A stretch of DNA of 64,000 bases, taken from Mauremys mutica. Its lineage: Eukaryota > Chordata > Testudines > Geoemydidae. This document shows positions 1 through 64,000 of this stretch, piece after piece. A program made the position numbers and the translations under genes. Location: NCBI RefSeq assembly GCF_020497125.1, contig NC_059075.1:29858003-29922002 (forward strand). Direction: 5' to 3'. Every line of letters begins with the position of its first letter. The stretch's first letter is position 1. Below the pieces are notes generated by a model that saw nothing but the letters and a program-made list of their open reading frames with translations, made no database searches and had not been told where the DNA came from.

Positions 1-1338
1 AAGAAAGGGAAAAAAAGGTGATCTGGAAAATTACAGGCCCATTAACTTGATCTCAATTGTATGCCAGATCTTGGAACAAAATTTGAAAGAGAAAGTAGTT
101 AAGGACATAGGGGTACATTGGGATAAAATCCAACATGGTTTTACAAAAGGCAGATTGTGCCAGACCAACCTGCTCTCTTTGAGAAGTTGTCTAAAAAATC
201 AGTTAAAGGAACTGCAGTAGATCTCATCTACCTGGATTTCAGTAAGGCATCTGATACAGTTCCACATGGGAAATTATTAGTTAAACTGGAGAGGTGGGGA
301 ATGAGAGAATTGAAAGGTAAGGAACTAGTTAAAGGGGAGATTACAACAGGCCATATTGAAAGATGAATTAGCAGGCTGGAGAGAGGTTACTAGTGGAGTT
401 CCTCAGGGATCGGTCTTGGTACCAATCTTATTTAAGATTTTCATTAATGACCTTGGCACAAAAAGTGAGAGTGTGCTAATAAAAAGTGTGGATGACACAA
501 AGTTGGGAGGTACTGCGAGGACAGAGGAGAAGTGGAATATCATTCAAGAAGATCTGGAGGACCTTGAAAACTGGAATTAGAGAAATTATAGAAATGGAAT
601 GAAATGTAATAGTGCAAAGTGCAAGGTCATGCACCTAGGGACTAACAATAAGACCTTTTGCTATAAGCTGGTGACACATCAGTCGGAAGCGACAGAAATG
701 GAGAATGACCTGAGTGTACTGGTTGATCACAGGATGACTATGAGCCGCCAATGTGATGCGGCAGTGAAAAAGGCTAATGCAGTCCAGGGATACATCAGGC
801 AAGGTATTTTCAGTAGAAATAGGGAAGTGTTATTGCCATTATACACGACACTGGTAAGACCTCAGCTGGAATACTGTGTACAGTTCTGTTTCCCATGTTT
901 AAGAAAGATTAATTCAAACTGGAACTGGTGCAGAGAAGGGCTACTAGGATGATCAGAGGAATGGAAAAACCTAACTTATGAGGGAGACACAAGGGGCTTG
1001 ACTTGTTTAACCTAACCAAATCAAGGCTAATGTTAACATGAGAATAAATGGATATAAAATGGCCATCAGTAAGTGTAGGCTTGAAATTAAGTGAAGGTTT
1101 CTAACCATCAGAGGAGTGAAGTTCTGGAACAGCCTTCCTTGGCCACAGTGTGGGGCAAAAAACCCTAACTGGCGTCAAGACTGAGCTTGATAAATTAATG
1201 GAGGGGATGGCATGATAAGATTGCCTACAATGGGATGTGGTCCATTTGCGACTGCTAGTAGCCAATATCCCTAAACACCATAAAGAGGCACTAGATGGGA
1301 AGACTGAGTTACTAGAGAGAATTCTTTCCCAGGTGTCT
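1..1338 (+). mobile_element. CR1-superfamily LINE, 5'-truncated, degraded reverse transcriptase plus 3' tail
   Basis: Reverse-transcriptase blocks appear in order across frameshifts and stops: an NYRPINL-like block near 35-55, the QHGFTKG block near 130-150, DFSKASDTV at about 235-258, GVPQGSVL near 395-420, the catalytic VDD (normally ADD) at about 487-510, and [12 protein letters not shown] near 850-890. The 3' untranslated part runs from about 1080 to 1338 and is cut off by the foldback element that follows. The reading frame is broken many times, so the copy is dead. It lies antisense in CHGA intron 2. The subfamily (CR1, L2 or L3 side) is not certain. Confidence 0.9.
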
Positions 1339-1664
1339 GGCACCCTAGGCAGAATTCGAGGGGCGGCATTTTGAGTGCTCCCCATGGGGCGCACGGGAGC
1401 TTCTGGTTCCGCTCCCATTGCGCCACCGAAGGACCCTCTGCCGAAATGCCGCAGGGGACAGCGGCAGTCATTGAGCTGCTCAATTGCCTGCTGCTGTTTT
1501 CCACGGCACATCGGCAGAAGGTCCTTCTTTGGCGGTGTGATGGGAGCGGAACCGGAAGCTCCCGTGCGCCCCGTGGGGAGTGCACAAAATGCCGCCCCCC
1601 CCACCCCCGAATCCTGGCGCCCTAGGCGACCGCCTAGGGTCACCTAATGGAAGCGCCGGCCCTG
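1339..1664. mobile_element. Foldback hAT-type element ending GCCGGCCCTG
   Basis: Two long arms, about 1339-1451 and 1504-1620, are reverse complements at roughly 85-90% identity, around a central segment of about 50 bp. The right end reads GCCGGCCCTG, the reverse complement of the CAGGGCCGGC terminus also seen at 46981, so it belongs to that hAT-type group. The matching left terminus is missing. It interrupts the 3' tail of the CR1 to its left. It has no protein-coding capacity. Confidence 0.75.
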
Positions 1665-1980
1665 GGTTCCCACAAAAAAGTTTTTGGTGGCCTCAGAGTG
1701 CAGTCACCAACTCTTGCTGGTGGCCATTCTGACAATTTTTCCTAAAATACTTAACTTTAGGAAAAAAACAAAGAAATATACATATATACATGTCCAAATT
1801 AGTGTAATTTATTTATGTAGGGTTTTTTTGAAGACTCAATAATAAAATAATGTACAGTTGTGTCTATTCTTTACTGGACCTAAACAGAATAGAAAAACAA
1901 ATAAGGTGCTTTGCATGTTCTTGTCTTTTTTTGTTGTTGTTTCTTTTGTGGGTTTTTTTTTTAATATAGACTTGCTAACT
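1665..1980. other. AT-rich interval, no gene
   Basis: No gene or clearly named repeat. It contains a small stem-loop (CCTAAA...TTTAGG, about 1741-1761) and T-rich runs near 1920-1965. It may be the remaining side of a larger DNA transposon that carries the adjacent foldback arms, but this is a guess. Confidence 0.4.
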
Positions 1981-2111
1981 AGTAAGTCTTCTTCTGTGAA
2001 AAGTGATACTTGTATGTTAATATCACTTTTCACAGCCTCACAGCTAGCTACTAAGTCTGTTGTGAAAAGTGATTAATAAACATACAAATATCACTTTTCA
2101 CAGCAAACTTA
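1981..2111. repeat. Nested inverted repeat with two perfect internal hairpins
   Basis: Hairpin 1 pairs 1994-2008 with 2021-2035 (15 bp perfect, 12-nt loop). Hairpin 2 pairs 2061-2073 with 2090-2102 (13 bp perfect, 16-nt loop). Both use the stem TGTGAAAAGTGAT. The two hairpins are also inverted copies of each other (1981-2035 against about 2057-2111), around a centre containing AGCTAGCT. A near-palindrome at 1969-1990 lies just outside. Probably a MITE or the core of a DNA transposon; the family is unknown to me. Confidence 0.8.
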
Positions 2112-2358
2112 CTCAGCCCCAGCAAGCTCAGGGACAAATTAAGCCCTGGATGGGGAGCTGAGGGAGGCACCAGGGGCCCAGAGCAATGGGAGGGGGGGTG
2201 ACCCCGAGGCTGGCTTCTGTCACCACACTACTGGCAGCCCGAGCTCAAAGCCCTGTGGCCAGATACCAGAGCCCGAGCCGGATTCCTGTGGCTGGCTCCT
2301 GCCACTGCGCAGCTGAAGCCAGGATCTGGAGAAGCCAGTGGGGGCTGGGGGTAATGGG
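2112..2358. other. GC-rich low-complexity sequence
   Basis: Runs of GGAG, CAGAGC and GGCTGG with no reading frame worth keeping. The same kind of sequence resumes at about 3169-3420, after the hAT element between them, so the hAT seems to have landed inside one GC-rich repeat. Confidence 0.5.
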
Positions 2359-3168
2359 TAGGGCCTGACCAAATTCACAGCCAAGAAAAACGTGTCACGG
2401 ACCGTGAAATCTGGTCTCCCCCTGTGAAATCTGGTCTTGTGTGCTTTTACCCAATATTATACAGAGTTCACGGGGTTGACCAGTGTTTCTCAAGCTGGGG
2501 GTCCTGACCCAAAAAGAATGTTGCAGGGAGGTTACAAGGTTATTTTAAGGTGTCATGGTATTGCCACCCTTATTTCTGCACTGCCTTCAGAGCTAGGTGG
2601 CTGGAGAGCTGCAGCTGTTAGCTGGGCACCCAGCTCTAAAGGCAGTGCCCTGCCAGCAGCAGTGCATAAGCGGGACTGCTGGCCGGGAGCCCAGCTCTGA
2701 AGGCAGAGTCGCCGCCAGCAGCAGCGCGGAAGTCAAGATGTCAGGGTGGCAATACCATACTAGGCCTTCTGCGCTGCTGCCTTCAGAGCTGGGCATCCAG
2801 AGAGTGGTGTCTGCTGACCGAGGGCCCAGCTCTGCAGGCAGCAGCACAGAAGTCAGGGTGGCAATACCATACTAGGCCATCCTGACTCCCATGCTGCTGC
2901 TGCTGACGGCTACTCTGCCTTCAGAGCTGGGCTCCTGGTCAGCAGCCACCGCTCTCCAGCTGCCCCGCTCTGAAGGCAGCACCACCGCCAGCAGCAGTGC
3001 AGAAGTAAGGGTAGCAATATCACATCCCCTCCTCAATAACTTTGTCTCACCTACAATTACAATACCATGAAATTTCAGATTTAAATAGCTGAAATCATGA
3101 AATTTATTATTTTTAAAATCCTATGACTGTGAAATTGACCAAAATGGACTGACTTTGGTAGGGCCCTA
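2359..3168. mobile_element. Non-autonomous hAT element with 8-bp target duplication
   Basis: The left end TAGGGCCTGACCAAATTCAC (2359) and right end TTGGTAGGGCCCTA (to 3168) are inverted termini. The flanks GTAATGGG (2351-2358) and GTAATGCG (3169-3176) match at 7 of 8 bases, the 8-bp duplication expected of hAT. The interior repeats a module around CTGCCTTCAGAGCTGGG in both orientations at least seven times (near 2580, 2630, 2690, 2780, 2830, 2920 and 2970). It has no transposase. Confidence 0.85.
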
Positions 3169-3606
3169 GTAATGCGGGAGGGGTGGTGAGCCTGGGGCCA
3201 GAGCCCGTGCCACATGGCCAGGGCCAGAGGCAGGGGCCAGGGTGGAGGGAAGCAGACTTGAGCCTGGGGCTGGAACCGGTCACCACCTGGCCAGGGGATG
3301 GAGTCCTGGGACAGAGCCCAGGGCCTGGAGATGGAGCCTGAAGCTCAGCAGCTATACCCCAAAGCCCCGTGGCTGGAGCCTGCCACCTCCCACCCCAGGG
3401 CTAAAGTCTGATCTCACTGCCCCTGGGAAGGGGGGGTACTCACTGGCTGCCTGCTCCTCCAGTGTTTGCGTCTCCAAAGTGGGGCAGGCCCAACCCCTGC
3501 TGGCAGCCCTGGGGGTGGGACCTCTGCTTCCCCAAAACCACCACCCAGGAGGCTACGGCCACAAGAAAAGCCCTTGGCAGCCACATTTTAGAAATATTGG
3601 TCTAGA
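3169..3606. other. GC-rich low-complexity sequence, no gene
   Basis: Continuation of the GC-rich repeat interrupted by the preceding hAT (GGGGCCAGAGCC-like units to about 3420), then ordinary sequence. Open frames here are compositional and show no recognisable domain. Confidence 0.5.
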
Positions 3607-4165
3607 TCAGGGGTGGGAAAACGACGGCGCGTGAGCTGCATCCAACCCACCAGCTGATTTAATCCAGCCCTCGAGGTCCCGCTGGGGGGCGAGGTCTGGG
3701 GCTTGCCCTGCTCCTGTACTCCAGCCAGGGAGTGGAGTCGGCGTCTGCTCCATGCAGCTCCCAGAAGCAGCAGCATGTCTCCCCTCCAGCTCCTACATTT
3801 AGGGGCAGCCAGAGGCAGCGCCTGCCGATAGGGGAGTGCATAGAGCCACCTGGCCGCGCCTCCCCATAGGACCCAGAGAGGGGATATGCCACTCTTTGAG
3901 GTAAGCACTGCCCAGAGCCTGCACCCCTGAGCCCCTCTTGTGCTCCACCCCCCTCCCCCAGCCCTAATCCCACTCCCACCTTCCAAACCCCTCAATCCCA
4001 GCCTGGAGCACCCTTCTGCACCCCAAACCCCTCATCCCCAGCCCCACCCCAGATCCTGCACCCCAGCTGGAGCTCTCACTCCCCCCACCCCATGCCCCAA
4101 CCCCCTTCACCAGCCCTGATCCCAGCCCAGAGCACCCTCCTGCACCCCAAACTCCTCATGTCCTA
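3607..4165. mobile_element. hAT-like terminus followed by C-rich minisatellite-like block
   Basis: Begins CAGGGGTGGGAAAAC at 3607, close to the common hAT terminus CAGGGGTGGGCAAAC. From about 3920 to 4165 it becomes degenerate repeats of CTGCACCCCAAACCCCTCA and CCCAGCCC, typical of the interior of some turtle repeats. I do not see a matching right terminus or a target duplication. Confidence 0.55.
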
Positions 4166-4599
4166 ATGTTCTAAATGAATGCTCATCTCTTTATAGCCTG
4201 AACTTCTTTTCAATTTCAGCAGGCTGGCCTTCTAAGAGTCTTAACCTCCTAAACTGTACTACTCACAAGAGATTCAGAACATTGTGGCTGCACAGTAAAT
4301 TAACACTAGTCAGCAATTTCCAGGTGCCAACAATGTTGCTTGTTAAGCAATCAGATGTATTCATTTATCAGCTAAAATAATTCAACTGTTCACAATTTGT
4401 AAATAGCGAATTTCTTTCAACCATTTGATTTTGCAGATTAAAGGGATTTCAGAAAGGGATAATAAAATGAAATATCTTCTTGTAAATACTTTCACTGTTT
4501 ATAAGGATTGCTTGGTAGACTAGAAGCATTAACATAATGAAAATAAAAACGCCTATGCTCCCTTTGGTATCACTCTCCTATACGACAAGCAACCCATTA

Positions 4600-4785
4600 A
4601 TATTAGTTTTACGTGTGCTAAAACACACCGCGCATCCACCAAACAAGACAAAGAGACAGATTCTGATACCCTTTCTCATGCTGAGTAGCACCTTACTCTA
4701 TGAGTAGTCCCATTTAAATCAATAGGACTTGTGGAGTAAGGTGTTTCTCAATATAAGTAAAAATATCAGAATCTGGCCCAAAGAA
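4600..4785. repeat. Decayed palindromic MITE-like repeat
   Basis: Contains GAGTAGCACCTTACTC, then AATCAATAGGACT, then GTGGAGTAAGGTG and a final AGAATCTGGCCC. These inverted and GTCAATGGGA-like blocks resemble the short palindromic repeats found elsewhere in this window. The boundaries are approximate. Confidence 0.45.
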
Positions 4786-6540
4786 ATGCTATAAACAAAC
4801 ATTTTGTGGTTCTATATGATCATTTTCTACCATGTCTGACTTATATTTTATGTCCCAAAGGAACCTAACATTCTTTACATGCTGATTTACACCCACACAT
4901 TTTATACTTGTACACATGCCTGAGATTCCCTTCACTCACCACAGAAATGCTGCCACGTCTGGGTGGAACTTGGCAGCTATTAATATGACAATTGTGTAGT
5001 CCCCACTCAGGCAAAACTCGCTTTGATTCCGCTGATTGTTTTCCCTGAGTAAGGTCTCCAGGTTCAGGCTCTAATACTCCACTGTGACATTACGTTCTCC
5101 ATAGATCTGTTCTAAGTAAGATTGTGGAATTAAATGCTGAAAAGGTCCCATCCTGCTGTATCTACACAGAAGAAAATCCCATTGAAGGGTTCAGGCCCTT
5201 AAAAGGAGTGAAACAAAAGATAAGACCCGCTGAAATATTTTCAGCAACAATAAAGGCCTTTAAGTGGGAAATACTGGCCTTCTGGGGCCCTGGAACTGAT
5301 GAAGGACCAAGAGTATTTCAAATGCTTTAAGAAGTTATGGTCAAACTCTCAGTGGAAGTAATTTTGTGTTAAGAAAATATGCCTAGCTATGGAGGAACAG
5401 CTTTCAGTGCTCAAACTTCCATTGCCCCCACCTGCACATGCGTAAATTTTACTCCACCTCTCAGCCAACATCAAGAACTAGGAACACAGGTCAACATGGC
5501 AGGCAGAATCCTACAATGGATGCTTTGGGCTGAAACCTCAAAGTCTTGCACTATGGGCAGGTTGATGAGTTTCTATTTACTCTGTAACTTAAAATATAAT
5601 TTTGCAGGTCTCACACTAGTGTGTTGGTAGCCTAATTACTCATCAGGGGCTTGATCCAATTCCTTCTAAAGTTAATAGAAGACCCCCACTGAAATCATTG
5701 GGAGCTGGACCAGGTCCCATTACAGGAGTTGGGATCATGAACAAACAGAGCTCTTGGGGAATAATTCAGATTTGGCGTAACCCCACTTACTTCCACCTCG
5801 TTACACCTACTTATACAAAGGCTGGATTTAGTCCTTTAATCTTAAAGGATTGGAAAAGGGGTTCTTCACACAGATGGTGCACTTAACTTTGGGGAAGACA
5901 TATCACAAAGCTGACTCAGAAAATCACCAGTTACAGTAGAGGGAAAATGATGGGTTTAAAAGGCTTCCTCAGATGGCAACCACTGAAGCAGTCTGCACAG
6001 AGCAGAAAGTGTTTCTGCTCCTTACCTACCCATGTAGCCTTTTACAATTACAGTCATTTGAACCAGCAAAAAAGACTGAGACAATAGCAAATGCCTTGCT
6101 GCATTCATGAGCCATCAACTTAGCTCACAGCACTGCCAGCAGGCTAGGAGTTCTAAACAAAGCAGCTGCAACAGCTGTTCGGGTTCCAGTCTGTAGACAA
6201 AGGAGGGGGAGTGTTTTCTTGTAGTACTTACACTGTAAGTAACAGTGATGATGAATGGTGGAGTGCAAGGGAGCGAGCATGGAGATTGACAGGAGCTTCC
6301 CCCCCCCCCCGTAAGGAAAAGGGAAAGCGCCTTTGGTGGCTTATCCTTGAGAGAAGATTTTGATTAACAAACACGTTCAACAGGCAGGGGATGAGGACTG
6401 GCATTTCTGCTCTTTTCGCAAATATTAGAGAAGTGTAATTAGCTAGTTTGAGAGAGAAGTTAATTTGAAAAGGTACATACCTGAAAGAATAATGTTAGAG
6501 AATTTTTGACTGCACCTCTCTCACAGCTAGGTAGGTTGAT
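4786..6540. other. Intronic DNA, no gene
   Basis: Nothing coding. A weak palindromic repeat of the TTGATCC...GGACCAGGTCCC type lies at about 5648-5720, and a 13-base C run at 6298-6310. The remainder looks unique. Confidence 0.5.
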
Positions 6541-6665
6541 AGGTAGATGTATGTAGATAAATAAGTAGGTTATTATACACATGTATAAGTATACATGCAT
6601 ATATATGTGCAAATACGTACATATGTATCTCTGTTATGCACACATACATACATGTGGGTGTGCAT
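6541..6665. repeat. AT/GT-rich simple-repeat tract
   Basis: Interrupted GTA, TAC and CATA motifs (TATACATGCATATATATG and similar) give a degenerate purine/pyrimidine-alternating tract inside CHGA intron 2. Confidence 0.6.
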
Positions 6666-7107
6666 ATAGAAAGATCTTGCTAAGCAAATCAAGATAGCTT
6701 AAGAAAGATTGACAGAAAAAAAAGTGAGTCCACATGCATGTGTGCACGTGCATAAAGTCTTTACATTTTCAACAAAGATGGCTCCAGATGCGTTTATAAT
6801 CAGTCAAATACAATGTAACCTTGACCATTCACACTCTCCTTTGTCTGTTGCTGAACTTATCAGGAGGTTGACAAAAACAAAAACAAACAAAAACAGTTTG
6901 AATTATGCATAAAATGTAAATCCAGAAAGAGGAGCAGATAATGCAGCTGGAAAATCTTTGCCCTAATAAGAAATGATTCATGCTTCCCTATTAACATTTC
7001 AAGTATTATTTCCAGATAAAAGAGTCCGAGGTCCCTGAGGTTTCTTGAATTACCAGCAAGAGAGACATCAGCACTCCAATTTTTAACAACACAGTCTCAG
7101 AGCTTAC

Positions 7108-7154
7108 CTTAGCATCCCCTTTATTCATTGGATTGGTGACCGGGAGGGAAATGA
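7108..7154 (-). CDS. CHGA: Chromogranin A, coding exon 2
   Basis: Read on the minus strand, this 47-nt exon is bounded by a pyrimidine-rich acceptor (ending TTTTGATTACAG, just right of 7154) and a strong donor (GTAAGC, 7107-7102). Joined to exon 1 it continues in phase and gives VISLPVTNPMNKGDAK, the first Val codon being split across the junction. Mammalian chromogranin A begins its mature chain LPVNSPMNKGD after an 18-residue signal peptide. Here the signal is also 18 residues, so cleavage is expected before Leu19. The protein is a soluble acidic prohormone of neuroendocrine secretory granules that helps granule formation and is cut into peptides such as vasostatin. The exon ends in phase 0 (46+47=93 nt). 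The next exon is not in the window. It is too short to show as a long open frame. Confidence 0.9.
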
Positions 7155-8017
7155 CTGTAATCAAAAGAAGGAAAGGATACCTGGTTAGTCTCCCTTTCCT
7201 GGCACATTTCCAGCGACCCGGGGCACGGCTGGGGAAACGCAGGCTGAGCGCTCCAGCTGTGGCCAGAATGTTAGCAGGAAGGTGGAATCTTGGGCTTGAT
7301 TTTCGACCATAAACGACACCAGCTTATTAACTATGGGCTTCACCAATCAGCAGTAATCGGGCGGACTCTAACCATAGGGCTTGGGCTTCTCCCTTAGAGG
7401 TTGACTTAAACAGGCCCCCAAAGTGAAGCAGACGGGACTGCAGGCGAGATTTTATCTGGCCAGACGTTTTGCAAGGATCAGCCTCATGTGCCGAATTCTT
7501 CCAACGCCAAGGCTCATGAAATCAAGCCCTTCCCGGTAGCCAGTACCCGTCCGGCTCCCGCTAGCTCTGAGCTAGGGGCTAGAGACCGATCATACGGCTG
7601 CTAGCTACAGAGAGACGGGCGATGGTTGCCTCTGCAGAGCAATGGAGGGGCGAGCTGGTGGCCAGATCGGGCTTTAAAAAGTGCCCGCGGGCGGAGATGA
7701 CCTTGCAAGTGTGCTCAGTAACTCAGTGCATCGCGGGGTGTATTCGGGGCACTTTCATTCCCCCCCACGCAGAGGCTTGTCTCAGCCCCCCCCCACCCTG
7801 CGCCAAGCAGACAGCCCTGGATGCCTGCGACCAGGCAAGGCTGTGGGGAAGCGCTGGCTAGAAACACCTTTGCGATCCCAGCGGCTCTCGATGCCCCAGC
7901 CGCCGCAAGCGGAGAGGCGCTGTCCTTGGTGCTGAAAGGACAGTCACTGCGGAAGAGCGTCCGGGGCCAGCCAAGGTCCCGACCCGAGCCCTGGGCGCCC
8001 CCCCGCCCCTCGCCTAC
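7155..8017 (-). other. CHGA: CHGA intron 1
   Basis: 863 bp between donor GTAGGC (minus strand, 8017-8012) and the exon 2 acceptor. The promoter-proximal half is GC- and CpG-rich. No repeat is recognised inside it. Confidence 0.85.
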
Positions 8018-8063
8018 CGTGCACCGCCAGCAGCAGGACAGCGAAGCCTCCTCTGCAGCCCAT
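8018..8063 (-). CDS. CHGA: Chromogranin A, coding exon 1 (start codon and signal peptide)
   Basis: The ATG at 8063-8061 (minus strand) sits in a good Kozak setting (GCC before it, G after). It opens MGCRGGFAVLLLAVH plus one nucleotide, then donor GTAGGC. This is a hydrophobic secretory signal with the Leu-rich core at residues 7-13; exon 2 adds the last three residues. The split after residue 15 matches my memory of the mammalian gene, where exon 1 encodes most of an 18-residue signal. No other start gives a frame that joins exon 2 in phase to the LPV...MNKGD mature terminus. The donor is weaker than consensus but acceptable. The gene would be transcribed from a TATA/CRE promoter about 220 bp upstream and should be neuroendocrine-specific. 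Calling it CHGA rests mainly on exon 2; the signal sequence itself is not conserved. Confidence 0.88.
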
Positions 8064-8283
8064 GGCGCCGGCAGGCCGGGGTGAAGGCTGGCCGGGTGCG
8101 GGATGATGCGCTCCTCCCCCTGCGGCGCTGGCGATCGGCTGAGGGCGAGCAGGGAACGCGGGGCTCTGAGCCGGGGCGGGGCGGGGCGCGGCCGATCCGC
8201 TGGCGGGATTAGCTCGTGTGTGGCCGCCTCTCCCCACAGCACCTCGCGTCCCCGCCGCCTGTGCTGAAGCTCCCGACAGGGCA
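8064..8283 (-). other. CHGA: CHGA 5' untranslated leader (predicted)
   Basis: The transcription start is placed about 30 bp downstream of the TATA box, near 8281. That leaves a GC-rich leader of roughly 220 nt before the start codon. I see no in-frame upstream ATG close to the start. The exact start site is inferred. Confidence 0.6.
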
Positions 8284-8303
8284 CTGCAGCAGCGGCCCCC
8301 TCC

Positions 8304-8335
8304 CTTATATACCCCGGCCCTCGGAAATGGCGTCA
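8304..8335 (-). promoter_or_regulatory. CHGA: CHGA core promoter: CRE-like site plus TATA box
   Basis: On the minus strand, TGACGCCA (8335-8328) is followed 16 bp later by TATATAAG (8311-8304). TGACGCCA differs by one base from the consensus cAMP response element TGACGTCA. Mammalian CHGA promoters are known to depend on a CRE a short way upstream of a TATA box, so the arrangement supports both the gene call and cAMP/CREB control. Confidence 0.75.
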
Positions 8336-8490
8336 GGAGAAAGCCGCCTCCCCCTCGCCCGCCCACCGCCAGCCCCTGCTTCGCGGGGCGCCCAGGCCCG
8401 CCGCGCCCTGCGGCTCGCACACGCTCCGCTGGCAGCTGCTGTTCAGCAAAGCTCGGGCCCCCCTCGCCGCCCACGCGGCTGGCTCAGGCA

Positions 8491-8597
8491 GGAAGGGAGC
8501 CAGTGAGCGGGTCACACCTTTCATTTTGGGTAACAAGCATAGAAGAGCTGGATCAACGTCACCCACTGAACAGGGCCAATTAGTGGGGTTGAGGGAG
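8491..8597. other. Distal CHGA promoter, no repeat recognised
   Basis: A short AT-balanced stretch between the CpG island and the first of three hAT elements. No site strong enough to name. Confidence 0.4.
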
Positions 8598-8860
8598 CAG
8601 GGGCGGCTCCAGGCACCAGCATGCCAAGCGCGTGCTTGGGGCGGCAAGCCATGGGGGCGTGCTCTGCCGGTCGCTGCGAGGGCGGCAGGCAGGTTGCCTT
8701 CTGCTGTCTGCCTGCGGAGGGTCCGCTGGTCCTGCAGCTTCGGCGGACCTCCCGCAGGTGGGCCGCCGAATCCGCAGGACCGGGGACCTTCCGCAGGTAA
8801 GCCGCTGAGGACAGCCTGCCTGCAGTGCTTGGGGCAGCAAAATACCTAGAGCCGGTTATT
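8598..8860. mobile_element. hAT-type MITE (CAGGGGCGGCTCC terminus)
   Basis: Left terminus CAGGGGCGGCTCCAGG at 8598. The right side ends TACCTAGAGCCGG near 8855, a decayed reverse complement. The interior is GC-rich with repeated GGTCCGC and CCGCAGG modules and no open frame of interest. A target duplication is not evident. Confidence 0.7.
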
Positions 8861-8866
8861 CAAGGA

Positions 8867-9227
8867 CTAGTGGACTGGGGCTTTTTTGTCTTGGTGACCC
8901 CTTTGACACAGAAAGCCTCTGAGTGCGACCCTCCCTTGGAAATTAAAAATGGGGGGAGTAATTTAATTTAACAGGGGCTCAGGTCTGCCCAGGGGCGGCT
9001 CTAGCCATTTCGCCGCCCCAAGCACAGTGGCACGCCGCGGGGGGTGCTCTGGCACGCCTGTGGGAGGTCCACCGGAGCCGCCTGCCACCTTCCCGGCGAC
9101 CGGCAGAGCGCCCCCTGCGGCATGCCGCCCCAAGCACGCCCTGGGTCTGCTAGCCCCAGCGGGTTGACAGCTGGCAACCCCTTTGTAACCACATCAGGGG
9201 TCATGACCCCCAGTTTGAGAACCCCTG
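8867..9227 (-). mobile_element. hAT element with CAGGGGTTCTCAAACT terminus, interrupted by another hAT
   Basis: The right end GTTTGAGAACCCCTG (to 9227) is the reverse complement of a widespread hAT terminus. The left end near 8867 is a decayed version followed by GGTGACCCCTTTGACA, as expected for this family. The element is split at 8990-9143. There is no transposase. Left boundary approximate. Confidence 0.7.
8990..9143. mobile_element. Nested hAT MITE with 8-bp target duplication
   Basis: Starts CAGGGGCGGCTCTAG at 8990 and ends CACGCCCTG at 9143. The flanks GGTCTGCC (8982-8989) and GGTCTGCT (9144-9151) match at 7 of 8 bases. It lies inside the older hAT at 8867-9227, so it is the younger insertion. 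Confidence 0.8.
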
Positions 9228-9505
9228 GCCCAGAGGAATGATTCAGAGTTACAGCCATCTTTCCAGTGGAGCTGACAGGTCACTTCTTGTGCTGGAAGAC
9301 ACGTCACACAGCATGCACTCTTGGCCTTTGGGCGCCAAACAGCCAGTCTGGGCAGACAAAGGCTGTCAGGATTGTGATTGTGCAAGAAGACATGCCATCT
9401 AGCTATGCTTTGCTCAGCACAGCCCCCAGCCTAACAAAATATAGTATTATCCCCCTTGCTAACTTGATTCCAAAATTGGAGCAAGTAAGCCTAGCTGATG
9501 ATTAC
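9228..9505. other. Intergenic DNA, no feature
   Basis: Nothing recognised on either strand. Confidence 0.4.
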
Positions 9506-9507
9506 AA

Positions 9508-10920
9508 GTTTGGTTGATTAATAGTAATATTGTTGACACAATAGATTTCTGTAAGGTTTTGATATGGTGCCACACAACATTTTGATTAAAAAATTAGAAT
9601 GCTATGAAGTTAGCCAGTTTTTAATCCATGTAATGTGTACCATGCTAACTTCTAGGTCTCAAAATGTAATTGCAAGTGTGGCATTGAGTGAGTGTGTTTC
9701 TCGTGGGGTCTTGCACAGATTGGTTCTTGGTCCTCTGCTATTTAACATCTTTGTCAATGACCTAGATGAAAACAAAATGATCACGGATAAAGTTTGCAGC
9801 TGACACAAAAACTGTGGGAGTGGTAAATAATGAAGAGGATAGAGCTCTGATACAATGCAATCTGTATTGCTTGGAAAACTGGGCACAAGCAAACAATATG
9901 TGTCTTAATATGGCTAAATGTAAATGTATACATTTAAAAACAAAGACAGTTGGCCACACTTAGAGGATGGGGAACTCTATCCTGGGAAGCGGTGACTAAT
10001 AAAAAGAAGATTGGGGGTTATGGTGGATATTCAGCTGAACACAAACTGAGTTTGATGCCATGGTCAAAAGGGCTAATGTGATCCTGGGATGTAAAAACAG
10101 GAGAATGTTGAATAGGAGTAGAGAGGTTATTTTACCTCTGTATTTGGCATTGGTACAAGTGTCCCGATCTGGTATCCACAATTCAAAAAGGATGTTGATA
10201 AATTGGAGAGGGTTCAGAGAAGAGCCACAAGAATAAAGGATTAGAAAACATGCCTTAGGCCTGGTCTACACGAGGGGAGGGGAGCACAAGCTAAGTTGGT
10301 CTAAGTTACGCAACTTCAGCTGAAGTCGATGTACTTAGAGGTACTTACTGCGGTGTCTTCACTGCGGTAGGTTGGCTGCTGATGCTCTCCCATCGACTCC
10401 TCGTACGCTTCTCGCTCCGGTGGAGTACCAGAGTTGATGAGAGAGCACTCGGCGGTTGACTTATCGCATCTTCACTAGACATAAATGGATCGATCGCTCC
10501 GGAGGTAAGTGTAGATATGCCCTTAGAATGATAGACTCAAGGAACTCAACAGATTTAGTTGAAAGAGAAGGTTAAGGTTGATCACAGTTTATAAGTACCT
10601 ACATGAGGAATGGGTATTTGAAAATGAACTCTTCAATATAGCAGACGAAAATGTAACATTAGCCAATGGCTGAAAGTTGAAACTGGACAAATTCAGACAA
10701 GAAATAAGGTGTAAGTTTTTAAACAGTGAAGGTAATTATCCATTGGAACAATTTCCCAAAAGTCATGCTGGATTCTCCATCACAGGCAATTTTAAAATTG
10801 ACTGGCTGTTTCTCTAAAAGCTCTGCTACATAAAATTTGGAGACATTCTCTGGCCTGTGTTATACAGAAGGTCAGACCAGATGATCAGGATGGGCCCTTC
10901 TGGCCTTGGAATCTATGGAT
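9508..10920 (+). mobile_element. CR1-superfamily LINE (second lineage), 5'-truncated, split by a MITE
   Basis: Reverse-transcriptase remnants: a decayed D-x-VPHNILIKKL block at 9560-9595, a GPLLFNIFVNDL block at 9730-9765, and AVKRANVILGC-type text near 10055-10095. The 3' end carries GACCAGATGATCAGGATGG and CCTTCTGGCCTTGGAATC (about 10873-10915), the diagnostic tail of this lineage. A Harbinger-like MITE interrupts it at 10258-10522. Many stops and frameshifts, so it is dead. The copy at 38845-40080 is the same lineage. Confidence 0.85.
10258..10522. mobile_element. Harbinger-like MITE with TTA target duplication
   Basis: Termini GGCCTGGTCTACAC and GTGTAGATATGCCC are imperfect inverted repeats, flanked by TTA on both sides (10255-10257 and 10523-10525). 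A 3-bp TWA duplication is the signature of PIF/Harbinger insertion. It lies inside a CR1 and postdates it. No coding capacity. Confidence 0.85.
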
Positions 10921-11220
10921 TGATTTTGGCACTAGTGCCCGTGCCCCCTCCCTGGCACTGCAATCTGCCACGTCTCTACCAGGATTATTTACATACTCCA
11001 GACCTTTTCATAACAGACAAGCTGACATTAAGATGCAGCTGCTAAGAGTCTTGACCTAATCTTTAGATTATGGGATCAGTCAGGTTAGCCAGTTAAACTT
11101 CCTTTTCTAGGCAAACACACTGTTTCTTTAGGACACATTCAGCAATCGTTTTGCTCCTTTCCAATACGTACAGCTAATGTTCAATACCACCACCACGCCT
11201 GAAGAAAGCATTCAGCTGTA
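10921..11220. other. Intergenic DNA, no feature
   Basis: Nothing recognised. Confidence 0.4.
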
Positions 11221-11410
11221 AAGTGGTTTTTATCCATAGCTCTCAAAGCACTTTAGGAGTTAAGTACCATTATCCCCACTTGACAGATGGGGAGAAAATG
11301 AGGCACAGAGACTTACCCAAGATCACTTAGCAAACCTGAGACAGGAACAGACCCTAGGCCTCCACAGTCCCACTGCATTGGTCTAGCCCCTGGAGCACAG
11401 TGCTAGAGTG
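11221..11410 (-). repeat. MIR-like SINE fragment, antisense
   Basis: Contains ATTATCCCCACTTGACAG, ATGGGGAGAAAATGAGGCAC and CCCAAGATCACTTAGC, the familiar reverse-orientation core of MIR/CORE SINEs, ending with GACCCTAGGCCTCC-like text. Confidence 0.75.
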
Positions 11411-11870
11411 TAATATAGATCTAAGATTACCAGATCTTTACTGTGGGACTGATTTAACTAAGGGTTCAGATTCCATAGCAGGTTTCCTACTTACATTTTC
11501 ATGTGGCTTCTGCATTGTCCACCAGTATCTCTCTCGTTTAAGGGCATGTCCCTAAACGTAGGGTTGGGTTACAGAAGCCCACTCGTACCAAATATATGAA
11601 GTAGAGTTCCACTTGCTTACCTATTTTTCATTAAATTATACTGAAGAGACGGTGGTGAATTGGTCATTTTAAAAGTGTTTTATGCATTATATTGATTAAG
11701 TGTTTATGAGACCATGAAATGAACACCAATGACAGCTTTGCTGTCTAAGGAAATCTGTACCCTCAAGTAGATGATCTTTCGCCTCTTTTCATATACCATT
11801 GTCCTCCCCCTCCCTTCAAATAGCTTTTTGATGTGTGGCCGGGAGGTGCATTTTGGAGTATGCATCTGCT
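11411..11870. other. Intergenic DNA, no feature
   Basis: Nothing recognised. Confidence 0.4.
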
Positions 11871-11994
11871 TAGGGTGACCAGACAGCAAATGTGAAAAAT
11901 CAGGACAGGCGGTGGGGAGTAATAGGAGCCTATATAAGAAAAAGACCCAAAAAATCAGGACTGTCCCTATAAAATCGGGACATCTGGTCACTCT
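11871..11994. mobile_element. Short mariner-like MITE
   Basis: Left end TAGGGTGACCAGAC and right end ATCTGGTCACTCT are inverted repeats about 120 bp apart, with CAGGACTGTCCC and AAATCGGGAC inside. The TA-type ends suggest the Tc1/mariner superfamily. I know it as a common reptile repeat. Confidence 0.7.
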
Positions 11995-14900
11995 TCATCT
12001 GGCACATTTAACAGTACTGAATTGGTTATTTCCTATATATTCTTCATACAGTAAAAAACAGATTGACCAAACATGTTATTGTTAACATTCACTCATCCTT
12101 CCATATAAATATGACTGTATTAGGGCTATAAATTAGTTCAGCCCTTACCCAGTTGCTTATTACCCAGTTCCTCCCTTGGGGCCTGCCGCTGTGAGGTTTG
12201 GCAGCACCTGCAATTCCCACTAAAATGACTTTTTCCCTCTCCTGTGAGGGTCTAACAATGCTTCCACTGAAGTCAATAGTAAGACTGGGCCCTAAATGTT
12301 ACACTGCACTATAGCATGAATGATCCCTTTGGGCTCACCAGCCCTGTTGCCTATGTCCTGTTGATTTTTTTATTTCTAACTGAAGATGAATGGATATGAA
12401 ATTGTTAACTCAGCAAATCAGTCTTTTCCTTTGCCTATCTGATTTTTGTCTCATTAGGCACAGCTATATTAGGAACTGCAGAAGTAAAGCATATCAGGAT
12501 AAGAATTATGTCAAAAGGCAGTACAAAAGTGATCAAAGCTGAATGTAAGAGATAGCTAGTCAGAGAGAGGCTGAAAAACAGACTTCAAGGGATGAGGGAG
12601 GTTGAGAGTCTCTCAAAGAGTCTGAGACTAAGTGGAGGACAGAAATGGCCTGTTAGTAGCTAGCAAATTGACATTTTAGACATCCACTAGCTGCTCCATC
12701 CCTGTTCACGGCATGCTTCCAATGGATAGCCTGCTCACTGGAGTAGGGATTGTTTCTTTTATATGGTTGTACACATCTAGGACTATAATGTCTTGATCCA
12801 TTTGGGGGCATGACCAGAATATGAATAATAAATAATTTTCCATTATACCTACTGTGATCACTAACATGGTGATGGTAGATAGATATAAATATGCAACAGT
12901 GTGCTAAGAAAAGGCCAATGAACACTGCCCCCAAAGCCTGGCTACTGATATAATAAAAAGTCCCCTCTTCCATAATCCACCCCAAGTTAGTTATATACAA
13001 ACATGGTGATGAGCCCACTAAAACCGTGAGATGAGGAGAGATGAGTTGCTATATTCAGAAGATACAAAATGAAAAAAGGTCTGGTTGTGTAACTGGAGGA
13101 GCTCAGGCACAGTGCCATGCTTAATGGGTATATTTATGTGGCAAGTTATCCATTCCAAATTCATTGCATTCAATTTGGAAATAGAGCTTTGCACTTCAGC
13201 AGTGCTTGCCACCTGGGTATGCAAAATGCTTTATTAAACCACAGAACCACCTTGTGATTTTATAGGTAGGAAAACTGAGGCAGAGAGATTTAAAGCCAAG
13301 TTCTCAGAAAAAATGTAAAGAAGTGCAAGGTCCATGCACAACTGTCCATCTGTATTTTTACTTACAATTGCCATGAGTGCATGTGGAATTAACCTGTGCA
13401 TACAAGTTGTAACTGTCACCCTGATTCATTCATAAGACTGCACACAGACATCTGGCTCTCTGTTTTTTGAAAGTCTGGCTCTAAGTAAGATAGCTGTGGT
13501 CACATGTCAAGTACATGGCAGAGTCAGTTACAGGACAGACATCACTCAACTGCCAGGCCCATGCTTTAATCACTTCTATACTCACATCTTCCTATGAGCA
13601 TTGCCATTTTTCTAGTACAAGCCAAGAATATTTCCATGTATTGTGTCCCTAAACAGACCAGGCTATCAAAGGTCAGACTGCTGCTGCGATCATCCGTGCA
13701 CACTATTAAATGGCATTTTTTCATTCTTTTCCTTTGTAGGTCAGCAGCAAACTGCTGTTGACTTGCTTTGATTTTCTTAGTCTAGACTGCATTTACACTA
13801 ATCTGAAATTAATCAATCATACTGTTCAGGTCTTTGCTTGCAAACTGTCAAAAATGTCTAATGTAGTGCCAAATCCTGCTACGGCTCTAGGTATCTATCT
13901 CCATTCTCTCCTCGATGTACCTGCATTCTTCTGGGCAATGTCAATGGGACTGGTGAATTGATGGGAGAACAGACCATTAGGTCTCAGAAGTTGGTCAAGG
14001 TGTAGCAAGAGGTTGCTATTATGAACATATTGGTTTCCAAAGTCCATTAATGATCAAATTGCATTAAAATCTGAAAATTTACACACATGCAAAGACTGAT
14101 TCTGTAACCCTAACTCGGCGCAGTAGCACTAATTCAGGCATATTGGTCCCATTGACTCATGTTATTAAAGGCTACCTGACATGTGTAAGGGTTGAGGAGA
14201 CAAACCCATAAAGACGAATATTATCTATCAGTCTGACTGGAACTTTCTGCATTATCCACTGTAAATTGATCATTCCTGTGGAAAACGATGATTTATTTGA
14301 TTGTGGTGGTAAAGTTTTTGTCACATTTAAAAAAAAATTAAAAGTAGCATGAAACAATTTTTCCAGATCTACATTGGCCTAAAGCAAATGATCAAACAGG
14401 TTAGAACATTCATATTGCACAACATTTACACACCTTCAAAGATACAGGTATATAAAGTCTTATTTCATTACACTACAGACGCCAGCATGTTTTATGGCTG
14501 GGCGTTAGTGATGGCAAACAAGCTCTGGAGTTTTTAATTAGGTTTTTTTTTTCTTCAAATGAGGAAATGTTTATTTAAACCTAATAGGCAGAGTTATAGC
14601 CTAAATAAACTACCAGACTTTCAATGGAAAATTACACACAGATGTATCACCTGGACATAGCAGATCTTTTCCTATGATACAAGCATAAAAAAAAGGTTAG
14701 TGATGTCAGTGTAATAACTGAAAGCTTTAGACAGGCACAAGCATCATGAAGCGCCTGAGCTCACACGACAGCCTTTGTACGTCCTAAGATCATTGCGGAG
14801 ATGTAGCTCCCCAGTTAGCTCAAATTGGAGTGTAATTTATGTACAAGGACTGACTGAAGTTTTTCCACTTGGATGACTCTTATACTCCATCTACTTCCAT

Positions 14901-15560
14901 TAAGAGTCGAATCCCGTATTCCTTGGGCATCCAAAACTCCCATTCAGTTCGAAGTGAGCTTTGGTTGCCTCAGGAATACAGAGTTAGTGGTGTATGTTTA
15001 TCCCTGTGGTAGATCTAGTATGTTATTGTATAAAGCAATCCATTGTAAAATGAAATTCACAGCATAGGCTTGCCTGGGAGGACACACTGAGTCCAGGTCT
15101 ACAGGAGTAGACCCTTTGGGCCAGACTCAGAGGTGTTGTGTAATTTACTCTCCTACTTGTGTAATTTAAGTTCCCTCTTATTGGCTCCTTTCTAAAGTGA
15201 GCAATCCCCTTCTACTGACTCTTCTTTATACTGAGTTGATGCCCACAGATAACGGGACCAGATTTTCAAAATAAAATAAAAACACCAGCCACTTTTGTAG
15301 CAATATTTTGCCCGGTTGTGAAATGCTCAAGAGCTTCCCATTCTGATTCTTTTCTTTGATCTGTTCTGCCTGTATTGTAAAAGCTCCACTTGGAGCAGCT
15401 CAAAGACTAAGCTCTGCCTCGTTCCCCTGCACTGTAGGGAGAAGGGAAGAGTGGGATGGGAGAACGCCAGGAACTGTCTTCTCTTTCCTAACCCCCAATG
15501 GCCAGCAGAGTTTTTTTGTACGGACTAGACTGGGTCATTGGCTCACCTGGGAATGCACAT
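11995..15560. other. Intergenic DNA with sparse fossil repeats
   Basis: No gene. Possible MIR-like scraps in reverse orientation at about 13255-13300 (GGAAAACTGAGGCAGAGAG) and 13540-13600. A GAAGTCAATAGTAAGACTGG fragment at about 12269-12288 resembles the palindromic MITEs. The rest appears unique, including AT-rich 14000-14700. Confidence 0.45.
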
Positions 15561-15611
15561 TTTAACAGTAAGGGTAATCAGTCATTGGAACAATTTACTT
15601 AATGATATGGT
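15561..15611 (+). mobile_element. Short CR1 3' fragment
   Basis: TTTAACAGTAAGGGTAATCA followed by CATTGGAACAATTTACTTAA matches the 3' region of the CR1 lineage at 9508-10920. The next CR1, in the opposite orientation, begins immediately after it. Confidence 0.6.
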
Positions 15612-16330
15612 GCATAGGACCATAAGAATTGCCAGACTGGATTGGACCCACAGTCCATCTAGTCCAGTATACAGCCTCCAACAGTACCAGATGTTTCAGA
15701 GGAGTAGGCAGATGTGGGGTAATCTGCCCCACCGCCGACATTAACTATTAGAGACCAGGATAAAACCTAGAGACTGACCTGTTATCCAATAGTAATGTCC
15801 AGTCCCTTTATGAATCTTGCAAAGTTTGTGGCCTTAGTGATTTCAAGTGACAATGAGTTCCACAGTTTAATTGTGCATTATAAAAGGAAATTTTTTATAC
15901 AGTTTTAAATTTACTCCCTTTTAATTTAATTGAATGTCTCCTCCTTCTTCTTGTGTTATAAGGCAGAGAGAACAGACGTTCCTGATCTATCTTCGTTAGG
16001 ATGTTCCATATACATTTATCATGTCCTCACTTATTTGTCTCCTTTCTAAGGTGAACAATCCCTTCAGTCTCTCTTTATGAGTTCTCTCCCTGGCCATAGG
16101 TCATTCTTGTTGTCCTTCTCTGAACCCTCTCTAATTCTGCTGTATCATATTTGAGATGGGGTGACCAATACTACACACAATATTCTGAGTGAGACTGCAC
16201 CATTGGTTTATATGATAATATCTGGTTTGCTTTTTTGACCACCACTGCACATTGAGTAGAGGCCTTCATTGCTGTCCATAATGATGCTCATATTCTTTTC
16301 CTGAGTTGATGCACGTTAATTTAGAACACT
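15612..16330 (-). mobile_element. CR1-superfamily LINE, antisense, mostly 3' untranslated and reverse-transcriptase end
   Basis: Begins (the element's 3' end) with CATAAGAATTGCCAGACTGG and CCATCTAGTCCAGTAT, then CAATGAGTTCCACAG and TCTTGTGTTATAAGG. It reaches GAGATGGGGTGACCAATACT near 16153 and TTTTTTGACCACCACTGCAC near 16231, both reverse-transcriptase-coding on the minus strand. Same broad lineage as 19227-19680. Confidence 0.85.
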
Positions 16331-17012
16331 AAGGTATATGAACAATTTAAACGTTTCCTTCCAAGATGCTCATTCTAGCTGTCACTGCCAACATTGTAAC
16401 TCTGCAAAACTGAAAGATTTAGAAATCTAATTTACATGTCACCATTTTGATCTTAGAAGTTATTCTTTCCTTTTTGCATTTCACTCAGCTTAGGTTTGCC
16501 AACCTTATATAGGAATTTTTAGGCACAAATAACACTTTTCATTGAAATGCAAAAAACCCAAACTGAACAAAAAAAGCCTGACAACATTTCTATTGTTAGA
16601 TTTTTCCCAAAAACATCTTGTGTTTTGTTCTGTTTTTTACAAAGCCTAAATCAGGCGTTTAAGTCACCTGACAGTGTCTCTTTAATGCATATGTATCTAG
16701 GTAACAGAAAACAGCAGTGAAATCTTTTCACAAGCTTCCTTCCAAACAAGGGCTTGTTTCTGTCATGTCCAACCCCAGTGGAGTAAATACATAAGGGTAA
16801 GCTCTGAGTTTCAAAGGATAAAAGGGATAGTGTAGGTGTGTATGTATATATATTATATACACACACACAGAGATATTACGTGGCATTTAAAGTTGTATTA
16901 AACATGATTGTTATATTTAGAAGTTGTTAATAGAAAATTGCACCTATTTTGCTCAGCATAGCAACTGGAAGGTTCACATATAAATTGCAGCTTGCATTTG
17001 TAAATCATTCAT
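16331..17012. other. Intergenic DNA with a short microsatellite
   Basis: A palindromic TG/TA/CA tract (GTGTGTATGTATATATATTA and following CACACACA) spans about 16835-16870. Nothing else recognised. Confidence 0.45.
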
Positions 17013-17083
17013 GGCCTGATTCCAAACCCACAGAAGTGAATGGACAGACTCCTGTTGATTTCAGTGGACTTTGGATCAGGCTC
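17013..17083. repeat. Palindromic MITE (GGCCTGATCC type)
   Basis: The arms GGCCTGATTCCAAA and CTTTGGATCAGGCTC are inverted around AGAAGTGAATGG and TTGATTTCAGTGG. The whole repeat is one imperfect hairpin of about 70 bp. Confidence 0.7.
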
Positions 17084-17544
17084 TAAAACTGGTATTTCTG
17101 AGCTTGCCTGTGTGGTCTCACGTGCCCAGTTTTGTGCTCTGTCATTTGGTACCTGATAAATTTTGCCCATCCAGAGTTTTACAAGCAGCTGGTGTTAAGG
17201 AAGCATTTCCACATAATGGGAACTCATGTCAATTACAGGTGAGCAAGGAGGGCAACAGTTAGGATGAACACAGCAGAATGTAATAATTGCTGTAAAGAGG
17301 AAGAAAGTTTTGGAAAAAATGCATGTAATTAAATTCTATACCTTGCCAAATAAAATGGTAATCCTGTTGCACCATGGTAAACCTAACAACAGATGTCAAA
17401 CACTTTCTAGACCTCATATTAAGTTAGATGCCAACAAGTTTGCTTTGTCAAATAGAGGAGTTATGTAAACCTAAGCCTCACATGCTATTAAAAAAGTTTT
17501 CTTTGACAGTAAAAGGGTCCAAGAAAGAGCTGCTGAGTGCAAAA
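17084..17544. other. Intergenic DNA, no feature
   Basis: Nothing recognised. Confidence 0.4.
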
Positions 17545-18932
17545 ACAAAGTCTGCATTCAGACAGGCAGTGTTGGGAGTACCTGCAGTGGCAGCAAAGAA
17601 GCAGTAGATGTGGTACATCTGGACTTTAGTAAGGCTTTTGATACGGTCTCGCATGACCTTCTCATAAACAAACTAGGGAAATACAATCTAGATGGAGCTA
17701 CTATAAGGTGGGTGCATACCTGGTTGGAAAACCATTCCCAGAGAGTAGTTATCAGTGGTTCACAGTCAAGCTGAAAGGGCATATCAAGTGGGGTCCTGCA
17801 GGGATCAGTTCTGGGTATGGTTCTGTTCAATATCTTCATCAATTATTTAGATAATGGCATAGAGTACACTTATAAAGTTTGCAGATGATGTCAAGCTGGG
17901 AGGGATTTTAATCCTATCCTCCAAATGATCTGGACAAACTGGAGAAATGATCTGAAGTAAATAGGATGAAATTCAATAAGGACAACTGCAAAGTACTCGA
18001 CTTAGGAAGAAACAATCAGTTGCACACTTACAAAATGGGAAAGGACTGCCTCGGAAGGAGTACTGCGGAAAGGGATCTGGGGATCATAGTGGATCACAAA
18101 CTAAATATGAATGAACAGTGTAACTGTATTAGTAGGAGTGTTGTAAGCAAGACATGAGAAGTAATTCTTCCGCTCTACTCCATGCTGATTAGGTCTCAAC
18201 TGGAGTATTGTGTACAGTTCTGGGCACCACATTTTAGAAAAAGATATGGACAAATTGGAGAAAGTCCAGAGAAGAGCAACAAAAATTATTAAATGTCTAG
18301 AAAACATGACCTCTGAGGGAAGATTGAAAAAAATTGGGTTTGTTTAGTCTGGAGAAGAGAAGACAGAGGAGACATAACAGCTTTCAAGCATATAAGAGGG
18401 TGTTACAAGAAGAAGGGAGAAAACTTGTTCTCCTTGACTTCTGAGGATAGGACAAGAAGCAATGGGCTTAAATTGCAGCAAGGGCAGTTCAGGTTGGACA
18501 TTAGGAAAAAAATCTTAACTGTCAGGGTGATTGTTGCTTAAGGAGGTTGTGGAATCTCCCTCATTGTCTAACCTGCTCTTAAAAATATCCAAACACTTGT
18601 AAGGGATGGTCTAGGTCAGGGGTAGAGCCGGGGGGGCTCTGCATTTTAATTTAATTTTAAATGAAGCTTCTTAAACATTTAAAAAAACCTTATTTACTTT
18701 ACATACAATAGTTTAGTTATATATTATAGACCTATAGAAAGAGACCTTCTAAAAACATTAAAATGTATTACTGGCACGCGAAACCTTAAATTAGAGTGAA
18801 TAAATGAAGACTCGGCACAGCAGTTCTGAAAGGTTGCTGACCCCTGGTCTAGGTAATACTTGGTCCTGCCCTGAGTGGAGAGGAATGGACTAGATGACCT
18901 CTCAAGGTCCCTTGCAGTCCTATGATTCTAAG
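17545..18932 (+). mobile_element. CR1 LINE, 5'-truncated, split by a hAT
   Basis: In order: HLDFSKAFDTV (about 17614-17646), [10 protein letters not shown] (about 17787-17820), ADD in TTTGCAGATGATG (17877), KFNKDNCKVLDLGR (17969-18010), AERDLGIIVDHKLNM (about 18068-18110) and an LEYC block near 18200. The 3' end GACTAGATGACCTCTCAAGG with CAGTCCTATGATTCTA at 18916-18931 is the standard CR1 terminus. The copy lacks the endonuclease, has stops, and is interrupted by a hAT at 18617-18846. It is nearly the same subfamily as 23630-25735. Confidence 0.92.
18617..18846 (-). mobile_element. Short hAT with perfect 8-bp target duplication, inside a CR1
   Basis: CAGGGGTAGAGCC at the left and GGTTGCTGACCCCTG at the right are the ends of a hAT family (CAGGGGTxGGCAACC type). 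GTCTAGGT occurs at both 18609-18616 and 18847-18854, a perfect 8-bp duplication. Removing one copy and the element restores the continuous CR1 tail. 230 bp, no coding capacity. Confidence 0.92.
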
Positions 18933-19226
18933 AGAGGTTGCGAAGGGGGTGTCTTTCTCTGGCCTGCAGAGGGTGTGTGTGTGGAAGGTCCTATTGCTCT
19001 CTGGTCAGAGTCCATTGTAACAGGCATACATGTGCTAGAGTAACTGTAAACATTGATCTGAGGAGCTAGGACTGTGCTTTGTTGACTATAAACTTGGTCA
19101 AGTGAACTGAGTCTGTGGTGTCTTTGGGCAGTTTGATCACCTTCTGCTGGGCCAGCTATCTGCACAGCACTGGCACAGCAGACAGAGAGAACACACATGC
19201 AGCCAACAACTGACAACACACCTGTC
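18933..19226. other. Unassigned sequence between two CR1 copies
   Basis: About 290 bp with GT-rich and CAG-rich patches and no match I recognise. It abuts the truncated 3' side of the antisense CR1 that starts at 19227, so it could be an insertion there. Confidence 0.35.
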
Positions 19227-19680
19227 ATAATTTTTGTTGCCCGTCTCTATACCTTTTCAAATTCCAGTATATCTTTTTTTTGAGATGGGGTGACCAGAAC
19301 TGCACACAGTATTCAAGGTGTGGGTGTACCAGGGATTTAAATAGTGGCATTATGATATTTTCTGTCTTATTATCCGTCTCTTTCCTAATGATTCCTAACG
19401 TTCTGTTCACTTTTTTGACTGCTGCTGCACATGGAGTAGATGTTTTCAGAGAATTATCCACAATGACGCCAAGATCCCTTTGTTGAGTGATAACAGCTAA
19501 TTTAGATCCCATGATTTTGTATGTATAGTTGGGATTGTTTTCCAATGTGCATTGCTTTATCAACAGTTAATTTCATCTGCCATTTTGTTGCCCAGTCACC
19601 CAGTTTTTTAAGATCCCTTTGTAATTCTTCACACTCTGCTTTGGATTTAACTGTCTCGAGTAATTTTGTATCATCTGGGA
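19227..19680 (-). mobile_element. CR1-superfamily LINE fragment, antisense, C-terminal reverse transcriptase
   Basis: Minus-strand reading gives DDTKLLETVKSKAECEELQ, then RDLGVIVDNSLKTSTPC, AAVKKVNRTLGIIRK and [20 protein letters not shown], the last third of a CR1 reverse transcriptase. One frameshift separates the upstream and downstream parts. The 3' untranslated region is missing and so is everything upstream of the catalytic DD. Confidence 0.9.
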
Positions 19681-19958
19681 ATGGCTTTAAACCCCAGACC
19701 CTCTCCAGGTTCCCATGAGTTAATGTTCCTTTAAGGACTGTAGAGTAAGAATAACTACTCATAGACAGCGGTGTTTTGAAAGGACAGTGGGGGAAGAGAA
19801 GTATTTCTCTGTGTACCTGACAGAACAGCATGTGGAGGAGGCAGATCACTTCTAAGATCCATGCAACTGACAATTGGAGACAAGGTTCTGAACTCATCAC
19901 AGAACCTCTTTCTTTTTGCTGTCATTACTGAGCCATGACAGAACCTTTAGGAGTTGCA
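19681..19958. other. Intergenic DNA, no feature
   Basis: Nothing recognised. Confidence 0.4.
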
Positions 19959-19997
19959 CACACTGTACAACAGGTGAAATCCTGGCTCCGCTGAAGT
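19959..19997. repeat. 39-bp inverted repeat, left copy
   Basis: The reverse complement of this segment is found at 21529-21567 with one mismatch in 39. It starts CACACTGTACAACAGGTG and runs into the palindromic MITE at 19976-20039. The two copies bracket the pogo-like remnant. Confidence 0.9.
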
Positions 19998-20039
19998 CAG
20001 TGGGAATTTTGCTATTGACTTCAATGGAGCCAGGATTTC
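19976..20039. repeat. Palindromic MITE (GAAATCCTGGCTCC arms)
   Basis: GAAATCCTGGCTCC (19976-19989) and GGAGCCAGGATTTC (20026-20039) are perfect 14-bp inverted arms. The inside is GAAGTCAGTGGGA and ATTGACTTCAATG, also inverted. A second, more decayed copy is at 40096-40173. Confidence 0.85.
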
Positions 20040-20616
20040 TATTCTTGTGTCCATACACAAAAATGTTTGTAACAGTGCCCACGTTCAGTCGGCAGCATTA
20101 CAGTTGCACTTTATCAGAGCAATGTTCATCACCAGGGTACCCTGGAGGGGGTCACTGCACCATTGCAGTAGCAGTGTAGGCTCACAACGTTTGTCCACCG
20201 GGCACAATGCCTCAGTGCTTCTGTATCCTCTTCAGAGATCACGGTCTCCTCTACTCCCAATTTACTTTGTTTTGAGCTACTGCAAATTGTATAACATTGC
20301 TGCACTGCCGCTTATTAAACAGAAACGTCATCTGCATAATCTGTAGGGTTCTCTTGTTTTAAAATGTAAAGATGATTTTTATGCAATCCAATCCATTTAA
20401 TTTTACAAAATAAGGCTGTTTTATGCAAGGAAAATTAATTAATATGCTTCACTTAAAAAAGAAGCTAGCTAGCTAGCTAGGTAGATAGATTGTGGGAGTA
20501 GTAATCCACAGTTAATTCAAAGCCCTATTTCTGAAACCGGTATGAAAATTATGGGACAGATACTCACAGTGCACTGGTACCGCAACAGCTGGAACATAAA
20601 GTTACACATGCTCAGG
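20040..20616. other. Intergenic DNA with a (GCTA)n tract
   Basis: A short GCTAGCTAGCTAGCTAG and GATAGAT simple repeat at about 20463-20490. Nothing else recognised. Confidence 0.45.
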
Positions 20617-20617
20617 C

Positions 20618-20941
20618 ATGGTGAAGTTGACAAAAGGCGGGAATCTTATGAAACCTGAAATCAATCTGGTTGCCCAGTGGATCAAGGACGCGTGGGTGTC
20701 CATTCCCTCGGGATTGATAGAAAAATCATTTAGGAAATGCTGTATCAGCAATGCTCTCAATGGGTCAGAAGATGATGCTATATTTGATGATGACACAACA
20801 GAGGCTGATGAGAAGGAATCTGAGTCTGAAGACGACACTGCCGACATCTATGATGACAATGCAGGTGCAGCTGTGACTGAAGCTGAGTTTAATGAACTGC
20901 TTGGTGAATCAGAGACTGATTCAGACTTTGAAGGATTTTAA
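20618..20941 (+). pseudogene. Remnant of pogo/Tigger-type transposase C-terminus
   Basis: A 107-codon frame remains open. Its first 50 residues contain VAQWIKDAWVSIPSGLIEKS and FRKCCISNALNGSEDDAIF, the helix plus KCGISNALDGxEDD signature that closes DDE transposases of the pogo/Tigger group. Then comes a strongly acidic tail rich in Asp, Glu and Ser, ending DSDFEGF. The DNA-binding domain and DDE triad that should precede it are absent, so the frame is a 5'-truncated fossil. The first Met is probably accidental. A host-domesticated gene is unlikely because nothing upstream supplies the rest of the protein. Confidence 0.75.
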
Positions 20942-21131
20942 GACTTTTTAAAGTCTCATATTGTTCTGTTACTTGTTTTAAATACCCATTTACTGATTTT
21001 AAATATGGACTGTAATTTTGAAGGTGAATACATATTTGTTCAATTATAACAGGTTTTCTCATTAGATTACATTCAAATAATTCTAGCAAAACTTTTGAGT
21101 GTTTCTTGTGATGCCAGCTTTTAAAATATAG

Positions 21132-21359
21132 CAGAGGTTGGAACACTTTGGCTCCTGGCCTGTCAGGGTAAGCTGCTGGTGGGTCAGGATGTTTTGTTTA
21201 CTTGGAGCATCTGCAGGCACAGAGCCACTCAGCTCCCAGTGGTCATGGTTTGCTGTTCCCAGCCAATGGGAGCTGTGTGAACGCTCTAGGTAAACAAAAC
21301 GTCCAGGCCTGCTAGCATCTTACCCTAATGGGCCAGGAGCCAAAGTTTGCCAACCCCTG
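21132..21359. mobile_element. Short hAT with perfect 8-bp target duplication, inside pogo-like element
   Basis: The left end CAGAGGTTGGAACACTTTGG and right end CCAAAGTTTGCCAACCCCTG are inverted. AAATATAG occurs at 21124-21131 and again at 21360-21367. The interior also pairs: TAGGTAAACAAAACGTCC against GGATGTTTTGTTTACTTGG. 228 bp, non-coding. Confidence 0.92.
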
Positions 21360-21473
21360 AAATATAGGGTCAGCTTATGAAAGGGTCATACAGTTTTTGC
21401 TATTTTTACCTATGCATCTTGGGGTGGGGGTCGTCTTATAAACAAACAGGCTAATGAACGAATATATACGGTA

Positions 21474-22454
21474 CCTATTTTCAGGGTCTCTTCTACTCCC
21501 CACCCATTGGCACCCCCAGACACGAGTAACTTCAGTGGAGCCAGGATTTCACCTGTTGTACAGTGTGACTAACATGTTCATACTGCAGCAGACACATTGT
21601 CAGGTTTGGTGGGTTTGGCTTGTTGCACAAGTTTGCCATTATGGTTCCAAAGTTCTGAAGTGTTCAATAGGCAAACACTACCAATGTCTAAAACGCTATT
21701 CAAGGAATCAGCATGTGAGCGGCACTGATATGGGCAGAGGACAGATCCTGGAGTTGGATTTAGATTTCTTTCAAAAGGGATGAAAAGAAAAAGTGAGACA
21801 AGACGGGGAAAAGCTACCAAAAGGGGGTGATCTTTGAACTCTCCTTGTTCTGTCTCAATCCATGTTTCTGAGCACTATTTTTCATGGTGTTGGAGTTTAT
21901 ATTTATGTTTTAGTTTCTGCCATTCCAATAAAAACTTTACAAAATAAAGGCTCACAGCTCCTATTAAACTGAAGTCTATAACATGCCCTTAAGTATGATG
22001 GAGCTACTGCTCCATCACAATAATAATTCAGTAGCACAGGAAAGGAGCTATATGTACGTTGGAGCCAAATTATCAATTCACTTTACTGACAAAACCCCAC
22101 TTAAATTAAACTTTTCCTCAGAAAATGTTAATCTAAACATGCTGGTTCTCAGGGAGCCAAAGGAAATGTGTAGTGCTAGCCTTGCCTCTGTCATACTGTA
22201 CAGATAGTTCCAATGACATTTCGCCTGCTATAGAGCCAAATAGTCTATTTCCAGTCAGCAAACATTTTAAACAATAAAGGTCCCTGGAAGTCATAAGACC
22301 ATTGTTTGAGAAAGTGCAACATAAAATATGTTAATGGGGTTTCTGGACACACTTTCTAGTCAAGGAACATTTATAAATAAAAGGGAAATAAATTACTAAC
22401 AGATGTTGTTTAAAATGGTCACTCAATTGTCATAGAGGTCATAAGATACATACA
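21474..22454. other. Intergenic DNA; holds the right copy of the 39-bp inverted repeat
   Basis: 21529-21567 is the inverted partner of 19959-19997. No other feature is recognised. AATAAA-like motifs near 21928 and 21945 have no associated gene. Confidence 0.5.
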
Positions 22455-22819
22455 ACTAGAGGTGGGTGAAAATTTTTTGACTAATAGTTTGACAAAAAAA
22501 ATGCAGTTTCACTCCAAACTATTAGCAAATTTGATACAGATCGTTTCAGCCACTCACCAAAAAGTCAGAGGAGGCGGCAGAGGAGGTGATGGTGCTGCTG
22601 CCTTCACCCCCACCAAGGTTTAGCCCAATGGTTAGAGAATTCACCGAAGAACTGGAAGACCCAGGTTTGAATTGTTTGCCTAGAACAGACCCAAAAGAGA
22701 CTTTCGATTCTGAAAAATTCCAAAAAAAATTCAGATTTGGTTTGACGCAAACCAATTTTTTTTATTATTAGGAGCTGCCATAAAAAAAAAAAAAGGAAAA
22801 AGGTAGTTATTCACCCAGC
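22455..22819. mobile_element. MITE-like element with tRNA-like centre
   Basis: The left AGAGGTGGGTGAAAATTTTT and right TAGTTATTCACCCAGCAC are roughly inverted ends. The centre (22618-22680) has GCCCAATGGTTAGAGAATTC and GACCCAGGTTTGAATTG, which resemble the A and B boxes of a tRNA-type promoter. The copy at 54372-54785 has the same plan. Confidence 0.6.
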
Positions 22820-23257
22820 ACTACAAATAACTAATGCTGATTGAAAATATTTGAAGACATGTGTTTTTTGATAAAAAAGGAAAATTTGCCACAAACATTG
22901 GCAATACTTCTTTTTAGTGAAAAATGTTGCCACCTTTTTCACTGAAGTGTTTGTCAAAAACATCAACAATATTTTTCATTTATCAAAAATGAGGCTTCTG
23001 GCAAATTTAAAATGTCAACATCCATTCAGATGACATTTTTAATAACATTTCCAAAAGGAATTTTGGGGAGGAAATTGCTAACAAGTTTGTCAGATATTTT
23101 GAAAAATGAAAGTGGGTCAGTTTCAAACCTTTCTAAATGAAAACAACTTTGAAATACTGAAATCTTTTGCAGAATTAAGTTTTTATTCTTTGACCAGGTC
23201 GCCTTAGAACCATGGGTAATAGCCAACTATAATACCCTCTATAGAGAAGAAGTCTTG
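22820..23257. other. AT-rich sequence with short inverted words
   Basis: Repeated words such as TGATAAAAAAGGAAAATTTG, TTTTTCATTTATCAAAAAT and AAAAATGTTGCCAC suggest a decayed, partly palindromic element. No boundaries can be set. Confidence 0.4.
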
Positions 23258-23440
23258 TTTAGTGGTTAGGGCACTAATCTAGGACTGGGAAAACCTGAGT
23301 TCAAGTCCTCGTTTTACCACGGACTTCCTATGTGACCATGGGCAAGTCACTTAGCTGCTTTGTGCTTCAGTTCCCAATGTGTAAAATGGGGTGTTGTGAG
23401 GACGTATACATTAGAGATTATGAGGTACTCAGACAATATG
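23258..23440 (+). repeat. MIR-like tRNA-derived SINE
   Basis: The head has TTAGTGGTTAGGGCAC and GAGTTCAAGTCC, matching tRNA A and B boxes. The body has TGTGACCATGGGCAAGTCAC, TTAGCTGCTTTGTGCTTCAG and GTGTAAAATGGGG, the CORE/MIR signature. This is the best-preserved SINE in the window. Confidence 0.85.
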
Positions 23441-23629
23441 GGGGGCAACTTAGGCCCTGGGTTATGTAGGATGTGTGGCCCAGGCTCAGTTTTTGAGCCA
23501 GAGGTACAACCAGAATGGCGAGCCCAGGTTAGCTTCCTGGCTGCCCTAAATTTGAGTGGCATCGTACCCTGGCATACAGGGTCTCATCGCCACTCAAATT
23601 TGGCCTTGTTTACCCTTCCCATCCCTGCA
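23441..23629. repeat. Inverted repeat AAATTTGAGTGGC and flank
   Basis: AAATTTGAGTGGC (23548-23560) pairs perfectly with GCCACTCAAATTT (23589-23601), loop 28 nt. A direct copy with flanking similarity of about 45 bp sits at 25745-25790, just past the CR1. Confidence 0.75.
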
Positions 23630-25735
23630 TCATTTCAAGGATTTCAAGAAGACAGACTTTAGCAAACTCAGGGAGTTTTTAGGTAAGATCCCCTGGGAAG
23701 CAAGCATAAGGGGGAAAATATTGAAGACAAATGGCAGTTTTTCCAAAGAGATGTTATTAAGGGCAAACTATCCCACTGCATACGAAAGATAGAAAGTATT
23801 GCAAGAGACCACCCTGGCTTAACCAGGAGATCTTCAATGATCTAAAAATAAAATAAAATAAAATAAGTCCTACAAAAAGTGGAAACTAGGTCAAATTACA
23901 AAGGATGAATATAAACAAACAAATAACACAAGTATGTAGGGACAAAATTAGAAAGGCCAAGCCACAAAACAAGATCAAACCAGCTAGAGACATAAAGGAT
24001 AACAAGAAAACATTCTACAAATACATTAGAAGCAAGAGGAAGACCAAGGACAGGTTAGGCCCATTACTCAATGAGGGGGAGGGGGAACAACAGAAAATGT
24101 GGAAATGGCAGAAGTGCTTCAAGACTTCTTTGTTTCGGTTTTCACCAAGAAGGTTGGTGGTGATTGGACGTTTAACATGGTGAATGCCAGTGAAAATGAG
24201 ATAGGATCAGAGGCTAATATAGTGAAACAACAAGTTAAAAATTACTTAGACAAGTTAGATGTCTTCAAGTCACCAGGGCCTGATGAAATGCATCCTAGAA
24301 TACTCAAGAAGCTGACTAAGGAGATATCTGAACCATTAGCAATTATTTTTTAAAAGTCATGGAAGACTGGAGAGATTCCAGAAGACTGGAAAAGGGCAAA
24401 TATAGTGCCAATTTATAAAAAGGGAAATAAAGACAAGCTGGGGAATTACAGACCAGTTAGCTTAACTTCTTATCCGGAAAGATAATGGCGCAAATAATTA
24501 AGCAATCAATTTGCGAACATCTAGAAGATAATAAGGATATACATAACAATCAGCATGGATTTGTCAAGAACAAATCATGTCAAACCAACCTGATCGCTGT
24601 CTTTGACAGGGTGACAAGCCTTGTGGATGGGGGGAGGGGTAAATGGTAGATGTGGCATATCTTGAATTTAGTAAAGCTTTTGATACTGTCTTGCATGACC
24701 TTCTCATAAACAAACTAGGGAAATGCATCCTAGGTGGAACCACTATAAAGTGAGTGCATAACTGGTTGGAAAACCATTCCCAGAGAATAGTTATCAGTGG
24801 TTCAGTGTCATGCTGGAAGGGCATAAAGAGTGGGGCCCTGCAGGGATCAGTTCTGTTCAATATCTTCATCAATGATTTAAATAATGGCAGAGGGTACACT
24901 TAAAGTTTGTGGATGATACCAAGCTGGGAGGAGTTACAAGTGCTTTGAAGGATAGGATTATAATTCAAAATGATCTGGACAAACTGGAGAAATGGTCTGA
25001 ATTAAATAGGATTAAATTCAATAAGGACAAATGTAAAGTACTCCACTTAGGAAGGAAGAATCAGTTGCACACATATAAAATGGGAAATGACTACCTAGGA
25101 AGGAGTACTGCGGAAAGGGATCTGGGGGTCATAGTGGACCACAAGCTAAATATAAGTAAACAGTGTAACACTATTGCAAAAAAAGCAAACATCATTCTGG
25201 GATGTATTAGCAGGAGTGTTGTAAGCAAGACATGAGAAGTAATTCTTCCGCTCTACTCCATGCTGATTAGGCCTCAACTGGAGTATTGTGTCCGGTTCTG
25301 GGCACCATGCTTTGGGAAAGATGTGGAAAAATTGGAGAAAGCCCAGAGAAGAGCAACAAAAATGATTAAAGGTCTAGACAAAAATTGGGTTTGTTTATTC
25401 TGGAAAAGAGAAGACTGAGAGGAGAAAGAGGAGGGAGAAAAATTGTTCTTCTTAACCTCTGAGGATAGGACAAGAAGCAATGGGCTTAAATTGCAGCAAG
25501 GGAGGTTAAGATTGGACATTAGGAAAAGCTTCCTGAATGTCAGGGGTGGTTAAGCACCAGAATAAATTGCCTAGGGAGGTTGTGGAATCTCCATCATTGG
25601 AGATTAAGAGCAGGTTAGACAAACACCTGTCAGGGATGGTCTAGATAATACTTGGTCCTGCTATGAGTGCAGGGGACTGGACTAGATGACCTCTTAAGGT
25701 CCCTTCCAGTCCTCTGTCTGGCATGGTCATAGAAT
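23630..25735 (+). mobile_element. CR1 LINE, longest copy in window, endonuclease missing
   Basis: Starts in the linker between endonuclease and reverse transcriptase (DFSKLREFLGKIPWEASIRG). It continues through [26 protein letters not shown] (about 24100-24150), [15 protein letters not shown] (about 24270-24315), IPEDWKRANIVPIYKKGN and NYRPVSLTS, QHGFVKNKSCQTNL, LEFSKAFDTVLHD (24661-24700), [16 protein letters not shown] (24832-24880), VDDTKLGGV and KFNKDKCKVLHLGRKNQLHT. The 3' end has GACTAGATGACCTCTTAAGG. Several stops and frameshifts and one substituted catalytic position (VDD for ADD), so not active. An (AAAAT)n tract lies near 23845-23865. Confidence 0.95.
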
Positions 25736-27482
25736 CGTAGGAGTGGCTGGGCCAAATTTGAGTGGCATTGCAACCCTATGCAACAGGTATGATTGAGGTA
25801 TGCCAGTTGTCTCTCTCCTACTTGGGAGTCTTCAGCCCCCAGACTCCCAAGTATAGACGACTTTGCCTCCTGGACCCCACAAAAAATACTTTAAACTTGG
25901 TGCCTTAAAATAGATCGATATTGATGTGCTTATAATATCTGTGGTTCACATACTACTCCAGTCCATAACATATTAACCCTTTGTAAACTATTTATAAATG
26001 CACTTTTAATATAAACTGTGACCAAGTTTCCATTGTTGTTGGAGAAGATATCTTAAGTCAGTAGATGGTCTCATGTACAAAACAGACAGTCATCCTTGAC
26101 AAATCTAGTACTGATCACCATTACAAACGGCAGGATTTGGGGATATTTACATATTGATTTACAATCTGAATGCCTCAAATCTTCAATCCGCTTGGGTTTA
26201 TTTCTTGACTCAAGCAAAGAAATGTTTATTTAAAATTCTGAGAGCAACACCATTGATTAAGCCAGGTGGATAAGTGCAGTGGCTTATAGAAAATTGATAT
26301 TGTAATACACTTAACCTAAATACAGAGCTCCTGGTGTACTATGAAGACATTATCAGAAAAAAACAGCAACCTTGAGTGCCCTTGCAATGGGCCTAAAGCT
26401 CAGTTTAATTAGAATAGATAGTGCATGCTGCAGTTAAAGAAAGCTCCCAGGGCATAGTGTATTGTTGTTTGATAGCAACAATACTCATTGTCTAATGAGG
26501 CTGTTAGCTTTTATTTAGACTGGGATGCAAAAGGGAAATCTTTATGTATCTCTTGTTTACAAAAGACAATTGGAGAAGTCAAATCCTCAGAGAGACAACC
26601 ACCAAAAAGGAAGAGACTATTACCTAGTGGTTATGTAAGGATTAGGCCTTTTCCTGTAGCCATACTGTAAGGTCTGAGTTCTTTTTCTTCAGTCATATTA
26701 GGAGAGCAGCAGCCATGAGCCAAGAAGCAGAAAGTCACATCCTCACATTCCATCTAAATTACATTAAAACTATGTAATATCATGTTCACATACCATGGAT
26801 AATATTGCTACTTCTCTCAGAAGGATCATTTGGACATCCCTTCTTTGCATCCTTACAAAGAAATTTACAATGATGGAAAAGTTCACTACATACTCCCTAG
26901 AAGCTTATAATGTATGGTCACGTCTATATCAATCAATAGATGCTTAAAACAGGGAGCTTCCCAAGAGGGGACACATGCCTACAAGCAAAATCTCCATCTT
27001 GCCTGTACAGAAAGTTCTATGAAGCATTTTGAACACAGGAAAGTCAATCACATTACAATTGGCCTTAATTTGCAGACCATCAAGCTCTGATGTAGTTTAC
27101 TTTTACCATTGACTTTCACAGAAGCAGGGTCAAGGCTGATGAGGGAGGCCCAAAACATCCTACCCTTAAGGACTTATGACTCATATCACTTATGAAATGT
27201 CACCCTCTGGGATAAGAACCAAGGAAATGTAGATATGGCATTGGCCACCTAGCTGACCAAATTCAGGCTATGAGCGATACCAAGAATATGAAAATCTCCT
27301 GTGATCCTTTTGTCCTACTACTCTTTTTAATTTGATTCTGCTTCCCCTCCCCGCATATCCCATGTGACCTTTTCATCTGCCTCATCTCTGCTGTGCTTTC
27401 TGACTTCTTTATGTTGGTCACCCTCTTCTTTAATACTTATGTAAGAGAACAACTTGTACAGTCAACAATTCTGTTTCTCTTT
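25736..27482. other. Intergenic DNA with one strong hairpin
   Basis: 25819-25831 and 25841-25853 form a perfect 13-bp stem (TACTTGGGAGTCT) with a 9-nt loop. The direct-repeat partner of 23538-23582 is at 25745-25790. Nothing else recognised to 27482. Confidence 0.5.
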
Positions 27483-27489
27483 AATAAAA

Positions 27490-27600
27490 CAACAAAGGAG
27501 GAGCTTTTCAAAGGCTTAAAAGGTAGTTAGACACCCAGTCGCTACAGACTTTCAATGAGACTTGCCTACCTAGCTGTCTTTCATGCCTTTGAAAGTCTCT
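27490..27600. repeat. Imperfect palindromic MITE-like repeat
   Basis: GAGCTTTTCAAAGGC and GGTAGTTAGACACC on the left are mirrored by CCTACCTAGCTGTC and GCCTTTGAAAGTCTC on the right, around GACTTTCAATGAGACTT. Confidence 0.55.
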
Positions 27601-28514
27601 GCCCAAAGTGCTTGTATTTTCTACACCGTTCCCCAGAGCCATTGATTTTTCTATTGGTCTGAGGTATTTATATGGTCCCTGGTCCAGTCTTTGCAATGTC
27701 TTAACCCTGCTGTGAGATAGGGGAGTGTTGTAATCCCCATTTTAGGGGCACATTTGTTATGGTGTTGCTTGGCTGAGTAAGCAATGCCTAAGCCCTAGGT
27801 TGCCTGCCCTGGTGGAGTTTTCCAAGTTAAGTGACTCTGTGCCACCGAGGCTCCCTTTAGAGTGAACGGGAATAGACAAGCACCTAAGAAAGGGATTTTT
27901 CAGAAGCCAGCCAGCTGAGCAGGGGGCCACGTAAATTAGCCATGAGAGAAAAGCCAAGGAGAGGGGCTTAGGTGCTAAGTGGCTGACCTGGAGCATCTGA
28001 CTGATGAGCCAGAGATAGGCATCTCCCTTCACTTGGGGTCTTCAACTGTGAACCCTCTTCTTAGGCCTCTAAGCCAGGTCAGTTGCTTAGATAGATGGTT
28101 TCAGCTCCTACAGTGTTGGCTGTCTCTGTCTCCTGCTCATGTTCCTTACTTCTCAGCTCACCCTCACCCTCAGTTTCCCTTCTGCCCTGGCTGTCTTGTG
28201 CAGGTATCAAGTCTTAGGCATGTTCAGCACATGCTGACAGGATAGGGCCCCCAACGGCGAGACAGGTGTTCCCTTGCCTCATTGGAGAATCCCGCTTCAG
28301 GGCCTCTGGGGCGTCAGCTAGAGCTAGGGCTCTGAGCAGCTCGTGAGTGGTGTGTGTGGAGGGGGGGCCAGCAGCACTTAGCTGGCATCTTCAAAGCAGC
28401 CTAAGAGCTTAGGGCCCTGAGGCACCTCAGGAGGGGAGGTGACTGCTGAGTGGTGCTTTTGAAACTGTTGTCTAAATGCTCGTGCCTGCCTGCCTGTGTC
28501 AGCACCTAAATCCC
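27601..28514. other. Intergenic DNA rich in AGCACCTAAG-like words
   Basis: Words such as AAGCACCTAAGAAAGG, GGCTTAGGTGCTAAG and AGCACCTAAATCCC recur in both orientations (about 27878, 27966 and 28501), suggesting a decayed palindromic DNA element of several hundred bp. No gene. Confidence 0.4.
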
Positions 28515-28615
28515 TTTAAAAATCTGGCCCTAAGTGACTTGTTCAAAGTCACATATGAAATCAGGGTCTCCTGAATCCCAAGCTAGCTCCCTAACCCTTT
28601 GCCATCCTTCCTCCC
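28515..28615 (-). repeat. MIR-like SINE fragment, antisense
   Basis: CCTAAGTGACTTGTTCAAAG then TCACATATGAAATCAGGG and CTCCTGAATCCCAAGC followed by CCCTAACCC: the usual antisense MIR order. Confidence 0.7.
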
Positions 28616-30209
28616 TCCTCTGTTACCAACCGTCCAAGTGGGGAACAGATTGAATTTTGGTTCATTTCATTGTCCTTCTCCCTATTTTGGCTACTAAGAT
28701 TTATTCCAATTGCAGCCTTTTCTCTTTCCATTGTAGATCCCAGTTTTCCCATTGCCTTTGTCAATATAACTTCCCTCTGGGGCATTTCACAATGCTCCAC
28801 AGATCAATTTTTACCAGGAAAGACATTTGTTGTTTACTGGTTCCAGTACTTAGCTTCCCAAGCATTTCAGATGCGATAGTAATTTGGTGACTAGATCGTG
28901 GATGTGCCCTAATTTCAGCCTTGTACTCAATTCATTTTACAGAACTGGGTCTGCGTTATGGTACTGAAGCTGCAGATGGTAAAGCAATCTTAAAGTGACT
29001 CAGCTAGCATGATTCCCTCTGTAATCTCTACAACAGTTATTATTCTAGGCAACACCTGAGCTATTAAACCACTCAAGACAGAGTCTGTCTTCCTAATTAT
29101 AAAACGTAGAGATGGCAAAAAAGCAAACGACCGAGCTCATCTCTCTGCCATACCAAGATTGTTTCCTATTGTATGTTTACTAGTGAATCAGAGTTCATAG
29201 TTTCCTTTCACTAAACTCACTGTATTGTACATAGCTAACCTGCCTGCCTCCAGTTCCTGGAGCAGCGATGGTGGTCAGAAAATGGATGTAATGATAGGCA
29301 GTATAACTTCCATACGTATGGGAAATGAGTGTGGCCTACAGGGAGCAAGAGAAGCAACTAATAGGTCTGCCTGCTTATTTAACACCCTCCTGTTAGTTTC
29401 TTTTCCTGCTGCACCCAAACTGCACCTTTCTAGCAGTTCTTATGCTAGGCATCTGAACCCCTTTTTAAGTGTAGTTGGTCTATTTTGACCTATCAGAGAT
29501 ATAGATATTACAAAATAGAGAGTTTCCTCTCTCCTCCTTCAGAGAGGGAATGTTACACTCTGATGCACCCAGAGCAGCCATCCCAAAGCACAAGGACATC
29601 AAAGCCAGACATGTAGGCAGGCCAGGAACCTGTAATAACCAGGAACCGCTTAAGTCTGCAACAGTCTGAAAAATACATAATTACTGTCCAAATGGCAGGT
29701 ACGTAGCTGCAGGCCCCAAGTACCTGCACACACCCCAACCAGCAACAAACAGTAACTGGGAGCAGGAAGCAATAAGAAGGAAGACCACACACATGCACAC
29801 CCACCCAGGAGCGCAAAGACCAACATTTTCAGTTATTGTCAGAATAGGGTATTGCCACTTGTGGGAGTAAGATTTTTTTCTTAAAAGGGACACTCAAGAG
29901 AAACAAGTCATTTTTTAAATCCTGTTGGTACTAATGCTCAGTCAGATGAAAGCTAAAATCTCATTTTGAAATTCACTTATTTTTCAGCATTAACATTGTT
30001 CCTGTGCTCTTTGCTCATGAAGCTAGATCTGCCAGTGTCACACGTGTTTCACTTTCACTAGATTAGCACAATGCTGTTGGGCTTGTGTCCACCACTGCAA
30101 GAAAACTTTGTAATTAAAAAGCTATTTTCACTGATGTTTAATATGGAAAACCATTGCAATTCATAATGAGAGACAGTGTGATCCAGGGGACAGCCCAGCG
30201 GAATGGAGT
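28616..30209. other. Intergenic DNA, no feature
   Basis: Nothing recognised on either strand. Short accidental frames have no domain. Confidence 0.4.
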
Positions 30210-30375
30210 CTAAAGAGGAGTTCCACTCCCACATTTGCTTGGCATGTGACCATTGCAAGTCATTTAACTGCACCATGCCTCATTTCCCCATCACTAAAAT
30301 TGGGATAATGATATTTAGCCACCTTTGTAAAGTGCACTGAGGTCTATGAATTGAAAGCCCTATATTAACACTAAA
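30210..30375 (+). repeat. MIR-like SINE fragment
   Basis: TGTGACCATTGCAAGTCATT, GCACCATGCCTCATTTCCCC and AAATTGGGATAATGATATT followed by GTAAAGTGCACTGAGG match the MIR/CORE order in sense orientation. Confidence 0.75.
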
Positions 30376-31385
30376 GTATTATTTACTACTATGATAAAAA
30401 TGTGGCTGAATTAGTGTTCTTACAACATCCCCTATTTTAATCCACATCCTATCTTTTGGTCATGAGGTAAGATGATCATGTAAATTGTTTAAGTGACAAT
30501 TTCATTACAACAAAAGATTCAGTGAAAGGTAACCCCAATCCTGCAGTTCAGTTGCAGACAGCAGAATTCTTTGAAATGGGCATGAGTTTTGCCTGCATAA
30601 AAACAGCAGCCCTGACTGGGGAAAACCTTTTATTGATTTGGATTTTAACTCTTGCTTCTTTTGGTGCAGCCTAATTAATCTAATTAATTGACTCAGTATG
30701 AGGCTCTACATTACAAGACATATTCCCCCTTATAATTTAAGGGCCACAAAAATCTATGTGCCAGCTCCTCAGCTGGTTTAGATCAGTGTATTGTCAATTT
30801 ACACCAGCCAAAGACCCGGCTGTAAGAGTTTTAGGATTTGAGGACAAAGATAGATAGAAGGGGAGTAAAAGGCATTTTTGATGTCTATCATATTTCCCTC
30901 CACTGTAGCCAGCCATCTGGTCTTAGTTTATTATAACTGATGTATTCTGTTGGGAGGATCAGGCAGCATCTGCTAATGCATTTACATTCAAATCCTCACT
31001 GAAATCCCATCCAGCCTCCTTTTTTAATGAAGCAAAACACACTTTGCTGTAAGGCTACACAGTTAAATGCTTTTTCTGTGTTTGGGAGTTCATATAATGC
31101 TAATACCATTAAATAGCCTATATATAGATCGATCTATATAAGAACAATTTAGCACAAGTAGCTTCTATACCAGCCCCTTAGCCCAAGCTCCAGTCAACTA
31201 GCACAGGCCAGCTGTGAGCTTTTACTTGCACTGTATATATACCCTCAGTGGGGCTAGTTCATGGAGGCTTGTACTAACTATTTGTTTGGATGCAGTTGTA
31301 CCTCCATAGTTTTGCTTTGTGTTAGGGGTTTGAACCCTAAATTTGTGTGAAACACAATTGAAGCAGCTGAATTTCAACTGACTTT
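30376..31385. other. Intergenic DNA with a 20-bp perfect palindrome
   Basis: 31121-31140 is TATATAGATCGATCTATATA, fully self-complementary. A decayed copy of the CTCAGCTGG palindromic MITE is at about 30756-30815. No gene. Confidence 0.5.
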
Positions 31386-31562
31386 GCATCATAGAATCAA
31401 AGAATATCAGGGTTGGAAGGGACCTCAGGAGGTCATCTAGTCCAACCCCTTGCTCAAAGCAGGACCAAACCCAACTAAATCATCCCAGCCAGGGCTTTGT
31501 CAAGCCTGACCTTAAAAACTTCTAAGGAAGGAGATTCCACCACCTCCCTAGGTAACCAGTCA
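31386..31562 (-). mobile_element. CR1 3' end, antisense
   Basis: CATAGAATCAAAGAATATCA, GGGTTGGAAGGGACCTCAGG and AGGTCATCTAGTCCAACCCC are the CR1 terminus read backwards, continuing to AAGGAAGGAGATTCCACCAC. Only the last 175 bp or so is present. Confidence 0.92.
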
Positions 31563-31851
31563 TGTGACATGGTGAATTTCATGTGGTTTGGATGTAAAAA
31601 CCGTAAGTCAGCCCAAGATCCCTTGAAAGACCAAACCTTTCAACAATCCTGGTGAGAGTTACAGGGCCTTTGTAATTAAACCTGAAACCAGGCAAATTTC
31701 AGGTGGGTTCAGGTTTCATTGCAAACACTTTGCACATGCCATTCAGAAACACAAAGGTTTATTAAAATGGCCCTAAGGTGGGAGCACTGAGGACAAAACG
31801 CGGCCTCTGGTCAAGTGCACGGGTGGGGTGGGGGCATGCAGGGAGCCTCTT
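31563..31851. other. Intergenic DNA, no feature
   Basis: Nothing recognised before the tandem duplication. Confidence 0.4.
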
Positions 31852-31970
31852 CCTCACTAGCATTCCCATTCAGGAACGGAGCAGTATCTAGATCCGTTAC
31901 CCCTGGAGCACCTCACTAGCACTCCTGTTCAGGAACGGAGCAGTATCTAGGTCTGTTATCCCCTGGGGCA
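31852..31970. repeat. Two-copy tandem duplication, 59-bp period
   Basis: CCTCACTAGC begins each unit (31852 and 31911). Both contain TTCAGGAACGGAGCAGTATC. The copies differ at several positions, so the duplication is old. Confidence 0.85.
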
Positions 31971-33289
31971 TTAGGTGGGGGAGATGGCCTGCATGCCTGC
32001 TGGTATTCTGTGGGCTCATGGGCGTTTGGTTATCTAAGCCTCAGGCACCTCACATGACTGGAGGGAGCACATGCAACTCTTTGTAGGAGGACAGTAAGGT
32101 TCACCTCCCCACTGTTCCACATCTCACCTGGCCCCTTTGAACCTCTTCTCTCAGGACTGTTCCAGCACCCACCACGTAGCTAATCCAGTTTTGCTCCCAA
32201 CCCCCCATGCAACATCACACTCATTTTTATCCTCACGTTGTGACAGCAAAACCCCAGAAATCCAAGGCCTAGACTGACACTCAATCACTAGCCTTAGTCA
32301 CTGACAATTATACTACAAAAATACTGCAATAGCCCACAAGTCAAAGATAGAGGCACCAGAGTTGTTTGTGCCCTCATCAAATCCCATACGTTTAGGGGAT
32401 TTTGTTTATAGCTTCCATCACTGTGGTACTTGAGCAAGACACAAACCTGAATGAATCCATCATCACACTCGCCCCATGACGTCGATCAGGATTAGGATCC
32501 AAGTCTATCGTAGAGTCAGGAATTGAATCTAGGTTTCCTAACTCCTGGTCTACTGCCTTAACCACACAACCATCCTTCCTCAGCTAGACTTGCACTGGGT
32601 GTGGCTGAAGTACTCTCACATCCAGCTATTCTGGGCAGCAACAACTGCCTGTAGGAGCCCAAGTAGTTGTAAGTTAGAGTCACCTCCAGGGGTGCTTAAC
32701 TCGGCCAGGGACCCTCATCCATGGAATCCAAACAACAGTGGCATACAGCCACCTATGCTGCCCCCATGGAACTCCTTACGTGCATGCTGAAGTACCTACA
32801 CCTTCAGCAGAAATCCTCTGTCTGGAGATCAGCCCAAGTGAAATGCAAAGGGTGCTGCTGATGGGGAGATCTGCTGTCTCTGGAATAGGAGCACAGTAGT
32901 CTTTGTGCTGGAGCAATGGATCTCCACAGCAATAGATTGCCATCTTCCAACCTTCTCTTGGTCTAACCTAGCTCACAGGGAGCTCCCTAGGGCATCTTGC
33001 AGGGAGCACTCTCTGCCCTGGGACAGTCAACTCACACCACTTCTTCTACATATGGGACCCTCTGCACCTGTGGAGACAGGGGCAAGATTCCCCAAAATGG
33101 GCTTCAAACATTTGGGAGTGAGTAGGGGACAGGGGCTCCCTGGACCCCCATCCATCATTTATACTCTCTTCCTCCAAGTTGGGGGCACATGTGGGGATTC
33201 TCAGAGACAAATACACAGGCAAAAGAAAGGCTTCCCCCCTTTTCCTCCCCTTGGAAAAAAGGAGAATGTGGGTGAAAACAAATAAAGGC
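31971..33289. other. Intergenic DNA with a possible MIR scrap
   Basis: AGGAATTGAATCTAGGTTTC with CTCCTGGTCTACTGCCTTAA (about 32517-32565) looks like an antisense MIR end. The rest is unassigned. Confidence 0.45.
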
Positions 33290-34376
33290 ACAGGTGGCCT
33301 GGCTCTCAGGCAGTCTTGTGGAATTCAGCTCTATGAGCTCAGTCTTTCAGAGTCCGTTCCCCTTAGCGGGGCTACCTTCTGCCCAGTGGGGCATGGGGTG
33401 TGCCTGCTTTGCCACCAGTCAGTACAGCTTCTTGCAGCCTGTGGCTGCCTACTTCTTGGCTGACCTGACTCTGCTGTCAGCAGAGTCACAGTGAAGCAGC
33501 CTTCTTTCTGTTCTCTGCCCCCTTCTGAGGCAGGTTTCCCTTTTTAAGCCCCTCCTGCTCCCAGCTGAACAAGCCTTGCAGATGTACCTCATTAGGGCTG
33601 AATAGGCCCAGAAGAGCTCATTAGTCTCCTCCATGCCAGACTGATTACATGTCCCTTCATCACAGGGCCTGACTTTGCCTTCCTTGTACAGCCCCAGACT
33701 GCCACTGGGTTTGCACCCTGAGGCTGGCCTTGGTGGGAGTGGTAGGTGCTCAGGATCAGGCCCTTTGTTCCCAGAGTTTGCAAGGGAACTAGTTCACAAG
33801 CCAATTGATAAGTCTGACGTTTGAAAACCAACCTCTGTTATGAGCTCCCACAACAAGGCAGCAGTGCTGTCCTGGCTTCTATTTTTATTTTCAGTTCTCT
33901 CTCAAGGTCTAATGTTCTCTGTCAAATTTTGTAAGGTAAATATGTTCTTGGGTTGCAGTTCCAGGGTGCCAAGATTCTGTCTGCAACTAATCATTGCACC
34001 TGAGTTATGAACCAGAATGTTCACACAATAGTAACTATGGAAGGACAAATGGTACTTCTATGATTCCCTTTTAACTAAGCCCTTACAACACATAAGGGTT
34101 GATCACTGTATGATCAGAAGAATTGCCCTTATTCAAGCTCAGTGTAGTGAACTATGTAAAGTAACATCAACAATATCAATAACAGACAGTGATGCGAATG
34201 GAAACTGACAAGTGCTTTTTTAAAGAGAATTTAGTACCCGCGGAAGATGCCAGACTGGAAGTGAGCTCTGGAAACTGAAGTCCCTGATCGGAACAGGTAT
34301 GGAATGGGCAGTGACCGTACAAGTATTTCTATAGCACCCCTCCAGAGTGCCTCTATCCTCTTCTGGAAAGACCATA
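33290..34376. other. Intergenic DNA, possibly old LTR material in its first half
   Basis: 33290-33840 is GC-balanced, with a TTTTTAAGCCCCTCC motif near 33540. I associate it loosely with reptile LTR elements but cannot show paired ends. Nothing in 33841-34376. Confidence 0.3.
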
Positions 34377-35101
34377 TGTGACAGAGTGGGACTCACCACT
34401 GCAGCGCCTCCGGCTAGATCTCCCAGGGATCAGCTCTACTAGCCAGTGCACCCTCTTCTAGCGGCGTCTCATCCGCCATCACCTCTGCTTCTGGCCCCAT
34501 GTCACCCCAAGGACGGCAGCATCCTCTTCAGGACACAGCCCTCTGGCTGTGTCACACGCAGTTCTCCCCCCTTTCAGGGGGACCAGCAGTCCACTGTCCA
34601 GCCACTTCCTCAATGGCGATTGGGGGCAGAGGGGGGGACCCAGCCTGCCCACTACTCTGGGTCCCAGCCCAGGGACCCTGTAGATGGCAGCCATGTGCTG
34701 CATCCCCTCCATCCTGCAGTCTACTTCCCTGGGCCACTTCCCCACAGCCCCAGAACCTTCTCTGGCCTTGTCTCAGGGCCTCAGCATGTTAGCAGTCAGC
34801 CTGGAGTGCACTCTTGCTCCCTGATCCCACCCAGCACTGCTCTGTCCAAGGTGCTAGCTGCCTTCTGCCTGCAAGGAAGGAAGGCAGTCAGAGTCAGTCC
34901 CAGTCCTCCCTCCCCAAGATCCAGGGATTGACTGCCCTGCTCTGCCCTGTGGCTCTTCTTATAGGGTCAAGCAGGCCTATGATTGGCTGTCTCCAGCGCA
35001 GCCTCCCTATGGTTTTCTCCAATTGGCTGCCTGTTGCACAGCCTCCCTAGGGTCCTATTAACCCTTTATGGGCTAGTGTGGGGCTGATGCCCCATTACAC
35101 A
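34377..35101 (-). mobile_element. 3' LTR of a retroelement (minus strand)
   Basis: On the minus strand it starts TGTGTAATGGGGC at 35101 and ends CTCTGTCACA at 34377, giving TG...CA ends with 4-bp inverted TGTG/CACA. A purine tract AAGGGGGAGGG lies directly before it (35112-35102), as expected for plus-strand priming. Inside are CCAAT boxes (GCCAATTGG near 35020 and AGCCAATCA near 34985) and TATAAG at 34963-34958. The 725-bp length and ends fit an LTR. The superfamily (Ty3/Gypsy or ERV) is undecided. Confidence 0.75.
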
Positions 35102-35112
35102 CCCTCCCCCTT
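35102..35112 (-). other. Polypurine tract
   Basis: AAGGGGGAGGG on the minus strand, touching the LTR start. The gag-like reading frame ends beside it, at 35111. Confidence 0.75.
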
Positions 35113-35955
35113 AAGACTGAATGCCTGGTGGTGTGTGTGGCCTCCCTTGCTTTCCCCGCAGCTGTGAGCGCAGGGTGTCCCTCTCCTGTCTTAGATTCTC
35201 CACTAGGAGGAGTAAGTTGTCCTTCTCCTCCCTGGTATTCCTATTTTTCCCTGTCTGTGCCTCTTCAGCATCTTGTGCTATTAGGAAGGCCCGTTCGGTG
35301 GCTTTCAGCCTCTCAGCCTCTCCCATAGCCCCGGCCTTTGCTTTGCTGGCTCTCCCAGTACCTCTTCTCCCAGAGTCTGAGTTCCCAGCTCCCTTCAATG
35401 GGCTCTCCTTATAAGTCCCCACATCCTTCACCTGGATGTTTAAGGGACCCTTCTTTCTCTCCCGTTTCTCCTTTCTCTCCTGCTCGACCTCTTTGGCCTT
35501 CTCCACCGTTTTGGTGCACCCCCTCGGGGTATCTGACATCTCTTTCTGTTCCTTTCTGTGCCCCTTGCCCTTCTCCTGGCTCGGGCCCCTTTCTCATCCT
35601 CAGTTGGGATGCTGCCCTTCCCTGGGCTCCTGGGCTGTCTGTGGGGGTACAACCTCTTCACATGCTCTGGTTCCCCACGGGCGAAACAAACATTCCCCCT
35701 TCCTGTTCTCTTCCCAGGTTGTGGACCTTAGGGTTTCCCTGCTCTCTTCCCCTTGGGGATAGACTTCTCTTCCTGATAGGGGCACCCTCTTTTCAAGTGT
35801 CCCCTCTGCCCACAGGCATAACATTGCCCTGCTTGGGCTATTGGCCTGACCCTCAGACCTGGCTTCTGGAAAGACAAAATCAAGGAGCAAGAGATAATTT
35901 AGTCTTCAAGCTTCTATAGTCCTTGGCCTCTCTATTGAGACTCTTATCTATGGTG
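35111..35955 (-). pseudogene. Gag-like zinc-knuckle protein of an LTR retroelement, broken
   Basis: Reading down the minus strand, a zinc knuckle CYACGQRGHLKRGC (C-x2-C-x4-H-x4-C, about 35826-35785) is followed by a second, degraded knuckle near 35690-35650 that has lost at least two metal ligands. Then comes a basic Arg/Lys-rich stretch and, in another frame (35539-35111), a charged Lys/Glu-rich region that looks coiled-coil-prone, ending in a stop next to the polypurine tract. The coding path is broken by frameshifts and at least one stop. Zinc knuckles bind the element's RNA in nucleocapsid. No protease, reverse transcriptase or integrase lies between it and the LTR. An antisense CR1 end lies just beyond the upstream side. 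Confidence 0.65.
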
Positions 35956-35959
35956 GCAG

Positions 35960-36075
35960 TCATATCACAGAATCTTAGAAGATTAGGGGGGGAAGAGACC
36001 TCAGGAGGTCACCTAGTCCAACCCCCTGCTCAAAGCAGGACCAACCCCAACTAAATCATCCCAGCCAGGGCTTGC
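35960..36075 (-). mobile_element. CR1 3' end, antisense, very short
   Basis: ATCACAGAATCTTAGAAG, GACCTCAGGAGGTCACCTAG and TCCAACCCCCTGCTCAAAGC, ending near CCCAGCCAGGGCTTG. It sits at the upstream edge of the gag-like remnant and hides where that element once continued. Confidence 0.9.
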
Positions 36076-36935
36076 TTGTTTTATATAATATCCGCACACA
36101 CCCACTAAGCTCACTACCTGGATTTGACAAGGCCATAAAACACCCAGTGTATGATAATAGCTTTCAGTTACCATTGACCTGAGCCATCTATACTGAACTA
36201 GTGGCCGAGAGGTAGATGAAAAGCTCTGGATCTTGTTATACTTGCTCTGAGCTTCTCTCCAGGAGCACAGTACCTTTCTTGTTTAATAATCCTTGAAATT
36301 ATTATTTTAATTATTTTGGACCTGGTCCTGCTATCCCCTTCTCTTCAGTAACGTCACTTCTGATTTATGCCCCAGGTAAGTGAGAGGGGAATCAGGAGTA
36401 TAGTCTTCCTGGTTAGCTAGATTTCCCTTTTGGTCTTGCCTCTCCCTTCTGCCTCCTCTCTAGGATCAGGCCACAGTCTATAAAATGGAGTAAACCACTG
36501 CAAAAGGCCTGGAGGTGGTGGGCCACATCCTGGGGGGGGTGGGTGCTGAGCAGCTTGTGTGTGTGAGCCTAATGATGTCAGTGGGAACTGAGTGTGCTCA
36601 GTAGCTTTCACCTATCATTCAGAACTTTGCAGAATCAGGCCTTTTAGGAGGGACAAAAATCTGGGTGTAGGTTTCCTACCTATTGAATTCAGTTTGAGTT
36701 GCCCCATTATGGCCTTCGGACCTCTGAGCATGTGGGGTCATATTAGGATTGTCAGACAGGGCCTATTGTGGTATTTGTGTTCACATAAGAACCAACCCAC
36801 TGAAAGCATTCCTATCATCTGCTCTACCAGACAGCCCTGGCAGGAAGTTGAGACTGGTTGTTTTTTAACTTTTGGGACAATACAATCTACCTTATGATAA
36901 CTGATTATTTCTCAAGATTCACTGATGTTGCCAGG
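36076..36935. other. Intergenic DNA, no feature
   Basis: Nothing recognised except a G-run near 36532 and a GCAGAATCAGGCC scrap near 36630. Confidence 0.4.
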
Positions 36936-37390
36936 TGGCTCAACACCAAATCAAGCGCAGTTATGGAGAGAATAAAACACCATCTTCGCCAGTTTTAGGA
37001 TTCCAGAGCAAGTCATTTCTGACAATGGTCCCCAGTTCTCCTCTGAGCCCTTTAAGAGCTTGAAGATACCTGTAGATTCTCTCATAGCACATCCAGACCC
37101 TGGTTCCCCCAGAATAATGATGTCAGAAATTGAATAAAGAGTCCAAAATTATCCTAATCTCACACTAGAGGCATCCAAAAACATAGTCCTCCAAAGTCAC
37201 TATGTAAAGAACCAACAGACTCTTCTGAGGAATCACTTTAAGGAGGAAGCCACAGACATTGGGAAGAAAATACTCCAGGCTGCCCAGAAAAAAATCCTGC
37301 CCACGCCAGTACAAGCACAAAGGGATCCAGAGAGGGCTATAGTAAAATGGAGAAAAGAAAAGAAATACAACAGCTCATGAAAGAATGACC
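36936..37390 (+). pseudogene. Integrase remnant, Ty3/Gypsy-type
   Basis: A broken plus-strand frame includes ISDNGPQFSSEPFK (about 37016-37057), the integrase catalytic-core block carrying the second acidic residue. It is followed by a PHPQSNG-like region now unreadable, then Lys/Gln-rich text to about 37380. Only a piece of the catalytic core and its C-terminal side survives, with stops. It is on the opposite strand to the LTR at 34377-35101, so probably a different element. Confidence 0.7.
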
Positions 37391-37514
37391 ATGGAGTGGC
37401 AAACGGCTTTGTCTAGCAAGACCCCTCACGTGCAGGAAATGGCTTTATTTCCTGTGTCCACAGACTCTTACTGCCTCACTATAAGCCCCCTGGTGGCCAC
37501 TCTAAATAGTGGCT
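37391..37514. other. Short intergenic spacer
   Basis: Nothing recognised. Confidence 0.35.
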
Positions 37515-37920
37515 CTAAATATTAACTAATACCCCAGTCCCTGCCCCAATGGGTTTACAATCTAACTGTATGATGCGAGATAGCAGGTGAATATAACAAA
37601 CAGGTGTGGGAAGCACAAGGTAACAGTGAGCTAATGATATGAGTAATAAGCTGTGGTCACTGGACACCAGCTGCCTAGCCCTTGTTGAGTGTTTTGTCGG
37701 TATCATGGCAGATGTGAGCTTTGAAGAGAGATTTGAAGGATGACAAAGTAATGGCTTTGTGGCCTTTTTTTCAGGAAGCTCCTCCCATCCACATGGGGCA
37801 GCGTGGAAGAAAGCAAAAACCTATTTGTTGATAAATTTGACTGATGGGCAATAGAAGTGGAGCAGAGTGGGCGGATCCAAGAGCTCAGTACCAAATAAGA
37901 GATGAGAAACCGCATGTCTG
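37515..37920 (+). repeat. Ancient interspersed repeat, family uncertain
   Basis: GGGTTTACAATCTAACTG, then TTTGAAGAGAGATTTGAAGG, AAGCTCCTCCCATCCACATG and GAAAGCAAAAACCTATTTG follow the order of an old, widely conserved amniote repeat that I recognise but cannot name with confidence. Confidence 0.45.
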
Positions 37921-38844
37921 TTTTAAAATGCCATTAACACATTTGAGGCTGAAATGGTTTTATCATGAAATTATTTTGAAGAGTGCAACACTATAAAACC
38001 TACCTACAATAGGAACCCAGTGATTACTGACTGAGGGTGAAAAAGCACTGACAATCATTTGCCATGATGGAAAACATATTTCCTCCAAGATCCAATACAA
38101 TTGCATGTGTATTTATAGAGAACGGTTGCATTTATTCCACCAAAAACATTAGTTAGTCCACTGAGATTGGTAATTTAGAGGACACCTGACTGTGGGGACA
38201 GTGACATGGATTAAATTCCTATCTAGCTAAACCTTAACTGCACAGCTTTACTGTGTAACCTGAGCCTTCACTTATGTGTAGTATAAAAGAAAGAGCACAT
38301 TTCGTGTACTTGGGGATTAAGGCTTTATCCATCAGGACAGCTATTGTTATTGGATGAGTGAAATAGAAGCCTTTTCCTCATGGATATTCTGCTGCTTTCC
38401 TTCTATTTCCTGGACATATGTTCAAGCCATTTTTTTTTACAATTTAATGTCATTTTTCAAATCACCTCTCATCATAATAAGAAAAATAGTCATCTGGAAC
38501 ATCTGGAAAGTGGAGAGAAAGTGCAGTCATTCCATTTTTTTTTGGATGGATGGCTTTTGACAGGCCTGGTTTTCAAACAAAACCGCTACATCCATCATGA
38601 TTTCATTCTGTCAGTGCAACAGGTCAATATGTTTTCATCTGAAACCCTTGTCATTCATTTGTTACTAAACCAAAACAATCACTGTCTCTTAAATAACACA
38701 TCTTCTAAGCCCTAATTCTTCTTTGAGCAAGTGATTGATTTTATTTTTCTTTCTATTAGTGAGGCTAAGAATTCTTGTCTTGTACATTCTTAAATTATAT
38801 GAAAACAATTTAAATAAAATTGCAAGAGTAAAATTACAGAAAAG
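37921..38844. other. Intergenic DNA, AT-rich, no feature
   Basis: Nothing recognised. Confidence 0.4.
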
Positions 38845-40080
38845 GGGTAAATGGGATTATCTGGGTAATTATGGGCTGGTTAGCCTGATATTGATCCAAG
38901 GCAAAATAAGGTAATGGATGACCTGGAACTCAAAGATGGAAATATAATTAGTAACAGTCAACATGGTTTCCTGTAAAATAAGTCTTGTAAAACTTTGACA
39001 AGATTATAAGTTTGTTTAATAAAGGTAACTGTGCTGACACAATATACTATGTATATTTCTGTAAGGAAGTTGATTTAGTACCACACAACATTCTGATAAA
39101 AAAAAAACTAGTACTGTGCAAAATCAAAATAGTACACATTAAAAGGATTAAAAGCTGGCTAACTGATAGATCTCAAATTGTGATAGTGGGGAATCATCGG
39201 TGGGTGGGTGTTTCTACTGCAAAGATCAGTACAATTATTACAATATACAATTATTGCTGATAAAGCCTGACATTGAGGATGACACAAACTGGAGAGGTGG
39301 TAAATAAACTAGAAGGGCTGGTCACTGTTACAGAGATATCTGGATCACTTGGTAAAGTAGGAACAAACAAGCATGCATTTTAAAACAGCTAAATGAAAGA
39401 TCATACATATAGGAACAAAGAACATAGGTCACACTTACATGAGAGGGAATAATATCCTGGAAAGCAGTGCCTCTGAAAAGGACCTAGAGGTCATAGTGGA
39501 TAATCAACTGAGAACATGAGCAACCAGTGCTATGCTGTGGCTAAAAGGGTTAAAGCAATCCTTGGATGTATTAACAGGGGAATATCAAACAGGAGAAACA
39601 GAGGTGATATTACCTCTCTTATGGGTGGTATTACCTTGATATACAGCATTGGTGAGACAATTACTGGAATAGTGTCCACTTTTGTGCCTCACTTTAAAAA
39701 AGTAAAAAGTTGTAGAAGGTTCAGAGAAGATGTAAGGTTTGGAAAACCTGCCTTATACTTAAGGCTCTGGATCCATTTAGCATATCACAGAGGCACCTTG
39801 ATCACAGTCAAGTCAATCATATAGCCAATACTAAATGGCTCATTAATCTTATAGACAAAGGGATAACAAGATCCAATGGCTGGAAGGTGAAGCTAGGAAA
39901 ATACAAACTGAAACTCAGATGCAAAGTTTTAACAGAGAGGGTAATTAATCCTTGGAGATTACCAAAAGGATATGGTAGATTTTCCACCTGACATCTTAAA
40001 AGCAAGCTCGGATATCTTAAAATTGAGATAGAATGTCTTTCCAGGAAAAGGCAATTTAAGCTGGCTTCTCTTCAACGAAG
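38845..40080 (+). mobile_element. CR1-superfamily LINE (same lineage as 9508-10920), degraded
   Basis: GGGTAATTATGGGCTGGTTA (NYRPVS-like) at about 38868, GTCAACATGGTTTCC (QHGF-like) near 38957, a VPHNILIKKK block near 39077-39110, SWLTDRSQIVIVG near 39152-39190, an AVAKRVKAILGCINRGISNR block (39528-39590), then the 3' region to about 40080. Many stops and small deletions. Confidence 0.85.
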
Positions 40081-40095
40081 TTTTAGACATAAGGG

Positions 40096-40173
40096 ATGAA
40101 ATCCTGGTCCCGTGGAAGTCAATGGGAGTTTTGCCATTGACTTAAATAGGGCTAAGATTTCACCCCAAAAGTT
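40096..40173. repeat. Palindromic MITE (same family as 19976-20039)
   Basis: GATGAAATCCTGGTCCC and GGGCTAAGATTTCACCCC are inverted around GGAAGTCAATGGGAG and GCCATTGACTTAAAT. Confidence 0.75.
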
Positions 40174-42238
40174 TTATCTGTGATAGACCATTACAGCACA
40201 AAAACGAATAATAGAAAGCCCTAGTAATTTAAGGAATCATTAAAGCTCATATCATACCATGCATGCTAAAATGTATGAATTTTACTCTTCTGCAACAGAT
40301 AAGTGTATAGATATAAATAGCTTAAAAAACTTGAGATAAGTTTAGAAGAGAGGTTTTTTTTTTTTACTCCTTGCCATATAAACTTGTCTCACTCCACTTC
40401 GCTTGGCTTAAAGTTACTGACAATATCTGAATAAAACAACCATTACTTGTACTCATGTTTTTACTATCAAGTGTCTTCATTGGTATCTTATTTCTTCTCT
40501 CATATTCAGAATTTTTCCTGCCTTATTAATTAAATGCCAGCTTTCTATAGCTGGTGATCAACTTATCTACTAATACCTGTTTAAAACTATCAGCTTTGTT
40601 CCCAATGAGAGGCAGGGGATGTATTATCTTTAACAGAGATGACTTAGTACCCGAGTTTCTGGTCAAATTCAGTGGAGGATCAAATTAACTAGTGATTGAG
40701 TTGAGCAGAAGGCAGTGTAGAGCCAGACCCTTTGTTTAGCAGAGTTTTTATACACACAGGCAAAGCCCAGCTCCCCTTTGTGCCTCTGAAAATCTCTCCC
40801 TACATACACAATGGGGGTTTTTCAATTTGCACCAGGGTATGAAAACCAAAAAAAAAAAAAAAGAATCATGTGACAGGATACAGCAAGAGTAAGCCATATC
40901 AAATTCTCTCTTGGTGTAATTCCGTTGGATTCAGCAGAGGGGTTACACCAAGGATGGAAAGGACATGGATTATGGCCTCTTGATTTGTTATTGACTTGTA
41001 AAATGGCAACCAGCAGCCTCATCTGCAAAAGTGAGGGGTTCAGTGCTATCAAATTTGACTGGGGATGGACATTTGCAATGATTCAGACAGCTAAGGAGAG
41101 GTCATATCATGTTAGTGTACTATTCAACAGCAAATGGCAAAGGCTCATGAGGTTTTGGTGGCCTCACATCAATTGCAATTGATTTCCTTGCCCCACATGG
41201 TAAATTTCAGCAACAGCAGTGGGAATCGCAGCTTGAATGTGCTGATGTCCTATGACTCATCATAGCCAGCTGAGATATTCTCACTGGGTGCCTAAAAGAA
41301 GAGATGAGATGATAAAGAGGAAGATAATGAGCCTCTATGTGTGGACACGCACAGTGCAGTGTTCATCTAACTTTTCAGAGGAAGTATATTCATTTAGACC
41401 TGCCTCTGAGGGGTTATCAGGGCAGCATTCAGGGAAACAACCAAGTGACTTCTTGTGCCGAACTGCAACTGACATCATTCCCCCATTACAGCAATCAGAA
41501 CAACCCCCAAGGAAAGTTGTGGAGGCAATTTGAATGATCTTCCCCAAGAAGTTCAACTTGGCTTTGGTATCCTTTCCTTCCTCCCTTTTATTGTTGTGCA
41601 GTGGTGCTATGTGCTCTTAAACAACTGCTGTGCTTTATGCAAGAGGTGGCCGCATTTCGATGATACATTTCTTACCTCCCTCACAAGGCAATTGTGATGC
41701 TTAGTTTCTTTCTATATATAAAATGTTTTGACCCTTCCGATAGCCCTCTAATCTACCTGTGCTATAGAATAGTATCTCCATCCTCTTTGTTATCATTATT
41801 TAGTCAGGGTAGGGTATCACTCTAGGACACTAACTATGATCTGGTGACACATAACCCTCCCCTCATCATGATTACATACCTATTGATAGAAGTCAATATT
41901 TCAATTCAAGATTCAGGCCTGGACTGGTGTGCATAGATGTTGCCTAGGAAACTGACTCACTCTCCTCAGACATCTCCTCATAACTGGAGGCTAAGCACAG
42001 GTCCATTGATCTGTGGATCCATGTCTTGGTAGGCAGGGATCCAAGGTACAACAGACCTTAGATCCACAGATCTATTGTTGGGGCTCCACTGCTGTGGAAC
42101 AGCAGTGTCATGAAGCAGCAGGGGATGGGGGAGATCCAAGTGATGACAAGTACTAGTCCAGGCCCTTTGTCTCTGAATTTAGCAAGCTGCCTGGCTAAGT
42201 TTAGTGCCCCTGTGATCTGAGCAATACTTGGGGCTTTG
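40174..42238. other. Intergenic DNA, no gene
   Basis: A 15-base A run near 40848-40863. No other feature recognised on either strand. Confidence 0.4.
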
Positions 42239-42560
42239 CTAGGCTGTTTCCATTAGGAGGAGAAATGGATTATACACATCAGATGATTCTGTGGCACAAT
42301 CCTGTTTGTTTGCAAATAATGTACACAAAGTCCCGCTTCTCTGAACACAATAGAAACAAACAGCAGCAACAGTTTCCTTGATCAGAAATCCAGCTCTGTC
42401 TTTGAAGCATGTACTGAGCCAAAAGAAGCTTTGTCTGGCTTCCTCCCATGGCCACACACACAAGTGCTTCTCTCACTTTCTTCTGGCTTTCTGTTGAAGT
42501 TTTGCCCTTCTTATATTGCCCCCCAGTCCACTTTGTCTGCCTCAAGAGCCAAGAATGCTT
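42239..42560 (-). repeat. LTR-like dispersed repeat, antisense
   Basis: Its reverse complement aligns along most of its length with 57570-57870: shared AAACTGT, CGGGACTTTGTGTACATT, AAACAAACAGGAT and AATGGAAAC in the same order. A TATAAG motif (minus strand) near 42510 and an A-rich AAACAAACA motif downstream give an LTR-like layout. The ends are not defined. Confidence 0.55.
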
Positions 42561-43019
42561 CCTGGGTTGCAGGTTTTGTCCCTGGCATGATTGGTAACCA
42601 GTCGTCTCCCTTGCTTGTTTAGCTTGATGGCTTTGTTTACCTTATATATAAATGTACTTTCATTTTCCTCCACCTGTAACCAAACCGGTCAGACAGATTA
42701 ATACATATTCCTTTGTCTAGGGCAGGCTGGGCTTATCTATTGCCTCCCAAACACATTTTAAGAACATATTTCCAGCACACATCTATAACTCTTTTTACAC
42801 AACCTCTCATACATCATGCAATGATTTTTGGGACTAATATGTCACCAGTTTACTGATGACAGCTTACATGAAGCCTTTGAGATACATATTATGACAACAG
42901 TCTGTTGGGGCAATGAGTGTGTCAGGCCTGATGTGAGTTACAGTAAGAGAGACCTCTGCCATTTGGGATTGAGGGGCTTCCAGGGTCGCACCTGTCATTG
43001 TGTCTGGTATGGGTCACAA
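42561..43019. other. Intergenic DNA, no feature
   Basis: Nothing recognised. Confidence 0.4.
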
Positions 43020-44035
43020 CTAAGAGGTCAAACAGTTTCAGGTCAAACAGTCAAAAAACTGGACAGACATTCCCAAACTGGTAGTATGTTCTATAATTAG
43101 ATTAAATCAAACCAGCAATAAATGTGTGCTTCTGGATCACTGTGCTAGCTAGCTTTCCAAGGAGCCATCCCCTTAGGCACTCCAGCCTATATTACAACTC
43201 AGACAAACTGGACTTCTGTGATCAAAGGTTATTAAAACCAAAAATCACCATACATTAGGTTCTTCCAGCCCCAAACAGCCAGTCACTTACCGCAAGTCAA
43301 GGTGTACTACAGATCTCACCAAAAACAGTGATGAAGACAATATCCTCAGTAAATTGACTAAAGATTTATTAACTAAGAAAAAGAAATGAGAGTTATTCAG
43401 AGGTTAAAGCAGGTAAAATACAACTTCTAATTCACCTGTAATGTAAGTCCAAAATGTTAGCAGGGACATTAAATCTGCTAGTTTTCTATAAGTCTCTCTG
43501 AGTTGCCCAGATAGATCTGGGGAGTTCAGTCCTTTTGTTTAAAATTTCCCCAGTTAGAATTCACCATTTCAGAGATGGGGGAGGACAGAGGTGTCCAGGG
43601 GCCTTTGTTCTCCCCTTTTATGTCTTGACCCTTCTTGCTGGAAATATCCTTGCTGTGTCATGGGGTCAGGCAATTCCATGGTGCACGTGCTCTGCCAGAT
43701 GAATTGCGAATTCTTGCTTGCACCTTCTGTGTGAGGTGTCTTCAGGAATGACATGCAGAGGCTTTCGTTTACAGTTCCTTTGTTATTCCTGAAGAGCTGA
43801 TCTATGGGCATTTCTCAGAGTCACAACATGTTAGAGTTACAACCCCATAGCAACATTTCATAACTCTGTACACAATGTCAATACACACATTATAATGAGA
43901 TAATAATACACTGCAGATTATAACTTTTTAAATGATACATCACAAGGCATACTTTGTACAATATTTATCATATTTTTGTAAAAGTGGTGACCATATTCAT
44001 GTAGACAGTCACTTTCCCCTTTAAACAGCATCACA
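43020..44035. repeat. Long dispersed repeat, probably LTR-derived, unassigned
   Basis: The segments GATCAAAGGTTATTAAAACC, AAAGATTTATTAACTAAG, ATTTCATAACTCTGTACAC and CATCACAAGGCATACTTTG look like a repeat I have met often in turtle sequence. I cannot show paired termini or coding motifs, so the class is a guess. Confidence 0.35.
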
Positions 44036-46980
44036 ACACCATCTCAGCACCACAAGGGTCTGTTAATCTACTCTTACCTACTTCCCCTTGAGATTAATTT
44101 AGTGAGAAGAAGAACTAAAGTTCTTCAGGTGAAAATGCCCATGCATCAATATTTGCACAGGCAGTTACTGAGCTTGCACATACAAATAGGGCAACAAGTA
44201 CAAAAGCTATCAAGATACTTTTTGTTATTTACATGCACAATTTTGTGCATAGTTTTGCCTTTTTATTTTAGAATGTGATTCGTGGCTAGGGAAGGTGGAA
44301 GAAACTTCTTGTTATGTTGTGGTTACTAAAAACACATTTGGTTAAAAGGCAAATAACATATGTTAGTTCCTGAACAGAATGTGTCCTCCAGAGCTGAATG
44401 CTTTCTTTTGAGCACTGTTAAATGATTAAATGTTATTGGAAGAAAAGATTGTGCTTATCATCGGATGATAACATTCTTGTAGCATACAGGAAAGCAAACA
44501 CAAGAGGCAGCCACTTCTTTGCCCTCCAGTCAGTACCTTCTCATAATGAATCCCCTGGTACATTTTTAAATGCTCCACTAGAAACACTGCAGGACAAACA
44601 ATGCTCTGGAAGAGGATGAAGCTGTGTTTAGAGTGAGATGAACAACAGTTTTAGCCTAGCGGTGAGGTTACATGCATTAGTTATTTTTAAAGAATATTCA
44701 TCAGCCCATTCAAATGCTCCATCAGGTCTGAGTTGTTACACAATGTGGACTAATTTAAGAGAATTGTTTATTGGGTGAGCAGAGACTATAAAACCACAAC
44801 GTCTGGCGTTGGCAACCACAGCAGTTTCCATCTGGTAAAATGTTGTTTTGATTCTGACATCAGTAATTTTTAAATGGATACTGGACTGTAATTTCCCCTC
44901 CTGAGCCCATGCTCTCTGAGGGATCCATCTTACTCTGAGCTACTGGGACAATGCTGCTGCTGCAGAGCACACCTGCTGATTCTCTCCCGACTCACACAAG
45001 CCACATCTTTTACTCTCATTTCAATGCCCACCATCATTAATCTTACAGAGGCTTTTGGATCCAAACTGAACAGAAACACTACAGTGTTGCAGGGTTGCGA
45101 GGGAGAGGTTCAGACGGTTACATGTCAAAGTTTTAAAAGATTTCTTTAAGCTTTTTTCTTTAAGAACTGAAAAACATCAAGAGTAAACTGCATGTTACTG
45201 TGGCTTGGGACTGAGACTCCCAAGAAACTGCACAGCTGACAGCACTTTATTTTTATTGAACGTTTTAATGTGGGCGTGAGTTTCGGGGGAATATTGACTG
45301 CTGCTTTGGGGATAATAGGGAGGTGCAACCGTCATCTGGTTCACTACAGCATGCTGTTTACCAAGGTTTCTCATATTTGAAACATCAAGAGTATTTATCC
45401 ATATTATCTACAGTCAGCTGCACGCTCGTTTTAGAGTGAATGGCTCATTAGCTCCCCCAAATGTTATCCTTTTTCTAGCCTATTTTCTCTCTGTTGGTGG
45501 ATGGGCAGTTCATCAATTTCATGTGTTCTTTCCCCCCGGCCCCTTTCACTGCTCAGGAAAGGTTGACAACCTGCAATGGAAAGCCCACTGTTTTATCCAC
45601 ACAATTGGTACAGCGTGAGCAGAGACAGCCTGAGTATCTGCACACTGATGCACTATTGCTCCTCAGCCCTGTCTGGAGAATCCAAACCTATGGGTGAAAA
45701 GATGGCTCGGTGTCTTCTGGGTCAGCCAATGCAGCCAATTGATAAGGAGGTAGGTGGATATGCAGAGGCATTTAATGCCTTCCCTGGAGTGTCATCTCAG
45801 ATATTTATTTCAGTTAAGTTATTGATTTCCTTTCCATACTTCTTTGGTTACAATATAATATTTTAGATGGATGGAAACAAAAATAAATCTGTTTTTTTGA
45901 AAGCTCAAACGTTTAGAGATGTTTGGAGCCAAGATTTTAAATCAGCCCATTCTATAGACAGAAAATAACCACAAAATTCAGATCTGATTTGGGTATCTGA
46001 CACTCTCCCATATTGACACACTCCCAGATCTGGCATTTTGATTTGGGCTCACCTCTGAGTAAATTGTTGCCTATTTTAAAGCATTCGGGAACATTACTCA
46101 TTAACTCACACACACAGTGTATATTAGAAGTGTATCTCTAAAATTGCCTCCACTTGACCTCTGAAATTGCAACCACCACACTGGATGCTTCTGTATTTTT
46201 GTGTAAAACTTGTATTTTGAGTGCCAACTCCACTTGTGCATGAAAGATGGATAGGGAGATAAATTTTTTACAATTGCCAATACTTACATGGAAAAATAGC
46301 TTATGCATGCAAAATAGCCAGCACAGTGTTCAAGTCCACTTTTGAAAATTTGCACCATATTATATATTATTGAATGGAACATTTTCTATATAATTTGAAA
46401 AGGAATCCTTTCATGTTTTAAGATTTAAAACCCAATGGCCCATATTCATTCCTGGTGGAACTCCATTTAAATCAGTAGAATTACCCTCCAATAAATATGG
46501 CTGAATACCTCTGTTTTTTTAGCAGAAATATTAAGCAAGACCTTGTCAGAGCACATGCTTATCATTACCCTGTCAGTGCATATAAATTAGATACGTTGAG
46601 GAAACAAAAGGAACATCTAATTTAATCTCATGTTTTTCTTGCTTTATAAACATCCATGAAATTAACTGAGAGAGTGCAAAGTTACATAGGGACTTTATTG
46701 GTTTTCATAAGCAAAGTAACCTGAGGTCAGCAACCTTGTGCTGTTGGTACAGCTTTAATAAAGGTGTGTTTGCTCAACAAGCTTTTCAAATGAAATAATT
46801 ACTGTAACTATTGTATGGCTAAATATATAATGCTGCATTTTAGTTTCGGAATTTTTTTTTAAAAGAAATCGAGAGGCAGAAATCAGTTCACAGAATTACT
46901 GCATTTGAATGCAAACCAGAAGCTCCCACCAAAAAAACGATCAGACAAATATTTCCAACACAAACAATGCTTCCAACTGC
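44036..46980. other. Intergenic DNA, no feature
   Basis: Ordinary AT-rich sequence. No repeat or coding motif recognised on either strand in nearly 3 kb. Whether any of it is conserved cannot be judged from one sequence. Confidence 0.4.
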
Positions 46981-47300
46981 CAGGGCCGGCTCTAGGTTTT
47001 TTGCTGCCCCAAGCAAAAAATATTTTGGCTGCCCCCACCCCAGCCCTGGGCTCCCCCCGCACCCTCCCTGATGCCCCAGCCCTGGGCTCTCCCCGCCCCG
47101 ACCTGCACCCCTGCCGTCCCAGCTCTGGGACTCCCCCCACCCACACCCTCCTGCTGCCCCAGCCCTGGGCTTCCTCCTTCCCCTCCACCAGTGCCCCTCC
47201 TTTCTCCCCACACCCCCTGCCACCCCAGCCCTGGGCTCTTTCCCCCCCACACCCTTCTTCCGCCCCAGCCCTTGGTCACTGGTAACTTGCTCCCAGGGCG
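46981..47300 (+). mobile_element. hAT-type repeat (CAGGGCCGGCTCTAGG terminus) with C-rich body
   Basis: A clean left terminus at 46981 is followed by GCTGCCCCAAGCAAAAAA and then CCCCAGCCCTGGGCTC repeated at least five times to about 47270. The right terminus is not seen. The element may reach about 47550. Confidence 0.75.
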
Positions 47301-47863
47301 GGTCATTGAGCAGGAATTTTGGATGTGCACAGAACACAGACAGAATTGGTTCCCATATGGTTACAGAACTGCAGTAAAGTGGAACAATTTTCAGCTTGTG
47401 TGATTGGAGGATATCTGGATGTATATTATAAGACTGTCCTCCATAAATGAGGAAAAGTTGAGGTGCCTTTATTATTCTTTGGTTCCACTCTTTGTTTCTA
47501 TGGGGAATTTGCCAATGCAATATCACTGTCTTCCTTTTAAACAAATAAAACAAAACAAAAAAAAAAGGCAATGGCTGTTGAAAATAGCAATTCCAGTCCT
47601 AAAAACCACTGGGAAGCATTTCTTGCTCAATTTTATCCTACTTTTTCTACAGCAAATTACAGTGGATTATTTGATTTGGGAGAAATGAAGTAACAGCTGC
47701 CAAAATTAAGCTTGAGCACTCCTGAATTTTGAGGTATTCAAATCTGGAAGGCAGGTGCTAGATTCCCTTTCTGAATATTAGCTAAATCTGGAAAGGAAAA
47801 GTCAATTTCTGCTTCCATGGCTCAGAAGTGGAAATCCTCCTACGTGCCTGGTACTGTATCTAA
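47301..47863. other. Possible continuation of the hAT repeat, then unique DNA
   Basis: 47301-47545 may belong to the repeat to its left. It has no coding motif. An A-rich run lies at about 47541-47567. Confidence 0.35.
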
Positions 47864-48159
47864 GGCCTGGTCTACACTAAGGGGCGGGGTCGAACTAAGG
47901 TACGCGACTTCAGCTACGCGAATAGCGTAGCTGAAGTCGAACTACCTTAGTTCGGGCTACTCACCAGTCCAGACGCCGCGGGAACAAAGTCCGTGGCTCC
48001 AAGGTCGACTCCGCCACCGCCGTTTGCGGTGGTGGAGTTCCGGAGTCGACTGGAGTGCGTGGGGAGTTCGAACTATCGCGTCTTGATTAGACGCGATAGT
48101 TTGAACTCCGAGAAGTCGAACTCTCCGCGTTGACCCGCGCGGTAAGTATAGACCTACCC
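47864..48159. mobile_element. Harbinger-like MITE with TAA target duplication and CpG-rich hairpins
   Basis: Ends GGCCTGGTCTACAC and GTATAGACCTACCC, flanked by TAA (47861-47863 and 48160-48162). Inside, 47905-47919 pairs perfectly with 47925-47939, extended by CGAACTAAGGTA against TACCTTAGTTCG (to 47954). 48071-48083 pairs with 48089-48101. It is strikingly CpG-rich and nearly palindromic, so probably fairly young. Confidence 0.9.
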
Positions 48160-48549
48160 TAAAGCTGCCCAGCTCCAGTAGAGCCTCCCCTCCCTTACTT
48201 TTCATTTTAAATTCTAGTGGGATCCACATACCTCCCTTGCTAGGCTTCAGAAAGAGAGGGGCACTGTCCATTTAGTCCACCCAATTCTTTCTTTGGGGGC
48301 TGCAAAGTGAGGTCACACCAGTATCCCTAATCCAGTCTGGGGATGTCTTCTGAAGGGGACCTCTGGGCCAAAGCCTTCTACTCCTTGGGCACACTTGTTC
48401 CCCATTCACAGTGCCACCCCGCTCTAGCAGTGAGCTCTCCATTCACAGCAAGCTGCAGCCTGAGGTTTCAGCTACCATACTCCCTCCCCCTCCCTTTCCT
48501 GTTGATAGCAGCCAAGGGAATGCTGGGAAATGTAGTTCTTTCCCTGCAC
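48160..48549. other. Intergenic DNA, no feature
   Basis: Nothing recognised. Confidence 0.4.
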
Positions 48550-48707
48550 CAGGGCTGGCTCTATAAGCAGGGAGCTAACCAAGGAACTACCGCTCCCAGG
48601 GCCCCTGTTGGTTCTCAGCTCCCAGGCTGGATCCCTGCTGGGTGCCGCCCCTGCAAATGGGCTAACCAAGCACCTGCTTGCTTTGCTGGTGTCTAGAGCC
48701 ACCCCTG
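48550..48707. mobile_element. Short hAT-type MITE (CAGGGCTGGCTCTA)
   Basis: CAGGGCTGGCTCTA at the left and TAGAGCCACCCCTG at the right are inverted with two mismatches. 158 bp. No clear target duplication. Confidence 0.75.
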
Positions 48708-50151
48708 CCAACTGCTATATACGTCCCTATAGATAAATTTACCTCCGTGGCTTGGAGTAAATTCTCTCCTTTCAGTATACCAGATATAGTGAATTATTAT
48801 TGCATAGTTTCTTCTGAGGCAAAATGGGGGTGAGAGAAAGAGAAAGACCTGCTGCAATTTTAAACAACTAGCTAAACAGTGAACTTTTGTATCTTATTGG
48901 ATCAGATGGGATTCCAGTATATGGAAGTTAGCACTGGTGGATGTATTCCATTAAATCTGTGGTTGACTCAAGTAGGATTTGACTATACAACACTATCCCT
49001 TCTAAGTGTATGTCTCCAGTTCACTCACATGGAATTCTATTGGAGGGAAGTCATCTATAGTAGATCTCAGTGGAAATGTAATCTCTATGCAGTATGAGAC
49101 AAATTCTGCTCATTTGTGCACCTCTCTGAGGGCAAAAACTCAAAATTGTACACTATTTCCATTTGCTTAAAAATGGAGCTCCCACAGAAGTGGCTTAAAC
49201 AGGCTTGATTCTGAGTTCTGAGCACCCTTCGCTACCAATACCAGCTCCTAGGTTGTTATTCTCCAATGTCCTATGCACTTTTATGCAGGATTCATTTCAC
49301 ATAAGGAGTGTGTAAGGGATATTTCAGTTGCATGAAGCCCTCTTTTGACCCAGTGCAACAGTTACATTGATCACGTTCACCCTTTGCTCTTAAGCAGATG
49401 TTTTATAACTATATCAGGCTATAGCCTCCCATGAATCATGTGCGGTGCTTTGGCTGATACATCAGGATTGATAAGGAATAATGCATTTTAAAAGCGTATC
49501 CTATTTAAATTTTAAAATGTGCATTTTCCCTGGCACCAGCCTGCATTAGATCTTTGTGTGAAATATTTGTTTAGTCAGGTACCATACTCCTGATCACAAA
49601 GGCTGGCTTGTTGCCTGGATACTTCACTCAAGCCTCAATGTCATGACTGCCAAGGCAGTACTAAAAAACAAATCACTCCATATTTTTGAAGATTATCCGT
49701 GTGTGCTATTCCCTGCAGAGTTAGAGGCTGTATTCCTCAGGCAACATGAAATGGGCTCTCACAATACAATATGCATGCAAAAGAGATGTAGGTCATATCT
49801 TAGATTTATTTCCCTGACATTTTCTTATCTAATTTCTTTCAAGTTGAAATAGCCTTGTGTCTCCTGAGGACTTTTGCTGATGGAACAGATCCCAGCATCT
49901 CAACACAGTAATACAATACAATAATAATTCTTCATCCGTATACAGGGCTTTGCATCTTCAACTCATTTTACAAATGTGAATTAGTTAATTTGCACCTTCC
50001 TCTTGTTGGGTAGTAGAAAATGTCATTGTCTTCACCTCACAGACAGGGAAACAGACAGGGCTTAAGGACCAGTTTCTGCTTCCCTTCCTTATATTAGGCC
50101 CAGTTCTCCAGTCTACTATGCCAATTTTATTCCATTGACTTACCATGAATT
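48708..50151. other. Intergenic DNA, no gene
   Basis: A faint MIR-like stretch in reverse orientation is near 49960-50060 (CACCTCACAGACAGGGAAAC). Nothing else. Confidence 0.4.
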
Positions 50152-51672
50152 CACCATCATCATCATCACTCCCAGAATCGCACTGGTTGTTGGGGCACCA
50201 TCACTGATGAGCAATCAACCCAATTGTCTCCACCCCTGATGATTGTGTCAACCGCTGTCAGTGCTTGAGTCTCCGCGAAGTCCATTCCTGTCCACTCTTT
50301 TATGTTGTCAATCCATCTATTCTTCCGTCTACCTCTTCTTCTCTTCCCCTGTACTGTCCCTTGGAGGATGATCTTGGATAGGGCAGATGATGTGGTTACA
50401 TGGCCGTACCACTTCAGCTTGCGCTTCTTCACGGTCATCAGGAGATCTTCATATGACCCAGTGCATTGGGTGATGATGTTGCAGACCTCTTCATTAGTGA
50501 CGTGGTCAAAATCGGAGATGCTCAGGATTTTATGGAAGTATCTCAGCTCTACTACCTGTATTTTCCATTCAAGTTCTGCCATAAGGGTCTATGTCTCGCA
50601 CGCATACAGAAAAATGGAGATGACCAATGCGTGCAGCAGTTTCAGTTTGGATTCCAGGGAGATGTTCTTATTCCTCCAAATTGGCTTTGGCTTTGCCACT
50701 GCTGCTCTTGTTTGCACAGTTCTTGCCAGAATTTCTGCCTTTGATCCTTCTTCAGTGATGATTGCCCCCAAATATTTGAACTGTTTCATTGTTGCCAGCT
50801 CTTGTCCACTGACAATGATATGTGAGCTGATCCTGTCATGTTTGTTTGTCATCAGCTGGGTTTTCTCTGCACTGATTTCCATGCTGTATTTTGTGGAGGT
50901 TTCAGCCAATCGTTTCATAAGGTTGGCAAGATCATCCTCACTGCCTTCCCGGCCATCAGTGTCATCAGTGAACCGAAGATTTGAGATTGTTCGCCCTCCA
51001 GTGCTGACTGTGCACATGTGATCTTCTAGGGCAGGGGTCCCCAACCTTTTCAGGACCAGGGACCGGTCATGCCTGCGGAGGGAGCGCTCGTCCCACGGCT
51101 CGGGTAGACCTCCCGCAGGCATGGCCTGCGGGAGGTCCACCGGCTCCGGTTGAGCTGCCGCAGGCATGACTGCGGACGGTTTGCTGGTCACGCGGCTCAG
51201 CTGAACCGCCCGCAGGCATGCCTGGGCAGCTCAACCGGAGCCGGTGGACCTCCCGCAGGCGTGCCTGCGGGCGGTCCAGCTGAGCCGCGCGACCAGCGAA
51301 CCGTCCACAGTCATGCCTGCGGGAGGTTCACCGGAGCCCCGGGAGCAGCGGACCTCCCGCAGGCATGACTGCGGAGGGAGCGCTCGTCCCGCGGCTCGGG
51401 TAGACCTCCCGCAGGCACGCCTGCAGGAGGTCCACTGGGTCGGTTCGCGGCCCGGTTTGTAAGAGGCCGCGGACCGGTACCGGGCCGCGGACCGGGGGTT
51501 GGGGACCCCTGTTCTAGGGCATCAGTCATTATGCACTCCAAGTAGATGTTGTACAATGTGGGCGAAAGAAGGCAGCCTTGCCGGACTCCAACAGTGGTGA
51601 GAAACCACTCTCCTATTGTGCCATTGATGAGAACTGCACTGCTGGCCTTGGCATACAGTTGTTTAATGGTAA
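50152..51672 (-). mobile_element. RTE-type LINE, 5'-truncated, split by a hAT
   Basis: On the minus strand: GVRQGCLLSPTLYNIYLECI (about 51590-51530), TISNLRFTDD with the catalytic D-D changed to TDD (about 50995-50960), MEISAEKTQLMTN, FKYLGAIITEEGS, RNKNISLESKLKLLHALVIS and FLYACET, then VKKRKLKWYGHVT, ILQGTVQGKRRRGRRKNRW and IDNIKEWTGMDFA. The 3' end is a (ATG)n run at 50169-50152, the kind of simple-repeat tail RTE elements carry. At least one stop and frameshifts. A hAT sits at 51032-51511. Confidence 0.88.
51032..51511. mobile_element. hAT with perfect 8-bp target duplication, inside the RTE
   Basis: CAGGGGTCCCCAACC at 51032 and GGTTGGGGACCCCTG at 51511 are perfect 15-bp inverted ends. 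TTCTAGGG flanks both sides (51024-51031 and 51512-51519). The interior is CpG-rich and built from repeats of GACCTCCCGCAGGC and GCCTGCGGGAGGTC in both orientations. 480 bp, no transposase. Confidence 0.95.
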
Positions 51673-52761
51673 GAATAAGCTTACGACCAACCCTGAATTA
51701 TATCAATGTAAAACTGGACTAAGAGGGAGGAGAATCAAGCCCAATGAAGGATTACCTTAAACCATATGTAGTCCCCATTGATTTCAGTGGGACCACTTGT
51801 CTAGGAAGATGTTTCTGAACATGAGTGAGGGTTGCAGATTCTGGGTCTAAGTGATTTGCCCAAAAGTCAATGTTGGAATTGAAGGAAATATTGTCTAGGT
51901 TAAAACACAGGACTGGGAATGAGGAGATCTGGATTCTCTTCCTGGTTCTGCCGTAGACTTCTTATAATAAGTTTTCCCAACTAGAAAACAGGGATAATAC
52001 AGTTGACATACCTCAAAGAAGTACTAGGGCTTAATTCACTAACACCTATAAAGAATGTCACCGTTAAGGTCAACTGCACTGGTATTTCCCCCTTGTGATC
52101 TAGCAACAGCACCCACTCTAGGCTCCCGGCTTCTCACCTCTCTTGGGCAGTTACCCACATTGCTCTCCCTCCTGACGAGGGTTTTCCAGGCTGCACAGTT
52201 CCCTGCTCCATTGTGAGTTCCTCCAGCAAACCAGACGCCAGTGCCTACATTTTGCTTTTTCCTTAGGACTATAAACACCGTAATCGCCCACATTTAGAAG
52301 TTGCACACAGCTCTCTACCTCAAGAATAAATGTACTTGCTTAGAAAGGCATTACAGAGAAAACATATTACATCAATATAAGAGCCTACATGCATGCTAAT
52401 GAGGTCACTAGCGATCACCCCTCCAGCTCCAGCAAGGGCTCTGGCAGATGATCAGTCCTTCAGATCTCACCAAAGGGGTTTTCTGTTATGAACTTGTAAG
52501 CACAGAGACTGTGAATAGATAATCAGTCAGACAATATTTCTCTCCTCAGGGAGTAGCTTCAAAAGGCTGGGTATGGAGGTGGGAATTTGCATCTCTCCCT
52601 CCCACCACCTTTCTCAGGTATTTCCTCGCAAGCCCACTTAACATTGCTTATCCCAAAAGTTCCTTCTTATCCATCACAATGTTTAAAATAGTCTTTGAAG
52701 ATCATAACACTTCCCAGGATTTACATTGGCCATGTCTCCCCATAGAGACATTACATATAAT
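51673..52761. other. Intergenic DNA with a MIR-like piece
   Basis: 51890-52035 has a sense-oriented MIR-like order (GGACTGGGAATGAGGAGATC, GGATTCTCTTCCTGGTTCTG, AACAGGGATAATACAG). Nothing else recognised. Confidence 0.5.
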
Positions 52762-53152
52762 CAGAGATGGATTAGGGTTGTGTGGGGCCCTGGGCCAGAG
52801 TAAGTGGGGGCCCTTCCCCACCCCTTCTGCCTGCAGTCTCCCCTGTCCCCCATCCCCAGAGCTCCTGTCAGGGAAATGGGCCTGGGGCATGGGGGTTTGC
52901 CCCACCCCCCATGCCCAACACTCCTGCTGCGAAGCGGGGTTGGAGTGTGGGGGCTTGCCCCACTCCCAGGCAGGAGTGCCAGGCAGGCAGGCGGAGTGGG
53001 AAAAGCCCCTGGGCCGCACTCTGACCCCGCTCCATGGCTGGAGCGCCAGGCAGAGCGGGTTGGGGTGTGGGAGTGTCCATTTTTCTAGGACCCCGAATTG
53101 GCTGGGGCCCCTAGGGACGGGCACCATTGGCCCAGTGGCTAATCTGCCACTC
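52762..53152. mobile_element. hAT-type element with perfect 8-bp target duplication
   Basis: Left end CAGAGATGGATTAGGG and right end GGCTAATCTGCCACTC are inverted. CATATAAT flanks both sides (52754-52761 and 53153-53160). The 391-bp interior is GC-rich with GGGGGCTTGCCCC and CCAGGCAGGCAGG motifs. Open frames on both strands are compositional. Confidence 0.9.
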
Positions 53153-53461
53153 CATATAATCCCACAATAATAAATATAGTTTGCATTTATAATACAATAA
53201 ACTCCAAACTTGGTTAACCTTAATTCAATAAGATTGCTCAAAGATATTACAGGAGATTTCTCTTGGTGACAGATATGGCACTGAGATGCTCAGATGGAAG
53301 GTGCTGTAGAAGTGCAAAATATTTTACAGAACTCATTAGTTCTTAGCTCACAGTCTTGCGCTCAGACCACTGGACCTTGCTTCCCCCTCAATAGTTGGGT
53401 AAAAGTTTCAAAAGCATCTAAGTGATTTAGGAGCCTTAATCCCATTGTCAAAAATAACTGA
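53153..53461. other. Intergenic DNA, possible MIR scrap
   Basis: A loose antisense MIR ending (GCTCAGACCACTGGACC, about 53361) is the only recognisable text. Confidence 0.4.
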
Positions 53462-53556
53462 GGGCCCGACTATACTTAAAGTTACCGACATAACTATGTC
53501 AGTAAGAGGTGTGGTTTTTCTTGCCTAGTTATGCCAGTAAAAGCTGTATACACTCC
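53462..53556. mobile_element. Harbinger-like MITE fragment
   Basis: AGGGCCCGACTATACTT is a decayed GGGC-TCTACACT terminus, followed by ACCGACATAACTATGTCAGT and TAGTTATGCCAGTAAAAGC, the inverted words of this family. The right end is lost after GTATACACTC. Confidence 0.55.
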
Positions 53557-54371
53557 CTTATTGAAGCAGGTCTTCTTCCATTACAAAAATTAAAATATGG
53601 ATCTAACCTTCCTGTGACCAACTCATTAAAAACTGTTTTTAGAAATCTAGAGAACCCTTTTGATGAAACTCAACTGCATGATGAATTAGTGCTGGCCCTT
53701 GAGCAATAACACAGTAAATGGGAGTGTGTTTAATTAAAGCTGACAGCCATAATGGCATTACTTGTAATAGTGTCAGGGGATTATCTGTTGCAGGGCAGTG
53801 CTAGGAGCTCTGAAAAATTCCTGCCAAGGCACCACTTCACTCTTTATGGGAAGCTCTTAATTTCTTTTTTTTATGCTGAACACCTCAAATCTGTAGGGAA
53901 ATGAAATCAATTTTTTCCCTTCTTGCCTAAATCTGCAGCTGCTCTGTAAGACACAAAGCTATCCTTATGCTGAGCAAGTTCAAGATAGTTCTATGACTGC
54001 TGTTATAAGGCAATCTATCATCACAGAATAAAATCCTGCCCTAGCCCCAGCCTCACTGCCACTGATGGGGTGAGAAGACTGATATAACTGCATTTGTGTA
54101 GAGAGAAACGAACGACAGCGTCTACCTAGCATGCATGGTTAGAGGAGCACCGTAAATATACCTGTTCAGCACACTGCCTTATCTATCACACAATAGCCAT
54201 CATTTCTACTGGTTCAGACAGAGTGCAAAGTTGTGTTAATTATTGTAATATGTAATTCGGCATTTACCCTATTACTAGGCTCAAGCAATGTTTTTTATTA
54301 AATGTAAATATATAGCTTTCTATATCAGAAATGTGAAAGAAAACAGCACAGGGGTGCAAGCAGTAGGATGG
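53557..54371. other. Intergenic DNA, no feature
   Basis: Nothing recognised. Confidence 0.4.
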
Positions 54372-54785
54372 TGTATATTGGATATGAAGTTTGGGAATTT
54401 TTTGAAGAAAAATTTCTGATTCATTGAAGCCAAAACTTTCTGTGGGAACAGATCAGTTTCAATGAGACTTTCGTCTTTAAGCATTCGGTCCAGAATGGAA
54501 TTTCCAGTCCAAACCAGAGCCAAGACCTTTTGCATAAACAATAGCCCAGTGGTTGGGGCACTCACCTGAGATGTGGGAAACCCAGGTTCAGTTGAGCAGG
54601 GATTTGAATCTGAGTCTTCCACATCTCAGGTGAATGCCCCAACAGCTCAGCTATTGGTGGGGTGGGAAAGTCCCTTGTTTTTCACTTTTTTTTAAATGTC
54701 TTGGTTTTGTCCCAAGGTAGAATGGAAAATATTTGAAATCTCAAAAATGTTCACAGGATGGGGAAACAGCTCCTACTCAGCTCTA
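54372..54785. mobile_element. MITE-like element with tRNA-like inverted repeat at its centre
   Basis: The outer arms are AT-rich (GGGAATTTTTTGAAG on the left, TCTCAAAAATGTTCACAGG on the right). The centre is a large hairpin: 54540-54578 against 54618-54655, with 54562-54576 and 54619-54633 perfect over 15 bp. Each arm carries CCCAGTGGTTGGGGCACTCA and CCCAGGTTCAG-like text reminiscent of tRNA A and B boxes. Same plan as 22455-22819. Confidence 0.65.
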
Positions 54786-55384
54786 ATTGGACACACCGCC
54801 AATAGAAAAAGGACAGAGCAGAAACTCACTCCAAATAAACCACCGAGCACACATCAGAGTGAAATGGTTTCTGGTCTGTTGCTAACTGGGCCTTGCTACA
54901 AACAGCTGACACAAAGGCTCTCATCGCCAGCCTCCAGCTCCAGCCCCGCCAGCTAAACATTGCCTGATGTGTGATAACTGAGGAGCTCTGCTATTGGTTA
55001 AATAAATACAGGGTGGGCTTTTTAAACACATTCCATATTGGCCTAACTCCGAGCCCCTTGAAGGCAATGGGGCTTTTGAATGTCCCACCCTGAGTCCAAG
55101 ATATTGCAAAAATGCCAGTGGGTACAATGGTGCAGGACAAACAGAGATGTGCTTGTATTAGCCAGGTGGCAGAGGAAATTAAGACTTGCCAACGGAACAG
55201 CGAATAACCCATTTAAGAGTCTCTAGGTGAGATAACTTCTTAGGGCAAATTCCAGAGTGTCAAATGTAGATTAAATTTTAGTCAGCTTCCACTCTTTCAA
55301 AAGTGGCCCCTGCTTTAGAGCAGTGTTGAGTGTGTATGGTCTGGACTAACAAGATTTATAATACTACTACTTTCTCCCACTCTG
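54786..55384. other. Intergenic DNA, no feature
   Basis: Nothing recognised. Confidence 0.4.
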
Positions 55385-55512
55385 TCTACTTAGACTACAA
55401 GCTCTCTGCCACGACTGGCTCTTAGTACATGTATGTACAGCACCTAATACAATGGTGCCCCTCTCTCAGTTGGGCTCTCTGGGTGCTACTTGATACAAAT
55501 CACAAAATATAA
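55385..55512 (+). repeat. LINE/SINE 3' tail (CAGCACCTAATACAATG type)
   Basis: TTAGACTACAAGCTCTCTG, then ACAGCACCTAATACAATGG, GGTGCCCCTCTCTCAG and GGTGCTACTTGATACAAAT. A second copy with the same order is at 63395-63530. Probably the 3' end of an old L2/CR1-like LINE or a SINE that borrows it. Confidence 0.6.
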
Positions 55513-55577
55513 CTGAGGTGAGTGTGAGCTGTTTATGAAACCAGAGAAACCAACAAGGCATTAAAAAAATGCACCAA

Positions 55578-55643
55578 ATCCTCAGCTAGAATTAATTGGT
55601 GCTGCTCCATTGAAGTCAATGCCCCTTCACACCAGCTGAGGAT
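55578..55643. repeat. Palindromic MITE (ATCCTCAGCT arms)
   Basis: ATCCTCAGCT (55578-55587) pairs with AGCTGAGGAT (55634-55643), with CCATTGAAGTCAATG in the middle. Confidence 0.7.
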
Positions 55644-56860
55644 CTGTCCCTGTGTATGTAACTTATTTCAAACAATCAATGAAATGTTTGGAAAAGTAAT
55701 ATTTTAGCTTTCCAAATAAATAAAATGTCCATGCCTTTCCACACAAAGCAAGACTCTAGTTCCTTTCAACAATGCAATTCCTTTATTGCCTCCTTCCTCC
55801 AAAAAGCCCAGGGAACTTAATTACAGCATTGTTTCACAATGAAATTTACAGAGCATTCCATCAATTGACTTGGGTAATGAGGTGCACATGTTAACAAGGA
55901 CAATGACTTTTGTTTTCTGTCAATATCTTGATATCTTGTCCCATTAAGTCATTTTTAATATTGACCTTTGCAGAAGTCAATATCTGTATGATGCAGCTAG
56001 AAAAGCCATCTAGGTCAGCATTCAAATGCACGGGCAGAGGATTATGGGGAATTCACACTAGGCCAGCCTGCACTATACAAAGCCCTTTGAAGAGCTGAAG
56101 AATTGAGGTATTCTAAAGCCCTTTCTCAAGAGAGTAGTTTGCTTCAAGACTGGGCCTAAAATTTACTTGGAAAATGTCATTACTGATCCTGCAGATTCTA
56201 AACTCTCTCTTTTTTTTAACACCTTAAACTTATTGTTTTAGGGAGAGGTAGAGTGCGGAGCGCACACACTATTCAACCCAAAGAGATTGCATGGGGATCC
56301 AGAAGCCCTGAAGAAAGGAAACTACATTAAACAAAGCAAATCAGGGACATTGCATATTGGCCAATAGGTATGAGGAGTTGTAGTAATTTCCCCATGAAGA
56401 TGCTGATGTAATTGGTTAAAGGAACAAAAGTACTCCCCACCCCCACCATTTATTTCAGTGAAGGGTTTCCTCCAAAGCCCACTTACAGGCACAGTATGGG
56501 AACTAAAAACAAATATTTCTTTGGGACTGAGGGTGGAGGTCCCATGGCAGGGGAGTGGGAGACACCATCACTCTTGCACAATTCTAGCTTCACATGGTTC
56601 TTTTGAATTAAAGCATTCAGCATCCTTTTTTTTTCGCTTTTAAAAATGGCAAACATCCCTGCAATTTTTTCCCATTGTTTTCTTCCTTTAGAACCAACGC
56701 TGAGATCTGGAAAGTCACTCCTGATAAACTTGATACAATAATCGATTTGAACAAATTCTTTCAGGGGAAAGAAGCCACAACTTTGATCTAACTTTCAAGT
56801 AGTCCGTAACATTTTATTTCTATAGCCATAAATAAATACCTTCACAGAAACAAGAGACTA
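55644..56860. other. Intergenic DNA, no feature
   Basis: Nothing recognised apart from a short GTGCGGAGCGCAC palindrome near 56252. Confidence 0.4.
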
Positions 56861-57110
56861 GGGGTATGTCTACGTGGCAGCTGGGAGCGTGCCTTCCCGC
56901 CTGGGTAGACAAACATGCTAGCTCAAGCAGAGCTAGAGTGCTAAAAATAGCAGTAAGGATGTTATCTGAGCAGCAGCCGCCTCTATTAGCTGCCCAGGCA
57001 CAAGCCCATCCGAGTCCCTGGGTCTGTACTCAGGTGGGTAACCCATGCCGCTGTCCAGGCTGCAAAGTCCACACTGCTATTTGTAGGGTGCTAGCGCCAC
57101 ATGCTCTTGC
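56861..57110. mobile_element. Harbinger-like MITE, right end missing
   Basis: Starts GGGGTATGTCTACGTGGCAG, then CTGGGAGCGTGCCTTCCC, GCTAGCTCAAGCAGAGCTAG and AAAATAGCAGTAAGGATG, later mirrored by CCACACTGCTATTTGTAG. This is the internal palindrome of a known-looking family, truncated before the right terminus. Confidence 0.7.
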
Positions 57111-57569
57111 ATGTGTTGCTGATATGGTCAGGAAAGAGGGATGAGCAGGGAGACAATAACAAACAACAGGAAGGAAATTCTCCTCGTGATCTAGTTTTCA
57201 GCAAAGAGCAGACCACATAATTTTTGTTTTGCCTATTTCTTGTTAGCTGAGATTATTTTCTGTGATGGGTTCCTGTAGCAGCAGGTAAGGGAGACTGTAA
57301 AAGGTGGAGGATGGAACAAATAACATTTAGTACTTTAGGTTTTCAAGTTGTCCTTAATATTGTTATGCTGGGGTTGGGTGAAAACCTCTTTGAAACTGGT
57401 GGCTTTCACTGCCACCTTTCACCCGGGGTAAATATAGTAAGCAATTAAGCTCCTTTATGTAACAGATACTTGAAGCAATAGGAGCCCCTGCTCAAACCTC
57501 AGATCCCGTACATGAATCTGAGCTCTGTGGGCAGAGGGATTTCACTGGGGGAGGTATGCAAATGTAGGG
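57111..57569. other. Intergenic DNA, no feature
   Basis: Nothing recognised. Confidence 0.4.
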
Positions 57570-57870
57570 CTGGGTATTGTTGGATAGCGTGTGTGTGAGA
57601 GAGGAGCAGAAAGCACCACAGAAGCACACACAGGAGGCAGCAAGAAAGCACCAGAGAAACAATTGGAGCATAATCCTGAATAAAGCTGAGAGAGCTTTTG
57701 GACTAAGGGCTGGCTGGAAAGGGGCATGGAACTGTGGGCAAAGAAACTGTCTCCTACTGTGTGCAGGGAAACAGGACTTTTGGTACATTCTTTATAAACA
57801 AACAGGATGGCATCAAAGAAATACCTGCCTCAGATCGTCCACTTTTCCCCCAATGGAAACAAGGAAATGC
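57570..57870 (+). repeat. LTR-like dispersed repeat
   Basis: Sense-oriented partner of 42239-42560: AAAGAAACTGTCTCCTACTG, ACAGGACTTTTGGTACATTC, TATAAACAAACAGGATGG and CCCCAATGGAAAC in the same order. Upstream it has AGAGGAGCAGAAAGCACC. Confidence 0.55.
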
Positions 57871-57939
57871 ACAAGATCACAAATCACTTGAGTCAAAAGG
57901 ACGACAAAATTAAACAAATCACAACATGGCTGGTAGGCA

Positions 57940-57985
57940 AGCAAGCATCACCATCATTTTACAGATGGGGAAACTGTGGCACAGA
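57940..57985 (-). repeat. MIR-like fragment, cut by a MITE
   Basis: CATTTTACAGATGGGGAAAC followed by TGTGGCACAGAG is the antisense MIR core. The Harbinger-like element begins at once after it. Confidence 0.65.
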
Positions 57986-58268
57986 GGCCTTGTCTACACT
58001 GGAGGAGGGGGGAGTCAATCTAAGTTACGCAACTTCAGCTATGTGAATAACATAGCTGAAGTCAATGTACTTAGATTGACTTACCGTGGTGTCTTCACTG
58101 TGGTGAGTCAACTGCTGCTGCTTCCCCATTGACTCTGCCTGCATCTCTCGCCGAGCTGGAGTACAGGAGTCAATGGGAGAGCGCTTGAGGGTCGATTTAT
58201 CACGATAAATCAATTCCCGCTGGATTGATCGCTGCCCGCCGATCCAGCGGGTAGTGTAGACATACCCC
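57986..58268. mobile_element. Harbinger-like MITE, both ends present
   Basis: GGCCTTGTCTACACT and AGTGTAGACATACCCC are inverted ends. Inside, AACTTCAGCTATGT pairs with ACATAGCTGAAGT around GAATA. Same family as 10258-10522. The 3-bp target duplication is not clear here. Confidence 0.82.
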
Positions 58269-59774
58269 AAGAGACTAAGACCTACATTTTCAGAAGCTGA
58301 TGCTGATTCTGGATGGATCCATTTTTGGGTGCTTACCTTGGGGACCTGTTGAGCCTGATTTTAAGAAGAGGCAAATCCCCACAACTCCAGATGAAGTCAC
58401 AGGGAGCTGCAGGTGCTTAACAAAAGTCAGGGTATGGATTTCTCAAGTACAGCACCCAATATCAATAACTGCGTTTGCCCTATGTGCTTTGCCCAAGGAC
58501 ATAGGAAGTCAAAGACAGAGTCAGGTGCAGAGGTCAGGTATTTTAGCTCCCAATCTTATGTTCGGTCCTCTAGACCATGATGCCTCGCAGGTGGCAATTC
58601 ATTGACAGTATCAGCCCTCTCACTCCAGCCCTATCAGCTAAGGCATAAAGTGTCTATTGCAATCCCACAATTTAAAACAAAACACGTTGAAGTAACATTG
58701 TAACGGGCTCTGTTGTGATTATAATGGTTTAAATCCAGATCTCTGACCATCTAATGACCTCTGGCATAGGCGCTGCTGTGATCATTTCACTGACGATGCT
58801 GAACTCTGGTCAGTGCAGAGTGACACACATTTAGGACCGAATCCCACTCACCTTCTTCGCGTAAGTCGCCGTGTTGACTTTGGTGAGATGCCTGGTGTGA
58901 GCCACGAGAGCAGGAATGAGGCATGGTGAACTTAAATCACAGCATGGTTTTATTGGGGGGAGCGAGGACTCAATCTTTCAGACAAGATCTGTGTGCCATT
59001 TGAGTCCCTTTAAAGCCACATTAGGGTCATTGACCTTCCTTCCATGGCTGGCGAAGGTATTTAGCAGTAAGCTGCTAAGGAGCTCATGCTTATGCTGAAG
59101 AATTGTCTTCCTCGCTTCAATACTTTACTTTGCCTCTCACTTCAGAAGCTCAAAAATGTGTCCCCATCAGCTGAAAGATGGATGTGTTTTGATAAGCCAT
59201 GGATCTGGAGCCTGGTTGGTAGTACTTACCTCCCCCTCCTCTATCCCACAGTGCACCAGTGGCCTTGTAATGTCTCTCAGAACCCCAGCTTCTGGGAGCT
59301 GGGCCAGGAAATGTAGGGTAAGTACTCAGAGGGCATTGTCACTGAAGTCCTTTATACATCCAGGAGAGCAAATGCAGAGCAAACCTGCAAGAGCACAGAA
59401 CACGACTCAGCTTTGTCAGAGTGGATGCGATTAACTGTTTGTGCTCAGCTGCATGCAATACCAGTGGCTCGGGTGGGGATGGTTTGGTTCTCTCGCATAG
59501 GCACAGGTGCTGCATCCTCAGTTAACAGCTTGCTACAGCTGTAATAAGTGATACTCACAGCATTCTGGAAGCCTGCCAACCTGCTTCATTGCTGTATTCT
59601 TTCTCAGAGCCAGAGCCAGAGCCAGCAGCCTGGCAAAGAGCAATGTAGTTACTTTCACACAGCTCCCAGCCTAATTTCACACAGCTCCCACACAACTCAC
59701 GGCAACTCCAACATTTTACTCCGTGCTCTTTGGCTCCCTGATACTGCGCCTGCCCCATCTCTTCTGTATCTGAC
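58269..59774. other. Intergenic DNA with a MIR-like piece
   Basis: 58490-58590 (CTTTGCCCAAGGACATAGG, GTCAAAGACAGAGTCAGG, CCTCTAGACCATGATGCC) looks like an antisense MIR end, perhaps the far side of the one split at 57985. An (AGCCAG)n run is at about 59609-59628. Confidence 0.5.
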
Positions 59775-59895
59775 AGATAAAAAAACCTAGAGGCACAAAA
59801 TGGATAAGTGACTTTCACAAGGTCACCCAGCCAGGGACCAGCAGAGGTGGGAAGAGAACTCTGCTCTTAAGTCCAGAAATATTGCTCTGCCCTTT
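59775..59895 (-). repeat. MIR-like SINE fragment, antisense
   Basis: GATAAGTGACTTTCACAAGG, TCACCCAGCCAGGGACCAGC and GGTGGGAAGAGAACTCTGC follow the antisense MIR order. Confidence 0.7.
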
Positions 59896-62089
59896 CTGGC
59901 TTTGAGGAAAGAAAGGACACATTTAAAGCCAAATGGGCTGTGTTCGGGAGGGTCCAGTCTGAGCTATTTGTAACCTCTCTTTGGCCTTTTCTACAACTGG
60001 AAACTGAGTCAGCGCTGGTGTGGCTCCACTATTGTTACCAATGGGGTAAGCCCTAGTGCAGGCCTTTTCATCATGTCATTTACACCTGAGGAGGATTGTT
60101 TGACACTGACTGCCCCTCTCCTTTGTCAGGCTGTTAGGTCCAATATCATCGTGGTCAAAACACCTGCACAGTCGGTGCTCCAGCTGGAACATCTGGACCA
60201 GAGCTGAAACAGGCTTCTACATTTTTCCACTCTAGTCAAGGCCAAAAGGAGGGAACAGACTGAGTGGCAATGTTTTCAGCCCACCAACCCCAGCCAGTTG
60301 GCTTTAAAATCTTCTTTAAAATGCTCACAAATTCTCATCCCTCTCTGCTACACATTCTGCAGCTATTCCGTCCAGCCAGTGGGAGGTGTGTGAAAAGCAG
60401 TGTGTGTTGACTCTGCCTATCTGCACTGCACTGCTCCCTAGCATCCCTGCCATTCTGGGGAGCAGGAAACAAAGGGGCATTTAGGAACTTAGTACTCCCT
60501 GGCTGGAATATTACAAGTTAAACATTAAGAACATCACACTAATCCCAACACTGCCAAGCCATTTGCTGGGTTGTTTGGACCAGTAAAATAGTGTCCAGTT
60601 GTGAGAGATTGGTGCCACTTCTGTGGCTGTAAATAAATGGGACTACAATTTAATGACATGGACCAGAAAGCGCAAGCAGGCTAAGGAAACCATGCCTCAC
60701 CTTTGGGATCATTTTTCTTGTTTTCACAGATCTAGAATGCCAGGTGTAAGACAATTCCCTCTCCACACAAAGCTGGAGATACATAATACACAAACATTCA
60801 GAGCTGGAATCACCACATCTTGGTTCACGATGACACCATCTGCTAACAATCATTATCATTCCCTTCACAGTTTGGTTTGACTAGTTCCAATTGCTTTTCC
60901 TTTTGACCCAGCTGCTCTTCTATCCCTCCTTTCTGCATCAACTGGGCATTCTCCTGCTGAATCAGGAGAATCAAATACTTCCATATAAGGGCCCAATCCA
61001 ATGGGGGTTGACGATGGTCCAGACCTCACAGAGTTGGGCCCTAAATCCTGAGACTGACTGTAATGCTTGCCTCCATAACTGATCGACTGAGTGACTGGGG
61101 GCCTGGGTCCAACCTTCATTGCTTTTCCTTTGTTTGGATACATGCTGATTTTTAAAAAAAAAAGCTGGGGTGGGGGCATTTGAGCCAACACTGGATGTAG
61201 GGGGAATATTGGGGGGGGGTAAAGCATGGCTAGGGGGTTATAGGGCATCACAGCATTTTTACTTTTTAAATCTGCACCCCATTCATATGGACTCACAGCT
61301 ATTGCTGTGACTCTGTATTAATGAAAATTCAATGTAAGCATCCTCCTCATAAACTGGCCCCCTTCTTTCCTTGTGATTCCAATTAATCACCTAGTAAAAA
61401 TCAGCTTTCCAAAGAGGCTGAGTTGTAACCAACCAGTTAAGTCATTCCTGCTACATGTATTTAAATGAAAATATGAAATACTAAAGCCAGAATTATCCAG
61501 CCATACTCAGGTTTCCACAGCAGTGGCAGCCTCTCTCCTATTCAGTACAAACCACTTGCTTGCATTAAATGAAGCTCTTTTCAGTCTCGTTTCAAATGAG
61601 TTCTAGAGTTGCAATCACCGATCAGACCTACCTGCCAATCTTTCAGAAGGATATTAAGACTGACATCCTCAGGAAAGCAGAGGTCTGGAATGCCAGCCAT
61701 ACCACTTTTACCTGTCAGACGAACATGAGACAGAGCCTGAGGTCTGTGTTAGTTTTTTATGATTTCAAGGTAATTGGTTATTTGAAAAAGAGATTTCTTG
61801 TACTGAAATACAAAAGGAGAGGGGAGGTCGGGAAGTTATATATCGAGTTAGTACCATTAAAACCATAGACAATCATGTGCACGTCTCTGTCTCTTTTCTC
61901 CTGTCAAAGCCCAGGCTGTGCAACACCTAAACTAATCAATTTGCCAAGCAGATGATATGATCTGAAACATAAAAGGTGAAACCTTTGGTGAGGAAATGAC
62001 CAGAAATTTAATGCTTGTATTATAACAGTACTTTGAGGCTTCCACTGAGATCAGGGCCTGCTGGGCTAGCTGCTGTGCAGCTATACAGT
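59896..62089. other. Intergenic DNA, no gene
   Basis: G-runs near 61167-61175 and 61208-61217. Open frames at 60865-61296 (minus) and 61569-61868 (plus) have no recognisable domain and I do not accept them as genes. Confidence 0.4.
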
Positions 62090-62235
62090 AAAAAGAAAAT
62101 CCCTAGGCCAAAGCACTTACCATTGAAATAGGCAAAGGGAGAGAGAAAGGAAGTATAATTACCTCCACTTTACACATGGGAGCACAGAGAGCTGAAATGC
62201 CTTGTCCAAGGCTATGCAGGTAGTCTGCGGCACAC
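62090..62235 (-). repeat. MIR-like SINE fragment, antisense
   Basis: TTACCTCCACTTTACACATG, GGAGCACAGAGAGCTGAAAT and CTTGTCCAAGGCTATGCAGG follow the antisense MIR order. Confidence 0.7.
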
Positions 62236-62526
62236 TTTCTCTCCAAAAGCTGTTGTTCAGTCTTATTCTTTTCCTAAATACTGCTGATCTGGTTACTATC
62301 CTAACTGAAAGGATGTAACACTATATAGATGTTTATTATCAGGCTAAAAAACCCATCAAACGTGATCATTTTCCTTAGCTGTGTTACAACCACCTGGATT
62401 ATTACATTGAAATACTTTGGGGGGTGGGGTGGGGTGGGAGGGGGTTGAAAGAAAAAAAGCCTCGCCGCACAGTAAGTTTTCATTCTGTGTTTAGCTGTTT
62501 CACGTCACCGCTTGCACAGTGAAACC
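62236..62526. other. Intergenic DNA with a G-rich tract
   Basis: 62419-62444 has four or more runs of at least three G on the plus strand, able in principle to form a G-quadruplex. Nothing else recognised. Confidence 0.5.
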
Positions 62527-62740
62527 GGTGTGGCTACACAGCAACTAGACACCTGCGGCTGGCCCATGCTCGCCGACTCAGGCTCGCAGGGCTCGGGCTG
62601 TGGAGCTATTTCATTGCTGTGTAGACTTCCAGGCTCAGCTGGAGCCTGAGCTCTAGGACCCTGTGGAGTCGGAGGGTCCCAGGGCTCAGGCTCCAGCCCC
62701 AGTTGGCTGGCACAGACCAGCCGCAGGTTTTAATTTGTAG
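62527..62740. mobile_element. Harbinger-like MITE (palindromic GGCTCGGGCT type), ends decayed
   Basis: GTGTGGCTACACAGCAACTA near the left, then CCTGCGGCTGGCCCATG, GGCTCGCAGGGCTCGGGC, an internal TTGCTGTGTAGACTTCC, TCAGCTGGAGCCTGAGCTC mirrored by GGCTCAGGCTCCAGCC, and finally GACCAGCCGCAGGTTTTAA. The interior is a nested palindrome. The right terminus is missing. Confidence 0.75.
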
Positions 62741-63394
62741 GAAGAAGCCTGAGTGGCTTCTCTTTTTCATTTATAGTCAGCTGTAGTTTTGCACCTTCTG
62801 ATTCTACTGCAAGAGCAGTATTTGGCTGTGTCTGGGTTTCCAGCACGGCAGGGGAATGTTGAAAATTTTAAGTCATTGACACTTAAGAAATCGTTTCTAT
62901 TCATATGACAGTTGGTCACATTTTTCTTTAAACAAAACTGACATTTGCAGCCTAAAGCCAAGGCTTGAAAAAGTAACCAAGGAGTTGGGTGCCTCAGACC
63001 AAACTTGCAAGGGCCTGACTTTCAGAGGGCATAGAACCTGCCCACTAAAAATTAGGCCCTGGTCCATGGAAGACAGACACCTTCTTTCCAAGACCTACAG
63101 TGGATAATGCTTAAGTAGAACTAGGAAGGAGTCTTAGCTCTGCAAAGTAGCCCTTGATTAACCTCTCCTTTAATCCCTAGGGTTTCTAATTTTAGACATC
63201 AAATGGGATTAAAGTGCTGCAATGGATCCAAAAAGATACTCTTCCTATGTTACACCTTGGGGCAGGCAGACTGGATTACTACATGCTACATGGTTAGGCA
63301 GTTGGTGTGCCCTGACTGCTGCTTATCACACTAATCATAATTGTCGCACTGTTACCTTGAGCTCCCTGTTTGTTACATCTACCTGTTGTCTCTC
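62741..63394. other. Intergenic DNA, no feature
   Basis: Nothing recognised. Confidence 0.4.
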
Positions 63395-63530
63395 ATTTTA
63401 TACTTAGATTGTAAACTGTTTGAGGCAAATACCACCTTATATGTGTATTCAGCGCCTAGCACAATAGGGCTCTGATCTGATTGGGGCATCTACGGTCTAT
63501 CCTAATACAAATAAATAATAATACACTCGC
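63395..63530 (+). repeat. LINE/SINE 3' tail with AATA-type end
   Basis: TTAGATTGTAAACTGTTTGA, CAGCGCCTAGCACAATAGGG, CTCTGATCTGATTGGGGC and TAATACAAATAAATAATAAT. Second copy of the family at 55385-55512. Confidence 0.7.
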
Positions 63531-64000
63531 CTCTCTTGCCCACTGTGCTATGTACAATTGATTAACACAATGCCTTCTTTCACGTGTCAAGGTGCTGTAC
63601 ATTAGAGCAGAGGCTGGTTGCTTGTCATGGCTAAAAATGGGAAAAATCATTGCTTTGTCATGTCAAAAATGTAAATGAATCACTTTTGCTCACCACCACC
63701 TCAACTATGTTAATTTTTTAAATGTAAAAATATATTAAACGTGACATTTGTTCAAATAGAAAAAATCCACAATGCACAAAATAAGAACCAGATTCTAACG
63801 GCAATGATATTCTGACTTGTTTAACTAAAGCATGTTATCTAATACCTAATGAAATATATGGTTTTGTAGATCTATTTGTTGGTAAAATGTAGGAAGTCAG
63901 CATTTGTGTCATTTACATTCAGTTCACATTTGAGAATGTCTTCGCAACCAAAACAACTAGACACTCGCTTTTAAAACAAAACTGAAATCTGAAGGAGTTC
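63531..64000. other. Intergenic DNA, AT-rich, no feature
   Basis: Nothing recognised up to the right edge. Confidence 0.4.

Follow-up and report, generated by a model that had tools for sequence, protein, structure and literature searches.

Gene structure at the locus

The window analyzed here, a 64,000-nucleotide stretch (C4:29858003-29922002) of a Mauremys mutica assembly of 2.48 Gb in 595 contigs, contains on its minus strand two short exons that are almost certainly the first two coding exons (exons 1 and 2) of turtle CHGA, the gene for the well-known hormone-granule protein chromogranin A (Table 1). When spliced, they form 93 nt, or 31 codons, which are joined in phase 1 and translate to MGCRGGFAVLLLAVHVISLPVTNPMNKGDAK. 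The donor of exon 1 is GTAGGC, directly after position 8018 on the minus strand, while exon 2 is bordered by cttttgattacag before it, with the acceptor AG behind a pyrimidine-rich stretch, and by GTAAGC after it. The start codon stands in the context GGCGCCATGG, and no second ATG was found within 260 nt upstream of it. A preliminary description of this DNA had proposed exons of 46 and 47 nt, and their coordinates, lengths, splice dinucleotides, phase and translation match ours exactly. Its signal of 18 residues is likewise borne out, with LPV coming next in the spliced sequence at the predicted cleavage site, as expected for CHGA.

Table 1 Features of the CHGA locus. Positions refer to the window, or to contig C4 where so marked
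Feature	Position	Strand	Remarks
CRE-like octamer TGACGCCA	8328..8335	-	one mismatch to TGACGTCA
TATA-like box TATATAAG	8304..8311	-	248 nt upstream of ATG
CpG island spanning putative promoter, exon 1 and intron 1	7201..8850		500-nt windows
Probable 5′ UTR	8064..8280	-	start site near 8280 suggested by the TATA-like box
CHGA exon 1, coding part	8018..8063	-	46 nt; codons 1-15 complete, plus one base of codon 16; bulk of signal peptide
CHGA intron 1	7155..8017	-	863 nt; phase 1; GT-AG
CHGA exon 2	7108..7154	-	47 nt; end of signal peptide and start of mature protein LPVTNPMNKGDAK
CHGA intron 2, part in window	1..7107	-	whole intron 8273 nt
CHGA exon 3	C4:29856743-29856836	same as exons 1-2	94 nt; begins 1166 nt past left edge of window
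CHGA exon 4	C4:29856357-29856425	same as exons 1-2	69 nt
CHGA exon 5	C4:29852978-29853076	same as exons 1-2	99 nt
CHGA exon 6	C4:29849061-29849585	same as exons 1-2	525 nt
CHGA exon 7	C4:29847996-29848456	same as exons 1-2	461 nt
CHGA exon 8	C4:29843317-29843400	same as exons 1-2	84 nt

The remaining exons lie outside the window. Exons 3-8 were located by comparing the part of C4 between 29832001 and the left edge of the window with human CHGA, and their borders were placed by hand at splice sites with the human protein as a guide. The resulting model comprises eight exons, with all seven introns of the GT-AG type and all joins in phase, and spans 22,749 nt on C4 from ATG to stop. Its coding sequence of 1425 nt, including the stop codon, encodes 474 amino acids and is free of internal stops. 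Eight coding exons, with the signal peptide split over the first two, are the arrangement expected of CHGA. Intron 2 additionally contains diverged repeat units of 41 nt (window 3955-4159), present in three copies, two of which show 63% and 90% identity to the third, the reference.

Exons 1 and 2 are each shorter than 50 nt, and a Pfam search with the 31-residue peptide alone returned no match, so that one could read them as a chance likeness of two short open pieces beside splice-like dinucleotides. As a control, every ATG-N43-GT / AG-N47-GT pair on either strand was scored against three non-turtle CHGA N-termini (human, Apteryx and Struthio). The intron had to measure 60 nt or more and the two exon starts to lie within 5000 nt of each other, and pairs in which exon 2 scored below 0 were discarded. 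The real pair ranked at the top against all three references, with scores of 67, 86 and 90, and the second-best real pairs (47, 51 and 53) paired that exon 2 with a different ATG. In dinucleotide-preserving shuffles the maxima were 31, 34 and 29, and 0 of 100 came near the real score for any reference. This control, the in-phase continuation through exons 3-8 and the agreement of 31 of 31 residues with Mauremys reevesii CHGA together already refute a chance origin, leaving it a probability of virtually nil.

Identity of the encoded protein

The 474-residue protein matches the Pfam family Granin at 6.9e-43 (147.9 bits against a cut-off of 25), and PDB chain 6r2x_A, 'Chromogranin-A', matches residues 58-81 at 2.3e-8. 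In a protein database search, 7990 candidates were scored and 631 matched at E <= 0.001, of which the best 120 were listed. The best match was chromogranin-A of Mauremys reevesii (P0001), with 98% identity over 100% of the query and a Granin domain in both proteins; the two differ by seven substitutions and by two extra residues in M. reevesii, differences that probably mark a related species or another allele, and their first 31 residues are the same. Among the 120 of 631 matches listed, P0002-P0017 are turtles and P0018 is a crocodile, the rest being birds, three further turtle entries and two squamates. The closest full-length relatives listed are named chromogranin-A, not CHGB or SCG2. For one of them, the 472-residue chromogranin-A of Platysternon megacephalum (P0004), one source gives the name '6.8 kDa mitochondrial proteolipid'; the record is apparently mislabelled.

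The two residues that separate the Mauremys proteins in length fall at the junction of exons 6 and 7 (C4:29849061 / 29848456), where the GE of M. reevesii is absent (TPSDASDNK vs TPGESDASDNK). This gap may reflect a true insertion or deletion where the exon ends, or the public gene model may have placed the splice site differently; exons 1 and 2 are unaffected by either. Cys 35 and Cys 56 of the precursor, both encoded in exon 3, fit a predicted N-terminal disulfide loop, and the third cysteine, Cys 3, lies in the signal peptide. The protein contains nine dibasic pairs, two of them overlapping, and the precursor is composed of 27% D+E with a computed pI of 4.6.

Chromosomal neighborhood

Exons of the Golgin_A5 family (GOLGA5) lie upstream on the CHGA strand at C4:29941730-29960196, which accounts for six of six matches to this Pfam family, with the nearest scored exon 19.7 kb past the right edge of the window. 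Downstream, at C4:29814055-29819654, are Ins134_P3_kin exons (ITPK1) in convergent orientation on the opposite strand; two of the four matches to this family are on C4 and two on C15. Judged by the Pfam families of the flanking exons, CHGA thus has its expected GOLGA5 / ITPK1 neighborhood. In human, where CHGA lies at 14q32.12, the gene order is also GOLGA5-CHGA-ITPK1. From the positions of the flanks, the window therefore holds the 5′ part of CHGA and most of the gap between CHGA and GOLGA5. The preliminary attribution to CHGA is upheld by these flanks together with the in-phase exons 3-8, the 98% match to turtle CHGA and the identical 31-residue N-terminus. The gene itself is ordinary and already known, being annotated in related turtles.

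CHGA had also been called the only host gene in the window. This is compatible with the distance to Golgin_A5, with the absence of host-gene Pfam domains from the 10 of 20 window ORFs of at least 120 aa that were searched (nine of the 10 had no match of any kind) and with an Rfam search of the window that gave no match at gathering thresholds. A reverse-transcriptase fragment occurs on the minus strand at 50589-51191 (RVT_1, 7.4e-5; DUF6451, 7e-4; both below the Pfam cut-offs) and overlaps a CpG-rich stretch (50801-51800) and the beginning of a 95-nt-period tandem array (51108-51435).

Related granins and the question of a second copy

A Granin profile search of the assembly, in which the best eight candidates were scored, gave five matches. 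Two are on C4 just left of the window and are exons of the same CHGA gene, one on C9 is SCG2 (30 of 32 residues of secretoneurin) and two on C3 are CHGB. An intact CHGA elsewhere in the assembly, which the preliminary description had named as a counter-argument, is therefore not among the best eight candidates, the matches outside C4 being one SCG2 and two CHGB. It is also highly improbable that the two exons are a pseudogene, a degenerate or incomplete copy of the 5′ end of CHGA, with the working gene at another site: no further CHGA came from the same search, and the gene is intact on the same strand to its stop codon, 22,749 nt from the ATG.

CHGB in this assembly appears to be laid out alike, which could favor assigning the two exons to another granin, CHGB or SCG2. 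Its exon 1 encodes MPPLALLSLLGAAALA plus one base. For the short exon that would follow, a pattern script proposed two candidates, one of them ISSMPMEKDHVEEM. As in CHGA, the signal peptide is split by a phase-1 intron, and a short candidate exon 2 precedes an exon 3 with the Cys loop; unlike CHGA, CHGB has a different large exon and occupies a separate locus. With CHGB on C3, SCG2 on C9 and the C4 gene 98% identical to annotated turtle CHGA, such an assignment is exceedingly improbable, and the downstream exons on C4 already refute it.

Putative promoter region

We searched for CpG islands in 500-nt windows with GC of at least 0.55 and an observed/expected ratio of at least 0.65. The island described previously is real: it spans 7201-8850, and the window has four islands by this criterion in all. 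Between 8000 and 8500, GC is 0.75 and the observed/expected ratio 0.80. The TATA/CRE promoter proposed alongside it held up in part. A TATA-like box is present, its 8-mer TATATAAG occurring five times in the window on both strands together, but the CRE component is weaker than had been stated: it is only suggestive because the octamer is one base off and a perfect TGACGT[CA]A is absent from the entire window. Taken together, the CpG island, the TATA-like box and the CRE-like octamer are consistent with a putative CHGA promoter. A bacterial promoter scan, which is irrelevant to a vertebrate gene, found nothing.

Missing 5′ ends in public CHGA models

We classified the N-termini of the best 120 of the 631 homologues with our own regular expression and checked them by eye. 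A signal core of the exon-1 type followed by exon 2 was found in 81 of the 120 listed entries, two of the 81 without Met; another 29 had all or part of exon 2 but either no exon 1 or something else in its place, and the last 10 had neither exon. For the 20 turtle entries listed, in which some species appear twice, the corresponding numbers were 11, two and seven. A recognizable exon 1 is thus lacking from 39 of the 120 listed sauropsid models (of 631), 10 of which also lack exon 2, so the 5′ end of CHGA is often missed, in agreement with the preliminary view that it is easily overlooked. For the same 39 of 120, public databases present a secreted protein without its signal peptide, a good share of the CHGA models listed. 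Many of the listed entries are flagged as partial, and assemblies may lack a first exon that is rich in GC; exon size is therefore not necessarily the cause.

Two sea-turtle entries, Eretmochelys imbricata P0007 and isoform X3 of Dermochelys coriacea, P0009, begin with MLTGAKER.SWKEDKHC.K where the signal peptide would be expected, and this N-terminus runs on into a normal exon 2. The two species belong to different families. Searches with both versions of this N-terminus gave nothing convincing in the window (best E 0.28 each), and in the 36-kb gene region the best hit of each was a piece of exon 5 (E 0.29).

On the strength of these two entries, the main first exon could be placed elsewhere, under an alternative promoter, with the exon at 8018-8063 playing a minor part. 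We regard this as very unlikely, given that neither the window nor the gene region convincingly matches the sea-turtle N-terminus, that 11 of the 20 turtle entries listed have the canonical N-terminus and that the other Dermochelys isoform, P0008, is canonical as well. Another proposal is that turtle CHGA might start from an alternative first exon, which would substitute for the signal peptide and yield a non-secreted chromogranin A. This too seems improbable, and since neither the window nor the gene region holds a match, it is kinship with the sea turtles that would suggest it for this species. The N-termini of P0007 and P0009 may instead be annotation artefacts.

Discussion

Our results fix the CHGA locus in this assembly and demonstrate that two exons of less than 50 nt each can be read correctly from raw sequence. 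By analogy with known CHGA biology, transcription would proceed leftwards from the CpG-island promoter, with the TATA-like box near 8311, and the eight exons would be joined into the mRNA. Exon 1 and the start of exon 2 would then encode the 18-residue signal by which the acidic prohormone enters the secretory pathway, cleavage before LPVTNPM would create the start of the mature protein (and of vasostatin), and the prohormone would presumably be delivered to secretory granules. What our analysis itself shows is the sequence, the phase of the exons, the complete downstream gene, its homology and its synteny; use of the promoter, in vivo splicing, cleavage of the signal and sorting to granules are inferred from that biology.

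Among the papers listed by our literature searches, none dealt with the structure of the CHGA gene in turtles, which does not prove that none exists. For human CHGA, the accessible part of PMC3734370 mentions SNPs in the promoter and 3′ region and contains nothing on exon layout, and the accessible parts of PMC4132265 and PMC9160393 contain nothing on CHGA exons or promoter elements. At the protein level, BLASTP aligned the turtle sequence with the human sequence in the N-terminal stretch only, where 82 of 117 aligned positions (70%) are identical. By tblastn, exons 7 and 8 also match human CHGA, while the acidic middle exon 6 gave no match to it. In gene structure the two are alike: according to the accessible part of PMC12074958, human CHGA has eight exons, with most of its 18-residue signal in exon I and the loop cysteines in exon III, and the turtle gene likewise has eight exons, a signal encoded mostly by exon 1 and its loop cysteines in exon 3.
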